The notes under the pieces: generated by a model
The model's input: only the letters and a program-made list of their open reading frames with translations
What the model was told of the DNA's origin: nothing
Databases searched by the model: none
Source of the DNA: Magnetococcales bacterium
GTDB lineage: Bacteria > Pseudomonadota > Magnetococcia > Magnetococcales > JADFYX01
Direction of reading: 5' to 3'
Assembly (NCBI GenBank): GCA_002753565.1
Contig: PEAM01000011.1
Location: 1 to 64,000 of the forward strand
DNA: 64,000 nucleotides
Shown here: positions 1-64,000 of the stretch, piece by piece
Numbering within the stretch: the stretch's first letter is position 1
Layout: every line of letters begins with the position of its first letter
Position numbers and translations under genes: made by a program

Positions 1-222
1 GACGGTTCCAAAGGCGGTTCCAAAGGCGGCTCGAAGGGAAGCGGCGGCTCCAAAGGCGGGTCGAAGGGAAGCGACGGTTCCAAAGGCGGTTCCAAAGGCG
101 GCTCGAAGGGAAGCGACGGTTCCAAAGGCGGCTCTAAAGGCGGGTCGAAGGGAAGCGGCGGCTCCAAAGGCGGCTCTAAAGGCGGGTCGAAGGGAAGCGG
201 CGGTTCCAAAGGCGGCGGCTCT
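1..222 (+). repeat. Tandem 12-bp Gly-Ser-Lys-Gly coding repeats
   Basis: The first ~220 bases are built from 12-bp units (ggttccaaaggc and variants such as ggctcgaaggga) broken by 6-bp agcggc/agcgac inserts, giving GSKG modules in higher-order blocks of two or three units ending in GSD or GSG. They remain in frame throughout and continue beyond the window start. Synonymous variation between units (tcc/tcg/tct, aaa/aag) shows that the array is not brand new. Such arrays commonly vary in copy number by slippage; here they encode a basic, flexible linker in an otherwise acidic protein. Confidence 0.9.
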
Positions 223-1455
223 CAAGATCTTTCGGGAGATGATGGAACAGTTGATCTGGAGATCGGATTCTCCTTACAAGACCAGGATGGTTCAGAAACC
301 CTTTCCGGTGATCTTATTCTGACCGATATTCCAGAGGGGGCAACGCTCAGTGTTGGTACGGCTGGGGCAGACAATACCTGGATTATCTCTCAGGACGACC
401 TGTCTGTAACTGCCAGCAATGAAAAGGGAGATCCAATAGCTTGGGAAGTGCCTGATCTCTCCATTACACCGGCAGAAGGTAGCTCCGAGAGCTTTAGTAT
501 TGGCGTAAAAGTCACCACCCAAGACGGCGATGACATCAATGTGGCAGAAGGATCAGTCGATGTGGGCTTTTCTGACGATCTCGATGCAGGTGGCGGTGAG
601 CCCCTCCCTAGTGGAGGTGGGGATGATACCTTGGAAATTACGGTCGCTCATCAAGGGGTTGGAACGAATGCTGTTTTCAACGTCATGATTGATGGTGAGT
701 TGGTCGAGGGTGGCCCCTTTAGTGTCGATAACTCCTTGGCTGGTGGTGATGGTTGGGGAACGGTTACTTTGGAAGGTGTTGATCTCAGTGGCACAGGAGA
801 GGGACACGAAATTTCCATCCAAGCAGAAGGCTCTGGGGGTAACCAGGTTATTGTTGATAAGATCTCCATCAATGGTGAGGAGATTCAAGCCGAGGATGGT
901 GCTTCTTGGGATAAAGGTGATGCCAATGAGATGCAGGGCGGTGTCCATATTCACAAAGGGGATGAAATAACCTTTGAGGTTCAGGGGAGCGAGGAGGCTG
1001 CTGAAGAAGCAGGGGATGAAGCGGTTGCTGAAGAGGAGGTTGTCGACCAGACACTAACCGGAGATGAGGATAGCAATGTTCTGGTTGGTGGTGATGGAGA
1101 CGATACCCTGACTGGTGGGGCTGGTGATGATGTCATGGGTGGTGAAGCCGGTGACGATACCATGATGGGTGGTGATGGCAACGATCTCTTCATCTTCGGG
1201 GCTGACTCCGGTATGGACACGGCCGATGGTGGTGGTGGCGGATGGATTGATACGGTCGACCTTCAAGGGGTTGATGGTGGGCCTTCCGACTCTCTGGAAG
1301 AGGCTGGTGATTGGACTCTTGAGACGGATGCCGAGTACACCATCGATGCTGAAAACAACACCATTGACTTTACAGATGGAGATGCTTCAGGAACCATTAC
1401 CTTGGAGGATGGATCTGTTCTTGAGTTTGAAAACATGGATGATATTACCTGGTAG
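1..1455 (+). CDS. Secreted RTX/adhesin-like protein, C-terminal part (5' truncated)
   Basis: The reading frame is open from the first base, so the N-terminus lies outside the window; 484 residues are visible. Residues 1 to about 73 are a low-complexity run of Gly-Ser-Lys-Gly units punctuated by Gly-Ser-Asp or Gly-Ser-Gly. An acidic beta-rich region follows, then at about 200-330 a stretch resembling calcium-dependent carbohydrate-binding modules (IDGELV, WGTVTL, HEISIQAEG, DKISING). At about 360-420 there are four RTX nonapeptides (GGDGDDTLT, GGAGDDVMG and relatives) that bind Ca2+ after export. The C-terminus is acidic, lacks Cys and ends DDITW, as in type I secretion substrates. A type I exporter is encoded at 60416-64000; pairing with it is inference. 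The gene is probably a surface or matrix adhesin, but the missing N-terminus prevents a specific name. An intrinsic terminator follows the stop codon. Confidence 0.85.
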   Translation, partial: DGSKGGSKGGSKGSGGSKGGSKGSDGSKGGSKGGSKGSDGSKGGSKGGSKGSGGSKGGSKGGSKGSGGSKGGGSQDLSGDDGTVDLEIGFSLQDQDGSETLSGDLILTDIPEGATLSVGTAGADNTWIISQDDLSVTASNEKGDPIAWEVPDLSITPAEGSSESFSIGVKVTTQDGDDINVAEGSVDVGFSDDLDAGGGEPLPSGGGDDTLEITVAHQGVGTNAVFNVMIDGELVEGGPFSVDNSLAGGDGWGTVTLEGVDLSGTGEGHEISIQAEGSGGNQVIVDKISINGEEIQAEDGASWDKGDANEMQGGVHIHKGDEITFEVQGSEEAAEEAGDEAVAEEEVVDQTLTGDEDSNVLVGGDGDDTLTGGAGDDVMGGEAGDDTMMGGDGNDLFIFGADSGMDTADGGGGGWIDTVDLQGVDGGPSDSLEEAGDWTLETDAEYTIDAENNTIDFTDGDASGTITLEDGSVLEFENMDDITW

Positions 1456-1476
1456 GTTAGAAAAGCAGGTTTTGAG

Positions 1477-1513
1477 AAAAAGCGGAGTTCAGGTAACTGA
1501 ACTCCGCTTTTTT
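1477..1513 (+). terminator. Intrinsic terminator after the RTX gene
   Basis: A perfect hairpin with arms AAAAAGCGGAGTTCAG and CTGAACTCCGCTTTTT around the loop GTAA starts 22 bases after the stop codon and ends in a T-run. It is a textbook Rho-independent terminator for the upstream gene. Confidence 0.92.
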
Positions 1514-1786
1514 ATGCAGCCTAGCCATTGCTGTTTCCAGGTTATATAGAGATTTCAAACCAAATTTGTACAAAACGATTGCGGATGGGTCTGTGAATGG
1601 ATGTATGTCTTTACAGCGGGTTTTGGCAGCGCCCAAGCTCCTAAGTCTTTGACTTTGCTTTTTTTTTGATTTTAAAATCGTGGGTGTTTGGGGGACTGTA
1701 AGGCCTCCCAAGGTGTTGACTTTGCCTTAAACCGTTGTCCAAATCCCCATCCCTGGTAGATTTGGGTAAGGAGTTGCTGACTATTT
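1514..1786. other. Gene-free spacer
   Basis: No convincing coding sequence is seen between the terminator and the convergent response regulator. An 84-codon minus-strand frame overlaps the terminator hairpin and has no recognisable motif. The segment contains the decamer TTGACTTTGC twice (1649-1658 and 1716-1725). No function can be assigned. Confidence 0.5.
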
Positions 1787-2176
1787 TTAATGGGATTGTT
1801 TGGAGAGATGATGATTGATAGTTTCGATTAACAGAGGAGGAGAGGTGGGTTTGCTTACAAAGGCGGCCCCGCCCGCTGCCAGACCGATGGCTCTGTCGTT
1901 ACTGTCCGTATGAGCGGTGACAAAAATAACAGGGATTGGAGCTGTCTGAGGGTTTGATTTTAATAGAGAGCAGACTTGATAACCATCCATCTCTGGCATG
2001 ATGATATCCAGAAGGATGAGGTCGATTTTTTGGTTGGCAACGATTTCCAAGGCTTTTTCCCCACTGGTTGCCATGAATATTTGAAACTTTCCTTTGAGTA
2101 TCTCAGCCAGGGATTTAATGTTACCTGGTACATCATCGACAATAAGAACCCTGAAGGTTGGTGTTGAAATCGTCAT
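1787..2176 (-). CDS. Single-domain response regulator
   Basis: This stand-alone receiver of about 129 residues has the acidic pair in VDDV, the phosphoacceptor Asp at about 57 in LILLDIIMPEMDG, the Thr of VTAH and the Lys of SKPTSP. There is no output domain. The start ATG overlaps the stop of the upstream hybrid kinase in a TGATG arrangement (a GTG three bases earlier is the alternative), so translation is likely coupled. It probably takes phosphate from the kinase's HPt domain at 2176-5652, as a CheY/Spo0F-like end acceptor or shuttle. The pairing is inferred from adjacency. Confidence 0.9.
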   Translation of the reverse strand: MTISTPTFRVLIVDDVPGNIKSLAEILKGKFQIFMATSGEKALEIVANQKIDLILLDIIMPEMDGYQVCSLLKSNPQTAPIPVIFVTAHTDSNDRAIGLAAGGAAFVSKPTSPPLLIETINHHLSKQSH

Positions 2177-5100
2177 CACAAGATCACTTTTTCCCGGTCG
2201 ATCTCCAGAAGCTTGGAGAGGGTGGAGAGGGTAGTGCGGGCAGTATCAAAATCGATTCTTTCAATCTGCTCTTCCAACGGTGCCACAAGAGCCGTGATCT
2301 CATCGGAACCTCCGGCCAGGAGAGGTTTAAGGGTGTGGAAGGTCTCTTGGGCTTCAAATCTATTTTCTTGCACTTGAACAGAGAGTTGATGAATGAGCGG
2401 GATCAGTTTTTCCCTATCCAAGGGGATAGCTTCTCCTTGGGATGGAATGGCTTTGGTGGGGGCTTCAGCCTGTCGGTTAAGGGCTGAGATAGAGGTGACT
2501 ACCTGGTTGAGAGCCCCTTCAAACTCATCTATAAACCGAAGCTGTGTAGTGGGTGGGTCTCGTAGTTCTCGTTCCAGCAGCAGGGCTGCATCAAAAAGCC
2601 GTTTGGCGGAGATGTTGCCTGCCATCCCTTTGATGGTGTGGGTTAGTTGGCTTGCTTTTGTCAGATCTTCCTGACTTTGGCTGGAGAACAGTTGACGGAT
2701 TGTTTGGGCTGCGGTGGAATAATCTTGTCTGAACTCGGTAAAGAGCGAGCATAAGAGTAGGTGGTTGTCATTGACTCGGTCCAAGGCCTCTTTGATCTCA
2801 ATACCGGGGAGGGTATCCGGAAGCTCTGAGGAGAGATTTTCGTTCTGTTGGGGGGCCGTCTCTGGTAGAGCGTTCCCGCCGATACCCTGACGGGGTTGAA
2901 TCCATTTGATGAGGGATGAGTAGAGTTTTTTTCGGTCGATGGGTTTGGCGATATGGTCATTCATACCCGAAGCCAGGCTTTTTTCCCGATCTCCGGTCAT
3001 GGCGTGGGCGGTCATGGCAACAATAGGCAGCTCTTGGAAACGTGGATCTCGACGAATCTCCCGGGTTGCCTCCAAGCCATCCATCTTCGGCATCTGGATA
3101 TCCATTAAAACCAGATCATATTCGGACTGTTTGACTCTCTCTATGGCCTCCAAGCCATCAAAAGCCAACCCGAGAACCAGTCCAACCCCTTCCAAAATTT
3201 CCTGGGCAACCTGCCGGTTGATGGCATTATCCTCAACCAGTAGAATTCGTGCGCCACCAATCTGTTTGAAAATCAGCTCTGGATCGATACTATCCTGTTT
3301 GATTCGGAAGGCTTTGGTGACATCCTTTCCAAAAATATCCATGATGGTATCGAAGAGAAAAGAGCAGTTGATGGGTTTGCAGATGGTCCCGTCGACCCCC
3401 CATGATTTCCCTTGCACCTTCAACTCTTCATCCCGATCAAAAGGGGTGAGCAGAAGGGCTTTTGGTGGGGTGTGGTTGGAGAGATTCTCTTTGATCTGGT
3501 GGATGGTTTGAATACCGTTCATGCTGGGCATGAACCAGTCGACCAGAAGCAGTTGGTAGGGCCTGTTTTCGTTGATGGCTGTTTCGATGGCAGACAAGGC
3601 CTCTGGGCCAGAGCCAACACCTGTTGCGGTAAAGCTAAACATCTCCAACATTCTTTGCAGGGCTTTGTTGGCGGAAAAATTGTCGTCAACCACAAGCGCC
3701 CGCAGGTGTTCCATCTCCTCGGGGGTGACCATCTCCTCCTCTTCATCTCGCAATCGACGCTTGAACACAGCGGTAAAGTAGAACCGGCTGCCCTGCCCCG
3801 GTTTGGAATCGACCCAAATCTTGCCAGACATCATCTCCACCAGCCGGTGACAGATGGAGAGTCCCAGACCGGTGCCACCAAATTTTCGGGTTGTTGAGTT
3901 GTCCGCCTGACTGAAAGCTTTGAAAAGTTTGTCGATCTGTGCTTCGGACATGCCGATTCCGGTATCTCGGATGGAAAATTCCAAGGTTACCTGACTGGAG
4001 CTGTCTTGTATGGTCTGCACCTGAACTTCCACCTCACCCTCATCGGTAAACTTGATGGCGTTGCTGACGATATTTAACAGCACCTGTTCCAGTCGCAGGG
4101 AGTCCCCATGGAGTTTGTATCGACACCCTTCAGAAGCACAGATAATGAGTTCGATATGTTTGCGAGAGGCCTGGGCACGGAAAAGGTCGGCCAGGTGATC
4201 GAAGACATCGCGCAAGAGAAAATCTTCCTCTTCCAACGCCAGCTTTCCGGCCTCAATTTTAGAAAAATCTAGAATATCATTGATGATTCTTAACAAGGAT
4301 TGGGATGCCGAATTAATTTTTATCAGATAATCTTTGGTTTTTGGTGAGACATCCTGTTGTTGAGCCAGCTCAGAAAGGCTGACTATGGCGTTCATGGGGG
4401 TGCGAATTTCGTGGCTCATATTGGCGAGAAATTCGCTTTTGTAGCGATTGGCACGTTCTGCCTCCTGTTGGGCTTGGCGGAGAGCCGCTTCAGAAGAGCG
4501 CCGAACTTGAATCTGCCGTAGGAGAATGGTACCCCAAAACAGGCTTAACCCAAGTAGTCCAACGGCAATCAGTACCACGATCTCAATAAGGCGATTTTTT
4601 TTCTCTTGAGCCTGCTCTTTGCGTAATTGCGGTTGATAGACCAGCTTTGCTGTATCTACATCCTTTTCAACCAAACCGGCATGACGCAGATGGGTGTTCA
4701 TTTTCCGCCATCGGTCCGGGTTGACATGTCCCAATTTAATGCTGGGATAGAGGGTCAACTCTCGGATACTGGAGATTTGGTTGCGATTGAATGTGACGGG
4801 ATCGTTGACCTGGATGATGGTTGGCAGGGTTTTGGCGATACGGTCCGAGATTTCTACTGAGTGGTCCATGGCATACTGCCACCCTTCCAAAGAGGCGGCT
4901 AAAAACCGTTTGACCAACCCTTCGTTTTGCTGCAACAGAGTGTTGCTGGTGAAAAGGGTGTCACCATAGAAGGCGATGCCATAGTTGTCTGGCCGCAGGA
5001 TAATGGGGTTGAAAGGGGCCTCTTTGATGCGAAGCGGGGTAGAGAAAACATACCCAGGAATAAAATCCATCTCTCCTTTGATAAAGTGTTTTTCACTCAG

Positions 5101-5652
5101 GAGTTGGTGGTGCCCAGGACCATTGACTCGGCTCGGATCAATGCCTTCGGCTCGGAGCATGGCTTGAAGCTCGACATCTTTAAGATCTTTGGGATGACGG
5201 TGAACCCGCATTTTTTCCAGATCGGCCAAGGATTGGAAGCCACTGTGGGGGTTGATGTAGAAAGCAACGGGGCTGCGTTGAAAAATGGGAGCCAATACAA
5301 CCAACGGCGCCCCTTTGTCCCGAGTGGTCAGGATATCTCCTGCGCCGATTCCAAAGTGGGCACGTCCTTCGGCTACCTCTTTGGTGGCCTTGACAAAGAG
5401 GGGTCCTGGTTTAAGGCCGGGGCGGATCTCCACCTCAATGCCTGCTTGGCGATAGTATCCTTGCCAGAGGGCGGCATAATAGCCGGCAAACTGAAACCCA
5501 GGGTCCCAACGAAGTTGCAGAACCACCTTGTCAACAGCCCAGAGTGTCCCTGACCAAAAGGGGATAAGTAAGCTAAGCAGCAGGATGAGGGGCTTTAGGG
5601 TAAAAGAGAGGGGGGAGAAGAGCCGTTCTTTGTTTGCAATACCTTCCATCAT
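2176..5652 (-). CDS. Hybrid histidine kinase with NMT1/SsuA-type sensor domain
   Basis: This 1158-residue inner-membrane kinase has an N-terminal hydrophobic segment (about 20-38) and a periplasmic solute-binding domain of the NMT1/THI5-SsuA type (about 42-320; motifs LRWDPGFQFAGYY, FGIGAGD, FYGDTLFTS). A transmembrane helix follows at about 355-380. Next come HisKA with phospho-His414 in NMSHEIRTP, HATPase_c (NAIKF, DTGIGM, GTGLGLSI), two receivers (Asp near 704 and 850) and an HPt domain with His1005 in HTIKGMAG. It should relay phosphate His-Asp-His to the overlapping receiver at 1787-2176. The sensor family binds small molecules such as nitrate, sulfonates or pyrimidines; the ligand cannot be told from sequence. 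The first receiver reads DWFMPSMNG, as in BarA-like kinases. It lies downstream of a second NMT1-sensor kinase pair, probably in the same operon. Confidence 0.92.
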   Translation of the reverse strand: MMEGIANKERLFSPLSFTLKPLILLLSLLIPFWSGTLWAVDKVVLQLRWDPGFQFAGYYAALWQGYYRQAGIEVEIRPGLKPGPLFVKATKEVAEGRAHFGIGAGDILTTRDKGAPLVVLAPIFQRSPVAFYINPHSGFQSLADLEKMRVHRHPKDLKDVELQAMLRAEGIDPSRVNGPGHHQLLSEKHFIKGEMDFIPGYVFSTPLRIKEAPFNPIILRPDNYGIAFYGDTLFTSNTLLQQNEGLVKRFLAASLEGWQYAMDHSVEISDRIAKTLPTIIQVNDPVTFNRNQISSIRELTLYPSIKLGHVNPDRWRKMNTHLRHAGLVEKDVDTAKLVYQPQLRKEQAQEKKNRLIEIVVLIAVGLLGLSLFWGTILLRQIQVRRSSEAALRQAQQEAERANRYKSEFLANMSHEIRTPMNAIVSLSELAQQQDVSPKTKDYLIKINSASQSLLRIINDILDFSKIEAGKLALEEEDFLLRDVFDHLADLFRAQASRKHIELIICASEGCRYKLHGDSLRLEQVLLNIVSNAIKFTDEGEVEVQVQTIQDSSSQVTLEFSIRDTGIGMSEAQIDKLFKAFSQADNSTTRKFGGTGLGLSICHRLVEMMSGKIWVDSKPGQGSRFYFTAVFKRRLRDEEEEMVTPEEMEHLRALVVDDNFSANKALQRMLEMFSFTATGVGSGPEALSAIETAINENRPYQLLLVDWFMPSMNGIQTIHQIKENLSNHTPPKALLLTPFDRDEELKVQGKSWGVDGTICKPINCSFLFDTIMDIFGKDVTKAFRIKQDSIDPELIFKQIGGARILLVEDNAINRQVAQEILEGVGLVLGLAFDGLEAIERVKQSEYDLVLMDIQMPKMDGLEATREIRRDPRFQELPIVAMTAHAMTGDREKSLASGMNDHIAKPIDRKKLYSSLIKWIQPRQGIGGNALPETAPQQNENLSSELPDTLPGIEIKEALDRVNDNHLLLCSLFTEFRQDYSTAAQTIRQLFSSQSQEDLTKASQLTHTIKGMAGNISAKRLFDAALLLERELRDPPTTQLRFIDEFEGALNQVVTSISALNRQAEAPTKAIPSQGEAIPLDREKLIPLIHQLSVQVQENRFEAQETFHTLKPLLAGGSDEITALVAPLEEQIERIDFDTARTTLSTLSKLLEIDREKVIL

Positions 5653-5757
5653 GGATTCCGAAGGCTCCTTTTTCCCAAAATAATAGGCTGGTTTCTACCC
5701 AGAACACAACCACCAGTTCGCCTCCCCACAGGAGGAGAGAAGAGCGGTGTCTGGGTG

Positions 5758-6456
5758 CTAGGGTTTGCCGAGAGAGATCTTTGCTGTAAAGCTATAGCCG
5801 ACACCGCGATTAGAACGGATTGGTAAGGTGAAATTGCTGTTGTCTTTCACTTTTTTTCGCAGGCGATTGATGAGAACAGCGATGCGGTGTTCGTCGGAGT
5901 CATCCGAGGCGGTCTCCATCTGGTTGGCAATCTGGGAGAAGCTGACGGTTTTTCCCGGTTTGTTGGTCAATGCGGTCAGCAGGCTTTTTTCCATTCCGGT
6001 CAGGGGAATCAGGTGTCCCTCCGGAGATTGCAACTCCCAGGTAGTGGTGTTGAGTGCCCATTCATCGGAGGGAGGGGTAGCTCTGTTTAGATCGACACGG
6101 CGAAAAAGTGCGTTGATTTTAGCTTCTAACACCATGAGATCGATGGGTTTGGTCAAAAAGATATCTGCCCCGGCCTCCAGGCCAACCACATGATCTTGAG
6201 TACTGTTCAGAGAGGTTAAAATAATGATGCCGGTATGGGAATCATGGGTACGAATCTGTTTGGCAATGCGAAAACCATTATCTTGCTCCAACATGACATC
6301 GAGGATAATGACTGTTGGCTCCTGCTTATGGTTTAAGGTTTGATACATCTCCTCTTCCGTGCCCACCCCAAAGGCTTTAAAGCCACGCAGGGTCAGAAAG
6401 TCGACAATGGTCTCTCGCAGGTTGATGTTATCTTCAACGATGATCACTTTCTTCAT
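5758..6456 (-). CDS. OmpR-family response regulator
   Basis: This 232-residue regulator has a receiver at 3-118 (VEDN, Asp53 in IILDVMLEQDNG, Thr in LTSLN, Lys in LTKPIDL) and a winged-helix DNA-binding domain at about 130-228 (ending RSNRGVGYSF, the usual recognition-helix/wing signature). The ATG chosen gives the standard MKKVIIVEDN start and overlaps the stop of the upstream kinase by ATGA. A start seven codons earlier is open but would lie inside the kinase gene. It is the cognate transcriptional regulator of the kinase at 6453-8291. Its targets are unknown; the downstream NMT1-type hybrid kinase is a candidate. Confidence 0.92.
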   Translation of the reverse strand: MKKVIIVEDNINLRETIVDFLTLRGFKAFGVGTEEEMYQTLNHKQEPTVIILDVMLEQDNGFRIAKQIRTHDSHTGIIILTSLNSTQDHVVGLEAGADIFLTKPIDLMVLEAKINALFRRVDLNRATPPSDEWALNTTTWELQSPEGHLIPLTGMEKSLLTALTNKPGKTVSFSQIANQMETASDDSDEHRIAVLINRLRKKVKDNSNFTLPIRSNRGVGYSFTAKISLGKP

Positions 6457-8291
6457 GGTTTCAATCCATTTGAACAAATTGGTAGAGCGATCAGAAAGCG
6501 GCCACCCGGATCTGGAAGGGAACAGATGGTTCCGCCATGAGACTCGATGATCTCTTTGACCGCATAGAGGCCAATACCGGCTCCCAAGGTGTTGCTGGTT
6601 TCTGGGGAGCGATAATATTTTTCAAAAATCAATTGGTTCTCTTCCGGCTTGATCCCGGCTCCTTCATCTTTGACTTCAAACCTTAACTGGTCACCATCCA
6701 TTGCGGTGGTTAAGGTAATGGTGCCATGAGCCGGGGAGTATTTTACCGCATTATCCAATAAATTGGAAAAGGCGATTTTTAAAAGATGGGAATTTCCCCT
6801 CAGGGCAATAGAGCCTTTGGCCCTCTCCAAGATGATATTTCGTTGTGAATACATGGCTCTATTTTCTTGGAGCCAGTGGTCAAGAAAGGTGTTGAAGTTG
6901 ATTTTGGAAAAATTTTTCTTGATGCTGGCCGGTTCCAGGTGGTTTTTTTCCAGGCAGGAGTCAATCAGGTTGTTGATTCGCTGACAGGCAGAAAGAATTT
7001 TATTGGTCTCCCGCATCCCCATACTGCTCTCTTGGGGGAACAGAGACCGAATCAGTTGGCTGGCTGCGGTGATGACGGCGATGGGTGTTCGGAAGTCATG
7101 GGCAAGAATCGCCAAGAGATTGCGCTCTTTCTTGAGGGCAGCCTGCAGCTCTCTTTGCGCCTGTTTTCGCCAATCAACCTCCTCTTGCAACCGTTTGTTG
7201 AGTCGATAGAGGTGGGCAACCACCAAGCTGATCAGCAGGGTGATCAGCAGGGTTGGTATGATGATTTTCAGCAGTCTGGCGTAGTCGATGGGAAGGTCAG
7301 GTGCATAGATAAAATGGTTCAGGTCAACCATGGGTTCGATGATACCCAGGCTGGCATAGACATTGGCAATATGGCGCCACCGACCTTCATAGATATAACC
7401 AAACTCCACCAGGTCCGGCAGAATGAATCGTCGGCTCTGTTCTGCTTCGAACAGGATATGGTCGAGGCTCTTGTTTGGGTTGTAGTTTTGGTGGATCAAC
7501 TCGGCGATCTGTTGAGGATTGTTCAGGGCGTAGTTCCAACCTTTTTTGAAGGCGGCCAGAAAGGCTTTTGCCCTTTGTGGGTTATTATTTACCTCTTTTT
7601 CTGTGGTGAACAGAACATCGCCATAAAAGTCAATACCACCAGATCGGGCGGTAAATACCTGAAAGTCGACCCCACTCTTTCGGAGGGAAAAGACCTCGTC
7701 GGTCTGATAGATGGACATGGCATCCACCTGGCCGGAGAGCAGGCTGGTTACGTCGAAGGAGTGGACATGCTGCTTGATCTTCTCCAGCTCAACCCCTTCC
7801 AGGCGCAGATAGGCCAATATCTCTGCTGCCTGGGGTTCGACCATCATATTTTTCCCAACCAGATCGTTAACGTACTCAATGCCGCTACTCTTTAAAACGG
7901 CAACCCCATAAGGGGAGTGTTGGTAGATGGCGCTCATCACCACAACAGGAAGTCCCCTGGCACGGGAGACCACCAACTCCGAGGTGCCAATGCCGTACTG
8001 CGCCTGCCCGGAAACCACCACATTGGCCGGATCTACCCCCTCTTTGCCCTCAATCAGAGAGACATCCAGCCCGTTCTCGGCAAAATAGCCTTGCTCTATG
8101 GCGGCATAGAGGCCGGCAAATTGAAATTGATGGTGCCATTTCAGTTGAACGGTAATGGGCTCCAGGGTATCGGCAGCGTGAGTAACTGTTGGGAGAAGGG
8201 TTGAAAAGAGCAGAATGATCAGGCGGATAAAAAGGGGGCTCATCAGGGTCTCTTTGTCATGGGGGAGGAGAATACAGCATATGAAAAACAT
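6453..8291 (-). CDS. Sensor histidine kinase with NMT1/SsuA-type periplasmic domain
   Basis: This protein of about 612 residues has a signal/anchor helix, then a solute-binding domain (about 45-320; LKWHHQFQFAGLYAA, YGIGTSEL, FYGDVLFTT), a transmembrane helix (about 343-365) and a kinase core. The core has His398 in ILAHDFRTP, an N box at NLLDNAVKYS, DEGAGI and GAGIGL. There is no receiver, so it is an orthodox kinase acting on the overlapping OmpR-type regulator. GGAAG eight bases upstream supports the start given, but an internal ATG at 8243 would give a cleaner signal peptide (MSPLFIRLI, cleavage near THAADT). The sensor resembles that of the hybrid kinase at 2176-5652, so the two probably sense related small molecules. 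The ligand is unknown. Confidence 0.9.
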   Translation of the reverse strand: MFFICCILLPHDKETLMSPLFIRLIILLFSTLLPTVTHAADTLEPITVQLKWHHQFQFAGLYAAIEQGYFAENGLDVSLIEGKEGVDPANVVVSGQAQYGIGTSELVVSRARGLPVVVMSAIYQHSPYGVAVLKSSGIEYVNDLVGKNMMVEPQAAEILAYLRLEGVELEKIKQHVHSFDVTSLLSGQVDAMSIYQTDEVFSLRKSGVDFQVFTARSGGIDFYGDVLFTTEKEVNNNPQRAKAFLAAFKKGWNYALNNPQQIAELIHQNYNPNKSLDHILFEAEQSRRFILPDLVEFGYIYEGRWRHIANVYASLGIIEPMVDLNHFIYAPDLPIDYARLLKIIIPTLLITLLISLVVAHLYRLNKRLQEEVDWRKQAQRELQAALKKERNLLAILAHDFRTPIAVITAASQLIRSLFPQESSMGMRETNKILSACQRINNLIDSCLEKNHLEPASIKKNFSKINFNTFLDHWLQENRAMYSQRNIILERAKGSIALRGNSHLLKIAFSNLLDNAVKYSPAHGTITLTTAMDGDQLRFEVKDEGAGIKPEENQLIFEKYYRSPETSNTLGAGIGLYAVKEIIESHGGTICSLPDPGGRFLIALPICSNGLKP

Positions 8292-8348
8292 AGCTTATTC
8301 TTCCGAAAGAGGCAAATAATTCAGCTGTTTGCTACGCTATGAATGGCA

Positions 8349-9599
8349 TCAGGGTGGAGGGGGAAGGCGTTCCAGAACCTTCTGACCCAGCAGGGAGGCC
8401 ACCTTGGCACTGCCGGGAACGGTAAAATGGCAGTAATCGACGTAGAGTTCAAAGTCGGAGGGTAAAGATTGGATCTCTCTGTTGAGATCCAAAAAACCAA
8501 ACCCCCTCTTTTCTACCCGTGTTTGGCTGGCCTCTACCAGATAGTGATCGAAAAAATATTTACTCATCAAAATAAAACGGTCAATCACCGAGGGTGGCAT
8601 GTTGGGACCCACACCAAAAACAGTACGGCGCATGGTGTCTTCGATGGGTGACCACTGTTTGTTTACCTGACGGTAGAGCAGGGGTTGAATGGCAAAGATA
8701 AAGTCGACCTGATCAGATGTGAGGATCGCCATGTAATGGTCGAGAATCTGGAGAAAACGCTGGGAGGAGTGGATAAACCCCTCTTCCTCTTTTTTGTAGG
8801 CGGTCAAGGCGTACTTTTCCTGATCCAGATCCTCTTTTAGAAAAAACTGTTTTTTAAGCTGTTCATCGACAGCCGCGTGGAAAAACTTTTTGTAGATCAG
8901 ATCTGCCAGTTGGATCATATTGGGCCGGTAGGCGTGGGCCTGGTCCAGCAGAGCGATGTAGTTGCCCAGCCTGGCCTCCATCTGGGCATAAGGGCGACCG
9001 GACATCATGCCGTAAAAAAGATCGTTGTATCCATCCACATTGATGACCAGATCGGGTGAGTAGCGGGAGATGGTCTCCAGGTAGTAGAGCATGGATTGAT
9101 GCAGCATCCGGTCGGTAGCCGCGGCATTGATCACCTCAAACTTGAGGTCGGGACGTTGAGCCTGTAAGAAGCGTTCCAGTTGCCCGGCCGGACCCAGGGC
9201 GAAAGAGAGAACGCCAGGGTGATAGGGATGAACAGCGGCAAACGGGGGGAACTGTCCGACACCATACACGGCGGAGCCACCCATGAGAAAAATCCGGATG
9301 GTCCCTTCGGGTTTTTCGAGAAGAATGGGGTTGTCGGAGATAAAACCGTTGCCATCCACCACTGTGGGAGGGTCGCTGGGGCTCTCTTTGACCTCATTCC
9401 AGAAGTGGGAGCCTGGGGTGTTTTTAAAAACGTAATAACCCGAAACGACCTGATTGTAGGGGTAGCGGTCGGAAAGGAGTCCTTGAGATCGGAGAAAGAG
9501 GTAGGAGGTGGCCTCTAGAGTGACCAGAATCAGGGCACTGAAAAAAAGGTAGAGGCCAAAATTTCTGAAAAAGCGATCAATTTTTGCAAAAGCGGCCAT
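8349..9599 (-). CDS. Membrane-anchored SGNH/GDSL-like hydrolase
   Basis: This 416-residue protein has one N-terminal transmembrane helix (about 13-32) and an extracytoplasmic SGNH-type fold. The putative catalytic residues are Ser109 in GGSAVYG (block I), Asn192 in VDGYND (block III) and Asp388/His391 in DYCHF (DxxH, block V). These enzymes hydrolyse esters, often acetyl groups on polysaccharides, or act as acetyl-transfer partners. The substrate is unknown. It is followed on the same strand by the kinase operon (58-base gap), but the functions look unrelated. Confidence 0.75.
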   Translation of the reverse strand: MAAFAKIDRFFRNFGLYLFFSALILVTLEATSYLFLRSQGLLSDRYPYNQVVSGYYVFKNTPGSHFWNEVKESPSDPPTVVDGNGFISDNPILLEKPEGTIRIFLMGGSAVYGVGQFPPFAAVHPYHPGVLSFALGPAGQLERFLQAQRPDLKFEVINAAATDRMLHQSMLYYLETISRYSPDLVINVDGYNDLFYGMMSGRPYAQMEARLGNYIALLDQAHAYRPNMIQLADLIYKKFFHAAVDEQLKKQFFLKEDLDQEKYALTAYKKEEEGFIHSSQRFLQILDHYMAILTSDQVDFIFAIQPLLYRQVNKQWSPIEDTMRRTVFGVGPNMPPSVIDRFILMSKYFFDHYLVEASQTRVEKRGFGFLDLNREIQSLPSDFELYVDYCHFTVPGSAKVASLLGQKVLERLPPPP

Positions 9600-9815
9600 A
9601 AATCAAACCCAATAAAGGGATAGTTGCCATGCATCCGGGGAGGTACCCCACTTGGAAAAAATAGCAGCCTATCAATCGATCCGGAATGGTCTACGTCGAG
9701 TCAAAACGGGGCCAGTATATAAAAAGTGATGGAGAGGGACAATACCCATGGGTATTTTTTTTGCAAAACATCTGTAAATAGATGAATATGCTTAAAAAAA
9801 AGAAACTCATTAGGT

Positions 9816-10118
9816 TTATTCATCCAGATCGAGGTAGGTAGAGCGGTCTTGGTAGGGAAAAATCACTCTGGACCGGCTGAGTTTGACTCCGTCTATCACA
9901 GTGCCGGGTTTAAGGTGTTCGGTCTGAATGCGTTTGCCAAGCAGGGCGGTCACATACTCTTGGGTAGAGATACCCAGCCCGGTGGCAATCTGCCGATCCA
10001 TGGGGCCGGCTCTCTCTGGTCCGATCTGCTCTTGAATCTGCTTTTCGCCACCGGGAAGAGGGGGGAGATCCCGGTTTAAAATTTGGAATCTGCTGTTGGC
10101 TTTGTTACAATGCATCAC
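9816..10118 (-). CDS. Hypothetical small protein
   Basis: A frame of about 100 codons with no family I recognise. The centre (MDRQIATGLGISTQEYV) looks helical, with a turn like an HTH. The tail (KLSRSRVIFPYQDRSTYLDLDE) mixes basic and acidic residues. It lies divergently from the chemosensory operon with only 55 bases between the two genes. The start is uncertain: GTG at 10118 or ATG at 10115, neither with well-spaced SD. An overlapping 76-codon plus-strand frame looks less protein-like. It could be a small cytoplasmic adaptor or regulator; no function is claimed. Confidence 0.45.
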   Translation of the reverse strand: MMHCNKANSRFQILNRDLPPLPGGEKQIQEQIGPERAGPMDRQIATGLGISTQEYVTALLGKRIQTEHLKPGTVIDGVKLSRSRVIFPYQDRSTYLDLDE

Positions 10119-10173
10119 CTTTTTTTTGTTCTTTTTCTTTTGATCGATACGGTATTTTCAAGGGTGCAACATT

Positions 10174-10671
10174 GTGATACAACGGGGTGAAACGTCGGAG
10201 GGCAAAGCGCTGCTTTTTTCCATGGGAGAGCAGTACTTTGCCTTAGCTGTTGAGGAGGTCGATCGGGTGTTGCGGGCGGTTCAGATCACCACCTTGCCAG
10301 ATGCCCCTCCCCATCTGTTGGGGTTGATGGATATGGGGGGGCGGCAGGTCCCGATTGTCGATTTGGACCGTCGCCTGGGTTTGGCTCCACGGTCCATCGG
10401 CATCGACGACCGGATAATCCTTACCAACCGACCCAAACAGATGGGTTTTTTTGTCGATGGTGTTCATGGTGTCTGCCATTTTGAGGCCGATCATTTTACC
10501 TCCGCCGAGGGGCTTTTTCCTCAGTTGGAACACTGTCTGACCGGGGTGGGAACGTGGCAAGGGAAGACAGTATTGATTTTTGACTGTCAGAGGCTGGTTG
10601 GAGATTTTATGGATCTATCCATGACCGCTCCTGAAGATAACAAGGAGTCGGTCGTTGGCGCCTCCGCTTAG
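10174..10671 (+). CDS. CheW-like coupling protein (WspB-like)
   Basis: This 165-residue protein is essentially one CheW domain (about 10-145), with the typical VEEVDRVLR, LGLMDMGGRQVPIVDL and FFVDGVHGV segments. CheW couples the chemoreceptor to CheA in membrane arrays. It starts at GTG after AAGGGTG. It overlaps the cheR-like gene by 17 bases and opens an operon with the Wsp gene content (two CheW proteins, CheR-TPR, MCP, CheA-REC, CheB, REC-GGDEF). Confidence 0.9.
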   Translation: MIQRGETSEGKALLFSMGEQYFALAVEEVDRVLRAVQITTLPDAPPHLLGLMDMGGRQVPIVDLDRRLGLAPRSIGIDDRIILTNRPKQMGFFVDGVHGVCHFEADHFTSAEGLFPQLEHCLTGVGTWQGKTVLIFDCQRLVGDFMDLSMTAPEDNKESVVGASA

Positions 10672-12121
10672 TCAAGGGGCCATGGAGCAGCTCAGTAAGG
10701 CGCTCCATGCCGACCTGGGCCTCTTTCTCTCTTCAGACCGCTGGCGGGATCTGGCACGACAGTTCAATGGGCTGGCTAAGAGCCATGGCTTTCAAGATCT
10801 CTCTCTCTGCCTGCGGTGGCTGTTGACGGAGATTCCCGCCCCCAAACGGCTGGATATCATGGCTCGGCACTTTACCATTGGCGAGACCTATTTTTTTCGG
10901 GATCGGGAGGTTTTTTCCCTGCTGGAGAAACAGATTCTCCCCGACTGTTCTCGGAACTCTGCTGACATTAGTGGTGGGGCGATTCGGATCTGGAGCGCCG
11001 GTTGCAGTAGTGGGGAAGAGCCTTATACCATGGCGATTGTGGCGGCAGAGGCCCGACGCAAAGGTCTGGCCTCTCCGGTACAGATCATCGCCTCCGATAT
11101 TAATGAGGAGGCGTTGGAGAAGGCAAAGCGGGGCGTCTATCGGGATTGGTCTTTTCGCAATCCACCTGCGGGGTATACCACCCCCTGGTTTACCGCTGTT
11201 GGTCAGAATCAGAGTCAAATTGCCGCCGAAATTCGTTCGGCAGTGGCGTTTCAGCGGATCAACCTCAAAGCGGCCCACTATCCCCCGCCGTTGGATCAGA
11301 TGGAAAGTTTGGATGTCATTTTCTGTCGCAATGTCCTGATGTATTTCGATCAACCCCAGCGGGATGCCATTGTCAGACGGTTTGTGCAACGGCTCAAACC
11401 CAACGGCTGGCTGTTGGTGGCCCCGTGCGAAATCCCGTTTATCCACCACTCAAAGCTGCGAGCAGAGAAGGTGGCAGGGGTCTCTCTTTTTCGGGCGGGG
11501 CCGCCGGAAGGGACCTTGAGCTCTTCGGTACAGAGCCTCTGGCCTCTCTCTGTTGCTGCGGGCAAACCGGCCTCTTTGTTTCTGCCGACCCTGCCGGTCT
11601 CTCCTGCTTCAGATTCCACCCCGGTCTCTACCCAACGGATGGCTGAGGAGGGAGATGAGCTCAACGGGGAGGAGCAATGGCACGCTTTGGTGGCGGAGTT
11701 GGATGGGGGAAGAGAGGTAAGTAAACAGGCAATCGAGGCGTTGGCTGGGTTGGCAAAAGAGTGGGTAGAGAAAGGTGTCTACCCTCGGGCAGAGAAGAGC
11801 TATCGGCTGTTGATGGCGGCAGATAAGCTCAACCCAGACCATTACTACCGGTTAGCCATGCTGCTGCTGGAGGGAGAGCAGATGTTGGAAGGGGAAAAAC
11901 TGTTGAAAAAAGTACTTTTTCTTGAACCTGATCATCTGTTGGCCCATGTACAGCTGGCCGCCTTGTCTCGCCGACCTCAGGAGGTTCAGCGGCATGTTCG
12001 CAACGCCCTGGCCCTGTTGGCGCCCCTCTCTGCCGACATGGAACTGCCCGATGCAGACGGATTGAACGTGGCAACTGTTCGGGCCTCTCTCCAGCACATG
12101 AAGGGGGGAGAACATGTCTGA
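10655..12121 (+). CDS. cheR: CheR methyltransferase with TPR tail (WspC-like)
   Basis: This 488-residue protein has the CheR N-terminal helical domain (to about 75), a SAM-dependent methyltransferase domain (about 80-285; GETYFFRD, IWSAGCSSGEEPYT, CRNVLMYF) and a C-terminal TPR region (about 365-470). It methylates receptor glutamates for adaptation, and the TPR part probably binds partners, as in WspC. TTG at 10655 is preferred because AAGGAG lies seven bases upstream; ATG at 10682 is the alternative. The gene overlaps both neighbours, indicating translational coupling. It lacks the CheD and CheY neighbours of flagellar chemotaxis clusters. Confidence 0.92.
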   Translation: MAPPLSQGAMEQLSKALHADLGLFLSSDRWRDLARQFNGLAKSHGFQDLSLCLRWLLTEIPAPKRLDIMARHFTIGETYFFRDREVFSLLEKQILPDCSRNSADISGGAIRIWSAGCSSGEEPYTMAIVAAEARRKGLASPVQIIASDINEEALEKAKRGVYRDWSFRNPPAGYTTPWFTAVGQNQSQIAAEIRSAVAFQRINLKAAHYPPPLDQMESLDVIFCRNVLMYFDQPQRDAIVRRFVQRLKPNGWLLVAPCEIPFIHHSKLRAEKVAGVSLFRAGPPEGTLSSSVQSLWPLSVAAGKPASLFLPTLPVSPASDSTPVSTQRMAEEGDELNGEEQWHALVAELDGGREVSKQAIEALAGLAKEWVEKGVYPRAEKSYRLLMAADKLNPDHYYRLAMLLLEGEQMLEGEKLLKKVLFLEPDHLLAHVQLAALSRRPQEVQRHVRNALALLAPLSADMELPDADGLNVATVRASLQHMKGGEHV

Positions 12122-12668
12122 AAAGGGGCTGTCATCCCGGCAAACACCATCCAAAGAGGTCTCTGACCTGCTCCGTAGGCGGGCCAGGGAGCTTGCCGAA
12201 AGCTCTCTGGCCAGACCTCAGGCAAAGGAGACCATCGAAGTGGTGGTTTTTCAGATAGATCAGGAGCAGTATGCCCTTGAACTCGCCCATATCCAAGAGG
12301 TCTATCCTCTCAAGGATTTAACCGCCATACCGGGCGTGCCCACGTTTGTTCTCGGTGTCATCAATGTGCGGGGTCGGATTGTGTCAGTTGTTGATATCAG
12401 ACAGTTTTTCGATATTCCCCATCAGGGGTTCACCAACTTGAACCGGATTATCATCCTGGAGTCGGCCCAGATGGCCTTTGGTATTCTTGCCGACGATATC
12501 AAAGAGGTTCGGACCATCCGTCGCAGTGAGATTCAACCGGCACTTCCCACCCTGACCGGTATTCGAGAGGCTTTTTTACTTGGGGTGGGGGATGACCATA
12601 CGGTTATTCTCGATGGGGCTAGAATTCTGGCCTCTCCCACCCTGATCATCGATCAAAAGGATACTTAG
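12114..12668 (+). CDS. Second CheW-like coupling protein (WspD-like)
   Basis: This 184-residue protein has an N-terminal helical extension of about 40 residues and a CheW domain (about 42-175; VVVFQIDQEQYALEL, VLGVINVRGRIVSVVDI, FGILADDIKEV). Two non-identical CheW proteins flanking a CheR-TPR gene is the Wsp arrangement. The gene overlaps cheR by eight bases. A 95-base gap with an inverted repeat separates it from the receptor gene. Confidence 0.9.
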   Translation: MSEKGLSSRQTPSKEVSDLLRRRARELAESSLARPQAKETIEVVVFQIDQEQYALELAHIQEVYPLKDLTAIPGVPTFVLGVINVRGRIVSVVDIRQFFDIPHQGFTNLNRIIILESAQMAFGILADDIKEVRTIRRSEIQPALPTLTGIREAFLLGVGDDHTVILDGARILASPTLIIDQKDT

Positions 12669-12694
12669 TTTTTTTTATTCTCCCTACCAAAAGC

Positions 12695-12726
12695 TACCAG
12701 GGATGTTCCGCTCTTTTTCCCTGGTA
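12695..12726 (+). promoter_or_regulatory. Inverted repeat ahead of the receptor gene
   Basis: TACCAGGGA and TCCCTGGTA form perfect 9-bp arms around a 14-base loop, 37 bases before the receptor ATG. There is no T-run after the right arm, so a strong terminator is unlikely. An operator, an mRNA-processing hairpin or an attenuator is possible. The role is unknown. Confidence 0.45.
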
Positions 12727-12763
12727 TATTGGATAGAACCAGCCTGGCTAGAGGAATCTGATC

Positions 12764-14389
12764 ATGTCTAAACTGACTATTTCCACCAAACTCACCCTGT
12801 TTGCCTTCACCATGATTTTTTTGTTATGCCTGGGAGGGGCGGTCTCCTACTTTCAAGTGATTCAAGGACAAAAACATTGGAACGACTACCAGCTTGAGGT
12901 GGCCAGTCGGCTGAATATTCTCCTCGATCTCAAGGCCAAGTTTGGTTATGGGGGGGCTATCCATAACTTTAAAAATCTGGTGCTGCGTGGCAGCGATCTG
13001 ACCCAGCGGAAAAAATATGCCAAACGGGCCAACGAGCAGTTGGCGGCGGTTTTGGCGGCGGCGGATCGATATCGGAGTATTACCAGCCTGACCAGAGAGG
13101 AGAAAGAGGCCATCGTGGTGGTCAGAGGGGTTGCGGATGAATATTTTCAGAACACCAAGCTGGTTCTGGTGCAGTTTGAGCAGAACCTTGCCATCCATGA
13201 GGTGGATCGAGTTGTCAAAATTGATGACAGTCCGGCTTTAAAGGCCTTTGATGTGCTGGAAGATAGTTATGTGAAACTGACAGCCCAGGAGAATCAGGGC
13301 TTTATTAATATGGTGGAGAACACCAAAATTGTTCTGGTTACCCTGTTTATTGTTCTGGTTGGCTTTGGTATGGGGTTTGGTTTTCTGATTCGCAAAGCCA
13401 TTATCTCGAAACTTACCGGGGTTGGTCAGGTTATCCAAGCCATGTCCCAAGGGGATTTGACTGTTCGGGCGACCATTCCCGATCAGCCCGACGAGATTGA
13501 TGAGTTGGCTGGCTATGTGAACCAGATGGCCAACGATCTGGTGACCGCAACCCGCCAATCCATGGAAGGAACCAGCGAGTTGACGGAAACCGCCAGCGGC
13601 ATTGCCGCCACCTCGGCTCAGCTGGCCGCCAGCTCGGCGGAGACCTCCACCACCATCGCCGAGGTGGTTGCCACCGTCGATGAGGTGCGCCATACCGCCA
13701 ACCTGACCAACGACAAGGCACAGCAGTTGATTGGTCAATCCAAACAGCTGATCCAGGTGGCACAAAAGGGTGAGCAGGCCTCTTCTAAAGCCATTGAAGG
13801 GATTCTTGAAATCAATGAGGAGATGGCCTCTATTGCCGACAGTACGGTTAAGTTGAGCGAGCAGACCCAGAATATCGGTGAAATTATCGATGCGGTTAAC
13901 GATCTGGCCGACCAGACCAATTTGCTCTCAGTCAATGCCGCCATCGAGGCCGCCAAGGCTGGGGAGGCGGGACGGGGCTTTTCGGTGGTTGCCCAGGAGG
14001 TGAAAAGCCTGGCTGAAAAATCGCGGGAGGCTACCAGTCAGATCCGAACCATTCTCAACGATATCCAAAAAGCCACCAGTATGGCTGTCATGGCTACCGA
14101 ACGGGGTGGAAAAGCGGTAGATGTTGGGGTGGCGTTAAGCCGGGAGTCCGGCAGTACCATCACCTTGCTCAAGGCCAGCGTCGAGGACTCCTCCATGGCG
14201 GCGGAACAGATTGGTGCCTCCAGTCAACAGCAGTTTGCCGGGATGGATCAACTGGTGACCGCCATGGAGAATATCAAAGATGCCACCGCCCAGAATGTCG
14301 ACGGCGCCCGACAACTGGAACATGCGACCCAGTCATTGGATGGTCTCAGTCGCAACCTTAAATCCATCTCCCAGCAGTTTCGGATCTAA
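12764..14389 (+). CDS. Methyl-accepting chemotaxis protein (WspA-like)
   Basis: This 541-residue receptor has TM1 (about 9-31), a periplasmic helical domain (about 32-183) containing [19 protein letters not shown]2 (about 184-206), HAMP (about 208-262) and a signalling domain. The hairpin tip reads [18 protein letters not shown], followed by [21 protein letters not shown]. There is no C-terminal CheR-docking pentapeptide. It should assemble with the two CheW proteins and CheA to signal an envelope or surface cue; the ligand is unknown. Finding a single receptor inside the operon fits an alternative-cellular-function system rather than flagellar taxis, though a role in taxis cannot be excluded. 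Confidence 0.93.
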
Positions 14390-14427
14390 AACCCCCTGAA
14401 TGAGAACGGGCATGGAGGAGCGAGGGG

Positions 14428-16896
14428 ATGGATGAGAAAGAGCTGCTAATACGACTACGGGAGGCCTTTCGGGTAGAGTCTGAAGAGCGTCTGGCTGGAA
14501 TCGGTCGGGATCTGACCGCTCTGGAACAGGGGGCCGACCCGGAAAAGAAGATCTCGCTTCTTGAGCAGATCTATCGGGACGCCCACAGTCTCAAGGGGGC
14601 GGCACGGGCGGTAAACTATCCGGATGTCGAATCGGTTTGCCAGGCCTTGGAGGGGGTGTTGAGTGGCCTGAAACAGAGGCGTTTGCCAATCTCTTCTGAG
14701 CTGTTCGATCTAATCCATGGTACGGTAGAGTTCATTGAAGGGCTGTTGGCAGACAACCCAGAACACTCGACCAAAGACTCCCATGAGAGGGTTTGCCATT
14801 GGGTGGACAGGTTGGAGGCTGTTTCACAGGGTAAAACGGTGGCTCCTCCTTCTCGGGTGGTGGCTGATGACCCCAAGCAACCTCTCCCTTCTTCGGCTGC
14901 ACCCTCTGCCGACAGGGTGGCGGAAAATCCCCCTCCAAACCAGGTTGAGGTTGAGAGTCCGGTTGCTAAAGGGAGGGCCGATGAGCTGTCTGAAGAGACC
15001 CAGGCCGGTGCCGATCCTGCCCCCGTACCCCAACCCACTCCGGCTTTGGCTGTGGCGGTTTCGACGGTTGCCCAAAAGAAACAACCCAAGCAGCCTCCCA
15101 AGCAGGCGGAGGTCAGTCGAGTTCGGGTTTCGGCGGATAATCTGGACAGGCTGTTGCGAAAAGCCGAAGAGCTGATTGCACTAAAGTTGGCTGGTCATCA
15201 ACATTTGAAGCAGCTTAAGGAGTCTTGCCGGGTTTTTGATGTCTGGCATCGAAAATGGTCCGAAGCCGAACCGGCCTGGCGGAACATTCAAAAAAGGGAG
15301 GGGGCAAACGAACCGTCCCGTTTTGGAAATGGGGCAGGGTCTCTCACCACCTTTGAGGGGTTTTTGGCCTGGAACCGGACCTTCATGAAGGAGCAACATC
15401 GGGATGTCCGCGCCATGACCAAAGATCTGGATACCAGCCAGCGTGGTCTGGATCGGATGGTGGATGACCTTCTGGAGAGCGCCAAACAGCTGATCATGCT
15501 GCCCAGTTCGACGGTATTGGATAGTTTTCCCCGGATGGTCCGCCAGATCGCCCGTGAACAGGAGAAAAAGGTCAACTTTGTGGTGGAAGGTCAGGAACTG
15601 GCTATTGATCGGCGTATTCTGGATGAGATGAAAGATCCCCTGCTGCATCTGCTGCGCAATGCGGTGGACCATGGTATTGAACATCCCAAGCAGCGGGAAA
15701 AGGCGGGTAAACCCCCCGAGGGAACTCTTCGCATTAAAGTGAGCCAGTTGGATGGTGATAAGGTCGAGATTGCCATCGAAGATGATGGCCGAGGTCTGGA
15801 CCTGGAGCAGATTCGGGCCAGTGCGCAAAAAAAAGCGATCATGACTGCCTCGGAGTTGGCTGCTCTGGATGTGGAGCAGACCATCGATCTGATTTTTCAT
15901 TCCGGGGTGAGTGCCGCGCCCATCCTGACCAATATTTCCGGTCGGGGATTGGGGATGGCGATTGTTCGGGAGCGGGTGGAAAAGTTGAGTGGCTCCTTGC
16001 GGGTGCAGAACCGCCCTGGCAAGGGGTTGGTTTTCACCATCCGCCTGCCCATCTCTCTCACCACCTTTCGGGGTGTGATCATCCAGACGGCGGGGGAGAA
16101 GTTTGCCATTCCCAGCGCCCAGGTGGATCGTGTTCTACAGGTCTCGCGGGATAGCTTGCGGATGGTGGAAAATCGGACCACCCTCTCCTACAATGGTAGA
16201 CCGTTGGCTGTGGTTGATCTGGCCAGGGTATTGGGTCTCTCCGGAGCCAATAGCCAGATGGAGACGAACAACAGCTTGCGTATTGTGGTGCTCAATAGTG
16301 GCTCTCGTCGGCAGATCGGCTTTTTGGTGGCGGATATCCTCGAAGAGCAGGAGCTGTTGGTCAAGGGGTTGGGCAAACAGTTGCGGCGGGTGAAAAATAT
16401 CTCTGGGGCGGCTATTTTGGGCAGTGGGCAAGTGGTTCCGGTTCTTCATGTCAAAGATCTCATGATCCGGGCTGTCATGGCCCCGGATCTTTCGGTTGCC
16501 GTCTCTACCCTTGCGGAGTCTGCCGAGCAGAAGCCGACCAGAATTTTGGTGGTGGAGGACTCCATTACCTCCAGAATGTTGTTGAAAAATGTGTTAGAGG
16601 CGGCAGGCTTTCGGGTTACTACTGCTGTTGACGGGATGGAGGGGCTTACCAGCCTTAAAACCTCGGAGGTGGATCTGGTTATTTCGGATGTCGAAATGCC
16701 ACGGATGAACGGCTTCGAGATGACGGCTGCCATCCGGGCTGATGAACAACTGGCCCATACCCCTCTTATTCTCATGACCAGCCTCTCCTCTCAAGAAGAT
16801 CGGGAGAGAGGGGTCGATGCCGGGGCCAACGCCTACCTGATCAAGAGTCACTTTGATCAGACAATCCTGATTGAGACCATTGGACGTCTGCTGTGA
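14428..16896 (+). CDS. cheA: Hybrid CheA histidine kinase with C-terminal receiver (WspE-like)
   Basis: This 822-residue protein has an N-terminal HPt domain (His53 in DAHSLKGAARA), a Pro/Ala-rich linker (about 135-220), a dimerisation helix region, HATPase (NAVDHGIEHPKQR, EDDGRGLD, GRGLGMAI), a CheW-like domain (about 545-680) and a receiver with Asp754 in VISDVEMPRMNG. CheA fused to a receiver is the WspE/FrzE layout. The receiver may act as a phosphate sink or tune phosphotransfer to CheB and the REC-GGDEF protein. It overlaps the cheB gene by four bases (GTGA). Confidence 0.94.
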   Translation: MDEKELLIRLREAFRVESEERLAGIGRDLTALEQGADPEKKISLLEQIYRDAHSLKGAARAVNYPDVESVCQALEGVLSGLKQRRLPISSELFDLIHGTVEFIEGLLADNPEHSTKDSHERVCHWVDRLEAVSQGKTVAPPSRVVADDPKQPLPSSAAPSADRVAENPPPNQVEVESPVAKGRADELSEETQAGADPAPVPQPTPALAVAVSTVAQKKQPKQPPKQAEVSRVRVSADNLDRLLRKAEELIALKLAGHQHLKQLKESCRVFDVWHRKWSEAEPAWRNIQKREGANEPSRFGNGAGSLTTFEGFLAWNRTFMKEQHRDVRAMTKDLDTSQRGLDRMVDDLLESAKQLIMLPSSTVLDSFPRMVRQIAREQEKKVNFVVEGQELAIDRRILDEMKDPLLHLLRNAVDHGIEHPKQREKAGKPPEGTLRIKVSQLDGDKVEIAIEDDGRGLDLEQIRASAQKKAIMTASELAALDVEQTIDLIFHSGVSAAPILTNISGRGLGMAIVRERVEKLSGSLRVQNRPGKGLVFTIRLPISLTTFRGVIIQTAGEKFAIPSAQVDRVLQVSRDSLRMVENRTTLSYNGRPLAVVDLARVLGLSGANSQMETNNSLRIVVLNSGSRRQIGFLVADILEEQELLVKGLGKQLRRVKNISGAAILGSGQVVPVLHVKDLMIRAVMAPDLSVAVSTLAESAEQKPTRILVVEDSITSRMLLKNVLEAAGFRVTTAVDGMEGLTSLKTSEVDLVISDVEMPRMNGFEMTAAIRADEQLAHTPLILMTSLSSQEDRERGVDAGANAYLIKSHFDQTILIETIGRLL

Positions 16897-17984
16897 TTAC
16901 CGTTTTAATAGTGGATGACTCCCTGACCAGCCGGGAACAGTTGAAAATGATTTTAGAGAGCGATGCCGCCATCCAGGTGGTCGGTATGGCGGTTGATGGT
17001 CATGATGCCCTGGCCCAACTGGCCACTTGTCAGCCCAATCTCATCTTGATGGATATCCAGATGCCCGGCCTGGATGGAATTCAGACAACCCGAGAGGTGT
17101 TGGCCCACTACCCCATCCCCATTGTCATCTGTTCTGGTGTGGTGGGAACAGAGGAGAATTTTCTCTCCTTCCAGGCCATTGAGATGGGGGCTGTGGCGGC
17201 GCTGGCTAAACCGCCCGGGCTGGGCCATACCGATTTTAAGACCTCGGCAAAAGAGATCATCCGCATGGTCAAGATTATGTCCGAGGTACCCATTATCTGC
17301 CGGGGTCAATCCCGATTCTGGCCTGCCAAGCCGCGGGATCTTCCCCCTACCAAGGCGCGCACTACCCTCTCCAGCCAGGTGGAGAAGGTGGGTGACGGTC
17401 GTCGCTTCAAAATAGTCGCCATGGGGGCTTCAACCGGTGGTCCTCCGGTACTGAAAACCATCCTCTCCAAATTAAAGCCCACTTTTCCGGTCCCTCTGGT
17501 CATTGTTCAGCATATCTCCTTGGGTTTTTTGGATGATATGGTGCGCTGGTTGGGTCAGGAGGTCTCTCTGCCCATTCATATCGCCACCCACAATCAGATC
17601 TTAAAACCGGGAGAGGTCTATTTTGCCCCCAACGATAGCCATATGTCGGTCAACCATGGTCGGGTGCGTCTCGATAGCATAACTCCCAAGGAGTATGGCC
17701 TGCGTCCGGCTGCCTCCTATCTGTTTCGTTCGGTGGCCAAAAACTATGGATCTCAGGGGGTGGGGTTGCTTCTCACCGGAATGGGCTGTGATGGATCGGC
17801 TGAGTTGAAGTTGATACGGGATGCCGGTGGCATCACCTTTGCCCAGAGTCGGGAGAGCTGTGCGGTTTTCGGCATGCCGGGTGAGGCGATCAAACGCCGG
17901 GCCGCTACCCATATTCTGGCTCCTGAGGAGATTGGGGTTGTTCTCAATATGATGGCTCAACAACAAGGGACGGGAAAAAAATGA
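16893..17984 (+). CDS. cheB: CheB methylesterase response regulator (WspF-like)
   Basis: This 363-residue protein has a receiver (Asp54 in [11 protein letters not shown]) and a CheB methylesterase domain (about 168-355) with the catalytic triad Ser180 in GASTGG, His207 in VQHISLG and Asp300 in TGMGCDGS. It removes methyl groups (or deamidates Gln) from the receptor, giving adaptation. The GTG start overlaps the cheA stop, and the stop overlaps the next kinase gene by ATGA, so three genes are translated as a coupled unit. Confidence 0.94.
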
Positions 17985-20900
17985 CGGAGATCTTGATTGT
18001 TGAAGATAGCCTGACGCAGGCCATACGGCTGGAGTATCTGCTCCAAAAGCAGGGATACCAAGTGGTTAAGGCCAGTAATGGTGTGCAGGCACTGGAGGCT
18101 CTCCAAAGAACGAACCCGTCCCTGGTTATCAGTGACATCACCATGCCCGAAATGGACGGTTTTACCCTGTGTGGTCAGATTAAAAAAAGCCCCCAGCACC
18201 GTGGCCTGCCGGTTCTGCTTCTAACCAACCTGTCGGACCCGCTGGATATTATTCACGGTCTGAACGCTCAGGCTGATGGCTATGTGACCAAACCCTATGA
18301 TGATGACTTTTTGTTGGAACGGGTTGCCCACTATCTCAACCAGCCAGCGGAGGTTCGTCTGGCCTGTCAAAAGGTGGAAGAGCCTCTCACCATCGAATTT
18401 TCCGGTCAGACCCACACCATTCAGGCGGGTCGCCAGCAGATTTTGAATCTTTTTCTCTCCACCTACGAAAACTCTCAAATTCAAAATCGTACTCTGGTTC
18501 GCAATCAGCGGGAGATGAAAACCCTCAACGAAACCATCTCCTCCAGTCTCAAACAGCTCTCTTCTTCCGAGGAGCGGTTTAGAAGTTTGGTGGAGACCAT
18601 TCCCGATATTGTCTTCAAAATCGATGCGTCAGGCCATTTTACCTTTCTGAACGAGGCGGTTGAGCTGTTGGGCTTTGATCAGGGTGATTTGCTTGGTGAA
18701 CATTTCAGCAAAATCATCCACCCCTCCGATCTGCAGAGGGTGAGCCGTAACCCAACACCCGCTGCCCATCCGGATGGGGCAGAGGGTGAACTGCAGCGCT
18801 ATTTTAACGAAAGGCGAACCGGAAAACGGATGACCTCGGGCTTGGAGCTGTTGCTGCAATCCAAAAACAGCGGGGAGGGGCTCTCTGGGGCTACCCAGGA
18901 GGGCTGCTATGTGGAGGTCTCCAGCTCTGGTCTCTATAATAGAGGCCAAGGAGAGAGTAGTGAGGCGGATGAGTATATCGGATCTGTAGGGGTGATCCGA
19001 GATGTCACTCAACGCCGGGAGATTCAACTGGCCCTGGAGCAGGAGCGGGTTTTCCTGGAGACCCTGATCAACGCTGTTCCGCTTCCGGTGGTTTTTAAAA
19101 GTTTTGCCGGTCAAATCAAGCTGACCAATCAGGCATTCAACCACTTTTTTGATCTGCACCAAGAGGCCGCTCTGGAGAAAAACTGGAGCCAGTTTCTCGA
19201 CCTGGAGTGTGCGCCTCTCCTGGAGGAGCGGGATCGTCGCTTTGCAGCCCAACAGACCCTGGACCGAGACAACTATGAACTGACCTTTCATCTGGCCGAC
19301 AAAAAACAGAAAACCGTTCGTGTTACCTTGGCAAAATCCCGAGACTTGTCGGGTAATCTCCACGGTATTATCGCTGTTTTGGTGGATATTACCGACCATA
19401 AGGAGGCGGAGAGAACCATCCAGGAGGCCCGTGTGGTTGCCGAACTGATGGCAGAGAAAGCCAAAGGGGCCAACCAGGCCAAGAGCGATTTTTTAGCCAA
19501 TATGAGCCATGAAATTCGCACCCCCATGAACGCCATTATCGGCATGAGCCATCTGGCTCTGCAGACCGACCTGAATCATAAGCAGAAGGATTATGTCGAC
19601 AAGATCCATTTTGCTGCCAACTCCCTGTTGGGTATCATCAACGATATCCTCGATTTTTCCAAAATTGAAGCAGGGAAAATGGAGATGGAGTCGGTCCCTT
19701 TTCAGCTTGGGGAGGTGCTGGATAATTTGGCCAACCTGATTACCGTCAAAACTCAGGAGAAGGGGGTGGAGCTGCTGATTGGCACCCCGGATAATGTCCC
19801 TGACGGACTGATTGGTGACTCCCTGCGACTGGGGCAGATTTTAATTAATCTGGCCAATAATGCCGTCAAGTTTACCGAGGCTGGTGAGATTGTTGTCCGA
19901 GTGGAGAAAAAAGCCCAGAGTGAGGGTCAGGTTACCCTGCTGTTTTCGGTGAAGGATAGTGGCATCGGTATGACTGAAGAGCAGATGAACAAGCTGTTCA
20001 AATCGTTCAGCCAGGCCGACGCCTCTACAACCCGTAAATATGGTGGTACCGGGTTGGGTTTGACCATCAGCAAGAAGATCACCGAAATGATGGGGGGGGA
20101 GATCTGGGTTGAGAGTGAATTGGGCCAGGGGAGTACCTTTTTTTTCACGGCCGATTTTGCGCTCTCCGATAATCAACTTGAGCTTGGTGTGACCCCATCG
20201 GTGGATCTGAAAGGGGTGTCGGTCTTGGTGGTGGATGATAGTCCGGCTGCTCGAGAGATTTTGCATCAGTTGGCTAAAAAGCTCTCTTTTCAGGTTAAGC
20301 TGGCGGCCAGTGGTGAGGAGGCTGTCGAGCTGGTGTGTCAAGCCGATCAACAAGGAGAGCCGTTTCAGTTGGTGTTGATGGATTGGCAGATGACCGGAAT
20401 AGATGGGATTGAGGCCAGCTATCGCATTCAATCCGACCCCCACTTGAGCAGCCCGCCCAAAGTGATCATGGTAACCGCCTATGATCGAGATGTGATGTTG
20501 CAACGAGAGGATCGATACAAGTTCGACAGCGTCTTGACCAAGCCGGTCTCGGCCTCCTCCCTGCTGGACGCCGCCATGGAGGTCTTGGGGCATGAGAGAA
20601 GATCGTCTGGTGAACGGGGCAAGCGGGATCTGGGCCTGGATGCGGTTCAGGCCATTCGAGGGGGGCGGGTCTTGCTGGTGGAAGATAATGAAATCAACCA
20701 GCAGGTGGCGGTGGAGCTGTTGGAGATGGCCGGTCTGATGGTTACGGTGGCTGAAAATGGCCAGGTAGGGGTGGATTGGGTCAAAAAGGGGGCGTTTGAT
20801 GTGGTGCTGATGGATATTCAAATGCCGGTTATGGACGGCTATTCCGCCACCCAAGAGATCCGTAAAAACCCAGACAACTCCCACCTTCCCATTATTGCCA

Positions 20901-21721
20901 TGACAGCCAACGCCATGGCGGAAGATCGAGACCGGTGCCTGGCTGTTGGCATGAATGACCATATCGGCAAGCCAATCGACCCGGCAACCATGTACGAAAC
21001 CATCCGCAAACATTTGAAGATTGTCCAACCTGTCCGCCAGGCCACTCTCAGTGATGCTTTAGAGGTGAGCGTTGTTCCCAAACGCCAGGATCAACCAACA
21101 GAGGTGGTTTTACCCGAATCGTTGTATGGAATAGATAGGGAGTCTGGTCTACGAAACGTAGATGGTAACCGAAAACTCTATTTAAAGGTTTTGAAGGGTA
21201 TTTATAGTAAATACCACGATATCTCCCAACAGATGCAGCAGGCTTTGTCTGAGGAGGAGATGGCTATCCGGTTGGCGCATACTTTTAAGGGCGTTTGTGG
21301 TACCATTGGTGCTAAGAGCCTGCAAGAGATTGCCCTCAACCTGGAGAGCGGAATCAAGCAGCATGATGATCCGCTCATCAAAGAGAGTCTTGCTGCTCTC
21401 TCCCAGGAGGCCGAAAAAGTCATGGAGGGGCTGGCGGTTCTGTTCCCGGCCGAGGAGCCTCATCAAGGGGAGCAGGCATCAGGAGAGTCGGTACCCTTTG
21501 ATCGGGAGCTGCTGAATACCATTTTGGACAGATTGTCTCATCAGCTTCAGGAGGGGGACTCGGATGCCATTGAGTTGGTGGGAGAGGTCAAGAGAATAAT
21601 AGGGCAATCTCCCCTGTTGAATGATATGGTGACCCTGGCGTCTCAGATTGATGAGTATGAATTTGAAATGGCCCTGGAAACTTTGGAACAAATCGTGGCA
21701 AAATTGGATCTTGGTGAATAG
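17981..21721 (+). CDS. REC-PAS-PAS hybrid histidine kinase with two receivers and HPt
   Basis: This 1246-residue cytoplasmic protein has an N-terminal receiver (Asp52 in [12 protein letters not shown]), two PAS domains (about 197-345 and 360-475), HisKA with His510 in NMSHEIRTP, HATPase_c (NNAVKF, DSGIGM, GTGLGL), two more receivers (Asp near 800 in [10 protein letters not shown] and Asp near 944 in [10 protein letters not shown]) and HPt (His1100 in HTFKGVCG). No transmembrane helix is seen. An N-terminal receiver makes it a likely downstream acceptor of the CheA. It sits between cheB and the REC-GGDEF gene, a position empty in standard wsp operons. It may link the chemosensory array to the second-messenger output. 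Confidence 0.93.
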
Positions 21722-21726
21722 CTGAT

Positions 21727-22665
21727 ATGTTATCTGAAACAGATAAAAAACCGAAGATACTGGTGGTTGATGATGAAAAGGTCAACATCGATGTCTTGGT
21801 GGGTTTGTTAAAGCCCCACTATAAATTGGTGACGGCAAAAAGTGGTGATAAGGCCCTTAAAAGGCTGGAAAAGCTACCTCTTCCTGACCTGATCCTGCTG
21901 GATATCATGATGGCTGACATGGATGGCTATGAACTCTGCCGCCAGATCAAGGAGAATGTGGCGACTCGTGATATCCCCATTATTTTTGTTACCGGCAAAA
22001 CCTTGGAGCAAGATGAGGCCAAGGGGTTTGAAGATGGGGCGGTGGACTATATCACCAAGCCCTTCAGCCCGACCATTGTACTGGCTCGGGTTAAAACCCA
22101 TGTCGACTTGAAGAAAAAGAGCGATAAACTTAAAAGTTATGCGGTGCTGGATGGTCTTACCGGTATCCCCAATCGTCGCCGTTTTGATACGTTTTTGCAT
22201 CAGGAGTGGGAACGCTCCAAGCGCTACGGCCATGTCATCTCCCTGCTTCTTATGGATATCGATTTTTTTAAACGATACAACGACCACTATGGCCATGCAG
22301 AGGGGGATGAGTGCCTGAAAAAAATGGCTCGGATCATCTCACAGACCATGCCTCGCAGCATCGACCTGGCTGCTCGCTATGGGGGGGAGGAGTTTGTCTG
22401 TGTGATGCCTGAAACCGATAGTACTGGCGCTAAGGCTGCCGCCCAACGGGCGTTGGAGATTGTTCGGGAGAGTAAAATTCCCCATGCTAAATCCTCTGTT
22501 GCCAAATATGTCACCATCAGCATTGGTGTTGCCTCATGGGTTCCTACCCTCGATTGCCAATCCTTGGCGTTGATTGAAGCGGCGGATAAGCAGTTGTACC
22601 GTGCCAAAGAGAAAGGCCGTAACCAGCTCTGTGTTGAGAAAAATGGATTTTCAAGCCATGGATGA
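21727..22665 (+). CDS. REC-GGDEF diguanylate cyclase (WspR-like)
   Basis: This 312-residue protein has a receiver (Asp59 in LILLDIMMADMDG, Lys in TKPFSP) and a GGDEF domain with the active-site motif GGEEF at 219-223. RSID (Arg210, Asp213) lies five residues upstream, matching the RxxD inhibitory c-di-GMP-binding I-site. It should make c-di-GMP from two GTP when phosphorylated and be feedback-inhibited. REC-GGDEF is the WspR output in Wsp systems. The gene starts five bases after the hybrid kinase stop and overlaps the next gene. Confidence 0.94.
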   Translation: MLSETDKKPKILVVDDEKVNIDVLVGLLKPHYKLVTAKSGDKALKRLEKLPLPDLILLDIMMADMDGYELCRQIKENVATRDIPIIFVTGKTLEQDEAKGFEDGAVDYITKPFSPTIVLARVKTHVDLKKKSDKLKSYAVLDGLTGIPNRRRFDTFLHQEWERSKRYGHVISLLLMDIDFFKRYNDHYGHAEGDECLKKMARIISQTMPRSIDLAARYGGEEFVCVMPETDSTGAKAAAQRALEIVRESKIPHAKSSVAKYVTISIGVASWVPTLDCQSLALIEAADKQLYRAKEKGRNQLCVEKNGFSSHG

Positions 22666-23752
22666 GCCAACAGCCAAGATTTTGGTTGTCGATGATGAAA
22701 AGACCAACATCGATGTGTTGGTTGGACTTCTGAACAGCCATTATCGCACCGTGGTTGCCAAAGATGGCCCGCAGGCCCTTAAAAGGGCTCGATCCGACCA
22801 GCCACCGGATTTAATCCTGTTGGATATCATGATGCCGAAAATGGATGGTTTTGAGGTCTGCCAGCGCCTGAAGGAGGATAAGGCGACAGCCAGGATTCCG
22901 GTTATCTTTGTGACCGGGATGGATGACCCCAAAGATGAGACCAGGGGGTTGGAGAGTGGGGCGGTGGATTTTATCCGCAAGCCCTTTAACCCCAAGGTGG
23001 TTCTGGCCCGTGTCAATACCCATATGGCCATTCAGAAACAGAAGGAGAAGCTGGTTGAGTTAAACGACATGAAAAACCGGTTTTTGGGTATGGCTGCCCA
23101 CGATCTGCGCAATCCGCTGAGTGCCATCTGTGGACTGTCTGAAATGTTGCTGCAAATGGAACTTCCCGAAGCCGACAGGCGCAAGTTTATCACTACCATC
23201 CGTGGTGCAGGTAAGCAAATGTTGAATTTAATCAACGACCTGTTGGATGTTTCGGTTATTGAGAGTGGTAAGTTTGATCTGGATTTAAGACCAGAAGATT
23301 TGGCCAAATTGGCCAAAGAGCGAGTTGGGTTGGTTCGGCTTTTGGCTGAAAAAAAAGAGATCACCCTTGTCTCAGAACTCCAAGAGACACCGCCCACCTT
23401 TTTTGATACAGATCGCATCGCCCAGGTGTTGGATAATTTGCTCAGTAATGCCATTAAATTTTCTCCTCTGGGTAGCCAGATAACCGTCAGAACCGAGACA
23501 CAAGAGGGGCTTGTCTGTTTTCAGGTGAGTGATCAGGGGCCGGGTATTCCCGAAAAAGAGCAAAACAAGCTGTTTGGGGAGTTCCAAAAATTGAGTGTAC
23601 GTCCTACCGGCAATGAAAAAAGCACCGGACTGGGACTCTCTATTGTTAAAAAAATGGTTGACGCCCATCAAGGGTCCATTACGGTTGAAAGCCAGGTTGG
23701 CAAGGGGTCAACCTTTACCCTGGCATTAAAAATAGGCGGACCCTCCGTTTAA
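22643..23752 (+). CDS. REC-histidine kinase
   Basis: This protein of about 369 residues has an N-terminal receiver (Asp61 in LILLDIMMPKMDG), then HisKA (His153 in MAAHDLRNP) and HATPase_c (NLLSNAIKFS, DQGPGIP, STGLGLSI). The ATG at 22643 is chosen because it gives the usual short lead into the receiver; further upstream the frame lies wholly inside the GGDEF gene. An ATG at 22658 is possible. Receiver-first kinases act as intermediates in phosphorelays. The receiver is clearly paralogous to those of the two flanking genes (shared DDEKxNIDVL), pointing to local duplication. Confidence 0.9.
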   Translation: MDFQAMDEPTAKILVVDDEKTNIDVLVGLLNSHYRTVVAKDGPQALKRARSDQPPDLILLDIMMPKMDGFEVCQRLKEDKATARIPVIFVTGMDDPKDETRGLESGAVDFIRKPFNPKVVLARVNTHMAIQKQKEKLVELNDMKNRFLGMAAHDLRNPLSAICGLSEMLLQMELPEADRRKFITTIRGAGKQMLNLINDLLDVSVIESGKFDLDLRPEDLAKLAKERVGLVRLLAEKKEITLVSELQETPPTFFDTDRIAQVLDNLLSNAIKFSPLGSQITVRTETQEGLVCFQVSDQGPGIPEKEQNKLFGEFQKLSVRPTGNEKSTGLGLSIVKKMVDAHQGSITVESQVGKGSTFTLALKIGGPSV

Positions 23753-23776
23753 AAAGAGGTTATTGAAATAAGCAAG

Positions 23777-24895
23777 ATGAAAAATAGAATCCTGATTGTG
23801 GATGATGAGAAGGCCAATATCGATGTGCTGATCGGCCTTCTTGGTCAGGAGTATAAAACCGTGATCGCCAAAGGTGGCAGTCAAGCCTTGGCGCGCGCCC
23901 GCTCGGATACTCCTCCAGACCTGATTTTGCTCGATATCATGATGCCGGAGATGGATGGATATGAAGTGTGCCGGCAGTTAAAAGCGGACGAAAAAACCCG
24001 AGATATTCCGGTCATCTTCTTAACCGCTAAAAGTGAGGTGGAGGATGAGACCAAAGGGTTGGGATTGGGGGCGGTAGACTATATTACCAAGCCCATCAGC
24101 CCACCCATTCTCAAGGAGCGGGTTAAAAACCATCTGGCGCTGAAAGTTGCTCACCATAAGCTGGATCAACACAATCAACAACTTTTGGCTGAACGCCAGT
24201 TGATTGAGGATATTATTCTTAGTATGCGTGGCTCTGATGCCTTCGATGATCGAAATCTGCGCTATCTGATCTCACCTGTCGAGAAAACAGCCGGTGACAT
24301 GCTGCTCTCCACCTTTACGCCGGCGGGGCGCCAACTGGTTATGTTGGGAGATTTTACCGGGCATGGACTACCTGCTGCCATTGGTGGACCGCTGGCGACC
24401 TATATTTTACATGCCTTGGCTCAGAGGGAGATCTCTGGAGAGCGTATTCTGCAAGAGATCAATGACCAACTCTGTGCCAGGCTGCCGGTGGGGTTTTTCC
24501 TGGCGGTGACACTTGTCGACCTCTCCCCCTCTCGCCGAGAAGCCAAGCTATGGAATTCGGCACTGCCTGATAGTCTCTTGATTCGAAAGAGCGGCGAGTT
24601 GGAGAGGTATCCTTCTACTCTGCTGCCGTTGGGGATTTTAAACAGTATGGATATCGCCGGCGGCATGCAAACCCTCTCTCTGGAGGAGGGGGACCGGCTC
24701 TATAGTTTTTCTGATGGCATTGTCGAGGCGATGGATGCTGATGAGGGGATGTTTGGGGTGGACAGGCTGATTGATTTCCTGAGAAAATCCCAAGCGCAAA
24801 ACCTCCCTTTGGATGATCTGATGAAGATACTAAACCAGTACGCCAACACCGCCAACCATGAAGATGATATCACTTTGGTTGAAATTCAGCCTTGA
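23777..24895 (+). CDS. REC-PP2C (SpoIIE/RsbU-type) phosphatase
   Basis: This 372-residue protein has a receiver (Asp53 in LILLDIMMPEMDG), a coiled linker (about 120-150) and a PPM/SpoIIE-type Ser/Thr phosphatase domain (about 165-370) with metal-binding motifs GDFTGHG and YSFSDGIVEA and a final EDDITLVEI. Such proteins usually dephosphorylate an anti-sigma-factor antagonist, switching a partner under receiver control. No STAS or anti-sigma gene is in the window, so its target is elsewhere. It is the last gene of the Wsp-like operon; a hairpin follows. Confidence 0.92.
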   Translation: MKNRILIVDDEKANIDVLIGLLGQEYKTVIAKGGSQALARARSDTPPDLILLDIMMPEMDGYEVCRQLKADEKTRDIPVIFLTAKSEVEDETKGLGLGAVDYITKPISPPILKERVKNHLALKVAHHKLDQHNQQLLAERQLIEDIILSMRGSDAFDDRNLRYLISPVEKTAGDMLLSTFTPAGRQLVMLGDFTGHGLPAAIGGPLATYILHALAQREISGERILQEINDQLCARLPVGFFLAVTLVDLSPSRREAKLWNSALPDSLLIRKSGELERYPSTLLPLGILNSMDIAGGMQTLSLEEGDRLYSFSDGIVEAMDADEGMFGVDRLIDFLRKSQAQNLPLDDLMKILNQYANTANHEDDITLVEIQP

Positions 24896-24920
24896 GGTTG
24901 AGGTTAGCCCAACCTCAACC
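24896..24920 (+). terminator. Hairpin between convergent operons
   Basis: GGTTGAGGTT and AACCTCAACC form a perfect 10-bp stem with a five-base loop directly after the phosphatase stop codon and before the convergent mamF-like stop. There is no strong U-tract, so it is a likely but weak, possibly bidirectional, terminator separating the signalling and magnetosome operons. Confidence 0.65.
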
Positions 24921-24932
24921 GGTTTGGGCTGT

Positions 24933-25262
24933 TTAGAGTTTTCTTGAGAACATGCCAATAATCGGTATTTTCCAGGCCCGGTAGGTGAGGACGGAGATAA
25001 TGCCGATAAGAGAAAAGAGCGCAATGAGGACGAAGGAAAGGCTGAAGAAAAATCCGCCGATAACAGGGATTTTCAGGCCAAAAATAGCGATAACCCCCCA
25101 GATCCAGAGTACGACACCCTGACGGGCATGAAAATCGACATATTCGTCATCTTTATTAAAAATCAGTGGTATCAGACATAGCACGCTCAAATAGCTAAAC
25201 AGAGCCATGAATCGGGAGCGCAGATCATTTTTTCTTTTTAGAAGTCTGGAATAGATTGGCAT
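24933..25262 (-). CDS. mamF: MamF/MmsF-type magnetosome membrane protein
   Basis: This 109-residue protein has three hydrophobic helices and the family's conserved core: KDDEYVDFHARQG followed by VLWIWG, and near the end TYRAWKIP. MamF and MmsF are abundant magnetosome-membrane proteins (related to DUF4870) that influence magnetite crystal size and shape in Magnetospirillum. MamF and MmsF are hard to tell apart from sequence alone, so the symbol stands for the family. The gene lies 21 bases downstream of the mamD-like gene, as in mamGFDC/mms6 clusters. DUF4870 also occurs in non-magnetotactic bacteria, but the adjacent Mms6-like and MamD-like genes make the magnetosome assignment strong. Confidence 0.9.
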   Translation of the reverse strand: MPIYSRLLKRKNDLRSRFMALFSYLSVLCLIPLIFNKDDEYVDFHARQGVVLWIWGVIAIFGLKIPVIGGFFFSLSFVLIALFSLIGIISVLTYRAWKIPIIGMFSRKL

Positions 25263-25283
25263 CGTCGGGTTCTCGAAAAACGG

Positions 25284-26483
25284 TTAGCTTAAAAACTCAT
25301 CAATGGAGCTGACATCGGACTGTCTATTTTTTTTCACATAGCTGTAGATGCCAGCGCCGGTTGCGGCAACGGCACCCACCAGGATAACAGGTCCCCAGGA
25401 GCCAAGGCCTAATCCCAGGCCCAAGCTGAGACCTGTACCTTTCCAGAGCGTGCCCGTTGCTGCGGCTCCCTTGACAGCAGAGCTGCTGCCTGCCTTGCCC
25501 AAGAGGGCTTTTCCTGTTGTTGCGGCACCGTTGGTTGCCCCTTTGGAGAGAACCCCGGTGGATGATTGACTCAGGGCGCTTTGGGTTGTGGCACTCTTGG
25601 TGACAATGGACTTTTTAAGGGCGGTTATCCCTTGTGTGGAGGCGGCTTTGGTTGAGTTGGCTGCTCCGGCCCCTTTGATGGCGGCACCACCACCCTTGGC
25701 TGCTCCGGCTCCCTTGGTAGCAGCGGCACCTTGGGTGGCTCCCGTGCCGACCATGGCCTCTTTGGCAACCACGGCAGAAGAGGCTGCGGCTCCCCCTTTA
25801 ACCATGGTGCTTGCCATGGCCGGTTTGAGCATGATCCATTTTCCCGCCACATTGCCTGCCATGGGGGCTTTACTTAAAGTATAGGTTTTGCCAACCATGG
25901 AGGAGATCTTGCCAGAGGCGGCGACGCCATTTTGGGTTTTAAGAGCGACGATACCCTTTTCGGCGACGCCGGCTCCTGTTCCGACCGGTTTAAGAAAGAG
26001 CCAGCCGTTGGCTTTGGTGCCCATCATGGGGGCTTTCATGACGGTAAATTTTTTCCCGGCCAGGGCTGGAATTTGCGAGGCCTGATTGACCCCCTCCACC
26101 TTCATTAGAAGCAGTGAAGAGTCTGCAGCGGCGGCTCCTGCTCCTGTGGCGGCAGCGGCTCCTGTGCCCGCAGCGGCAGCAGCCCCTTTAAGTGGGGTGA
26201 TGGCCATCCACTTGCTTGCTCCCCCAATGACGGTAGGTGCTTTGCCAATGGCAATGTTTTTGCCAGCCAACCCGGAAAACTGAGCTGCCTGCCTCGCTCC
26301 CTCCAGCTTGACGGCGACCGTTCCGGCGCTTGCATCACCCAGAGGGGATAGAAAGAGCCAGTTGTTCATACCATTGCCCACTGCGGAGACTTTGCCCACC
26401 GTAAAGGATTTGCCGGCCAGACCAGAGAACTGCGAAGCCTGTGCCGCCCCTTCTACTTTTAACAACATGGTTTCTGCAAGCAT
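25284..26483 (-). CDS. mamD: MamD-like magnetosome protein with four repeats and LG tail
   Basis: This 399-residue protein starts with four imperfect modules of about 45-50 residues (cores KVEGAAQASQFSGLAGKSF, KLEGARQAAQFSGLAGKNI, KVEGVNQASQIPALAGKKF and a fourth with SSMVGKTYTLSKAP), each ending in W(L/M)xLxP-like strands. An Ala/Gly/Thr/Lys-rich linker follows (about 215-345), then a hydrophobic segment with Leu-Gly alternation (LSLGLGLGLGSWGPVIL) and a short charged tail. The module-linker-LG layout matches MamD (Mms7), a magnetosome-membrane protein tightly bound to magnetite. The LG segment is shared with Mms6 and MamG and probably mediates self-assembly in the membrane. It is cotranscribed with mamF. 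Confidence 0.88.
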   Translation of the reverse strand: MLAETMLLKVEGAAQASQFSGLAGKSFTVGKVSAVGNGMNNWLFLSPLGDASAGTVAVKLEGARQAAQFSGLAGKNIAIGKAPTVIGGASKWMAITPLKGAAAAAGTGAAAATGAGAAAADSSLLLMKVEGVNQASQIPALAGKKFTVMKAPMMGTKANGWLFLKPVGTGAGVAEKGIVALKTQNGVAASGKISSMVGKTYTLSKAPMAGNVAGKWIMLKPAMASTMVKGGAAASSAVVAKEAMVGTGATQGAAATKGAGAAKGGGAAIKGAGAANSTKAASTQGITALKKSIVTKSATTQSALSQSSTGVLSKGATNGAATTGKALLGKAGSSSAVKGAAATGTLWKGTGLSLGLGLGLGSWGPVILVGAVAATGAGIYSYVKKNRQSDVSSIDEFLS

Positions 26484-26582
26484 GGAGTGATCCTAATTAA
26501 AAAAAGATTAGCCAAAGTAATGAAAGCTGGTTGGATCGGTCATACTTTTTGACCAACAGTCAACCAAACCCAGGTTGAGGGG

Positions 26583-27101
26583 TTAGATACCGTAATCCAG
26601 CCCGGTCTCGCTGCTCTCTTTTTGGTACTGTTTATAAAAATAATAGCCCAGCCCAGCAACGACGCTACCCAGGATAATGGGACCAGCCGCACCCAGACCC
26701 AAGCCCAGCCCCAGGCTTACGCCGGTTCCTTTCCAGATGGTGCCTGCGGTGGCAGCGGCTGTTTTGGCCGAGGCGGTGGCGCCGGCTTTGGTTCCAACAG
26801 CTGTCACAGCCCCTTTGCCGGCAGCCCCCTTGGTGAGGCCACCTACGGCTCCCTGTCCTGCTGTCGTCCCTTGGACCATCGGCATGGTGGTGCCCCCCTT
26901 ACCCACGGCGGTCATCCCTTTGCCTGCAGCGGTCATCCCTTTGCCTTTACCTGCGGTAGCGCTCGCTTTTCCGGTTTTTGTGACCACATCCACCCCCGGG
27001 CTACCCTCTGCGGCACGAAATTGGAGCTTTCCTGGCCCCATTACTTTAACCATCACTTCATCCCCTTTGAGGAGATTGGCGGAAAACTGTTTCAATGGCA
27101 T
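26583..27101 (-). CDS. mms6: Mms6-like LG-repeat magnetosome protein
   Basis: This 172-residue protein has an N-terminal module (about 1-40), a Gly/Ala/Lys/Thr-rich low-complexity region (about 42-120), then GTIWKGTGVSLGLGLGLGAA and GPIILG as in Mms6, and a charged C-terminal tail (KQYQKESSETGLDYGI). Mms6 proteins insert in the magnetosome membrane and use an acidic C-terminus to bind iron and shape magnetite. The tail here is shorter and less acidic than in Magnetospirillum. GGGGAG ten bases upstream supports the ATG. The protein is longer than mature Mms6, nearer the precursor length. Confidence 0.87.
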   Translation of the reverse strand: MPLKQFSANLLKGDEVMVKVMGPGKLQFRAAEGSPGVDVVTKTGKASATAGKGKGMTAAGKGMTAVGKGGTTMPMVQGTTAGQGAVGGLTKGAAGKGAVTAVGTKAGATASAKTAAATAGTIWKGTGVSLGLGLGLGAAGPIILGSVVAGLGYYFYKQYQKESSETGLDYGI

Positions 27102-27468
27102 TTGATGAATACTCCCCTATACAGGATAAAAGATTTTCTTCTAATCCCCCCAATTTATCAGATAGCGGCACCATTACCAAATAAAATAATGGTGGAAGGG
27201 GTTGAATGTATGGCTTGGAAGTGGCAGTAGAATGGGTGCTGACAGAGGTAGGTGGTTAATTGTTGAACTATTTGACTCACTTTTGGGTCAGATAGTGCCT
27301 GATTATTCATCAGCCTGGAGTGTGCCGAGCTGTTGTTTGAGAGGCCGTACGTTGGATTTTTATGTTTAAAATTATGAGCGTTTGTTTGGGTGGCACTCTG
27401 TTTGCGCTGCAAATGAAGATGAGTGAAAGAGCCAAACGGGGCTGAAACCTCTGTCAATTTGAACGACA
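27102..27468. other. Spacer between the Mms6-like gene and a divergent small gene
   Basis: About 367 bases between the minus-strand Mms6-like start and the plus-strand 74-codon gene. It should hold the promoters of both. A 103-codon minus-strand frame (27158-27469) spans it but shows no family signature. No palindrome or sigma-factor site stands out. Confidence 0.4.
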
Positions 27469-27693
27469 ATGCAAGAAACCGAAAACTATATCCGCATAGA
27501 TCTTAAGGAGCCCCTACTAAACAAGGCGCAGTTTAGCACCCTGTTACATACGAGTTGCGGAATCTATCAGGTTGTATTTTCAGAAAAACACGACAGTATG
27601 ATTTTGGTCAGCTATGACGACCGGGCCACTTCGGTCGGCGCCATTCTCTCCCTTATCCGAGCCTTGGGGTATCGGCCCCGTCTGGCGTTCTAG
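27469..27693 (+). CDS. Small HMA-like (ferredoxin-fold) protein
   Basis: This 74-residue protein has a spacing of hydrophobic and polar segments fitting a beta-alpha-beta-beta-alpha-beta metal-chaperone fold (YIRIDL, helix, GIYQVVF, MILVSYDD, helix, LGYRPRL). The end resembles the iralGY ending of heavy-metal-associated domains. The CxxC metal site is absent; only one Cys is present. It is the only plus-strand gene inside the magnetosome block, ending 16 bases before a convergent coiled-coil gene. It could bind a partner rather than metal. No good SD lies before the ATG, so the start is uncertain. Confidence 0.6.
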   Translation: MQETENYIRIDLKEPLLNKAQFSTLLHTSCGIYQVVFSEKHDSMILVSYDDRATSVGAILSLIRALGYRPRLAF

Positions 27694-27708
27694 GTTGCCT
27701 GGTCGGGT

Positions 27709-28320
27709 TTATTCCGTTCTGCTGACGAGGTTATGGGCGCTGTTATGGGTTAGAAGGCCCCGTGTCTCTTCTTGGGGTTGGTTCACCCCATGGTGAGGGC
27801 TGGAAAGTGGATTGCCGATGGTGGTGCTGGTGGATAAGGCTCGCGCTTCGAGGGCAAGGTTAAGCTCGGTTATTTTGGACTCATATTGGAGATCGAGCCG
27901 GTTTTGCAGGCGCTCTTTCTCCCGCTCCATCCAGCTATTGAGCTTATTGATGGCGCGCTGCTTCTCTTCGACCATCTCCTCTTCAAGTTGGGCCAGATTC
28001 CGCTTTTTGATCTGGGCAATCTCTCTCTCCATGACCATGCGCAGGATTTTCTGTTCCTGGTTGAGTTCAACCTCGATGGCTGACCACTGAAGATTTTTTT
28101 TCTCATCCAAACGTCGGCTGGCCTCTTCGAGCCGTACCTCATGCTCTCTTTTAGCCGCTTCGATACTGTGGGCCGCCTCACTTTTTTCGTTGTGGAGAAG
28201 GGATAACTCCTTTTCAAGGATATCCCGCTCTTTTCGCAGCAGGCCAAGGGTGGTGGTAATGGACTGGAAGATATAGGCAACAATGACCAGTGCGATCAGG
28301 GAAAAAAGGAAAATAAACAT
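27709..28320 (-). CDS. Membrane-anchored coiled-coil protein
   Basis: This 203-residue protein has one N-terminal transmembrane helix (about 3-22) and a long charged coiled coil (about 25-160; rich in Glu, Lys, Arg and Leu heptads), then a polar, probably disordered tail. No family is recognised. Its placement between the LG-PilZ gene (77 bases upstream) and the Mms6-like gene, on the same strand, suggests a scaffold or tether in the magnetosome membrane. Coiled-coil proteins are also known in other magnetosome clusters (Mad proteins of deltaproteobacteria), but homology is not claimed. Confidence 0.75.
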   Translation of the reverse strand: MFIFLFSLIALVIVAYIFQSITTTLGLLRKERDILEKELSLLHNEKSEAAHSIEAAKREHEVRLEEASRRLDEKKNLQWSAIEVELNQEQKILRMVMEREIAQIKKRNLAQLEEEMVEEKQRAINKLNSWMEREKERLQNRLDLQYESKITELNLALEARALSTSTTIGNPLSSPHHGVNQPQEETRGLLTHNSAHNLVSRTE

Positions 28321-28397
28321 CGGTTCTACCTTTATGAGAGCTTAATAAGAGGCTAATCGTTTACGGCTAAATGGTCGGAGAATCAAGGGTTGAATCG

Positions 28398-29600
28398 CTA
28401 TTTTCTGTCTAGCCGGGTGATGAGTTCAATCCATTTTATCCAACCATCGGGGCCGTTCTCGAAGGTGGAGAGGACAATGACAGCATCGCCCTGTTTTTGA
28501 CGATGAAGCGTAAAATCTGTGACCGTCAGAGTGATGTTCTGCTCTGGAAACAGCAGTTGATGGACCGTTTTTACTTTATACTTGGGGGCATGAAAGCGGA
28601 TGCCGTGCATGGAGACATCTCTTGCGTTGCTCTGGAACAATTGGCCATCAATCTGCACACCCTTTACCACCAATGCCCCTCGGGGTACGGAGATTCGCAG
28701 GGCAAAACGGCGATCATACATCAGAGGGCGGGAGACGCGCTTTTTTGTGCGGTTGTCGCTGGCATGATAAACAGGGGTTTGGTGCGGATTTTTGGTGCTC
28801 TTTTTTGACGAAGCTGGGCGATAGTTGAAAGGGGGGGATGGCTGCACCGTCGCACGATATCCCACATCTGGCTTGGGGTCACCCGGTTTTAACCAGGGAG
28901 ATGATTTTGTCAAGGGAGTTGCCTCTGGTGATGAAGATTTGGTCTCTGGTTTGAGGGAGGGTGAGTGGCTTGGTCGGGGGGCGGATGCTGTACGGGAGGG
29001 GCTGTTTGTTGATTTTCTGGCGTGGGGTGTCACCACACCAAGAAGGGCACCTGCCAAGATGACCGGCACCAGAAAACCTGTACCAAAGCCAACCCCTGCC
29101 ACCGCTACCGAAGGCAAAAGACCGGCTGGACCGGCATAGCCGATGAGGCCGGGCAGGGTGGACCCCACACCAAGAAAGGTTGTGCCTGCCAAGAGGGTTT
29201 TGAAAGAGCCGGATGATCCTGTGGCGGTGTAGCCCGGCAGAAGAGTCACCCCCCCCTTTCCCTTGCCTGCAGCGCCACTGTAGGCTTTCCATTTTGGGGA
29301 GGATAAAAAGCCCAGGCCGGCTTTTCCCTTGCCTGTTCCTCCAGCGGCCCCCAAGAGGCTGTTTTTATCTGGGGTGGGAAGAGTCCCCAGCCCCGCACTC
29401 CCTTTACCTGTGCCCCCTATGGCCCCCAAGAGGCTGTTTTTATCTGGGGTGGGAAGAGTCCCCAGCCCCGCACTCCCTTTGAGAGTCCCGACAGCCCCCT
29501 TCCCCCCTGCAAACGGGGTTAAGGGTGTCATAGGGGGGGGTATCTCTGCTGTGGCAAAAGAGAAGCTTTGGGTCATTTGATAGGATAGTTCATTACTCAT
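28398..29600 (-). CDS. LG-repeat magnetosome-like protein fused to a PilZ domain
   Basis: This 400-residue protein has a Gly-rich N-terminus with tandem repeats of the kind KGSAGLGTLPTPDKNSLLGA (about 35-110), then a hydrophobic Gly-rich stretch (about 145-195; LPGLIGYAGPAGLLPSVAVA, then VGFGTGFLVPVILAGALLG) resembling the LG membrane segment of Mms6/MamD. A Ser/Pro/Lys-rich linker follows (about 200-295). The C-terminal PilZ-like domain (about 300-400) has DRRFALR and DVSMHG, matching the RxxxR and (D/N)xSxxG motifs that bind c-di-GMP. The ATG at 29600 follows GAGAG and gives a clean start; the 30 codons upstream in frame look unrelated. It leads the magnetosome block. I know no described magnetosome protein with a PilZ domain. 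Function is inferred as c-di-GMP-dependent control at the magnetosome membrane. Confidence 0.8.
   Translation of the reverse strand: MSNELSYQMTQSFSFATAEIPPPMTPLTPFAGGKGAVGTLKGSAGLGTLPTPDKNSLLGAIGGTGKGSAGLGTLPTPDKNSLLGAAGGTGKGKAGLGFLSSPKWKAYSGAAGKGKGGVTLLPGYTATGSSGSFKTLLAGTTFLGVGSTLPGLIGYAGPAGLLPSVAVAGVGFGTGFLVPVILAGALLGVVTPHARKSTNSPSRTASAPRPSHSPSLKPETKSSSPEATPLTKSSPWLKPGDPKPDVGYRATVQPSPPFNYRPASSKKSTKNPHQTPVYHASDNRTKKRVSRPLMYDRRFALRISVPRGALVVKGVQIDGQLFQSNARDVSMHGIRFHAPKYKVKTVHQLLFPEQNITLTVTDFTLHRQKQGDAVIVLSTFENGPDGWIKWIELITRLDRK
29346..29480 (-). repeat. 60-bp perfect direct repeat in the LG-PilZ gene
   Basis: The 60 bases at 29346-29405 recur exactly at 29421-29480 (period 75 bp), encoding two copies of the GSAGLGTLPTPDKNSLLG module. 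A third, diverged copy (AGLGFLSSPKWKAYSGAAG) lies further 3' in the gene. The perfect identity indicates recent duplication or gene conversion. Confidence 0.9.
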
Positions 29601-29900
29601 ATGGGGTCTCTCACCAAAAAGCCTGCCTTGTTTTTCACTGTTACATCGAGGGTTTGCGCACCTATAACCAGCCGTTCCCCACCCTATCATTATTTAACGA
29701 AAGATGGTAGACCTTTTACAACCACAAGCCGGTTTGAGGTGGAATAGACCCTCCTGCACTTTTTTCTCTTGGTTGTGGCAAAAAGCGGCAGATATGGGTT
29801 GTAAAAGGGTAGGGGAGATGTTACAGTTTTTGCGAGTATTGCAGGTTTTGCTGTTTTTGCAGGTTTAGCCGGGTAGTCTATCCTGGTTGTGGGTTAAGAG
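29601..29900. promoter_or_regulatory. Divergent intergenic region with inverted repeat
   Basis: This 300-bp region separates the minus-strand LG-PilZ gene and the plus-strand HTH-REC gene and should contain both promoters. CCTTTTACAACC (29713-29724) is repeated in inverted orientation as GGTTGTAAAAGG (29797-29808). Further GGTTGTGG copies occur at 29771 and 29885, and TTGCAGGTTT appears twice near 29840-29865. These are candidate operators for the adjacent MerR-like regulator; the assignment is inference. Confidence 0.55.
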
Positions 29901-30509
29901 GTGAATAGAGTGGTGGAAACAGTGGACCAACCCAAAGAAAAAGATACCTATGTCAACACCTCAGAGGCGGGTCGGCTTCTTGGGGTCTCTCCGCGCACTG
30001 TCCATTATTGGATCGACAAGGGCTATTTGAAATCTTGGAAAACCGCCGGTGGTCATCGGCGCATCTCCCTGGCTTCCATCAACGCCCAACTCAAAAAACA
30101 ACAAGTCAATCTCCATGATGGGGGGGCAAAAGAGTTGACCCTGCTGATTGTAGAAGATGATTCGGTTTTTGTTGATGTCTATCTTGGTGCCATCAAATCC
30201 TGGGGGTACCCTCTGCGGGTTGTTTTGGCAGATAACGGTTTTCAAGGGTTGATCCGCTTGGGTGAGGAGCAGCCCGATGTTGTCATCACCGATCTGAAAA
30301 TGCCTGCCATGGATGGTTTCAAGATGGTCAGGACCATCACATCAACCGCAGACTATGGAGATATTCTTCTGATTGCCATCACCTCTCTCAGCCAGCAGGA
30401 GATTGCTGAACGGGGTGGTCTGCCGGCTGGGGTGGAGGTTTTTTACAAACCCCCGCCTATGAGCCGAATCCGGGCGTTGATTCAGGAAAAAGGGGGATTT
30501 GCCTTTTGA
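29901..30509 (+). CDS. MerR/excisionase-type HTH fused to a receiver domain
   Basis: This 202-residue protein has an N-terminal helix-turn-helix of the MerR/BldC/excisionase type (about 16-66; TSEAGRLLGVSPRTVHYWI, GGHRRI) and a receiver (about 78-198) with EDD and Asp131 in VITDLKMPAMDG. The Thr/Ser switch position (ITSL) is present, and the usual Lys is in YKPPP. DNA-binding domain first and receiver second is the reverse of most response regulators. Its divergent placement from the LG-PilZ gene, with an inverted repeat between, suggests control of that gene and of itself. No partner kinase is directly fused; the kinases at 31904 and 34792 are candidates. Confidence 0.88.
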   Translation: MNRVVETVDQPKEKDTYVNTSEAGRLLGVSPRTVHYWIDKGYLKSWKTAGGHRRISLASINAQLKKQQVNLHDGGAKELTLLIVEDDSVFVDVYLGAIKSWGYPLRVVLADNGFQGLIRLGEEQPDVVITDLKMPAMDGFKMVRTITSTADYGDILLIAITSLSQQEIAERGGLPAGVEVFYKPPPMSRIRALIQEKGGFAF

Positions 30510-30578
30510 CGAAGGCAACCCTGTGAGCGTAAGGGGCGAGGAAACAGGGGAAAACTTGGCCAGAAAGGTTGCTAGACC

Positions 30579-31856
30579 ATGAAAAAACAGACAGAACCGA
30601 TTGGAAGACGTCGATTTCTTAAAAAAACCGGAGCGCTTGGTCTTGGTACCGCAGCCATACTCCATGCACCCTATGTTCATACCAAGGAGAAGATAACCCT
30701 AAGAGTCCTGGGGACCCACGTCACCCTGCGAGAGGCGATTCGAAAAAAGGCCCAAGAAGATTTGGGCTTTGAGATTTTTTTTGAGCCCGGTGGCAGTGCC
30801 AGGGTTCTGCAGAAGGCCTCGACCCAGCCGGAATCTTTCGATATTTATGAGCAGTGGTCCAACAGCGTCAATATCCTGTGGCGATCCAAAGCGACCCAAC
30901 CCATCGATCTGAAGCGGATTCGGTTGTGGGATGAAGTGAACAGCCTGACCAAAACAGGCAGACTCTCTCCCGAGGCTAAAGTCGGCCTGGGAGATGCCCC
31001 CTATCGACTTCTCTACGTCCAGCCTGACCGCTCTCTCGGCAGTCGGCCCAGTGACGGAATCAGTTTTCTTCCCTATGTCCATAATGTCGACTCCTTTGGC
31101 TATAATACCCGCGTTATTCCTCGTGGACGGGCCTATGAGACCGAAAGCTGGGGCTGGCTTCTCGATAAGCGCTGGCATGGCAAGGTGGCGTTGTTGAACG
31201 ATCCAACCATTGCCATTTTCGATGCTGCTCTGGCTGTGGAGGCCAGTGGATTGATGAAATTTGACAATATGGGCAACATGACCGAAGCCGAAGTGGATCA
31301 GCTGTTCGATATTCTTATCGAAAAAAAACAGAAGGGACATTTTATCGGTTTTTGGAATTCGGTTCCGGAATCAGTCCAGTTCATGGCCTCGGGTCGGGCG
31401 GCGATATCGAGCATGTTCTCTCCAGCTATTGCCGATTTGAACCAGCAGGGGATTCCCGCTGTTTACGCCGCCCCCAAAGAGGGTTATCGGGCCTGGCATG
31501 GGGTGATGTGTCTCTCGGCCAGCACCCAGGGACGCACCAAAGATGCCGCCTATGAGTTTATGAACTGGTGGCTGTCTGGCTGGGCGGGGGCCCATGTGGC
31601 TCGCCAAGGGTATTATATCTCCATCCCCGAGCGGGCCAGACCGTTTCTCTCCCAGGCCGAATGGGACTATTGGTATGAGGGCAAACCCGCCAGCGAAGAT
31701 CTTCTCGGACCCGATGGTGTCAAATCCATCGATAAGGGTGCCATTCGCAATGGCGGCTCCTATTGGCAGCGCTTTAGCAACGTCGCGGTGTGGAATACGG
31801 TGATGGATAGTTATGAGTATACTCTGCCCCGTTGGTATGAATTTTTGCTGGCTTAA
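30579..31856 (+). CDS. Tat-exported solute-binding protein (PotD-like)
   Basis: This 425-residue protein has a twin-arginine signal (GRRRFLKKTGALGLG) and the fold of type II periplasmic binding proteins of the spermidine/putrescine or iron family (about 40-420; FYDIYEQW-like start, YNTRVIPRG, WGWLLDKRWHGKVALL, EFMNWWLSGW). No ABC permease or ATPase gene is nearby, so import through a local transporter is not supported. It is followed 48 bases later by a membrane hybrid kinase with a periplasmic helical sensor, suggesting that it presents a ligand to that kinase. The ligand (polyamine, metal or organic acid) cannot be told from sequence. Confidence 0.85.
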   Translation: MKKQTEPIGRRRFLKKTGALGLGTAAILHAPYVHTKEKITLRVLGTHVTLREAIRKKAQEDLGFEIFFEPGGSARVLQKASTQPESFDIYEQWSNSVNILWRSKATQPIDLKRIRLWDEVNSLTKTGRLSPEAKVGLGDAPYRLLYVQPDRSLGSRPSDGISFLPYVHNVDSFGYNTRVIPRGRAYETESWGWLLDKRWHGKVALLNDPTIAIFDAALAVEASGLMKFDNMGNMTEAEVDQLFDILIEKKQKGHFIGFWNSVPESVQFMASGRAAISSMFSPAIADLNQQGIPAVYAAPKEGYRAWHGVMCLSASTQGRTKDAAYEFMNWWLSGWAGAHVARQGYYISIPERARPFLSQAEWDYWYEGKPASEDLLGPDGVKSIDKGAIRNGGSYWQRFSNVAVWNTVMDSYEYTLPRWYEFLLA

Positions 31857-31903
31857 AGGCTGTTATTGGGCAACTATCCACAGTTGGAAAGGAAGGTGAT
31901 AGG

Positions 31904-34771
31904 ATGCATAATTCTTTATTGGATCGTTTCAGAACCATTCCAATCAGCTTGGGTAGCCGTATTTTTTTGGGGTTTGGGGTGGTGATTGTGGTGTTTTTCA
32001 TACAAGCTGCCATCGGTCGGCTTGGCTTGGATAATACTTCCAAGGGGTTTGATCGCTTCGAGAAAATCAATACGGATGCCTTCCACATCATGGAGATCGA
32101 ACGGAACGTTCTGGAGCTTCAGCGCAATGTGACTGTCTATACTCAAACCGGCTACAAAGGGGTGATCAACCGGGTTTATAATCAAAACAAGATTCTCCAA
32201 GAGCAGCTTCAGGCGGTTAAGGGTTCTGTTAACGACCAGCAACGGCAGAATATTTTGCGCCGCATGATTGGCCATTTCGAAAGCTATGCCGAACATTTCG
32301 AGGTGGCAATCAAAGACCGGCAGCATCGTGATCAATTGATGGACGAGCGGTTGGAGGTGGCGGTAGAGCAGATCAGTTTGGGGCTGGAGTCTCGGATGGC
32401 TGCCTGGAAAACAGCGGGTGAATCAGAGAAGATCTCCTCGGCTGGGGTTGTCATGGAGAAGGTGTTACATGCCCATCACAACGCCCTGAACTTTCTCATC
32501 AGCCCCCGTTCGGGTCAGATTCGCAGTGCCCTGCACCATCTCGCTCAGTCCCAGCAGATTCTCCAGAAAATGGTTCACCAAGAGGGTAACATCCCCCTGA
32601 CAAAAGGGCAGCGGGAGATTGGGCGGATCAGCCAGATGGTGGTTGAGTATGAGAACGACTTTCTTCAGATGGTCCAGGCTACCCAGGGCTATATGAACTT
32701 GGTTTATGTGGTGATGGCGGGGGAGTCTTGGGAGTTTGCCTATCTGGCGAAAAAACTCAAGGAGTTGACCACCGCCCAACGGGACCGGGTGCAAAAGAGC
32801 ATGGATGAAACCATCCACGCAACCCAGCAGATCGGTCTGTGGGTCTCCTCTTTTGCCACAGCTTTGGGCCTGGTGTTGGCCTGGTTGATTGCGCAAAATA
32901 TTTCTGAACCGGTTAAAGCCATGACCCGTACCTTGACCGATCTGGCACGAGGAAAGAAAAATGCAGAGATTCCTGGTCGGGGACGGCTGGATGAGATCGG
33001 CTTTATGGCTAAATCTGCCCAGGTGTTCAAAGAGAAAGCCGAGGAGTTGGAAAATGCCAGCCGCTATAAGTCGGAGTTTCTGGCCAACATGTCTCACGAG
33101 TTGAGAACCCCGTTGAACAGCATGTTGATACTGTCCAAAATGTTGGCGGAGAACAGGCAGGGCAATTTGACCAGTGATCAGGTGGAGTCGGCGGAGATCA
33201 TCCATACCGGTGGTATCGATCTGTTACGGTTGATCAACGACATTCTCGATCTATCCAAAGTCGAGGCTGGCAAGATGGATGTGCTGATTGGCGAGATGGA
33301 TCTGGACCATTTTGCCGCCAGTATCGAGCGACTCTTCAAGCCGGTAGCCGATAGTAAAAAACTGGATTTTGTTGTCAAAATTGAACCGGAAACCACCAGG
33401 AATCTATTGACTGACTGGGCCAAGGTTGAACAGATTATTCGGAATTTTCTGGCCAACGCCTTTAAATTTACTGCCGAGGGGCATGTTCAGGTACACTTTC
33501 ACCATCCCCAGAGGGGGGTCACTTTTCTCAACCCCGCTCTGAGCGCTAACAACACCTTGGCGATCACGGTAAAAGATAGCGGCATCGGTATCCATCCCGA
33601 TAAGCATGGGCAGATTTTCGAGGCCTTTTTACAGGCAGACGGTACAACCAGCCGTCAGTATGGCGGGACCGGTCTTGGGCTCTCCATCTCCCGAAAACTT
33701 GCCGAGTTATTGGGGGGGGAGATCCAGGTTGAGAGTCAATACGGAGAAGGGGCTGCGTTTACCCTCTATCTTCCGCTGGTCTTTCCGGTTGATGAGCGTT
33801 CAGAGCAGGGGAGGGAGTGGGAGTGGTCAGGTCAGGCGGGGAGTCGCTCTTTTTCCCCAGAGAAAACCTTTTTCCACGATAGCTCCCGGACCGTACTGCT
33901 TGTCGATGATGATGACCGGAATATTTTTGCCTTGAAGCAGGTTCTCAAACCGTGTGTGGGCAAGGTGCTGGAGGCTCAAAATGGTCAGGAGGCGTTGGAT
34001 AAACTCCGTATTCACGGCGATGAGGTCGACTTGGTCTTGATGGATATCATGATGCCGGTCATGGATGGTTTTCAAGCCATGCAGGCCATTCGGCAGGAGA
34101 CCCGCTTCAGTAAATTGCCCATGCTGGCATTAACAGCCAAGGTGATGCCGGGAGACCGGGAGAAGTGTCTGGAGGCTGGGGCCAGTGACTACATTGCCAA
34201 ACCGGTGGATAGCCAAAAGCTGCTCTCGGCTCTGTCCGACTGGCTGGGCACCCCCAAAGGGGAGGGGGACCCTTCCGCCCCCTCTTTAATCGATGAGAAG
34301 GGGGAAGCTCACCTTCAACCCAAGGATAAGGCGACCTCTTCTCAGCCTAAACGGCTGCTGGGGCGGGAGGGGAAGGCTCTCAAGGTGTTGATTGTTGACG
34401 ACGATATGCGAAATACGTTCTACTTGACCCCCCTTTTTCAGGATATGGGGTGTCATATCGTCATGGCACAGGATGGGACAAAAGCGCTGTCTCAACTGGA
34501 AAACAACCCGGATATCGATCTGCTCTTGATGGATGATGAGATGCCGAAGATGGACGGGATAGAGGCGACGCGAGCTATACGAAACAATCCACTGTTCAAA
34601 GATCTGCCCATTATCGGCATGTGTGACAACCCCTCGTCAGGGGATCGGGAGAGATCCCTGTCGGCCGGTATGAACGACCAGATCAACAAGCCTGTTGACT
34701 TGGCACTTTTACTGACTAAAGTGGACGCTTTTTTTCCTAATCGTATCATTAATGAAGAGGGCGATGCCTGA
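31904..34771 (+). CDS. Membrane hybrid histidine kinase (sensor-HAMP-HK-REC-REC)
   Basis: This 955-residue protein has TM1 (about 20-42), a helical periplasmic domain (about 45-310), TM2 (about 315-337), HAMP, HisKA with His398 in NMSHELRTPLNS, HATPase_c (NAFKFT, DSGIGI, GTGLGLSI) and two receivers (Asp714 in MDIMMPVMDG; Asp877 in MDDEMPKMDG). No HPt is present, so onward transfer would need a separate HPt, perhaps that of the next gene. The sensor resembles helical-bundle modules of chemoreceptors. The Tat-exported binding protein just upstream is a candidate sensory partner. Confidence 0.92.
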   Translation: MHNSLLDRFRTIPISLGSRIFLGFGVVIVVFFIQAAIGRLGLDNTSKGFDRFEKINTDAFHIMEIERNVLELQRNVTVYTQTGYKGVINRVYNQNKILQEQLQAVKGSVNDQQRQNILRRMIGHFESYAEHFEVAIKDRQHRDQLMDERLEVAVEQISLGLESRMAAWKTAGESEKISSAGVVMEKVLHAHHNALNFLISPRSGQIRSALHHLAQSQQILQKMVHQEGNIPLTKGQREIGRISQMVVEYENDFLQMVQATQGYMNLVYVVMAGESWEFAYLAKKLKELTTAQRDRVQKSMDETIHATQQIGLWVSSFATALGLVLAWLIAQNISEPVKAMTRTLTDLARGKKNAEIPGRGRLDEIGFMAKSAQVFKEKAEELENASRYKSEFLANMSHELRTPLNSMLILSKMLAENRQGNLTSDQVESAEIIHTGGIDLLRLINDILDLSKVEAGKMDVLIGEMDLDHFAASIERLFKPVADSKKLDFVVKIEPETTRNLLTDWAKVEQIIRNFLANAFKFTAEGHVQVHFHHPQRGVTFLNPALSANNTLAITVKDSGIGIHPDKHGQIFEAFLQADGTTSRQYGGTGLGLSISRKLAELLGGEIQVESQYGEGAAFTLYLPLVFPVDERSEQGREWEWSGQAGSRSFSPEKTFFHDSSRTVLLVDDDDRNIFALKQVLKPCVGKVLEAQNGQEALDKLRIHGDEVDLVLMDIMMPVMDGFQAMQAIRQETRFSKLPMLALTAKVMPGDREKCLEAGASDYIAKPVDSQKLLSALSDWLGTPKGEGDPSAPSLIDEKGEAHLQPKDKATSSQPKRLLGREGKALKVLIVDDDMRNTFYLTPLFQDMGCHIVMAQDGTKALSQLENNPDIDLLLMDDEMPKMDGIEATRAIRNNPLFKDLPIIGMCDNPSSGDRERSLSAGMNDQINKPVDLALLLTKVDAFFPNRIINEEGDA

Positions 34772-34791
34772 AAATGGTCTTGTGCTGAGTA

Positions 34792-37700
34792 ATGGATACT
34801 ATTTCATCTCCTAAAATTTTGATTGTCGATGACCGACCGGCCAACCTGAAAGCCCTGCGTGTTTTAATGGCCCCTATTGATGCCGAGGTGATCGAGGCGA
34901 CCTCCGGCAATGAGGCGTTGTCGTTAACTGTCGACCACCGCTTTGCTCTGGCCCTGCTGGATGTGGATATGCCGGTTATGGATGGGTTTGAGCTGGCCAG
35001 GATGTTTCGGTCTGTCAAAGAGACCAGCACCATTCCCCTTATTTTTGTTACGGCAGCCTTTAAAGATCAAGCCCATCGCACCATGGGTTATGCGGCCGGT
35101 GGCGTAGACTATATAGAAAAACCTGTTGATGCCCAGGTACTGCTATCAAAAATCACCATATTTTTGGAGCTTTATCAGCGTAACGAAAAAATTCTACGGC
35201 TCAATCACCAGCTGGAGGAGCGGATAGCGGCCCAGAGCAGGGTGGAAGAGGCGCTGCGTCAAAGTGAAGAGCGCTACCACGATCTTTACGATCATGCTCC
35301 GGACATGTTCGCTTCGGTCTCGGCCCAGACTGCCCTGATTTTAGAGTGTAACCAGACCCTCTGCACCAAGCTGGGCTATACCAGAGAGGAGTTGATCGGT
35401 CGACCGATCTTTGAGGTATACCACCCAGAGTGCCTGAACGCAGCCAAGCGAGCCTTCGACACTTTTGTAAAGACGGGTGTGGTCAACAATGCCGATTTGA
35501 TACTCCAACAAAAAGAGGGCAATCCCATTCCGGTTGCTCTGCATGTCACGTCTGAAAGAGACAGTGAGGGGCAGATTGTCAAAAGTCGCTCGAGTTGGCG
35601 AGATGTCTCTGAGCGCAAGAGGATTGAAAAGAGTCTTAAAACGCTCGAAAAAGCGGTTGATCAAAGCCCGGTCTCCATTGTCATCACCGATGCCAGGGGA
35701 GCCATTGAGTATGTCAACCCCAAATTTTCTGCCGTAACCGGCTACACCTTTCAAGAGGCAATCGGGCAAAACCCGCGTATTTTGCAAAGTGGACACACCA
35801 CACCACAGGCGTATCAGACCCTGTGGAAAACCCTGGAGTCTGGCCAGGAGTGGTCTGGGGAGTTTTTGAATAAAAAGAAAGATGGGTCGACCTACTGGGA
35901 AAATGCCTTGATCTCCTCGGTGCAAAACAACAGAGGTGAGATTACCCATTACATCGCCGTCAAGGAGGATGTCACCCTGCGGCGGATTCATGATCAGCGA
36001 TTGAAAATGGCCTTGGAGGCAAGTAACGACGGGATTTGGGATTGGAACATAGAGACAGGACACTGTTTTTTCAGCCTCCGCTGGACCGAAATGATTGGCC
36101 TGTCCACTGAGTCGTTTGCCCCCTCTTACGAGAGTTGGATGGGGCGTATTCACCCAGACGATCAGGCAGATCTGCTCTTGAGATTGAACGGTTATCTGGC
36201 GGGACGAGAAGAGAGTTTTGAGTCCGAACACCGTATCAAGAGCGGCCAAGGTAACTGGATCTGGGTGCGAACCAAGGGCAAAGTGACCGAAAAGAGTGTG
36301 GCGGGAAAGCCGATCCGTATGGTTGGTACGCAGTCTGACATCACCTTGATCAAGCAGTGGGTGAAGTCTTTGGAGAGCAGCAACAGAAAACTCAAAGAGA
36401 GTGAGGAGAACTATCGGAGTTTGGTGGATAACGTCCCTGGTGCGGTCTACCGCTGTGCTGTCGATCAGGATTGGACCATCTTTTTTATCAGTGGGGCCAT
36501 CTTTGACCTGACGGGATACCCTGCGGAGGCCTTTGTAAACAACCAATCGTTGTCCTTTGCCAGTATCATTCATCCCGAGGATGCCAAACAGGTGCAGAGA
36601 AGCATACAGAGAGCCATCCATAAGCGGGAATCCTTTGAGGTGGAATATCGGATACGGCATAAAAACGGTACCCTGCGGTGGGTTTCTGAGCGGGGATACG
36701 GCACACAATACCAAGGGGGTCGAGCCAGATGGTTGGACGGTATTATTGTTGATATTTCAGACCACAGAGAGTCGGAATTGGTCATCAAGCAGGCCTATCA
36801 AACTCAAAAGGTGATCAGTGCCATCCTGCAGATTTCCCTCACCCCCCTGCCCCTGGAAGTGCAACTGGACAAAGCTCTGAGCCTGATACTCCCTCTGAAA
36901 GGGGTGGCCGACCAAGCCAGCGGCGCCATCTTTCTGTTGGATTCGGAAAAAAAGGAGCTTACCTTATCGGTTCAGCAGGGGATTGAGGTCTCTCTATTGG
37001 CTCAGTGTTCCAAAGTACCGTTGGGCTACTGTTTATGTGGTCGGGCGGCAAAACAGAGAGAGATTGTTTTTGCCAGCTATCTGGATGAACGCCACGAAAT
37101 TCGCAGCCACTCCATGGAGGATCATGGTCACTACTGTGTGCCTATTTTGTCTGACTCTCAGGTTCTGGGGGTTCTCTGTCTCTATCTCGAAGCCGGGGCT
37201 GAGCCGAACGAGGCGGAAATTTCTCCCCTCACAACCATAGCCAGCACGTTGGCAGGTATTATTCAGCGCAACCGCTTGGATGAGAGCTTGAGGCGGGCAA
37301 AAAGTGTCGCCGAAGAGGCTACCCAGGCCAAGAGCGCATTTTTGGCCGCCATGAGCCACGATATCCGTACACCGATGAACGCCATCCTTGGTATGGGAGA
37401 GGTGCTCAAAGAGAGCCCCTTAAATACCGAGCAGCAGAAGTCCCTGAAAATTTTAACCCATGCCGGTGAAAATCTGCTGGCCCTGATTAACGATATTTTG
37501 GATCTCTCCAAAATTGAAGCCGGCCAATTACAGTTGGAAAAGGTCTCTTTTGATCTTCATGAGTTACTGGATGGTATCCAACAGATTTTCTGTCGGTCGG
37601 CAAAAGAGAAGGGGCTTGTTCTAGAGATGGCGGTACAGGGCCGTTGCCCTCAGTGGGTTGTTGGGGACCCCCAACGTCTGCGCCAGGTGTTAATCAACCT

Positions 37701-38892
37701 GCTTGGAAATGCCATCAAGTTTACCGAACAGGGAACCATTGTCACATCCATCCATCAGATCCAGGATGCGCTCTATCAAATAACCGTGTCGGATACCGGT
37801 ATTGGTATTTCAACTGAGCAGGTGGGCCACATTTTTAACCCATTCCGGCAGGCTGAAGACTCCACAACCAGGCGGTTTGGTGGGACAGGCCTGGGGCTTT
37901 CCATCTGTAGTCGACTGCTTCATGCCATGGGGAGCGAGATCAAGGTTGAGAGCGTGGTGGGGCAAGGGAGTCAATTCTATTTTTCTCTCCTGTTACCCTC
38001 CTCTTCCGAGCCGCTCTTGGAGGAGTCCCAGCGCCACTCTGCCCACCTTGAAAAAAATCGATCTCAAACAGAGGAGAGGGATCAGAACTTCTCCATGAAA
38101 ATTTTATTGGTGGATGATGCAGACGATAACCGGATGGTTATTTCGGCTTTTTTGCGGGACACCAACTATCGGATAACCGAAGCAATCAATGGGGAGGAGG
38201 CCGTTAAAGCCTTTAAAACGGAGCCGTTTGATTTTATTCTGATGGATGTTCGTATGCCGGTATTGGGAGGAATTGATGCAACCAAACAGATTCGGGCCTG
38301 GGAAAAAGAGCAGGGGCGTCCACCAACCCCTATTGTGGCTTTAACCGCCAATGCCATGCGAGAAGACCGGGATAAGACCGTAGCAGCCGGTTTTGACATG
38401 CACCTCTCCAAGCCGGTTGGCAAAGCGAGACTGTTTGAAATATTAAACCGTTTTTATCCTGCCAAAGGCGCTTCCAACGCATCCGATCTCTCCCATGGTC
38501 TGGCGGGGGCGGCATCGGTTTCCCCTGTCGCCGAGGCGGAACAGTCGGCTATTGATCGGGCTGTGTTAGAGACACTCCAGCGAGAGATGGGGGGGAATAT
38601 TGACCATCTGATCGAAAAATTTCACAGAAAGCTGCCAGGTCGTATTGAAAATATCGTCGTGGCCATCGAAAAAAGAGAGCCTAAAGCCCTTGCCGATGGG
38701 GCGCACCTCCTGAAAGGGGGTGCTGGAACCCTGGGGGCTAGCCAGCTTGAGGAGCTCTGTCGGCTGTTGGAGAAAAAAGGGATAGAGGGGGCGTTCAAAG
38801 GGGCTGATGCGTTGATTCTGCCCCTGAAAAAGGAGGGGGATCGTGTGTTGGCGGCGTTGGAAAATGTCTTGAACCAAGAAACGGCACCATGA
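34792..38892 (+). CDS. REC-multiPAS-GAF hybrid histidine kinase with HPt
   Basis: This 1366-residue cytoplasmic protein has a receiver (Asp57 in ALLDVDMPVMDG), about four PAS/PAC units (about 155-660), a GAF domain (about 675-825; GYCLCGRAA), HisKA with His856 in AMSHDIRTPMN, HATPase_c (GNAIKF, DTGIGI, GTGLGLSI), a receiver (Asp1152 in MDVRMPVLGG) and HPt (His1305 in HLLKGGAGTLGA). It starts 20 bases after the previous kinase and probably receives phosphate from that kinase's receivers. Multiple PAS and GAF domains suggest redox, haem or flavin sensing, but no specific cofactor motif is diagnostic. A 457-codon antisense frame inside it is a compositional shadow. Confidence 0.93.
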   Translation: MDTISSPKILIVDDRPANLKALRVLMAPIDAEVIEATSGNEALSLTVDHRFALALLDVDMPVMDGFELARMFRSVKETSTIPLIFVTAAFKDQAHRTMGYAAGGVDYIEKPVDAQVLLSKITIFLELYQRNEKILRLNHQLEERIAAQSRVEEALRQSEERYHDLYDHAPDMFASVSAQTALILECNQTLCTKLGYTREELIGRPIFEVYHPECLNAAKRAFDTFVKTGVVNNADLILQQKEGNPIPVALHVTSERDSEGQIVKSRSSWRDVSERKRIEKSLKTLEKAVDQSPVSIVITDARGAIEYVNPKFSAVTGYTFQEAIGQNPRILQSGHTTPQAYQTLWKTLESGQEWSGEFLNKKKDGSTYWENALISSVQNNRGEITHYIAVKEDVTLRRIHDQRLKMALEASNDGIWDWNIETGHCFFSLRWTEMIGLSTESFAPSYESWMGRIHPDDQADLLLRLNGYLAGREESFESEHRIKSGQGNWIWVRTKGKVTEKSVAGKPIRMVGTQSDITLIKQWVKSLESSNRKLKESEENYRSLVDNVPGAVYRCAVDQDWTIFFISGAIFDLTGYPAEAFVNNQSLSFASIIHPEDAKQVQRSIQRAIHKRESFEVEYRIRHKNGTLRWVSERGYGTQYQGGRARWLDGIIVDISDHRESELVIKQAYQTQKVISAILQISLTPLPLEVQLDKALSLILPLKGVADQASGAIFLLDSEKKELTLSVQQGIEVSLLAQCSKVPLGYCLCGRAAKQREIVFASYLDERHEIRSHSMEDHGHYCVPILSDSQVLGVLCLYLEAGAEPNEAEISPLTTIASTLAGIIQRNRLDESLRRAKSVAEEATQAKSAFLAAMSHDIRTPMNAILGMGEVLKESPLNTEQQKSLKILTHAGENLLALINDILDLSKIEAGQLQLEKVSFDLHELLDGIQQIFCRSAKEKGLVLEMAVQGRCPQWVVGDPQRLRQVLINLLGNAIKFTEQGTIVTSIHQIQDALYQITVSDTGIGISTEQVGHIFNPFRQAEDSTTRRFGGTGLGLSICSRLLHAMGSEIKVESVVGQGSQFYFSLLLPSSSEPLLEESQRHSAHLEKNRSQTEERDQNFSMKILLVDDADDNRMVISAFLRDTNYRITEAINGEEAVKAFKTEPFDFILMDVRMPVLGGIDATKQIRAWEKEQGRPPTPIVALTANAMREDRDKTVAAGFDMHLSKPVGKARLFEILNRFYPAKGASNASDLSHGLAGAASVSPVAEAEQSAIDRAVLETLQREMGGNIDHLIEKFHRKLPGRIENIVVAIEKREPKALADGAHLLKGGAGTLGASQLEELCRLLEKKGIEGAFKGADALILPLKKEGDRVLAALENVLNQETAP

Positions 38893-38906
38893 GAAGTCTG
38901 GTATGT

Positions 38907-39248
38907 TTATGCTTTTTTTACCAATTCGGATTTTAGCATTATCGCACCTATTCCGCCGATTTTGCAGTCGATATTATGATCCCCCTCCACCAGACGGTTG
39001 ATCTTCACTTTGGTACCGACTTTTGCCACCGAGGAGGAGCCTTTGATCTTCAGGTCTTTGATGAGGGTAACCGAGTCTCCATCCTGCAGGGGGGTGCCAT
39101 AGGCATCCTTGACCACCAGGGTATCCCTTGGTGAGGTGGCAATGAGCCGGTTCCATTCGTGCCCACACTCAGGACAGACCAGTAATTCCCCCTCTTCATA
39201 GGCGTAGATTGATTCACACTGGGGGCAGGGGGGTAGGGGAGTACTCAT
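38907..39248 (-). CDS. yjdM: YjdM/PhnA-family zinc-ribbon protein
   Basis: This 113-residue protein has an N-terminal zinc ribbon with two CxxC pairs (CPQC, CPEC) and the highly conserved YjdM core ([42 protein letters not shown]). The family was once named for alkylphosphonate uptake (PhnA), but that role is not supported and its function is unknown. It is convergent with the preceding kinase gene and divergent from the MHYT kinase. Confidence 0.93.
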
Positions 39249-39398
39249 GGTTATGGCCTTTTTGGTCTTGGGTGAACAGTCATGTGGGCCGGAGTATAAG
39301 ACCTTTGAACAAAATAAATAAGGAAATTTCGGACAGAAGGGTCTCTGTAAGAAGAGAAAATGGTAGTTTTGAATGGGGGCTGAGGTGAGGGAGTTGTG

Positions 39399-42300
39399 AT
39401 GGTTGGATCATATAATAGTTGGTTGGTGGGACTTTCCGTGGTTCTTGCGGTCGGGGCCTCTTTTGTTTCGTTAAGTCTTGCCTCCCATGTGCATGCTGTC
39501 TCCAATCGGTTGGCAAACTATTGGTTGTTGGGTGGAGGAACCAGTATGGGGCTGGGGATCTGGGCGACCCACTTTGTCGGTATGCTGGCCTTTCACCTGC
39601 CGATTCCGGTGGCCTATGATATTCCCCTCACGCTCTGGTCGGTTCTTTTTGCCGTTATTGCCTCGACGTCGGCTTTGTTGACGGTTCGCAAGACTTCGGA
39701 GCGGGGTAAAACCCTTTTTTTAAGTACCTTCCTCATGGGGTCTGGTATTGCCGGGATGCACTACACCGGTATGGCGGCCCTGAAAATGTCTCCTGCCATT
39801 GATTATACACCCTCCCTTTTTATCCTCTCTTTGGCTTTCGCCTATATCGCCTCCTACTTTGCCCTCCGGCTCTCCTTTTTGGTCTCCCAGGAGAAGGCGC
39901 TGTTTTTTTCTCGATTGCGTCTCTACGCCTCCCTTGTCATGGGGGTAGGTATTGGTTTGATGCACTATACGGCGATGTTTGCCGCTAATTTTGTCGATGG
40001 GAGCTTTTGTGGCGCTCTGGATAGCGGTATCGGTTCCGGGTTGATCTCCCTTTTTGTGGTTCTGGGTGTTATCATCATCCTATTGTGTACCTTTGCGATT
40101 TTAGTTTTTGACATCAAACTCGGCGAGAAGCAAAACCAGTTGATTGACGCCTTGCAGCGTAGCAACAAAGAGCTTAAACAGCGGTCGGAGGCGTTGGCAG
40201 AAAAGATGACCGCTAAACTCCGCGCCAGTGAAGAGCGGTTTGCCCTGACTACCTCAGGCAGCGGGGATGGTCTGTGGGATTTTGATCGTGCTGAAAACTT
40301 TTTTTGGTACTCCAGCCGTTTCAGGGCCTTGCTGGGCTTTGAGGATGAGAACGACTATCCCAATCGGTTGGAGTCTTGGAGCGAGGGGCTTCATGAAGCC
40401 GATCACGAGGCCACCATGACCGCCTTCACCGCTCACCTTGAGAAGGGGACTCCTCTGGATGTGGAGTGTCGTCTGTTAACCAAGGAGGGGAGGTGGCGCT
40501 GGTTTAAAGTTCGAGGTAAATCTCTGCGCGACAAGCAGGGAAAAGCCTATCGAACCGCCGGTTCCATCACCGACATTACAGAAAAAAAACAGACCATTCA
40601 GGCTTTGGAACAGGAGCGGACCCGGTTGCAGATGATTCTGGACAGCAGCCCGGTTGGTGTGACCATAACCATCGATAGTGTTCTTCATTTTTGCAACCCC
40701 ATCATCACCCAATTTCTGGGGCTGAAGGTGGGCGACAGTACAGCCGGAATCTATGTGGACCCCCAAGAGCGTATCCGATTGATTAACAGGTTGCAGAACC
40801 ACGAGAAGATTAAAAACCATGAGGTTCAGATCTATGGGTCCAAAGGGGAGATTCGGGAGATTCTGCTTACCTTGGATACCATCGAATTTCAGCAAGGGCG
40901 GGGTGTTCTGAGTTGGGTCATTGATATTACTGACCGCAAAAGGATGGAGGAGGAGCTTCAACGACATAATCTGCTGAGCAACATTGCCCTGGAGTTAACC
41001 AATAGTGCCTATTGGCACGTCGATTATAAAGACCCCGAATACTACTATCAGTCGGAGCGGGCAGCAAACATGTTGGGAGAGCCGATAAGAGAGCATGGCC
41101 GCTACCACCTGATGGATGAGTGGTTCTCTCGTTTGGTGGAGGCCGATAAGCAAGCATCGGAGGAGACCGCAGAACGGTATCAAGGTGCCATCGATGGCAC
41201 CTATCCCAGTTACGATGCCGTCTATGCCTATAAACGTCCTCTGGATGGTGAGATTATCTGGCTCCATGCCGCGGGGAAAATAGTCCGGGATAAAGCCGGG
41301 GAGATTCTCTTTATGTATGGGGCTTATCAAGATATTACCGAACAGAAAAAGTCGGCAGAAGCGCTGGCTCTGGCTCTAGAGCGGGCTGCGGCGGGTAGTC
41401 AGGCCAAATCGGACTTTCTGGCCAACATGTCCCACGAAATTCGCACCCCCATGAACGCCATTATCGGCATGTCTCACCTGGCGTTGGGGACCAAACTTAA
41501 TAACCGACAGCGCAACTACATCGAAAAGGTCAACCGTTCTGCCGAAGCCCTGTTGGGCATCCTCAATGATATTCTGGATTTTTCCAAGATTGAGGCAGGA
41601 AAGCTGGATATGGAAAAGGTTGATTTTCGCCTGGAGGATGTGCTGGACAGTCTGGCCAATCTGTTGGGTCTGAAGGCGGAGGAGAAAGGGGTAGAGCTTC
41701 TTTTTAATACTGAAGCCGATCTGCCCATGGCCTTGGTTGGCGACCCTCTTCGGTTGGGTCAGATATTGGTCAACCTGGGTAACAATGCGATTAAGTTTAC
41801 CGAAAAAGGGGAGATCATCCTCGCCACCCAGATCAAGGAGAGAGGAGAGGGGACGGCCCTTTTTCATTTTTCCATTCAAGATACCGGTATCGGTATGACG
41901 GATGAACAGCAGGCAAGGTTGTTTCAATCCTTCAGTCAGGCAGACTCCTCAACCACTCGAAAGTATGGCGGTACCGGGCTTGGTTTGACCATCTCGAAAC
42001 GGTTGACAGAGCTGATGGAGGGGGAGGTGTGGGTGGAGAGTAAGGTGGGGGTGGGGAGTATCTTCCATTTTACTGCCCGCCTGGGTATTCAAAAAAAACC
42101 CATCCCTCGAATGATCGTCGAGAGAGAGGTGGTGAACGGTCTGAAAATTCTCGTGGTGGATGATAACGCCTCTGCCCGAGAGATTTTGGCCACCATGGCC
42201 CTCAATTTTGGCATGGAAGTGGATGTGGTGAACGATGGTTTGGCCGGTTTGCAAGAGATAGCAACGGCGGTTAAAAAGGGGGTTCCCTATGACATTGTGC

Positions 42301-43619
42301 TGATGGATTGGCAGATGCCCGGCATGGATGGCGTCGAGTGCATGAAGCAGCTTCAAGAGACTCTCCATGAAGTCCCCCCTGCCGTGATCATGGTGACCGC
42401 TTATGGGCGGGAGGAGGCCATGCAGGAGGCCATGCAGAAAGAGGTGACGGTCAAATCCGTTTTAGCCAAACCGGTCACGCCCTCCTCTTTGCTGGATGCG
42501 GTGGGAGAGGTTCTGGAGCGTGGTGTGGTGAGAGAGGGGGAGAGCCCTCTGTCCCACAAACAAAAGGATGAGGTGGTTGACAAGCTTGCTGGCGCCCATG
42601 TTCTGTTGGTGGAGGATAACGAGATCAATCAGGAGTTAGCCCTTGAGTTGCTGCACAATGGTGGCCTGACAGCCACCTTGGCGGAGAATGGTCAGGAGGC
42701 TTTGGAGATTCTGAATGGTCAAGGGGGGTTTGATGGTATTTTGATGGATGTACAGATGCCGGTAATGGATGGCTACACCGCTTGTCGGGAAATTCGCAAA
42801 CAGGAAAAATTCCAGCATCTACCCGTGATAGCCATGACGGCCAATGTCATGTCTGGGGATCTGGAAAAAGCCGCGGCAGCGGGTATGAACGATCATATTG
42901 GCAAGCCCATCAATGTTCAAGAGATGTTTGCAACCATGGCCAAATGGATCACCCCGGCCAATCCTGCTGATCCTGAGAAACCATCCGAGCTTTCCCATGC
43001 AACAGCGCAAGAGGAGCCTCCCCTTCCCCCTCTTCCCGGTATTGACACAGAGGTGGGGCTGGCTCGAGTTGGCGGTAACAGCCGATCCTATGTCAAGTTA
43101 CTCAATAAGTTTCGGAGCAATCAGGCCGGTGTCCCCGATAAGATAAATCTGGCCCTTGAAAACCGTGACCGAGAGCTGGCAGAACGGCTTGCTCATACCC
43201 TGAAAGGGGTGGCGGGAAGTGTTGGCGCCGTGGCGTTACAAACCGTTTCAGAATCAGTAGAAAAAGCCATCATCGATGGGGATGACGCTTTGGCTCTCTC
43301 CCTGCTGCCAACGCTCTCTGAGCATTTGGAAGAGGTGAGAGGCTCTCTTGCCACTCTGGCACAAGGTCACTCTGTGGCCCCCACCCATGTTACACCGGTC
43401 TCGGTAGATATTGTTTTGTTAAAGCCCTTGTTTGATCAACTATACGAACTGCTTAAAGAGGATGATGTGGAAGCGGTTAATGTGGTGGAGAGCCTCTGCG
43501 AGCAGTTGGCAGGGAGTGGGTTGGAAAAAAGCCTGAAAGCCATTGAACGAGCCATTGGTGGGTATGATTTTGATGAGGCATTGGAACAATTTGAATCGGT
43601 TTACAATAAGACCTTCTAA
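39399..43619 (+). CDS. MHYT-PAS hybrid histidine kinase with two receivers and HPt
   Basis: This protein of about 1406 residues has an N-terminal seven-helix MHYT domain (about 1-240) with the signature three times ([33 protein letters not shown]). MHYT domains are proposed to bind copper and sense O2, CO or NO. Three PAS units follow (about 285-650), then HisKA (His679 in [12 protein letters not shown]), HATPase_c (NNAIKF, DTGIGM, GTGLGL), two receivers (Asp970, Asp1117) and HPt (His1266 in [12 protein letters not shown]). The kinase-to-HPt part is closely similar to that of the gene at 17981, so they are paralogues. A GTG lies one codon before the ATG chosen. Confidence 0.93.
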
Positions 43620-43744
43620 ACTTTGTGAGTCGTGGCGTGAGGCTATCACTGCGGGTCTGATCAAACGGTGGTTGGAAATGGCATTTCAGACAACCCAGAG
43701 TAGGAACTTTTATAGTATAGCATTAAAATAAAAAAGGAATTTCA

Positions 43745-44065
43745 ATGATAAAAGCCTGCGCAGCCCATAAACCAAAAGGTGATTTACACCCCTTCGAGTA
43801 TGACCCAGGCAAGCTACAGCCCCAAGAGGTTGAGATTGATGTCCAGTATTGAGGAATCTGCCACAGCGACCTGAGCATCATGGATAACGAATGGGGAGTT
43901 ACCCAATATCCCGTTGTGCCAGGGCATGAGATAGTTAATACGGTTTCTAAGGTGGGAGAAGCTGTCAAGGGGCTGGCTGTCGGCCAGAATGTTGGTCTTG
44001 GGTGGCATGCTGGCTATTGCGGTGAATAGGCTCCTTGCAAAGAGGGTGATCAAAATATGTCCATG
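43745..44065 (+). pseudogene. Decayed zinc alcohol dehydrogenase fragment
   Basis: Starting at ATG 43745 after AAAGGA, the frame reads as the N-terminal third of a YahK/AdhC-type zinc alcohol dehydrogenase ([40 protein letters not shown]). It is interrupted by TGA (43850-43852) and TAG (44027-44029), both at positions that are Cys in the family; a third Cys position reads TCC. Homology fades near 44065, so most of the cofactor-binding domain is gone. The pattern of lost Cys codons may be chance. It is a non-functional remnant. Confidence 0.82.
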
Positions 44066-44096
44066 AAGCGATCAAAAGATTGCGGAGCGGGCAGGT

Positions 44097-44129
44097 ACAT
44101 TATCGGATTGTGCTTTACCGATAATGTAA
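44097..44129. promoter_or_regulatory. Perfect 11-bp inverted repeat upstream of the reductase gene
   Basis: TACATTATCGG and CCGATAATGTA flank an 11-base AT-rich spacer, 76 bases before the dehydrogenase start. No T-run follows, so an operator bound by a dimeric repressor is more likely than a terminator. The regulator gene is not in the window. Confidence 0.6.
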
Positions 44130-44205
44130 ATATATCCAGCAAGGTATTCTATCTGTCTCTGTAGAAGAGCAGGAAACCAGTGCAGCAATTGGGAGTCAAT
44201 AACGT

Positions 44206-45054
44206 ATGAAACATGTAGGCGTAATCGGTTTGGGCATCATGGGAGAGCCTATGGCTCGTAACCTTGCTCAGGCCGGGTTTGAACTGTCGGTGTGGAACCG
44301 TACCCCATCTAAAGCCGATGCTCTGGTAGCAGAAGGTGCTCACCTCTGTGCTGATCCTGTTCAATTGGTACAGCAAACGGAAGCGATTGTGATCATGGTT
44401 TCCGGGTCAGGAGATCTGCTGGCAATTGTCGAACAACTTATAACCACTTCCCTGCAGGGTAAGACCATTATCAATGTGAGTACTGTCTCACCAGAAGCAA
44501 CCATGGATGCCGATGCAAAGGTGCGGTCGGCAGGAGGTCGTTTCCTGGATGCCCCTGTCTCTGGTTCAAAGGGTCCGGCTATCCAAGGTAAGCTGGTTTT
44601 TCTGGTCGGTGGTGATGCTGGAGATAGCGAAGCGTGTCGTTACCTTTTTGATGCCATGGGCAGTAAGGTGGTTCTTTGCGGTCCAGTTGGTGGTGGAACA
44701 CGGATGAAGCTGGCAATCAACCTGCTGCTTGGCACCTTCATGCAGGGGCTGGCAGAAAGTATGCGTTTTGTCAAAGAGATGGGGCTGGATGAACAGATCT
44801 TTATAGACGTGGCCACCAGCGGGGCAATGGCCGCTCCCATGGTCTCCATCAAGGGCAGCGCCATCGCTGCAGGAGACTACTCTCCTCAGTTTCCATTACG
44901 CCACCTGGACAAGGATATGAATCTGGTGCTGGAGGAAGCCGCACGGTGTGGTTCAAAATTGCCTATGGGGGCAACGGTCCAGACGATAGTGAACGCCGCC
45001 ATGACACAGGGGTTGGGGGATGAGGATATCTGTACTCTGTACAAGGTACAATAA
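44206..45054 (+). CDS. Beta-hydroxyacid dehydrogenase (GarR/3-HIBDH family)
   Basis: This 282-residue NAD(P)-dependent oxidoreductase has the family's Rossmann signature at the N-terminus (GLGIMGEPMARNL), the substrate-binding DAPVSGSKGPA and the catalytic Lys region GGTRMKLAINLL, with a helical C-terminal domain ending GDEDICTLYK. Members reduce tartronate semialdehyde, succinic semialdehyde or glyoxylate, or oxidise 3-hydroxyisobutyrate. Nearest by motif is the glyoxylate/succinic semialdehyde reductase group, so aldehyde detoxification is plausible. GGGAG precedes the start. It stands alone behind an alcohol dehydrogenase remnant and an inverted repeat. Confidence 0.9.
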   Translation: MKHVGVIGLGIMGEPMARNLAQAGFELSVWNRTPSKADALVAEGAHLCADPVQLVQQTEAIVIMVSGSGDLLAIVEQLITTSLQGKTIINVSTVSPEATMDADAKVRSAGGRFLDAPVSGSKGPAIQGKLVFLVGGDAGDSEACRYLFDAMGSKVVLCGPVGGGTRMKLAINLLLGTFMQGLAESMRFVKEMGLDEQIFIDVATSGAMAAPMVSIKGSAIAAGDYSPQFPLRHLDKDMNLVLEEAARCGSKLPMGATVQTIVNAAMTQGLGDEDICTLYKVQ

Positions 45055-45150
45055 CACCGACTTGTCTGGAGCATGCTTATGTTTTGACGTTACGATGAGT
45101 GGAATCAATCTGCACCATCCAGGTTAGGGGACCATGGAGATTTTCGCCAC

Positions 45151-45185
45151 AAAAAAAGCACTAAGCCAATTAAGGCTAAGTGCTT
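45151..45185 (-). terminator. Terminator after tRNA-Leu
   Basis: On the minus strand AAGCACTTAGCC and GGCTTAGTGCTT form a 12-bp stem with one mismatch around TTAATT, followed by a T-run. It lies 10 bases beyond the CCA end of the tRNA and ends the housekeeping transcript. Confidence 0.85.
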
Positions 45186-45195
45186 GATTCTATTT

Positions 45196-45282
45196 TGGTG
45201 CCCAAGGGGAGAGTCGAACTCCCACGTCCGTTAAGACACTAGAACCTGAATCTAGCGCGTCTACCAGTTCCGCCACCTGGGC
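45196..45282 (-). tRNA. tRNA-Leu (anticodon CAG)
   Basis: This 87-base class II tRNA reads from GCCCAGGTGGCGGAA to an encoded CCA. The anticodon stem CTAGA/TCTAG encloses TTCAGGT, giving anticodon CAG (codon CUG). It has a long variable arm (TGTCTTAACGGACG region) and a T-arm with GTTCGAC. The acceptor stem pairs fully with one G-T wobble. Confidence 0.97.
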
Positions 45283-45335
45283 TTACAATTTGGATGTGAG
45301 TATATTTAGTTTGTTGGATCTGTCAATGGGTGATG

Positions 45336-45911
45336 TTAATTGCTGAGATGAGATCCGTCGTCAACCAGTTGGGCTGGGTCGATTCCCATGGACCAAAGGG
45401 TGGCTGCCCAGCGCTCTTCTGAGGGGAGATCGAAGAGGACTTTTCTGTCGAACTTGCCGATTAACCAAGAATTTTCTCGTATTTCTCGTTCCAGTTGTCC
45501 TTGGGCCCAGCCGGAGTAGCCCAGGGCGAAAAAAAAAGGGGTCTCCGTCTCTTGCTCCACCAGAATTTTTAAAATTTCGGGGTCGGTGCCTAAATACAGT
45601 CCATCGGCCACCATCAGATGAGAAGGGTTGGCGTTCTGCTGTTCAAACAGGACAAAACCTCGCTCCAGAGAGACAGGTCCCCCCTGATAAACAATTTTTG
45701 AACGCTTCTCCCGTCGCCATTGTAGTTTGAGTTGACTGATGACCTCTTCCATGGGGGCCGGGTGGGGTTGGTTGATGACCAGTCCCAGGGCTCCTTCGTT
45801 ATCGTGGCTGCAGATAAAGAGGACTGACCGCTCGAAGTTGTGGTCTTCCAGTGTGGGCATGGCTACCAAGAATTTTCCAGCCAAACTGCTCTCTCTCATC
45901 ATTCCCATCAA
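45336..45911 (-). CDS. yqgE: YqgE/AlgH family protein (UPF0301)
   Basis: This 191-residue protein has UPF0301/AlgH motifs: GKFLVAMPTLEDHNFERSVL near the start, ALGLVINQP and GYSGWAQGQLEREI. Family members are cytoplasmic with an unclear role; AlgH was named for an effect on alginate regulation. It follows mpl by six bases and is the last protein gene before tRNA-Leu, so it is in the same operon. Confidence 0.95.
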   Translation of the reverse strand: MMGMMRESSLAGKFLVAMPTLEDHNFERSVLFICSHDNEGALGLVINQPHPAPMEEVISQLKLQWRREKRSKIVYQGGPVSLERGFVLFEQQNANPSHLMVADGLYLGTDPEILKILVEQETETPFFFALGYSGWAQGQLEREIRENSWLIGKFDRKVLFDLPSEERWAATLWSMGIDPAQLVDDGSHLSN

Positions 45912-45917
45912 TCCCGG

Positions 45918-47315
45918 TTAACTCAGCTCTGTTTGGATGCGATCGTGAATACCATCAAAACCACCATTACTCATGATGACTACATGATCTCCAGTTTGCA
46001 ACTGGGCAGATAATAATTCCACCGCTTTTACCGCATCATCAACCGTATGGGCCTTGAGGCTCTCTTGGGTAGAGTTGAGTTCGTCAACAATGGCATCCAC
46101 ATCCAGCAGTTCGGAGGAGGAGAGTCCTCGTGGAGCTGGGCGGGAGAGGATGATTCGGTCGGCTGGGGCTAAAGCCCAAGCCAGGCGATCTTGATGAATG
46201 CGACGGCGCATGGTATTGGAGCGAGGCTCCAGCACCACCCAGACCCGCCCGCGGTCGGCAACGGCAGCGTTAAGGCCTGTGAGGGTGGTTCGTATGGCGG
46301 TGGGATGGTGGGCAAAGTCGTCATAGACGGTGATCCCTTTTAGCTCAAAACGTTTTTGCAGACGCCGAGCCACCCCTTGGAACCCTTCCAGTCCCGCTTT
46401 GACCTGTTCGGGTGCCATGCCGTGGGTGAGGGCCACGGCAGCGGCGGCCATGCCATTGAGTACATTGTGTCGGCCCAGTAGATCCCACTCGATGGTTGCA
46501 AGCCGCTTGTTGCCTTGGTTCAGATGCCAGACTCGACCATCCTCCTGGACCAATTGAGCCTGAAAATCGTTTTGATCATCGAGGCCGTAGGTGACAACCT
46601 GGCTGAACCCAGTGGGAAGCAGGGCACGGATTTCCGGGTCATCACCGTTGGCTATCAGGTGGCCCGAAGCGGGAACAGAACGCAGCAGTAGCCGAAACTG
46701 TTTTCGTATGGCTTCCAGATCTGGGTAGATGTCGGCATGGTCAAATTCCAGATTATGCAGCACCAGAGTTCGGGGGCGATAATGGAGAAACTTGGGCCGT
46801 TTATCAAAAAAAGCCGTATCGTACTCATCCCCTTCGACCACTACCCACTGACTTTTTGGAAAACGGACCCCCTGACCAAAATCGGTTGGAATGCCGCCGA
46901 TAAAAAAACCCGGTTGCCAACCGGCCCCATCCAATAGTCGGGCGATCAGGCTGGAGGTTGAGGTTTTGCCGTGGGTACCCGAGACAACAATGGGGTGGCG
47001 GCCTTCCAGAACATTCTCAAACAGCCACTGGGCGCCGGAACAGTAGGGGAGGCCTTGGTCGAGAAGAGATTCCAGTTCGGGATTGCCACGGGAGATGGCA
47101 TTACCCACCAAAACCAGATCGGGGGCTGGGTGCAGGTTGTTGGCGTGGAATCCTTCAAAAAGCTGGATATCCTGCTTTTGTAAAAAGGTACTCATGGGCG
47201 GATAGATGCCCTGATCAGAGCCGGTTACCCGCCACCCTTTCTCCTTGGCCAGTGCGGCTAATCCGGCCATGGCTGTGCCGCATATGCCGATAATGTGTAG
47301 ATGCTGGGAGATCAT
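45918..47315 (-). CDS. mpl: UDP-MurNAc:tripeptide ligase Mpl
   Basis: This protein of about 465 residues is a Mur-ligase paralogue: an N-terminal Rossmann domain (HIIGICGTAMAGLAALA), the ATP loop VSGTHGKTSTSSL, and EGDEYDTAFFDKRPKFLHYR, which is typical of Mpl. It joins recycled L-Ala-D-Glu-meso-DAP tripeptide to UDP-MurNAc in the cytoplasm. The ATG chosen overlaps the ampD stop (ATGA); a frame 20 codons longer lies within ampD. With AmpD upstream the pair forms a peptidoglycan-recycling module. Confidence 0.95.
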   Translation of the reverse strand: MISQHLHIIGICGTAMAGLAALAKEKGWRVTGSDQGIYPPMSTFLQKQDIQLFEGFHANNLHPAPDLVLVGNAISRGNPELESLLDQGLPYCSGAQWLFENVLEGRHPIVVSGTHGKTSTSSLIARLLDGAGWQPGFFIGGIPTDFGQGVRFPKSQWVVVEGDEYDTAFFDKRPKFLHYRPRTLVLHNLEFDHADIYPDLEAIRKQFRLLLRSVPASGHLIANGDDPEIRALLPTGFSQVVTYGLDDQNDFQAQLVQEDGRVWHLNQGNKRLATIEWDLLGRHNVLNGMAAAAVALTHGMAPEQVKAGLEGFQGVARRLQKRFELKGITVYDDFAHHPTAIRTTLTGLNAAVADRGRVWVVLEPRSNTMRRRIHQDRLAWALAPADRIILSRPAPRGLSSSELLDVDAIVDELNSTQESLKAHTVDDAVKAVELLSAQLQTGDHVVIMSNGGFDGIHDRIQTELS

Positions 47316-47920
47316 GACTGTTTTGTTTCCTCTTTTTCCCGTTGTCGGGTCGGGCACTGCCAGACCAGGGGCCATTGGTTGCAGGGGGAGGCTTGAGCCA
47401 GAATGGCGTAAAAAACGTGCCAGTCAAAGCCGGGGCCTGGGTCCCATTTTCTTTGTGGTGCAATCTGTTGATGACTGACGATACGTTGATCGGTGATGGC
47501 GGGGTAGCGGCGTTGCAGGGTGCGAATCAGGCGAGCCAGTTGATAATATTGGACGGTTTCAAAGGGAGTTTTTTCGTCCCCTTCCAGCTCGATGCCCAGG
47601 GAAAAATCGTTGCAGTGCGTCCGTTTTTGCCAGCGGCTGACTCCGGCATGCCAGGCACGGCAGTCGGTTGGCACATATTGAGTGAGCGCCCCTTGCCGCC
47701 GGATTAAAAAATGGGCGGAGACCCTTAAGGTTGCAATCTCTTGGTAGAAGGGGTGGGCATTGGGATCGAGCCGACCCAAGAACAGGTCATCCACCCCATC
47801 CCCACCAAACTCCCCCGGTGGTAGACTGATGGCATGGATGACCAGCAGGTCGACTTGAATCCCCCTGGGGCGCAGGTCAAAATGGGCCGAGGGGAGAAAG
47901 TGAAAGGGGGAGGGGGTCAG
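47312..47920 (-). CDS. ampD: AmpD anhydro-N-acetylmuramyl-L-alanine amidase, CTG start
   Basis: Homology to AmpD runs from [10 protein letters not shown] through [24 protein letters not shown] and [12 protein letters not shown] to WDPGPGFDW. The zinc ligands are His29, His150 and Asp160, equal to E. coli His34, His154 and Asp164. No ATG, GTG or TTG exists upstream of the essential His29; the first GTG (47794) would remove it. A CTG at 47920 overlaps the stop of the NifU-like gene (CTGA) and has GGTGGAG eight bases upstream, so I assign this start, giving 202 residues. The enzyme cleaves recycled anhydromuropeptides in the cytosol and also affects beta-lactamase induction where AmpR/AmpC exist; neither is seen here. 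Confidence 0.88.
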
Positions 47921-48141
47921 TCTACTCGCTCCACCGAGGCTACCTCGGGAATTTTCTCTTTCAGAGCCCGCTCAATTCCCCCTTTAAGGGTCATGAGAGC
48001 GCTAGGGCAGGAGCCACAGGCCCCCTTGAGGCGCACATTGACGATATTGTCAGCGGTTACTTCCACCAACTCCACATCACCACCATCCCGCTGCAAAAAG
48101 GGGCGGATTTCATCAATTACTTTTTCAACACGTTCACGCAT
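47917..48141 (-). CDS. NifU-like Fe-S scaffold domain protein
   Basis: This 74-residue protein is the NifU C-terminal (Nfu) domain alone, with the Cys pair in [14 protein letters not shown] that carries a transferable Fe-S cluster between subunits and the typical start [28 protein letters not shown] precedes the ATG. It is probably a general Fe-S carrier. Its stop overlaps the proposed CTG start of ampD. Confidence 0.95.
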
Positions 48142-48278
48142 GACTTCTCCTAATCATTTTCAAATAAAACAGACGAATCCCCCGCCCAACCATCGGTCCA
48201 TAGTAACCCCAATTGAGCAAAGAAAAAAAGTCACCTCGAAAAAAAAGGTGCGGGATAAGGATTGATCCAGGGGTTCTC

Positions 48279-48512
48279 TTACCGTTTTTCGGCCATTTTA
48301 GAAAAGCTCTCCATCCATTTGGGGTAGAGGGAGAAATAGTTTTCCATAATTTTGGTTGGGTCAACCTTGGTGGGATCAAAGTTATCCAACCCCTCCAGGG
48401 CCTTTTTTTTCATCTGGGCCAAAACCTCTTCCTGCATCGGCCCAACATCGGGAAGCCCTAGGAAGGATCGGGCTTCGAGAGGGGTGATATCAATTTCAAT
48501 GTTGATCTTCAC
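48279..48512 (-). CDS. DUF6489-like small protein
   Basis: This 77-residue protein begins VKINIEIDITPLEARSFLGL and continues with a helical, acidic/basic stretch, matching the DUF6489 pattern. The GTG start is chosen because AAGGAG lies six bases upstream and the conserved sequence begins there; a longer ATG frame adds ten unlike residues. The function is unknown. It may be the first gene of the minus-strand operon, 137 bases before the NifU-like gene. Confidence 0.8.
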   Translation of the reverse strand: MKINIEIDITPLEARSFLGLPDVGPMQEEVLAQMKKKALEGLDNFDPTKVDPTKIMENYFSLYPKWMESFSKMAEKR

Positions 48513-48714
48513 GTTGTTCTCCTTGTTGGGTCTATCCAACACTGACGGTTATCTTGGTTCCAGTCCAATACTCATGCCAGTATAAACGATTTCTGCAAAA
48601 ACTGCACGTCAGGGTGTGTTGGTTTGGGATTAAAGGGAGGGGTGTGTTATGTTCTTTTTTTGAGTTTTGAAAAAAGGTTTCTTCAATCTTTTGGGGAGAG
48701 ATGGATTGTAGACG

Positions 48715-49056
48715 ATGACAATCAGGCGAATCAATCAGATTGAACTGGGCATGGTCCTCAAGGGGGATGTCTGTGACAAGAGTGGTCGGCTGCTGTTGGC
48801 CAAGGGTGTTTCGATCACCGAAAGGCATATTATGGTGCTGATGACCTGGGGGGTGACGGAGGTGGATGCCGATAGAGTGCAGGCCGTTGATGAGGATGCC
48901 GTATCGGACGCCACCACCCTCATCAACCGAGGTTCGACCTCTCCTCAGGTGGAGGCTCTGTTTAGCCATGTGGATATCAACCATCCCCTGATGAAGGAGC
49001 TGTTCTACTACTGTTGCCGCAACCAACCGCTGGAAGGAGAAGATCATGGGGGTTGA
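48715..49056 (+). CDS. Small protein resembling the N-terminal domain of HD-type regulators
   Basis: This 113-residue protein (IELGMVLKGDVCDKSGRLLL, AKGVSITERHI, WGVTEVDAD) resembles a beta-rich module found before HD-GYP or HDOD domains. It overlaps the HDOD gene by 11 bases, so one ancestral protein may have been split or the two may form a complex. No catalytic residues are seen. Confidence 0.8.
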   Translation: MTIRRINQIELGMVLKGDVCDKSGRLLLAKGVSITERHIMVLMTWGVTEVDADRVQAVDEDAVSDATTLINRGSTSPQVEALFSHVDINHPLMKELFYYCCRNQPLEGEDHGG

Positions 49057-49894
49057 GATGGAACAGTTGTTGGATGACACCCACGAGATTGGCTCTTTTC
49101 CGGCTATTGTCAACCGGATTAATATCGCCATCGCCGACCCACGCAGCTCTCTGGACGCCATCGCAGCCATCATCAACGAAGACCCGGGCCTTTCAGCCCG
49201 TTTAATGAAAATTGCCAACAGCTCTTTTTATGGTTTTCCCTTTCCTGTGGATACCATTACCCGAGCCATGACCGTGGTGGGAACCCGTCAGCTTAAGGAT
49301 TTGGTGTTGGCGACCTATGCCATCGATCTTTTTGCAAAGGTGCCTGAAAATCTGGTCGACGTCCGTTCATTCTGGTATCACAGCATCGCCTGTGGGGTGA
49401 TGTCCCGTGTGATTGCTACGGCAATCCGAGACAGCAACCTGGAGCGGTATTATCTGTGTGGACTGCTCCACGATATTGGTCACATTATCCTGTTTGTGCG
49501 CTTGCCGGAGCAGGCGACCACCTTTTTAAAGGCCGACCGGGCCGGATCGCTCTTGATCCACCATGCAGAGGAGCAGGCGTTGGGCTTCAACCATGCCGAT
49601 TTAGGCGGGCGGCTGATGGAGAGGTGGCTTCTCCCTGCGGATATTCATGTGCCCATTCGCAACCACCACGCCCCCCACCGCTCAACCGACCATCTGCTTG
49701 AGACAGCGGTTTTGCATGTGGCAGAAATCATGGCAAACTGTCTGTTGGGTGGGGGTGGGCTGGAGAGTCGGCTTGCCCAGGTGGATGCCGATGCCTGGAA
49801 GCGCATTAACCTGCCTGAGAGTGCGGTGCCCAGTTTGATGGATATTGGACGAGGGCAGCTCTCTGATGCCATCAAACTGTTTTTTGAGGAGTAG
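49046..49894 (+). CDS. HDOD-domain protein
   Basis: This 282-residue protein is mostly an HDOD domain (about 10-210; [49 protein letters not shown]). HDOD is a catalytically impaired HD relative that acts as a signalling adaptor. The metal-binding motif HDIGH survives in the C-terminal half, so residual activity cannot be excluded. AAGGAG six bases upstream supports the ATG. It precedes a GTG-started hybrid kinase by five bases, in one operon. Confidence 0.9.
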
Positions 49895-49899
49895 GCCCG

Positions 49900-52800
49900 G
49901 TGGATGATCAGCTTGGTTCCTCGGAAGAGACAAAAACAGAGGTTGAGATCCTCCGAGAGCGGGTGGATTTTCTGGAGGCCCTCAACCGCCAACATATGTT
50001 TGCCTTGGACCTGGCTGCTGACATGGTACAGCTCCACGGCAAAACCAGCTATACCCGTGATCCGGTGGTGGTACTGCGTGAGGCCCATAAGTTTATCGAC
50101 CGGCTCTTTGTCAACTTTACCGTTTCGGCCTTTTCGACGGTGGATGAAGAGGACTCCAGCTTCAAGATGGTTTTTTGCCAACCGGCGATCTTTTCCGATG
50201 GGGTTGAACAGCTTATTCAGGAGCTGATTGTCAGTGGAGAGTTTGCCTGGGCCTTAAACCAAAATCGGGCTGTGGTTGTGCGTAAAAAATGGCAACGTGG
50301 CCAGACCATCGTCATGCATCTGCTTTCGACCCAGCATCGGGTGCGGGGTATGTTTATTGGTATTCTGGACGAAAAATGCGGCCTTCTCTCCAGCACCGAC
50401 ACCAATCTGCTCTCCATCATCTTTCGCAACACCGCCTACGCCCTGGAGAGCGCCGAGCTGTATCGCATGCTCGACCATAATCTGGAGGAGAGAAACCTCC
50501 GGCTGTACAGCGAAAGGCGGGTGGCCGAAGAGAACAAACGGCGTTTTCAGGAGTCTCGGGAGATCATCAGCAGCCTGCTTCACCTCTCCCTTAAAACCAT
50601 GAATCTGGAGCAGATGATGGAGAAGGCCCTGCTGCTGCTTCTCTCCACCTCCTGGCTCTCTGGCCAGCAAAAAGGGGCCATTTTCCTGGTTGGCGAGGGA
50701 GAGGAGTTGCTCCATCTGGTTGCCCAGCAGGGGATGCCCTGCACCTTTTTAGCCGAGTGTGGGCAGATCTCCCAGGGGTACTGTCTGTGTGGTCAGGTGG
50801 CACAGAGTGGAGCGCTGGCCTTTTTTGATGGCTCCACCTTGGCTGAGGAGTCGCTCTGTGGACAAGGGGTGAGTAACCACTATCTTGTTCCCATTGTCTC
50901 CAAGAATCAGTTGTTGGGGGTGGTCAACCTTTTGCTGGATAAGACCCATGTTCAGGTTGAAGAGGAGAGAACCTTTCTCAACACCTTTGCCGCTACCCTG
51001 GCAGGGATTATTGAGCGCAGCCAGGCTGAAAAGGAGTTGGTTGTCACCGAGCTGGCCAACCAGGCCAAAAGCGAGTTTTTGGCCAATATGAGCCATGAAA
51101 TTCGTACCCCGATGAATGCCGTCATGGGGTTGACCGATCTGGCCCTGGCCTGTGACCTCACCGATAAGGTTCGAGACTATCTGAACAAAATCGCCGGAGC
51201 CTCTTACTCCCTGCTGCGCATTATCGATGATATCCTCGATTTTTCTAAAATCGAGGCGGGCAAGTTGACCTTGGAGCAGGTCGATTTTCATCTTCGGGAT
51301 GTGTTGGATCATCTGGTCGAACTGTTTCGGGTTCAGGCTGCCGAAAAGGGGGTGGAGCTGATTGTTCAGACCTCCCAGCCCTGTCGGTATGCTCTGACGG
51401 GAGATTTTTTGCGGCTGCAACAGATCTTGATCAACCTGCTGGGTAACGCGCTGAAATTTACCCAGGAAGGAGAGGTGGAAATAACCGTCGAGTCGATTGG
51501 GAGGGAGGGAAACCAGGAGGAGTCCGGCCCTGTTGAACTGGAGTTTGCGGTACGGGATACCGGAATAGGCATGAGCCTGGAGCAGATTGACAAGCTGTTT
51601 CATGCTTTTGTTCAGGCCGATGGCTCCACAACCCGAAAATTTGGTGGAACCGGTTTAGGGTTGATTATCAGTAAGCGCTTGGTGGAGATGATGGGAGGAG
51701 AGATCCAGGTGCAGAGCAAGCCGGAGGAGGGGAGTACCTTCCGTTTTACCCTGAAACTTCTGCGCCGTCCCTCCAGCCAAGAGCGAGAGGATCTTCTTCC
51801 CCCCGCCGACCTGCGTCAAATGCAGGTGTTGGTGGTGGATGATTCTCTTCCCATGGCCTGCGCACTTCAGTCCGCCATGACACACCATTTTACCTTTAAG
51901 GTAACCGTGGTCACGACGGCCTCTGCGGCGGTGGAGGCGGTTGAAAAGGGGATTGGATCTTCAACCCCTTTTCAACTTATCCTGGCAGATTGGTCTCTTT
52001 GGGGAGAGAGCAGTGCCGGACTGTTGCAGCAGATCGAACAGCTGACCGCCTCCCAACCCCTTAAACCCCGTACCATTCTCATGACCGATCGGGCCTATTC
52101 CGAGGAGAAGTTTGCGCAGAAGAGTATAGGCGGGGTGGATGGATATCTGGTCAAGCCGGTGAGTACGCTACAGCTGTTTAATGGGGTGATGGCGGCTTTT
52201 AAAAAGGAGTTGGTCAAGGTTTTCAGTTTTGGTCGCAAGGAGATTGATCTCCAACGGGTAGCTGAGCGAATAAGGGGGGGAAAGGTGTTGTTGGTGGAGG
52301 ATAACGCCATCAACCGTCAGGTGGCTGAGGAGGTTTTGCATAGTGTTGGGCTGTTGGTGGATCGGGCTGAAAATGGGCGGGAGGCGGTGCGCATGGTCGC
52401 CAAGGGTGACTACGATCTGGTCTTGATGGATATCCAGATGCCTCTGATGGATGGGCATGCCGCCACACGACTGATTCGACGCTTGGGACCTTTTCAACAC
52501 CTGCCCATTATCGCCATGACCGCTCACGCCATGACAGGAGATCGGGAAAAAAGCCTGGCTTCGGGCATGAATGACCATTTATCCAAGCCGATCGATAAAA
52601 AACAGTTGTTTCAGGTCTTGACCAAATGGATAATACCTCAAGAGAGGCCCCACCCCCCAGAGAAAGCCACAGAAGCACTACCCCTCCAACAGGATGAGGA
52701 GGAGAGGGGGGTGGAGAGACTGTCGGGAATCGACTCTGAATTGGCTTTGGAGAGGCTGAATAACAACCAGAAGCTTTTCCGATCCATTCTGCTGGAGTTC

Positions 52801-53346
52801 CACCGAGATTTTGCCGCTTCGGCCCAGCAGGTTCGTCAGCTTCTCGCCGGTCAACGCTCCACCGACCAAGAGTCGGCTATCCAAATTGCCCACTCCGTCA
52901 AGGGGATGGCTGGCAATCTTTCAGCCCAGACTCTTTTTTTAGCGGCTAAAGAGCTGGAACAGGCTCTGAGAGCCGGAGAGCGGGGCCGTTGGGTGGCTCT
53001 GTTGCAGGCTTTTGAAGAGGCGCTCAATGAGGTGGTGGAGGCTATTGGTGGCATGAAACATCAGGAGGATCAGCTCGCTTCCTCCTCTGGCAGAGCCCTT
53101 CCCCCTGTGGATGGGGCGCCGCTCTCTGCCAAGTTGAACCGACTGCTCCAACTGATCCAAGAGACCGATTCGGAGGCACAGGAGTGGTTCGACAGCTTCT
53201 CTGGTCACCTGTCAGGGAGGGGTGTGGAGGTGGTGGACGAGAGGGCGAGGTTGGCGGGTTGTCTGGATATTTTTGATTTTGCGGGGGCAGGCTCTTCCGT
53301 GGTTCGTTTGGCGTCTCATTTGGGAATTTCTCTTGATGAACAGTGA
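49900..53346 (+). CDS. GAF hybrid histidine kinase with two receivers and HPt
   Basis: This 1148-residue cytoplasmic protein has a coiled N-terminus, two GAF-like regions (about 40-190 and 240-375; GYCLCGQVA), HisKA with His399 in [11 protein letters not shown], HATPase_c (GNALKF, DTGIGM, GTGLGL), a degenerate receiver (about 640-760; the Asp697 segment reads [13 protein letters not shown]), a normal receiver (Asp844 in [10 protein letters not shown]) and HPt (His998 in [10 protein letters not shown]). It starts at GTG after GAGGAG. The 3' end overlaps the next gene by 11 bases. The first receiver keeps Asp but has lost the MPxMDG loop, so it may be regulatory rather than a phosphate carrier. 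Confidence 0.92.
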
Positions 53347-54751
53347 TATAACCCGGCCTGATGAGAGGCCTGTTCTTCTGATTGTCGATGATGTTCCCGG
53401 CAATATCAAAGCGCTGATGGCCTCCTTGTCCCAGGAGTATCGGGTGCTGGTTGCCACCAGTGGACCAGCAGCCTTGGAGACAGCTGGTCGAAAAGAGATC
53501 GACCTGATCCTTCTGGATGTGGTGATGCCAGGCATGGACGGGTTTGAGGTGTGTCGGCGTCTGAAGCTCCAGGAGGCGACCAGGGATATCCCGGTTATTT
53601 TTGTCACCGCCAAACAGGAGGAGATGGATGAAACCCGTGGCTTTGCGTTGGGGGCGGTCGACTATATCTCCAAACCGATCAACCCAGCGATTGTACGGGT
53701 TCGGGTGCGGACCCAGATCAAGATTCGCACCCTGAACCGTAACCTGGCAAAATCGACCCAGTTTATCCGCCAGGTGTTTGGTCGGTATATGTCCGAAGAG
53801 GTGGTGGATACGATTCTGGATACCCCAGAGGGGTTGACACTGGGGGGGGACCGGCGGTTGGTAACGGTCATGATGACCGACCTGCGTGGTTTTACCGCCA
53901 TGGGCGAAAGGATGACCCCAGAAGAGGTCATCTCCATGCTCAACCTCTATCTGGGCACCATGACTGAAATCATCCACCGACATAAAGGCACCATTATCGA
54001 GTTTATGGGGGATGGTATCCTGGCTATTTTTGGCACGCCGATAATCCGTGATGATGATGCGGAACGGGCTGTCACCTGTGGCCTGGAGATGCAGTTGGCC
54101 ATGCCGGATGTCAATGCCAGGAATCGTCAAAACGGTTATCCTGAGGTGTTGATGGGATGCGGAATCAATACGGGACAGGTGGTAGCGGGGAATATCGGCT
54201 CCAAACTCCGAAGTAAATATGGAGTGGTTGGCAATGCCATCAATCTGGCGGCTCGGATTGAGTCGTTTACAGTGGGTGGTCAGATGTTGATTTCAGAAAG
54301 CACCATGAAAGCCTGCCGTATTCCGCTGCGTATTGACGATCAGTGGCAGGTAAGAGCCAAAGGGGTCAGCCACCCCTTTAATGTTTATGAGATAGGCGGT
54401 ATTCATGGTTCTGAAACCATACAACTCCCCAAACTCGAACAGGCCATCCCCAAGCCCATAGCCAACGGCCCCGTAGTTCGGCTGACCATCTTGGAGGGGA
54501 AGCGGGCTCATCGCAATGCCCATAAGGGGCAGATGGTTGCCATGCTCTCCTCTATGGCTGTGGTTGTCTCTTCGCTGCAAACCAGGCGTTTGACCAACCT
54601 CCAGGTTGAGCTGCTGGATGGGGCCGATAGAACCATCACCAACCAGTTGTACGGCAAGGTGGTGGCGGTGGATTCAGAGGCAGGAAGCTTGAATATCCAA
54701 TTTACCTCCATCCCCCCCGAGGCTCAGGCCTATTTCAATAGGTTGGTTTGA
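53336..54751 (+). CDS. REC-class III nucleotide cyclase with PilZ-like tail
   Basis: This 471-residue protein has a receiver (Asp61 in [13 protein letters not shown]), a helical linker and a class III cyclase domain with metal-binding Asp182 in MTDLRGFT and Asp226 in [12 protein letters not shown], and [10 protein letters not shown] for the transition state. The Lys that favours ATP is Glu at 223, as in guanylate cyclases, but the second specificity position is Gly, so cAMP or cGMP as product is unresolved. The C-terminal ~100 residues (ending [20 protein letters not shown]) resemble a degenerate PilZ fold. The ATG chosen gives the standard lead into the receiver. It is coupled to the upstream hybrid kinase and is probably its output. 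Confidence 0.9.
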
Positions 54752-54831
54752 GGGTAAGATGGGGTGGTTCGAACTGAATGGTTGATTGTTAACCCTATGT
54801 TATTTTTTGAAAAAGTGTTTTTTTTATGCTC

Positions 54832-54886
54832 TTGACTACCGGCAGAAAAGTTTGATAGACTGTGAATAGTAATAATAACCATTATC
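54832..54886 (+). promoter_or_regulatory. Putative promoter with Fur-box-like operator
   Basis: TTGACT (54832-54837) and GATAGA (54854-54859) with a 16-base spacer resemble a sigma-70 promoter. Just downstream, AGTAATAATAACCATTATC (54868-54886) matches the 19-bp Fur consensus at 15 positions. A repressor bound here would block transcription of the metal permease gene. Zur or another family member is possible. Confidence 0.6.
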
Positions 54887-54911
54887 AATACTATCAGCCG
54901 GAGCATACCCT

Positions 54912-55985
54912 TTGACAGCATTTTTTGCCAATACCCTGGACTTTTTTCTGGATGCAGCCCCCTGGTTGGTTCTGGGGTTGGTGACGGCTGGGTTGATTAA
55001 AGCCTGGGTGCCGGATGATCTGATCATGCGCTGGATGGGGGGGCGGGGGTATGGCGCGGTTGTACGAGCGGCCTTTGTTGGTGCACCGCTGCCACTATGC
55101 TCCTGTGGGGTTTTACCTGTGGCGTTGGGTCTGCGTCGAAATGGTGCCTCAAAAGGGGCCACTGTCTCTTTTCTTATTGCGACACCAGAGACCGGTGTCG
55201 ACTCGATTGCGGTCTCTCATGCCTTGTTGGGACCCTTTATGGCCATCGCCCGACCGATAGCGGCTGTATCCAGTGCCATTTTGGCCGGTCTGTTGGTGGG
55301 TAAAACAGAAGAGCCTCAAGCCGCTTCGGCACTCGAAAAGGGTTCTGCCTGCGAAAGTGGCAGCTGTTGCCCCTCAAAGGCTGAGCCGGCTGTTGAGAAG
55401 GTCCCCTTCCTGAAAAAAGGGCTGGATGGGCTGCACTACGCCTTTACCAATATTTTAGACGACATGTCCCTGTGGCTGTTGGTGGGTTTGATCGCCGCTG
55501 GCGGGGTTGCTACCCTCTTTCCGCCCCACTATCTGGCTCAATGGGGGGGTGGTCTGGCAGCCATGTTGGTGATGCTGTTGGTGGTGACCCTCATGTATAT
55601 CTGTGCAACCGCGTCCACACCGGTTGCCGCCGCTTTTCTTCATGTTGGTGTCTCTCCTGGCGCGGTGATGGTCTTTTTGTTGGCCGGACCAGCCACCAAT
55701 GCGGCTACCTTGATGGTGGTTAAAAAAGAGCTGGGCAAGCGAGCAACCCTGGCCTATCTGGCGGGTATTTCCATCGGTAGTCTGGGGGCGGGTCTGCTGG
55801 TGGACTATCTTTTGGTGACCTTGGGGTGGACGTTGATCAACACCTCGCAATACAGCGAAGAGATTCTGCCGGCCTGGTTGGCCTGGGGTTCTCTGTTACT
55901 TTTGGTTGCATTTTCCATCCCTTCCCTGCGAAACCAGATTTTTCAGTTGGGCAGACCGGGTAAAGTATCCGCCTGTCGTGCCTGA
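54912..55985 (+). CDS. SO_0444/ArsP-type membrane permease
   Basis: This 357-residue inner-membrane protein has about eight to ten transmembrane helices in two related halves (APWLVLGLVTAGL, APLPLCSCGVLP, LIATPETGVDSI; second half MYICATASTPVAAA, GPATNAATL). A central loop holds a Cys cluster (CESGSCCPSK). The pattern fits the SO_0444 family of putative Cu/Zn efflux permeases, related to ArsP organoarsenical exporters. The TTG start follows GGAG at eight bases. The substrate is unproven; control by a Fur-like site would suggest Fe, Mn or Zn homeostasis. Confidence 0.88.
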   Translation: MTAFFANTLDFFLDAAPWLVLGLVTAGLIKAWVPDDLIMRWMGGRGYGAVVRAAFVGAPLPLCSCGVLPVALGLRRNGASKGATVSFLIATPETGVDSIAVSHALLGPFMAIARPIAAVSSAILAGLLVGKTEEPQAASALEKGSACESGSCCPSKAEPAVEKVPFLKKGLDGLHYAFTNILDDMSLWLLVGLIAAGGVATLFPPHYLAQWGGGLAAMLVMLLVVTLMYICATASTPVAAAFLHVGVSPGAVMVFLLAGPATNAATLMVVKKELGKRATLAYLAGISIGSLGAGLLVDYLLVTLGWTLINTSQYSEEILPAWLAWGSLLLLVAFSIPSLRNQIFQLGRPGKVSACRA

Positions 55986-56383
55986 TGATGGGTTGGATGA
56001 CGCGGCTAGCCGGATGGTGAAACGCTCTGTACCCTCCTTTCCTTCATAGGGTTTGATGGCGGCTATTATAAAGGAATCTCCTGCCCTTATAGGGGGCCAG
56101 GGAGAGCCTGTCCCTCTTTCGTTCACCCCTCTCTCCCCCCTGTTCTCTTTTATTTCCGGCAGACAATAGCTGTCAACGCCAATAGAGTCATTCTGTCGGA
56201 TAGCTGAGAGTCGGAGTTTGTCACGATAAAATACAATTTGTTTGTACCTGAAAGAGGGATAACTGAGGTATTATGACAGTGTGTTGTTTCAGGGTGTGTT
56301 GCTCCTTTATGGGTGTCAATACTCTCTGGGTTTCTGTTAGTGTGGCTTTTAGGTTGGTTGATAGGAATTTGGGAGATGTCGTT
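55986..56383. other. Gene-free spacer
   Basis: About 400 bases before the CHAT-protein start. No protein family is found; frames on both strands are short or antisense. It is pyrimidine-rich around 56090-56160. The promoter of the CHAT gene should lie here, but no clear site is identified. Confidence 0.4.
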
Positions 56384-59300
56384 ATGAATGATTGTATGAT
56401 CCCTTCCAAGAGAGCGGGGTTTCTCTTTACCGTGGCTCTTTTATATATGCTGTCTGGCCTGCTTCCCGGTATTGGGGGGGTGGCTGCTGCCAAAGCCAAA
56501 AAAGCCCCTGACCCCCAGGCGGCTATCGAGGCCAAATTAGCTAACGAGGCTATGACAAATAACGACTTGGGCCGTGCCTTGGACCATTTTATCAAGGCGC
56601 ACCAGTTGGACCCCACCGCCCAAAATTATCTTCACTCTGCGGCAGTGCTCAGTAAAAATCTGCAAAAAAATGAGCAGGCCCTCCGTTTTTTTCTCAAGGC
56701 AGTTCCTCTGGCAGGTAAGGCCAAAAACCGAGAGGATATCGCTTTTTACAATAAAGAGATTGCTGCTCTAAGAAGCGTCAACCCTCCTTGGGTCAACGAG
56801 CAAATGGCCCAGGCTGCGCCGGTACCCCCTAAAAAACGCCGGGCGGCAGGCATGTGGTCACGTATGCAACAAGGGGCTGGTCAGGCGGTGGCTAAAGGGG
56901 ATATTGAGGGGGCCATCAAGCTCTCCAAACGGGCCTTGCAGACCGCTGAAGATAACTTTGGCGACGACCACTATGTGGTGATGGTCAGTCTAAGAGAGCT
57001 GGCTGTGCTTCAGTTCCAGGCCGGTAAGGGGGAGGAGGCGTTGGCAGGTTTGGATAAGGCGGCGGCATTGGGAGAAAGAATTCTCAGCCCCAATCACCCT
57101 GAAGTTCTGACCGTACTCTCCCTGAAGGCCGACCTGCTGGATGCTCTTTCCCAACGCAACAAGGCTAGAGATGTGCGGCAGGTGGCTTATGACCGCTTTA
57201 GGGGTGAGGGGGGGCTGGGCCCCAACCATTTAAAAAGTATGCAGGCCGGAATAGCTTTGGGACGAAGCTTTCTCAATCTCAGCCAAGAGGATAAGGCACA
57301 GCCCCTGTTAACCGGATTGTGTCACCATGTTAAAAAAACCTTGGGGGTCTACGCAAAAGATCTGGCAGAGTGTCTCTCTTTGATGGCCACGGTTCAAGAG
57401 CGCAAAGGTAACCTGGAGATTGGCGTCATCACCTTTAAGCGGATTGAGAAAATCCAGACCCTGGCCCTGGAGAAAAACGCACCGGCCCTGCTCAGCACCA
57501 AAGTGGAGCGGGCTGAAGTGGTGCGTCGTCTCGGTCACTACGATGAGGCACAGAAAATTATTGAAGAGGTGTTGGCCTCTGGACTGGATGCAGAAGATCG
57601 GGTCATGGTGGATGCCAAAGAGCGTCTGGTCAGGGTGTTGGAAGACCTGGGCGAGTTTGACAGAGCCGAGAAGCTGACCCGTGAAGTGTTGGCCTATGAG
57701 GAGAAAAACCTACCTGAAGGCCACCCCAATATTCTCTCTGCCCAAGATAAACTGGCGGGAATTCTACGCCATAAAGGTCAGTTGACCGAGGCAGAAGCGC
57801 TATACAAGTCGGCCTTGGAGGGGTTTAGAAAAGTTTTGGGGGATGAAAATCAGGCTACCTTGAACGTCATGAACAACTTGGGCTTGACTCTGGAGAATGC
57901 CGGTTTGTATGACGAGGCGGAGCCTCTGCTGCGCTTGACGGTTGGATTCTCCCGAAAAAAACTCGGTGACAACCACCCCACCACTCTGGCCTTCATGAAT
58001 AATCTGGCCCTTCTCTACGAAAGCCAAGGTGTTTTTGACAAGGCGGAGCCGCTCTATAAACAGGGTATCGAGAGTGCCTCGGACTCTCTGGGAGAAGAGC
58101 ATCCGGATGTGATCGCGTTTATCAACAATCTGGCCTACCTTGCTCTCTTGCAACAAGACTATGAAAAAGCCTCTCCTCTTTTCGAAAAGGTGCTGGATGT
58201 CTGGCAGAAATCCTTGGGAGAGGGGCATCAGAAAACCTTGAAGGGAATGAACAATCTGGCGCGCGTTCGTCATCATCAAGGCAAGTTTGAGGAGGCGGAA
58301 AAGCTGTTTGTCAAGGCTCTGGATCTGCGAAAAAAAGCCTTGGGCGACAAGCATATGGATGTGTTGCGTTCCATGCACGACCTGGGTGCCCTCTATCGTG
58401 AGATGAAGCGCTATGATGAGGCAGAAAAGCTGTTGAGAGAGACATTGAAACTTGATGATGAGGTGCTGGGTGAGCAGCACCCCTACACCTTTGAGACGGT
58501 CAACACCCTGGCGGGGCTGTTAGAAGATAAAGAGGACATGGCGGGGGCCTATGCTGTTCGGAAAATGGGCTTTGAACGTCGGACCGAGTTTTTAAATCGG
58601 ATGCTCTGGGCAACGGGTGATAATGCTCGGGAGGGGTATGTGCGTCTGCATCGGCCTGAGTTGGTCGACTATCTGGCCCTTTTATCTCGGATGGATGATT
58701 CCGCCGATGGAGGAAAGCAGGTTCTTGAGGTGGGCTTGCAGAGAAAAGGTCTGATGCTCAAGATTACCTCGGAAATCCGCCAAATTGCCAAATTGGCCCA
58801 AGACCCAGAGCTGGATGCTTTGGGTCAGGAGTTGACCCGTACCCGAAAAAAATTGGCAGCCTTAACGCTCTCCGGTCCCACGGACGAGACCAAGAGAAAC
58901 CACCTGGAAACTCTCCATGATCTGGAAAATCAGGTGGATATGCTCCAGTTGAGATTGGGTGATGCCAGTAAGCGTTTTCGCCGTTCAGTCAGCAAGCTGA
59001 CAGCTGACGACCTGCTCAGATATCTTCCTGAAGAGGCGGCGTTGGTGGATTATCTGGTTTTCAAGGATGGCAAGCAGAGCCGTCTGTTGGCGGCTGTTGT
59101 GACGCTGGAGGAGGGCGAGCCTCAATATAGTTTGGTCAACTTTGACGCCAGCATGAAAAAGATCCACACCGCTATTCGAGAGTATCGGACCATCATTCAA
59201 GATGAGGATGCGGATGAGGATGAGCTGCTCGAAGTGGGTATGATGGTTTATGATATGGTTTGGAGCCCCTTGAAAGAGGCTCTGGACGGGCGTACCAAGG

Positions 59301-60259
59301 TCTATCTTGTTCCTGATGGCATGTTGAATATTCTTCCCTTCAATGCTTTGGTCGATGACGAGGGAGCCTATCTGGCCAAAAGCCTTGATCTGCACATTCT
59401 CACCTCCAGCCGGGATCTCATCCCCTTTGAAACACCTAAAGCCGCAGGTGGCCTGATCATTATGGCCGGACCAGACTATGATACCGATTCGGTGGGGGAT
59501 CGTGCTGCCATTACCCAGATCCAAGGTAAGCGGGCGGCATCGGTATCCCAGGGAATGCGCTCTTTTTCCGGTATGCGGGGGTTGAAGTTTGATCCACTGC
59601 CCGGTGCCGAGAAAGAGGGGCGGATCATTATGGATCAGGTGGGCAACCTGGAAAATAAAAATAAGATATATATCAAATTGGATGCCCAGGAGGAGGTGGT
59701 TCAATCCATTAGCGAACCACCAGAAGTGCTGCATATCGCCACCCACGGTTTTTTCCTCAAGCCGGATGACAGTCTGCGTAAACGGCTGTTAAAACTCTCC
59801 CGTGGTTCTTCTCTGCAGATGCCCCCTCCAGGAGACAATCCACTGCTGCGTTCAGGGTTGGCTTTTGCGGGAATCAATGGTAATGCGCAGTTTTTGGGTG
59901 AGATCGATACCAACAACGATGGGGTCTTGACTGCCCTGGAGGTGTTGGCTCTGGATCTTGCCGGCACACAGCTTACCGTTCTTTCGGCCTGTGAAACCGG
60001 TTTGGGTGAAATCCATGAAGGGGAGGGGGTCTACGGACTGCGTCGTGCCTTCCAGGAGGCCGGTTCCGAAGCGGTGATTGCCTCTTTGTGGGAGGTGAGC
60101 GATGCCGGAACCCAAGCGCTGATGGTTGGGCTTTATCGCCGCTTGAATGAAGGGATGAGCCCCCACCAGGCACTCCGAGAGGCCCGTCACGAGATGATGA
60201 ACTCCGGTGAATGGAACTATCCCTACATCTGGTCCGCCTTTATGCTGGTTGGCAAATAA
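56384..60259 (+). CDS. Secreted TPR-CHAT protein
   Basis: This protein of about 1291 residues has an N-terminal signal peptide (MNDCMIPSKRAGFLF start, cleavage near VAAAKA), an array of TPR units of kinesin-light-chain type (about 50-760; repeated NNLAxLY, AEPLYK and LGExHPxTL patterns) and a C-terminal CHAT domain (about 970-1290). CHAT is a caspase-like peptidase fold with likely catalytic His1121 (IATHGFF) and Cys1203 (LSACETGLG). A DTNNDGVLTALE loop near 1175, resembling an EF-hand, is common in this family. GGGAG before the ATG supports the start. It probably acts in the periplasm; the substrate is unknown. A terminator separates it from the type I secretion genes. Confidence 0.9.
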   Translation: MNDCMIPSKRAGFLFTVALLYMLSGLLPGIGGVAAAKAKKAPDPQAAIEAKLANEAMTNNDLGRALDHFIKAHQLDPTAQNYLHSAAVLSKNLQKNEQALRFFLKAVPLAGKAKNREDIAFYNKEIAALRSVNPPWVNEQMAQAAPVPPKKRRAAGMWSRMQQGAGQAVAKGDIEGAIKLSKRALQTAEDNFGDDHYVVMVSLRELAVLQFQAGKGEEALAGLDKAAALGERILSPNHPEVLTVLSLKADLLDALSQRNKARDVRQVAYDRFRGEGGLGPNHLKSMQAGIALGRSFLNLSQEDKAQPLLTGLCHHVKKTLGVYAKDLAECLSLMATVQERKGNLEIGVITFKRIEKIQTLALEKNAPALLSTKVERAEVVRRLGHYDEAQKIIEEVLASGLDAEDRVMVDAKERLVRVLEDLGEFDRAEKLTREVLAYEEKNLPEGHPNILSAQDKLAGILRHKGQLTEAEALYKSALEGFRKVLGDENQATLNVMNNLGLTLENAGLYDEAEPLLRLTVGFSRKKLGDNHPTTLAFMNNLALLYESQGVFDKAEPLYKQGIESASDSLGEEHPDVIAFINNLAYLALLQQDYEKASPLFEKVLDVWQKSLGEGHQKTLKGMNNLARVRHHQGKFEEAEKLFVKALDLRKKALGDKHMDVLRSMHDLGALYREMKRYDEAEKLLRETLKLDDEVLGEQHPYTFETVNTLAGLLEDKEDMAGAYAVRKMGFERRTEFLNRMLWATGDNAREGYVRLHRPELVDYLALLSRMDDSADGGKQVLEVGLQRKGLMLKITSEIRQIAKLAQDPELDALGQELTRTRKKLAALTLSGPTDETKRNHLETLHDLENQVDMLQLRLGDASKRFRRSVSKLTADDLLRYLPEEAALVDYLVFKDGKQSRLLAAVVTLEEGEPQYSLVNFDASMKKIHTAIREYRTIIQDEDADEDELLEVGMMVYDMVWSPLKEALDGRTKVYLVPDGMLNILPFNALVDDEGAYLAKSLDLHILTSSRDLIPFETPKAAGGLIIMAGPDYDTDSVGDRAAITQIQGKRAASVSQGMRSFSGMRGLKFDPLPGAEKEGRIIMDQVGNLENKNKIYIKLDAQEEVVQSISEPPEVLHIATHGFFLKPDDSLRKRLLKLSRGSSLQMPPPGDNPLLRSGLAFAGINGNAQFLGEIDTNNDGVLTALEVLALDLAGTQLTVLSACETGLGEIHEGEGVYGLRRAFQEAGSEAVIASLWEVSDAGTQALMVGLYRRLNEGMSPHQALREARHEMMNSGEWNYPYIWSAFMLVGK

Positions 60260-60283
60260 GCACTCTTTTGCACCTCTCTTTTT

Positions 60284-60326
60284 AAGACCGGACAGGCAGA
60301 AAACAGCTGTCCGGTCTTGTTTTTTT
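60284..60326 (+). terminator. Intrinsic terminator after the CHAT gene
   Basis: AAGACCGGACAG and CTGTCCGGTCTT form a perfect 12-bp stem around an 11-base loop, followed by GTTTTTTTT. It is a strong Rho-independent terminator between the CHAT gene and the secretion operon. Confidence 0.92.
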
Positions 60327-60415
60327 GCAAAAAAAAGTAGATACTGCGGAATTATCTACTTTTTTCTTGAAAGAGATATTGTTTGGTGACGTTACTATCA
60401 AGAGAGTGTTCGTTT

Positions 60416-61834
60416 ATGAAGAAATCATTGAATAATAAATTGTTGGCGGTTATTTCTGCGGTCGTTGTTTTTTCTCCTTTTTCGGGCGCATCGGCAGAAA
60501 CCTTGCAAGAGGCGGTCCTTAAGGTGCTGGGTAGTCACGATCGAATCCAAGCTGCCAAGGCCGATTTCGCCGCTTTTGAGACACGCGTCCATGAGGCTTT
60601 TGCCAATAATTGGACCCCTCAGTTTGAGCTAACTACCCATGTAGGAGCTGAAGCCCAATCCAGCCAAGCCAGTGGGGCCAACTCGGAGCTGTACTCTCGG
60701 GAGTTGGATCTGAAACTAACCCAGCGGTTGTGGGACTGGGGGCAGGGTACAGCACTTGTTCAAGCGGCTGAGCAGACAAAAAAGCAATATGAAGCCGGTC
60801 TGATTGATGCTACCCAGGTGTTGACTTTGGATGCGGTGGTATCCTATATCAACCTGAAACGAACCGAAAAGATGGTGCAGTACGCCAAAGACTCCATTGT
60901 CAACATCAAGCGTCAGGGTAAGGTGGAAGATGCCCGTGTTGCCTTGGGCAAAGGGTACTCCTCTGATGTTCTGCAGGTTAAGGCACAGCTGGCTGGTGCC
61001 GAAACCCGACTGGCCGACTCCAGAGGGGCACTGCTTCAGGCAAGAAACCATATCCGAACCGTCTTTATGCGGGACCCAAACGAGATAAGCAAACTCAAAC
61101 CTTCACAACCTCTGTTTAAAATTCTCCCCAAAACACTGGATGAGGTGGTTGCCTATACCCACGCCTCCAATCTATCCGCCAAGCAGTTGGCCTATACGGC
61201 AAACATGATGAGCAAACAGGCCGACAGCACCCGAATTGCGACGTTTTATCCCGTGATCAACGCCATTTTGGAGCACAAGCTTAAAGAGGGTGTGGGTGGG
61301 GTTGATGAGTTTGAAAGAGAGACGTTTGCCAAGGTAGAGGTAACCTTCCCCTTCAACCTGGGTCTGAGCGGTTTTGATGCCATCGAAGCCGCCAACAAAG
61401 ATGCCGAAGCGGCCCGTTTGCGTTATCAGGACAACCTGCTGCAGGTTACCGAATTGGCTCGTACGGCCTGGGACAATCTGGCCACGGTCAGAGTCAAGGC
61501 CAAACTGTTGGCTGAGCAGGCTGATCTGGCTGAAAAATTTCTGGAGCTGGCCCGTGAAGAGCGCAAACTCGATAAACGAACCCTGTTGGATGTTCTCAAC
61601 GGTGAAACAGCCCTGATCAACTCTCGCAGTGATGCCGCCTCGGCCAAAGCCGATGTGCAGATCGCCTTTTATACCCTGATTCAAACCATGGGCGCCCTCT
61701 CCCCCGAGCTATTGGCGGAGGATGCCCACAAAAGAGACCTGAAACTGCCGGCTCTGGTGGCTACACAGCTCGACAGTACCCAGGAACCATTGATTAGCAA
61801 GAGTGAGGTGGTTGATCTTTTCAACCATCAGTAG
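60416..61834 (+). CDS. TolC-family outer-membrane channel protein
   Basis: This protein of about 472 residues has a Sec signal peptide (MKKSLNNKLLAVISAVVV, cleavage after GASA) and two long helical repeats with TolC hallmarks (LTQRLWDWGQGTALVQAAE, GKGYSSDVLQVKAQLAGAET, TFPFNLGLSGFDAIEAANK, RTLLDVLNGETALINSR). It should trimerise as the outer-membrane duct of a type I secretion system. The ATG at 60416 is chosen for the signal peptide; a TTG 11 codons upstream is open. It is followed 28 bases later by the ABC gene. Confidence 0.92.
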   Translation: MKKSLNNKLLAVISAVVVFSPFSGASAETLQEAVLKVLGSHDRIQAAKADFAAFETRVHEAFANNWTPQFELTTHVGAEAQSSQASGANSELYSRELDLKLTQRLWDWGQGTALVQAAEQTKKQYEAGLIDATQVLTLDAVVSYINLKRTEKMVQYAKDSIVNIKRQGKVEDARVALGKGYSSDVLQVKAQLAGAETRLADSRGALLQARNHIRTVFMRDPNEISKLKPSQPLFKILPKTLDEVVAYTHASNLSAKQLAYTANMMSKQADSTRIATFYPVINAILEHKLKEGVGGVDEFERETFAKVEVTFPFNLGLSGFDAIEAANKDAEAARLRYQDNLLQVTELARTAWDNLATVRVKAKLLAEQADLAEKFLELAREERKLDKRTLLDVLNGETALINSRSDAASAKADVQIAFYTLIQTMGALSPELLAEDAHKRDLKLPALVATQLDSTQEPLISKSEVVDLFNHQ

Positions 61835-61862
61835 CCATGCGGGCCTCTGTGGGGTTTAAGGC

Positions 61863-63539
61863 GTGTTAGCACTTCTTCGACAGCTCATTAATAGACCGCT
61901 TTTTGCTTTTGAACTTCTGACCATCTCTTTTTTTGTCAACCTGCTGGGCTTGGCCTCCTCGATCTATGTCATCCAGGTGCTTAATCGTTATGTCTCTCAT
62001 GGTATCGATGCGACCCTCATTACCTTGACCTCCGGGGTTCTTCTGGCGGTTATTCTTGAGTTTTTTTTTCGTCAACTTCGATCCAAGCTGGCCCAGGGGG
62101 TTACGGTACCTCCTGCTTATAATCTGCTCCTGATGGTTTTTGCCCAGATTGTTTCGGTGCGCTCCTCTCTGTTGGATCGGCTCAGTTCTGGGCAGCGACG
62201 AGAGATTGTCTCTTCACCGGGTGTTGTTGCTCGGGTCTATGGTCCCAGCACCCTGGCAACCTGTTTGGACCTACCCTTTGCCCTGATGTTTGTCGGAGCT
62301 CTTTTTTTGCTGCAGGCCGAGGTGGCCTGGGTCGCATCGGTCTTTATTCTAGCGGCCTTTCTTGTTTCGGCTGTCAGCTATATTCCCCTTAAAAAACCTC
62401 AAAAAATCCAGGCACAAGCCTCCAGTGAGGCTGGTGCCATGGCTTTTTCCAGTATGCGACGCCCCGATACATCCCGCGCATTCAACGCCCAGAACCTTCT
62501 TCGCGGTCGATGGAAAAGGCAGCAGACCCAAGTGATGGATGCCGGTCGACTGCTGGAGGGGCGTCGGGTTTTTTTTCAATCGTTGACCAAAACCATCGCT
62601 TCTCTTATGAGCATTGCGGTTATTGGTGTTGGGGCCAAGTTGACCGTGGCTGGAGAGATGGATATGGGGCTGATGATTGGTGCCAATATTCTTGCCGCCC
62701 GTGCCATTGCCCCCATCCTGGCTTTTGCCCAACTCAGGCCTGCACTTTCTGAAGCTGAGCGGGCGATGGAGCTACTTAAAGGTTTTTCCAAGTTGGCAGT
62801 CGAACGACCGGGGGGGCGAGAGCTTGCCAATCTGGATGGTGGGTTGGCGTTTAATGACCTGGCTTTTGCCCATCGAGGTGAGACCCATGTACTTTTTGAG
62901 TCCCTCTCTTTTACTTTGCAGGGGGGGCAGTCTCTCTTGGTTGTCGGGGGGAATGGGGTGGGAAAGACCACCCTCTCCCGTCTTTTGATGGGGTTGTTGG
63001 AGCCTTCCCGGGGTCAGATTTTGCTCAATGGGGTTAATATGGATCAGGTCAGCCTCTCCTGGTGGCGTAAACAGGTGGCCTACCTTCCCCAAGAACCGGA
63101 ATTTTTTGATGGCACCATTCGAGAAAACCTGTTGAGCCTGAACCCACACATAACCGAAGAGCAGCTAGCGGTGGTGACGGCGGAAGCCGGTCTCACCCAC
63201 TTTTTACATAACCACCCCAAAGGGTTGGATGCCCCCATCTTGAATGATGGGACCAATCTGGCGGCGGGGGTGAGAAAACGGCTGGCTTTGGCTCGGGCGC
63301 TGACATCGGATAAACGCATTGCAATTTTTGATGAACCGATGGAAGGGATGGATGGCCAGGGCCGTTCCGCTGTCTCGAAAGTGCTGGGGGCCTTTATCAA
63401 CAATGGACGCAGTGTGGTTGTTTTTTCTCATGATATAAGCTTGGTCAGCGGGGCCGATATGGTTCTGGATCTCGATAGCAAGCCGGTCCCCACGTTAACC
63501 TATCGAACGGCAAAACCCTCTGGGGTTGCATCTCCATGA
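61863..63539 (+). CDS. Type I secretion ABC ATPase-permease
   Basis: This 558-residue protein has an N-terminal membrane domain (about 15-300, six helices, no peptidase C39 domain) and an ATPase domain with Walker A near 362 (GGNGVGKTT), Q-loop PQEPEFFDGTIRENL and Walker B near 490 (AIFDEPMEGMD). The ABC signature, usually LSGGQ, reads LAAGVRKRLALARAL (about 466), an unusual form that may alter ATP-driven dimerisation. It starts at GTG and overlaps the membrane fusion gene by ATGA. The length fits PrtD-like exporters of RTX or haem-binding substrates. It could export the RTX protein of 1-1455 or an unseen one. Confidence 0.9.
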   Translation: MLALLRQLINRPLFAFELLTISFFVNLLGLASSIYVIQVLNRYVSHGIDATLITLTSGVLLAVILEFFFRQLRSKLAQGVTVPPAYNLLLMVFAQIVSVRSSLLDRLSSGQRREIVSSPGVVARVYGPSTLATCLDLPFALMFVGALFLLQAEVAWVASVFILAAFLVSAVSYIPLKKPQKIQAQASSEAGAMAFSSMRRPDTSRAFNAQNLLRGRWKRQQTQVMDAGRLLEGRRVFFQSLTKTIASLMSIAVIGVGAKLTVAGEMDMGLMIGANILAARAIAPILAFAQLRPALSEAERAMELLKGFSKLAVERPGGRELANLDGGLAFNDLAFAHRGETHVLFESLSFTLQGGQSLLVVGGNGVGKTTLSRLLMGLLEPSRGQILLNGVNMDQVSLSWWRKQVAYLPQEPEFFDGTIRENLLSLNPHITEEQLAVVTAEAGLTHFLHNHPKGLDAPILNDGTNLAAGVRKRLALARALTSDKRIAIFDEPMEGMDGQGRSAVSKVLGAFINNGRSVVVFSHDISLVSGADMVLDLDSKPVPTLTYRTAKPSGVASP

Positions 63540-64000
63540 ATGGCCCCATCGCCCAGTGGGTTGATGAGCCGATTGATGATGGTGTGGGTCTGGGCCACCA
63601 TTTAATGGCGCTGCTCTTTCTGCTCTCTGGGATTGGGATGGGCTGGTGGGGCTATTGGGGAACATTGGATGTGGTCAGCTTGACCCAGGGAGAGGTGATT
63701 CCTTCCAGTCAGGTGAAGCAGATTCAACATCTGGAGGGGGGGATTGTTCGACAAATTTTGGTTAAGGAGGGGGATCTTGTCACCAAAGGGCAGCCTTTGG
63801 TCGAGTTGGAAAGTGTTTCGAGCGGCGCAGATCTGGGAGAGATTCAGGCACGATCTGTTACCCTTCGGCTGGAGCTTGCGCTTCAAGAGGCCGAAGCGTC
63901 GGGCAAGAGTGTACCGGAGTTTGATGCGGATTTAATCAAAAAATATCCCCAGAAAATTAAACGTACCTTGAGCTATTTTCAGAGCCGACTGAAACGGCAC
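63536..64000 (+). CDS. HlyD-family membrane fusion protein (3' truncated)
   Basis: The window holds the first 155 residues. They comprise a cytoplasmic start, one transmembrane helix (about 25-45; MALLFLLSGIGMGWWGYW), and the N-terminal half of the lipoyl/barrel-sandwich domain (GEVIPSSQVKQIQHLEGGIV, LVKEGDLVTKGQPLVELE). A helical hairpin then begins and is cut by the window end. It bridges the ABC transporter and the TolC-like channel. Overlap with the ABC gene by ATGA shows coupling. Confidence 0.93.
   Translation, partial: MNGPIAQWVDEPIDDGVGLGHHLMALLFLLSGIGMGWWGYWGTLDVVSLTQGEVIPSSQVKQIQHLEGGIVRQILVKEGDLVTKGQPLVELESVSSGADLGEIQARSVTLRLELALQEAEASGKSVPEFDADLIKKYPQKIKRTLSYFQSRLKRH

Follow-up and report, generated by a model that had tools for sequence, protein, structure and literature searches.

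A PilZ-domain protein with a predicted membrane anchor and a candidate coiled-coil partner, encoded near mamD in a Magnetococcales genome

The stretch of DNA analysed here (the window; 64,000 nucleotides) comes from a Magnetococcales bacterium and carries a gene for a PilZ-domain protein, which is followed by a gene for a coiled-coil protein, an Mms6/MamG-like gene and mamD. These genes and one further gene that may bear on their function are the following.

28398..29600, minus strand: coding sequence of 400 amino acids; Gly-rich N-terminus, putative hydrophobic hairpin, polar linker, C-terminal PilZ domain
27709..28320, minus strand: putative partner gene, 77 bp downstream of the PilZ gene; coiled-coil protein of 203 amino acids with an N-terminal TM helix
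26583..27101, minus strand: Mms6/MamG-like LG protein with the true LG segment GTIWKGTGVSLGLGLGLG (NCBIfam MamD, 5e-12; Mms6, 1e-10)
25284..26483, minus strand: mamD (NCBIfam MamD, 295 bits; cut-off 100)
21727..22665, plus strand: REC-GGDEF diguanylate cyclase with a GGEEF motif, beyond mamD (context; a candidate link)

The PilZ gene starts with an ATG at position 29600 and ends with its stop codon at 28398, exactly as in the preliminary description; a longer reading frame that extends to 29690 merely uses the most upstream ATG. We regard it as a real gene because full-length orthologues with the same layout and about 36% identity are present in three Magnetococcales MAGs of the same genus (G008, G009 and G010). 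A promoter and terminator scan at the locus yielded signals without a clear excess over shuffled sequence. The distance from the PilZ gene is about 1.3 kb to the mms6-like gene and about 1.9 kb to mamD, and a gap of about 600 bp separates the coiled-coil gene from these two genes, which may form a separate transcript. Three copies of mamK and several MamD-like genes are found in the genome from which the window is taken (contigs C10, C86 and C88). The diguanylate cyclase gene is the last of a Wsp-like chemosensory cluster on the plus strand (10174-22665; CheW, CheR, CheW, MCP, CheA-REC, CheB, hybrid histidine kinase, REC-GGDEF) that ends about 2.6 kb from mamD. At 6453-8291 of the minus strand, an NMT1/THI5-like substrate-binding domain is fused to a histidine kinase.

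Within the PilZ protein the following features were located.

29325..29479, minus strand: tandem repeat of 75 bp (25 amino acids), KGSAGLGTLPTPDKNSLLGAxGGTG, in the Gly-rich N-terminus
29019..29198, minus strand: uncharged hydrophobic segment of 60 residues (135-194), probably a double-TM hairpin that leaves the PilZ domain in the cytosol (KD19 maximum 2.2; the flank towards the PilZ domain is rich in K/R)
28404..28715, minus strand: PilZ domain, residues 296-399, six-stranded barrel plus C-terminal helix (AF2, hhalign and Foldseek; Pfam sub-threshold)
28695..28709, minus strand: RxxxR motif, RFALR, residues 298-302; both arginines unchanged across the four full-length orthologues
28602..28619, minus strand: [D/N]xSxxG motif, DVSMHG, residues 328-333; S and G invariant, D/N position occupied by D, D, N and D in the four orthologues

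The four full-length orthologues compared are the window protein and its counterparts in G008, G009 and G010. That the C-terminus is a PilZ domain with both c-di-GMP motifs had been proposed in the preliminary description, and the assignment is confirmed by several lines of evidence. A HMMER search did detect the Pfam PilZ family (PF07238), but scores of 12.9 bits for the full-length protein and 16.3 bits for the isolated domain lie below the gathering cut-off of 22.5 bits, a curation threshold, and fold and motifs were taken as deciding membership. All seven of the family members searched matched PilZ independently, if weakly (best E 0.0086), and had no other family in common. In hhalign, the alignment of the family profile with eight further PilZ domains from this genome had a probability of 92% (E 7e-7) and spans 45 columns that include both motifs. 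At the level of sequence, the family profile retrieved only chance matches from the PDB, and a comparison of folds was therefore needed. The AlphaFold (AF2) model of the C-terminal domain (pLDDT 86.4) is a six-stranded barrel followed by a C-terminal helix, and PilZ structures, among them MrkH, YcgR, BcsA, Alg44 and MapZ, make up nearly all of its top 34 Foldseek matches in the PDB. These matches mostly have a probability of 1.00, with TMq values of up to 0.63; the best E value is 1.3e-3, so that no individual match reaches 0.001 and the case for PilZ lies in their agreement.

When the C-terminal 120 amino acids were shuffled, the combination of RxxxR and [D/N]xSxxG appeared in 0.35% of cases; among the 170 open reading frames of the window, the present one alone contains it. 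Both motifs are present in the window protein and in four relatives, the key positions being intact in the orthologues and in the G040 protein; they are wholly or partly lost in three others, namely the HU-PilZ proteins of G008 and G005 and the Mariprofundus protein. Among the best-conserved stretches of the family is also a C-terminal helix, WIELITRxD, which lies outside the motif region. The C-terminal domain is a genuine PilZ fold equipped with both c-di-GMP motifs, and the protein is likely to act as a c-di-GMP effector. Compared with the PilZ family at large (PF07238; YcgR, Alg44, BcsA, MrkH), with which it shares the barrel, the C-terminal helix and the motif pair, the domain is only 12-18% identical to its best matches and has the WIELITRxD tail of its own.

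By contrast, the claim that the N-terminus is an LG segment of the Mms6/MamD type was not borne out. This part of the protein consists of a Gly/Lys-rich region and a single uncharged hydrophobic stretch of 45-60 residues with basic residues on its flanks. The NCBIfam models for MamD, Mms6 and MamG, which clearly find the neighbouring genes, gave no match to the protein at E<=1, and blastp of the N-terminus did not reveal LG homology either. Two HMMs, one built from six LG proteins encoded in this genome and one from the four N-termini, failed to find each other's members at E<=10 among 1,053 open reading frames. In hhalign the N-terminus and the LG segment were aligned at 6%, with one resemblance of 22 columns (GxGxxxxPxxLxGA). 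The GLGLGLG core that precedes GP in the true LG neighbours (SLGLGLGLGxxGP) is absent from the corresponding segment, GFGTGFLVPVILAGALL. We thus reject an Mms6/MamD-type LG domain at this position. A Gly-rich hydrophobic segment is what the protein shares with Mms6, MamD and MamG, and genes of this group are its neighbours in the window; it differs from them by the absence of detectable homology and by the opposite topology that its PilZ domain implies. The full-length AF2 model contains no confident structure before residue 300. Based on its length and flanking charges, the hydrophobic stretch may form two TM helices, with the PilZ domain on the cytosolic side.

The C-terminal domain defines a family of eight loci in seven genomes. 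It is preceded by the Gly-rich membrane segment in four cases, by an HU-type DNA-binding domain (PF00216) in two, by DUF2934 in one and by a signal/TM segment in a Mariprofundus MAG, and these domain partners are unusual for PilZ proteins. In the two HU/IHF-type fusions (L027:1351-2091 and L029:1030-1740) the motifs are partly lost. A coiled-coil gene follows the family gene at seven of the eight loci (six of seven if the window is left aside), the exception being G005; two of the three relatives with degenerate motifs have kept this partner. At the loci whose PilZ protein includes a membrane segment (the window, G008, G009, G010 and Mariprofundus), the coiled-coil protein carries an N-terminal TM helix; at those with a soluble PilZ protein (HU-PilZ in G008, DUF2934-PilZ in G040), the helix is missing. 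This match in anchoring (five versus two cases, no exception) has a chance probability of about 1 in 21, the four orthologues not being independent. What emerged, then, is a small PilZ family, seen only in genomes that carry magnetosome genes, whose members mostly have a coiled-coil gene next to their own; no description of it was found in the literature searched.

Clear members of the family are present in six of 48 Magnetococcales genomes, compared with 46 of 48 for mamK, and the family is therefore not a core part of the magnetosome. As nearly all genomes of this order possess mamK, co-occurrence statistics cannot discriminate there. Among 78 Zetaproteobacteria, the only member is that of the Mariprofundus MAG, one of four genomes with mamK; the resulting co-occurrence (1/4 mamK-positive versus 0/74 mamK-negative genomes) is suggestive only. 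A sample of 399 genomes of the phylum contained no further lineage with the family. In the collections searched, all members belong to genomes with mamK, and the family is so far limited to magnetotactic lineages in this sense. In Mariprofundus (L048), the PilZ/coiled-coil pair is divergent from mamQ, which is followed by mamR, mamB and mamS; mamB exceeds its model cut-off (432 bits, cut-off 350), while mamQ is just under it (246, 250) and mamR (79, 100) and mamS (149, 200) are below. On the other hand, the contigs with the family gene in G009, G010, G040 and G005 contain neither mamK nor mamD, and those of G008 are too short to judge. The family gene of G010 adjoins dsr genes.

Taking these data together, we favour the view that the protein is a membrane-anchored c-di-GMP effector which acts with its coiled-coil partner and most likely tunes magnetosomes, their chain or a related state of the envelope, a tentative reading to which we assign a probability of roughly 0.45. 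The Gly-rich hydrophobic hairpin would serve as the protein's anchor in the inner membrane or in the magnetosome invaginations of that membrane. Beyond a polar linker, the cytosolic PilZ domain would bind c-di-GMP via RFALR and DVSMHG, which may alter its docking on the dedicated, TM-anchored coiled-coil protein encoded directly downstream; c-di-GMP would thereby switch a membrane-bound scaffold. Its most likely use in these magnetotactic cocci would be to tune the positioning of magnetosomes or of their chain, or an accompanying state of the envelope. Alg44 of Pseudomonas, a PilZ co-polymerase anchored in the inner membrane, is a case in which c-di-GMP switches an attached machine. Its PilZ domain matches the present one in fold and is tethered in the way that we propose by analogy, but its membrane part is unrelated and no alginate genes were seen at this locus. 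The effector part of the favoured reading is supported by the PilZ fold, the retention of the motifs in four orthologues and the G040 protein, the coiled-coil gene at seven of eight loci and the matched anchoring; the Wsp-like cluster with its diguanylate cyclase was likewise counted in its favour. Use in magnetosomes is plausible in view of the gene data, as the family was found only together with mamK in the collections searched and the pair has mamQ-R-B-S as neighbours in Mariprofundus and the mms6-like gene and mamD in the window. Counted against the favoured reading were the four genomes with contigs free of mamK and mamD, the restriction to six of 48 genomes, the degenerate motifs of three relatives and the lack of confident structure upstream of residue 300 in the AF2 model.

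It is quite possible that the protein, again as a membrane-anchored c-di-GMP effector paired with the coiled-coil protein, serves motility, surface attachment or the envelope instead, and that the proximity of mamD is incidental. The contigs of G009, G010 and G040, the gap that may set the LG genes apart as a separate transcript and the nearby chemosensory and diguanylate cyclase genes would all fit such a role. PilZ proteins of the YcgR type act on flagella. Flagellar action has also been suggested for a PilZ protein of Magnetofaba australis IT-1 (PMC5088516). This alternative accounts less well for the restriction of the family to genomes with magnetosome genes and for the location of the pair beside mamQ-R-B-S in a different class. 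An unlikely option is that the PilZ fold serves only as a protein-docking module and does not bind c-di-GMP, as in other degenerate PilZ domains. The relatives that have lost one or both motifs, two of which retain the coiled-coil partner, and the conserved WIELITRxD helix outside the motif region are compatible with it, whereas the intact key positions in all four orthologues and the G040 protein are not what it predicts.

We disfavour as very improbable the idea that a crystal-shaping LG protein of the Mms6/MamD type has acquired a PilZ domain. The nearby mamD and true LG genes, the low-complexity N-terminus rich in glycine and lysine and a short stretch of it (GxGxxxxPxxLxGA) that resembles the LG segment speak for this origin, but neither family models nor profiles detected similarity in either direction. 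Moreover, the combination conflicts in topology: a PilZ domain can encounter c-di-GMP only in the cytosol, while the C-terminal end of Mms6 points into the lumen.

So far there have been only hints that c-di-GMP controls magnetosome formation: the genes hit in a transposon screen of M. gryphiswaldense included ones within or next to diguanylate cyclase units (PMC7676999). The window protein and its candidate partner may offer a concrete effector, with intact motifs, a putative membrane segment and genes that are sometimes located among magnetosome genes. A bolder and rather doubtful generalization is that an undescribed two-gene module, consisting of a PilZ protein with an exchangeable N-terminus and a coiled-coil scaffold and confined to bacteria with magnetosome genes in two proteobacterial classes, would place the magnetosome membrane or chain under c-di-GMP control.

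The preliminary description went too far in stating that no magnetosome protein with a PilZ domain had been described, since one encoded near mamAB has been reported in IT-1 and Magnetococcus marinus MC-1 (PMC5088516). Like the window protein, it has a C-terminal PilZ domain and is encoded in a magnetosome region of magnetotactic cocci; however, the protein that probably corresponds to the report has about 1,420 amino acids and belongs to another family, and MC-1, IT-1 and a third coccus all have its motifs intact. The possibility that the two are the same protein was rejected, as the profile of the present family found no member in G037-G039, taken as the genomes of these cocci, and the true homologue in the genome of the window lies on contig C86. 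The large protein was not found near mamK in the partial contig pieces of G008-G010 that were examined. Its homologue on C86 (1,321 amino acids; L031:1567-5532) is encoded inside a mamK/mamD cluster; RxxxR and the D of DxSxxG, both preserved in the cultured strains, are missing from its PilZ tail.
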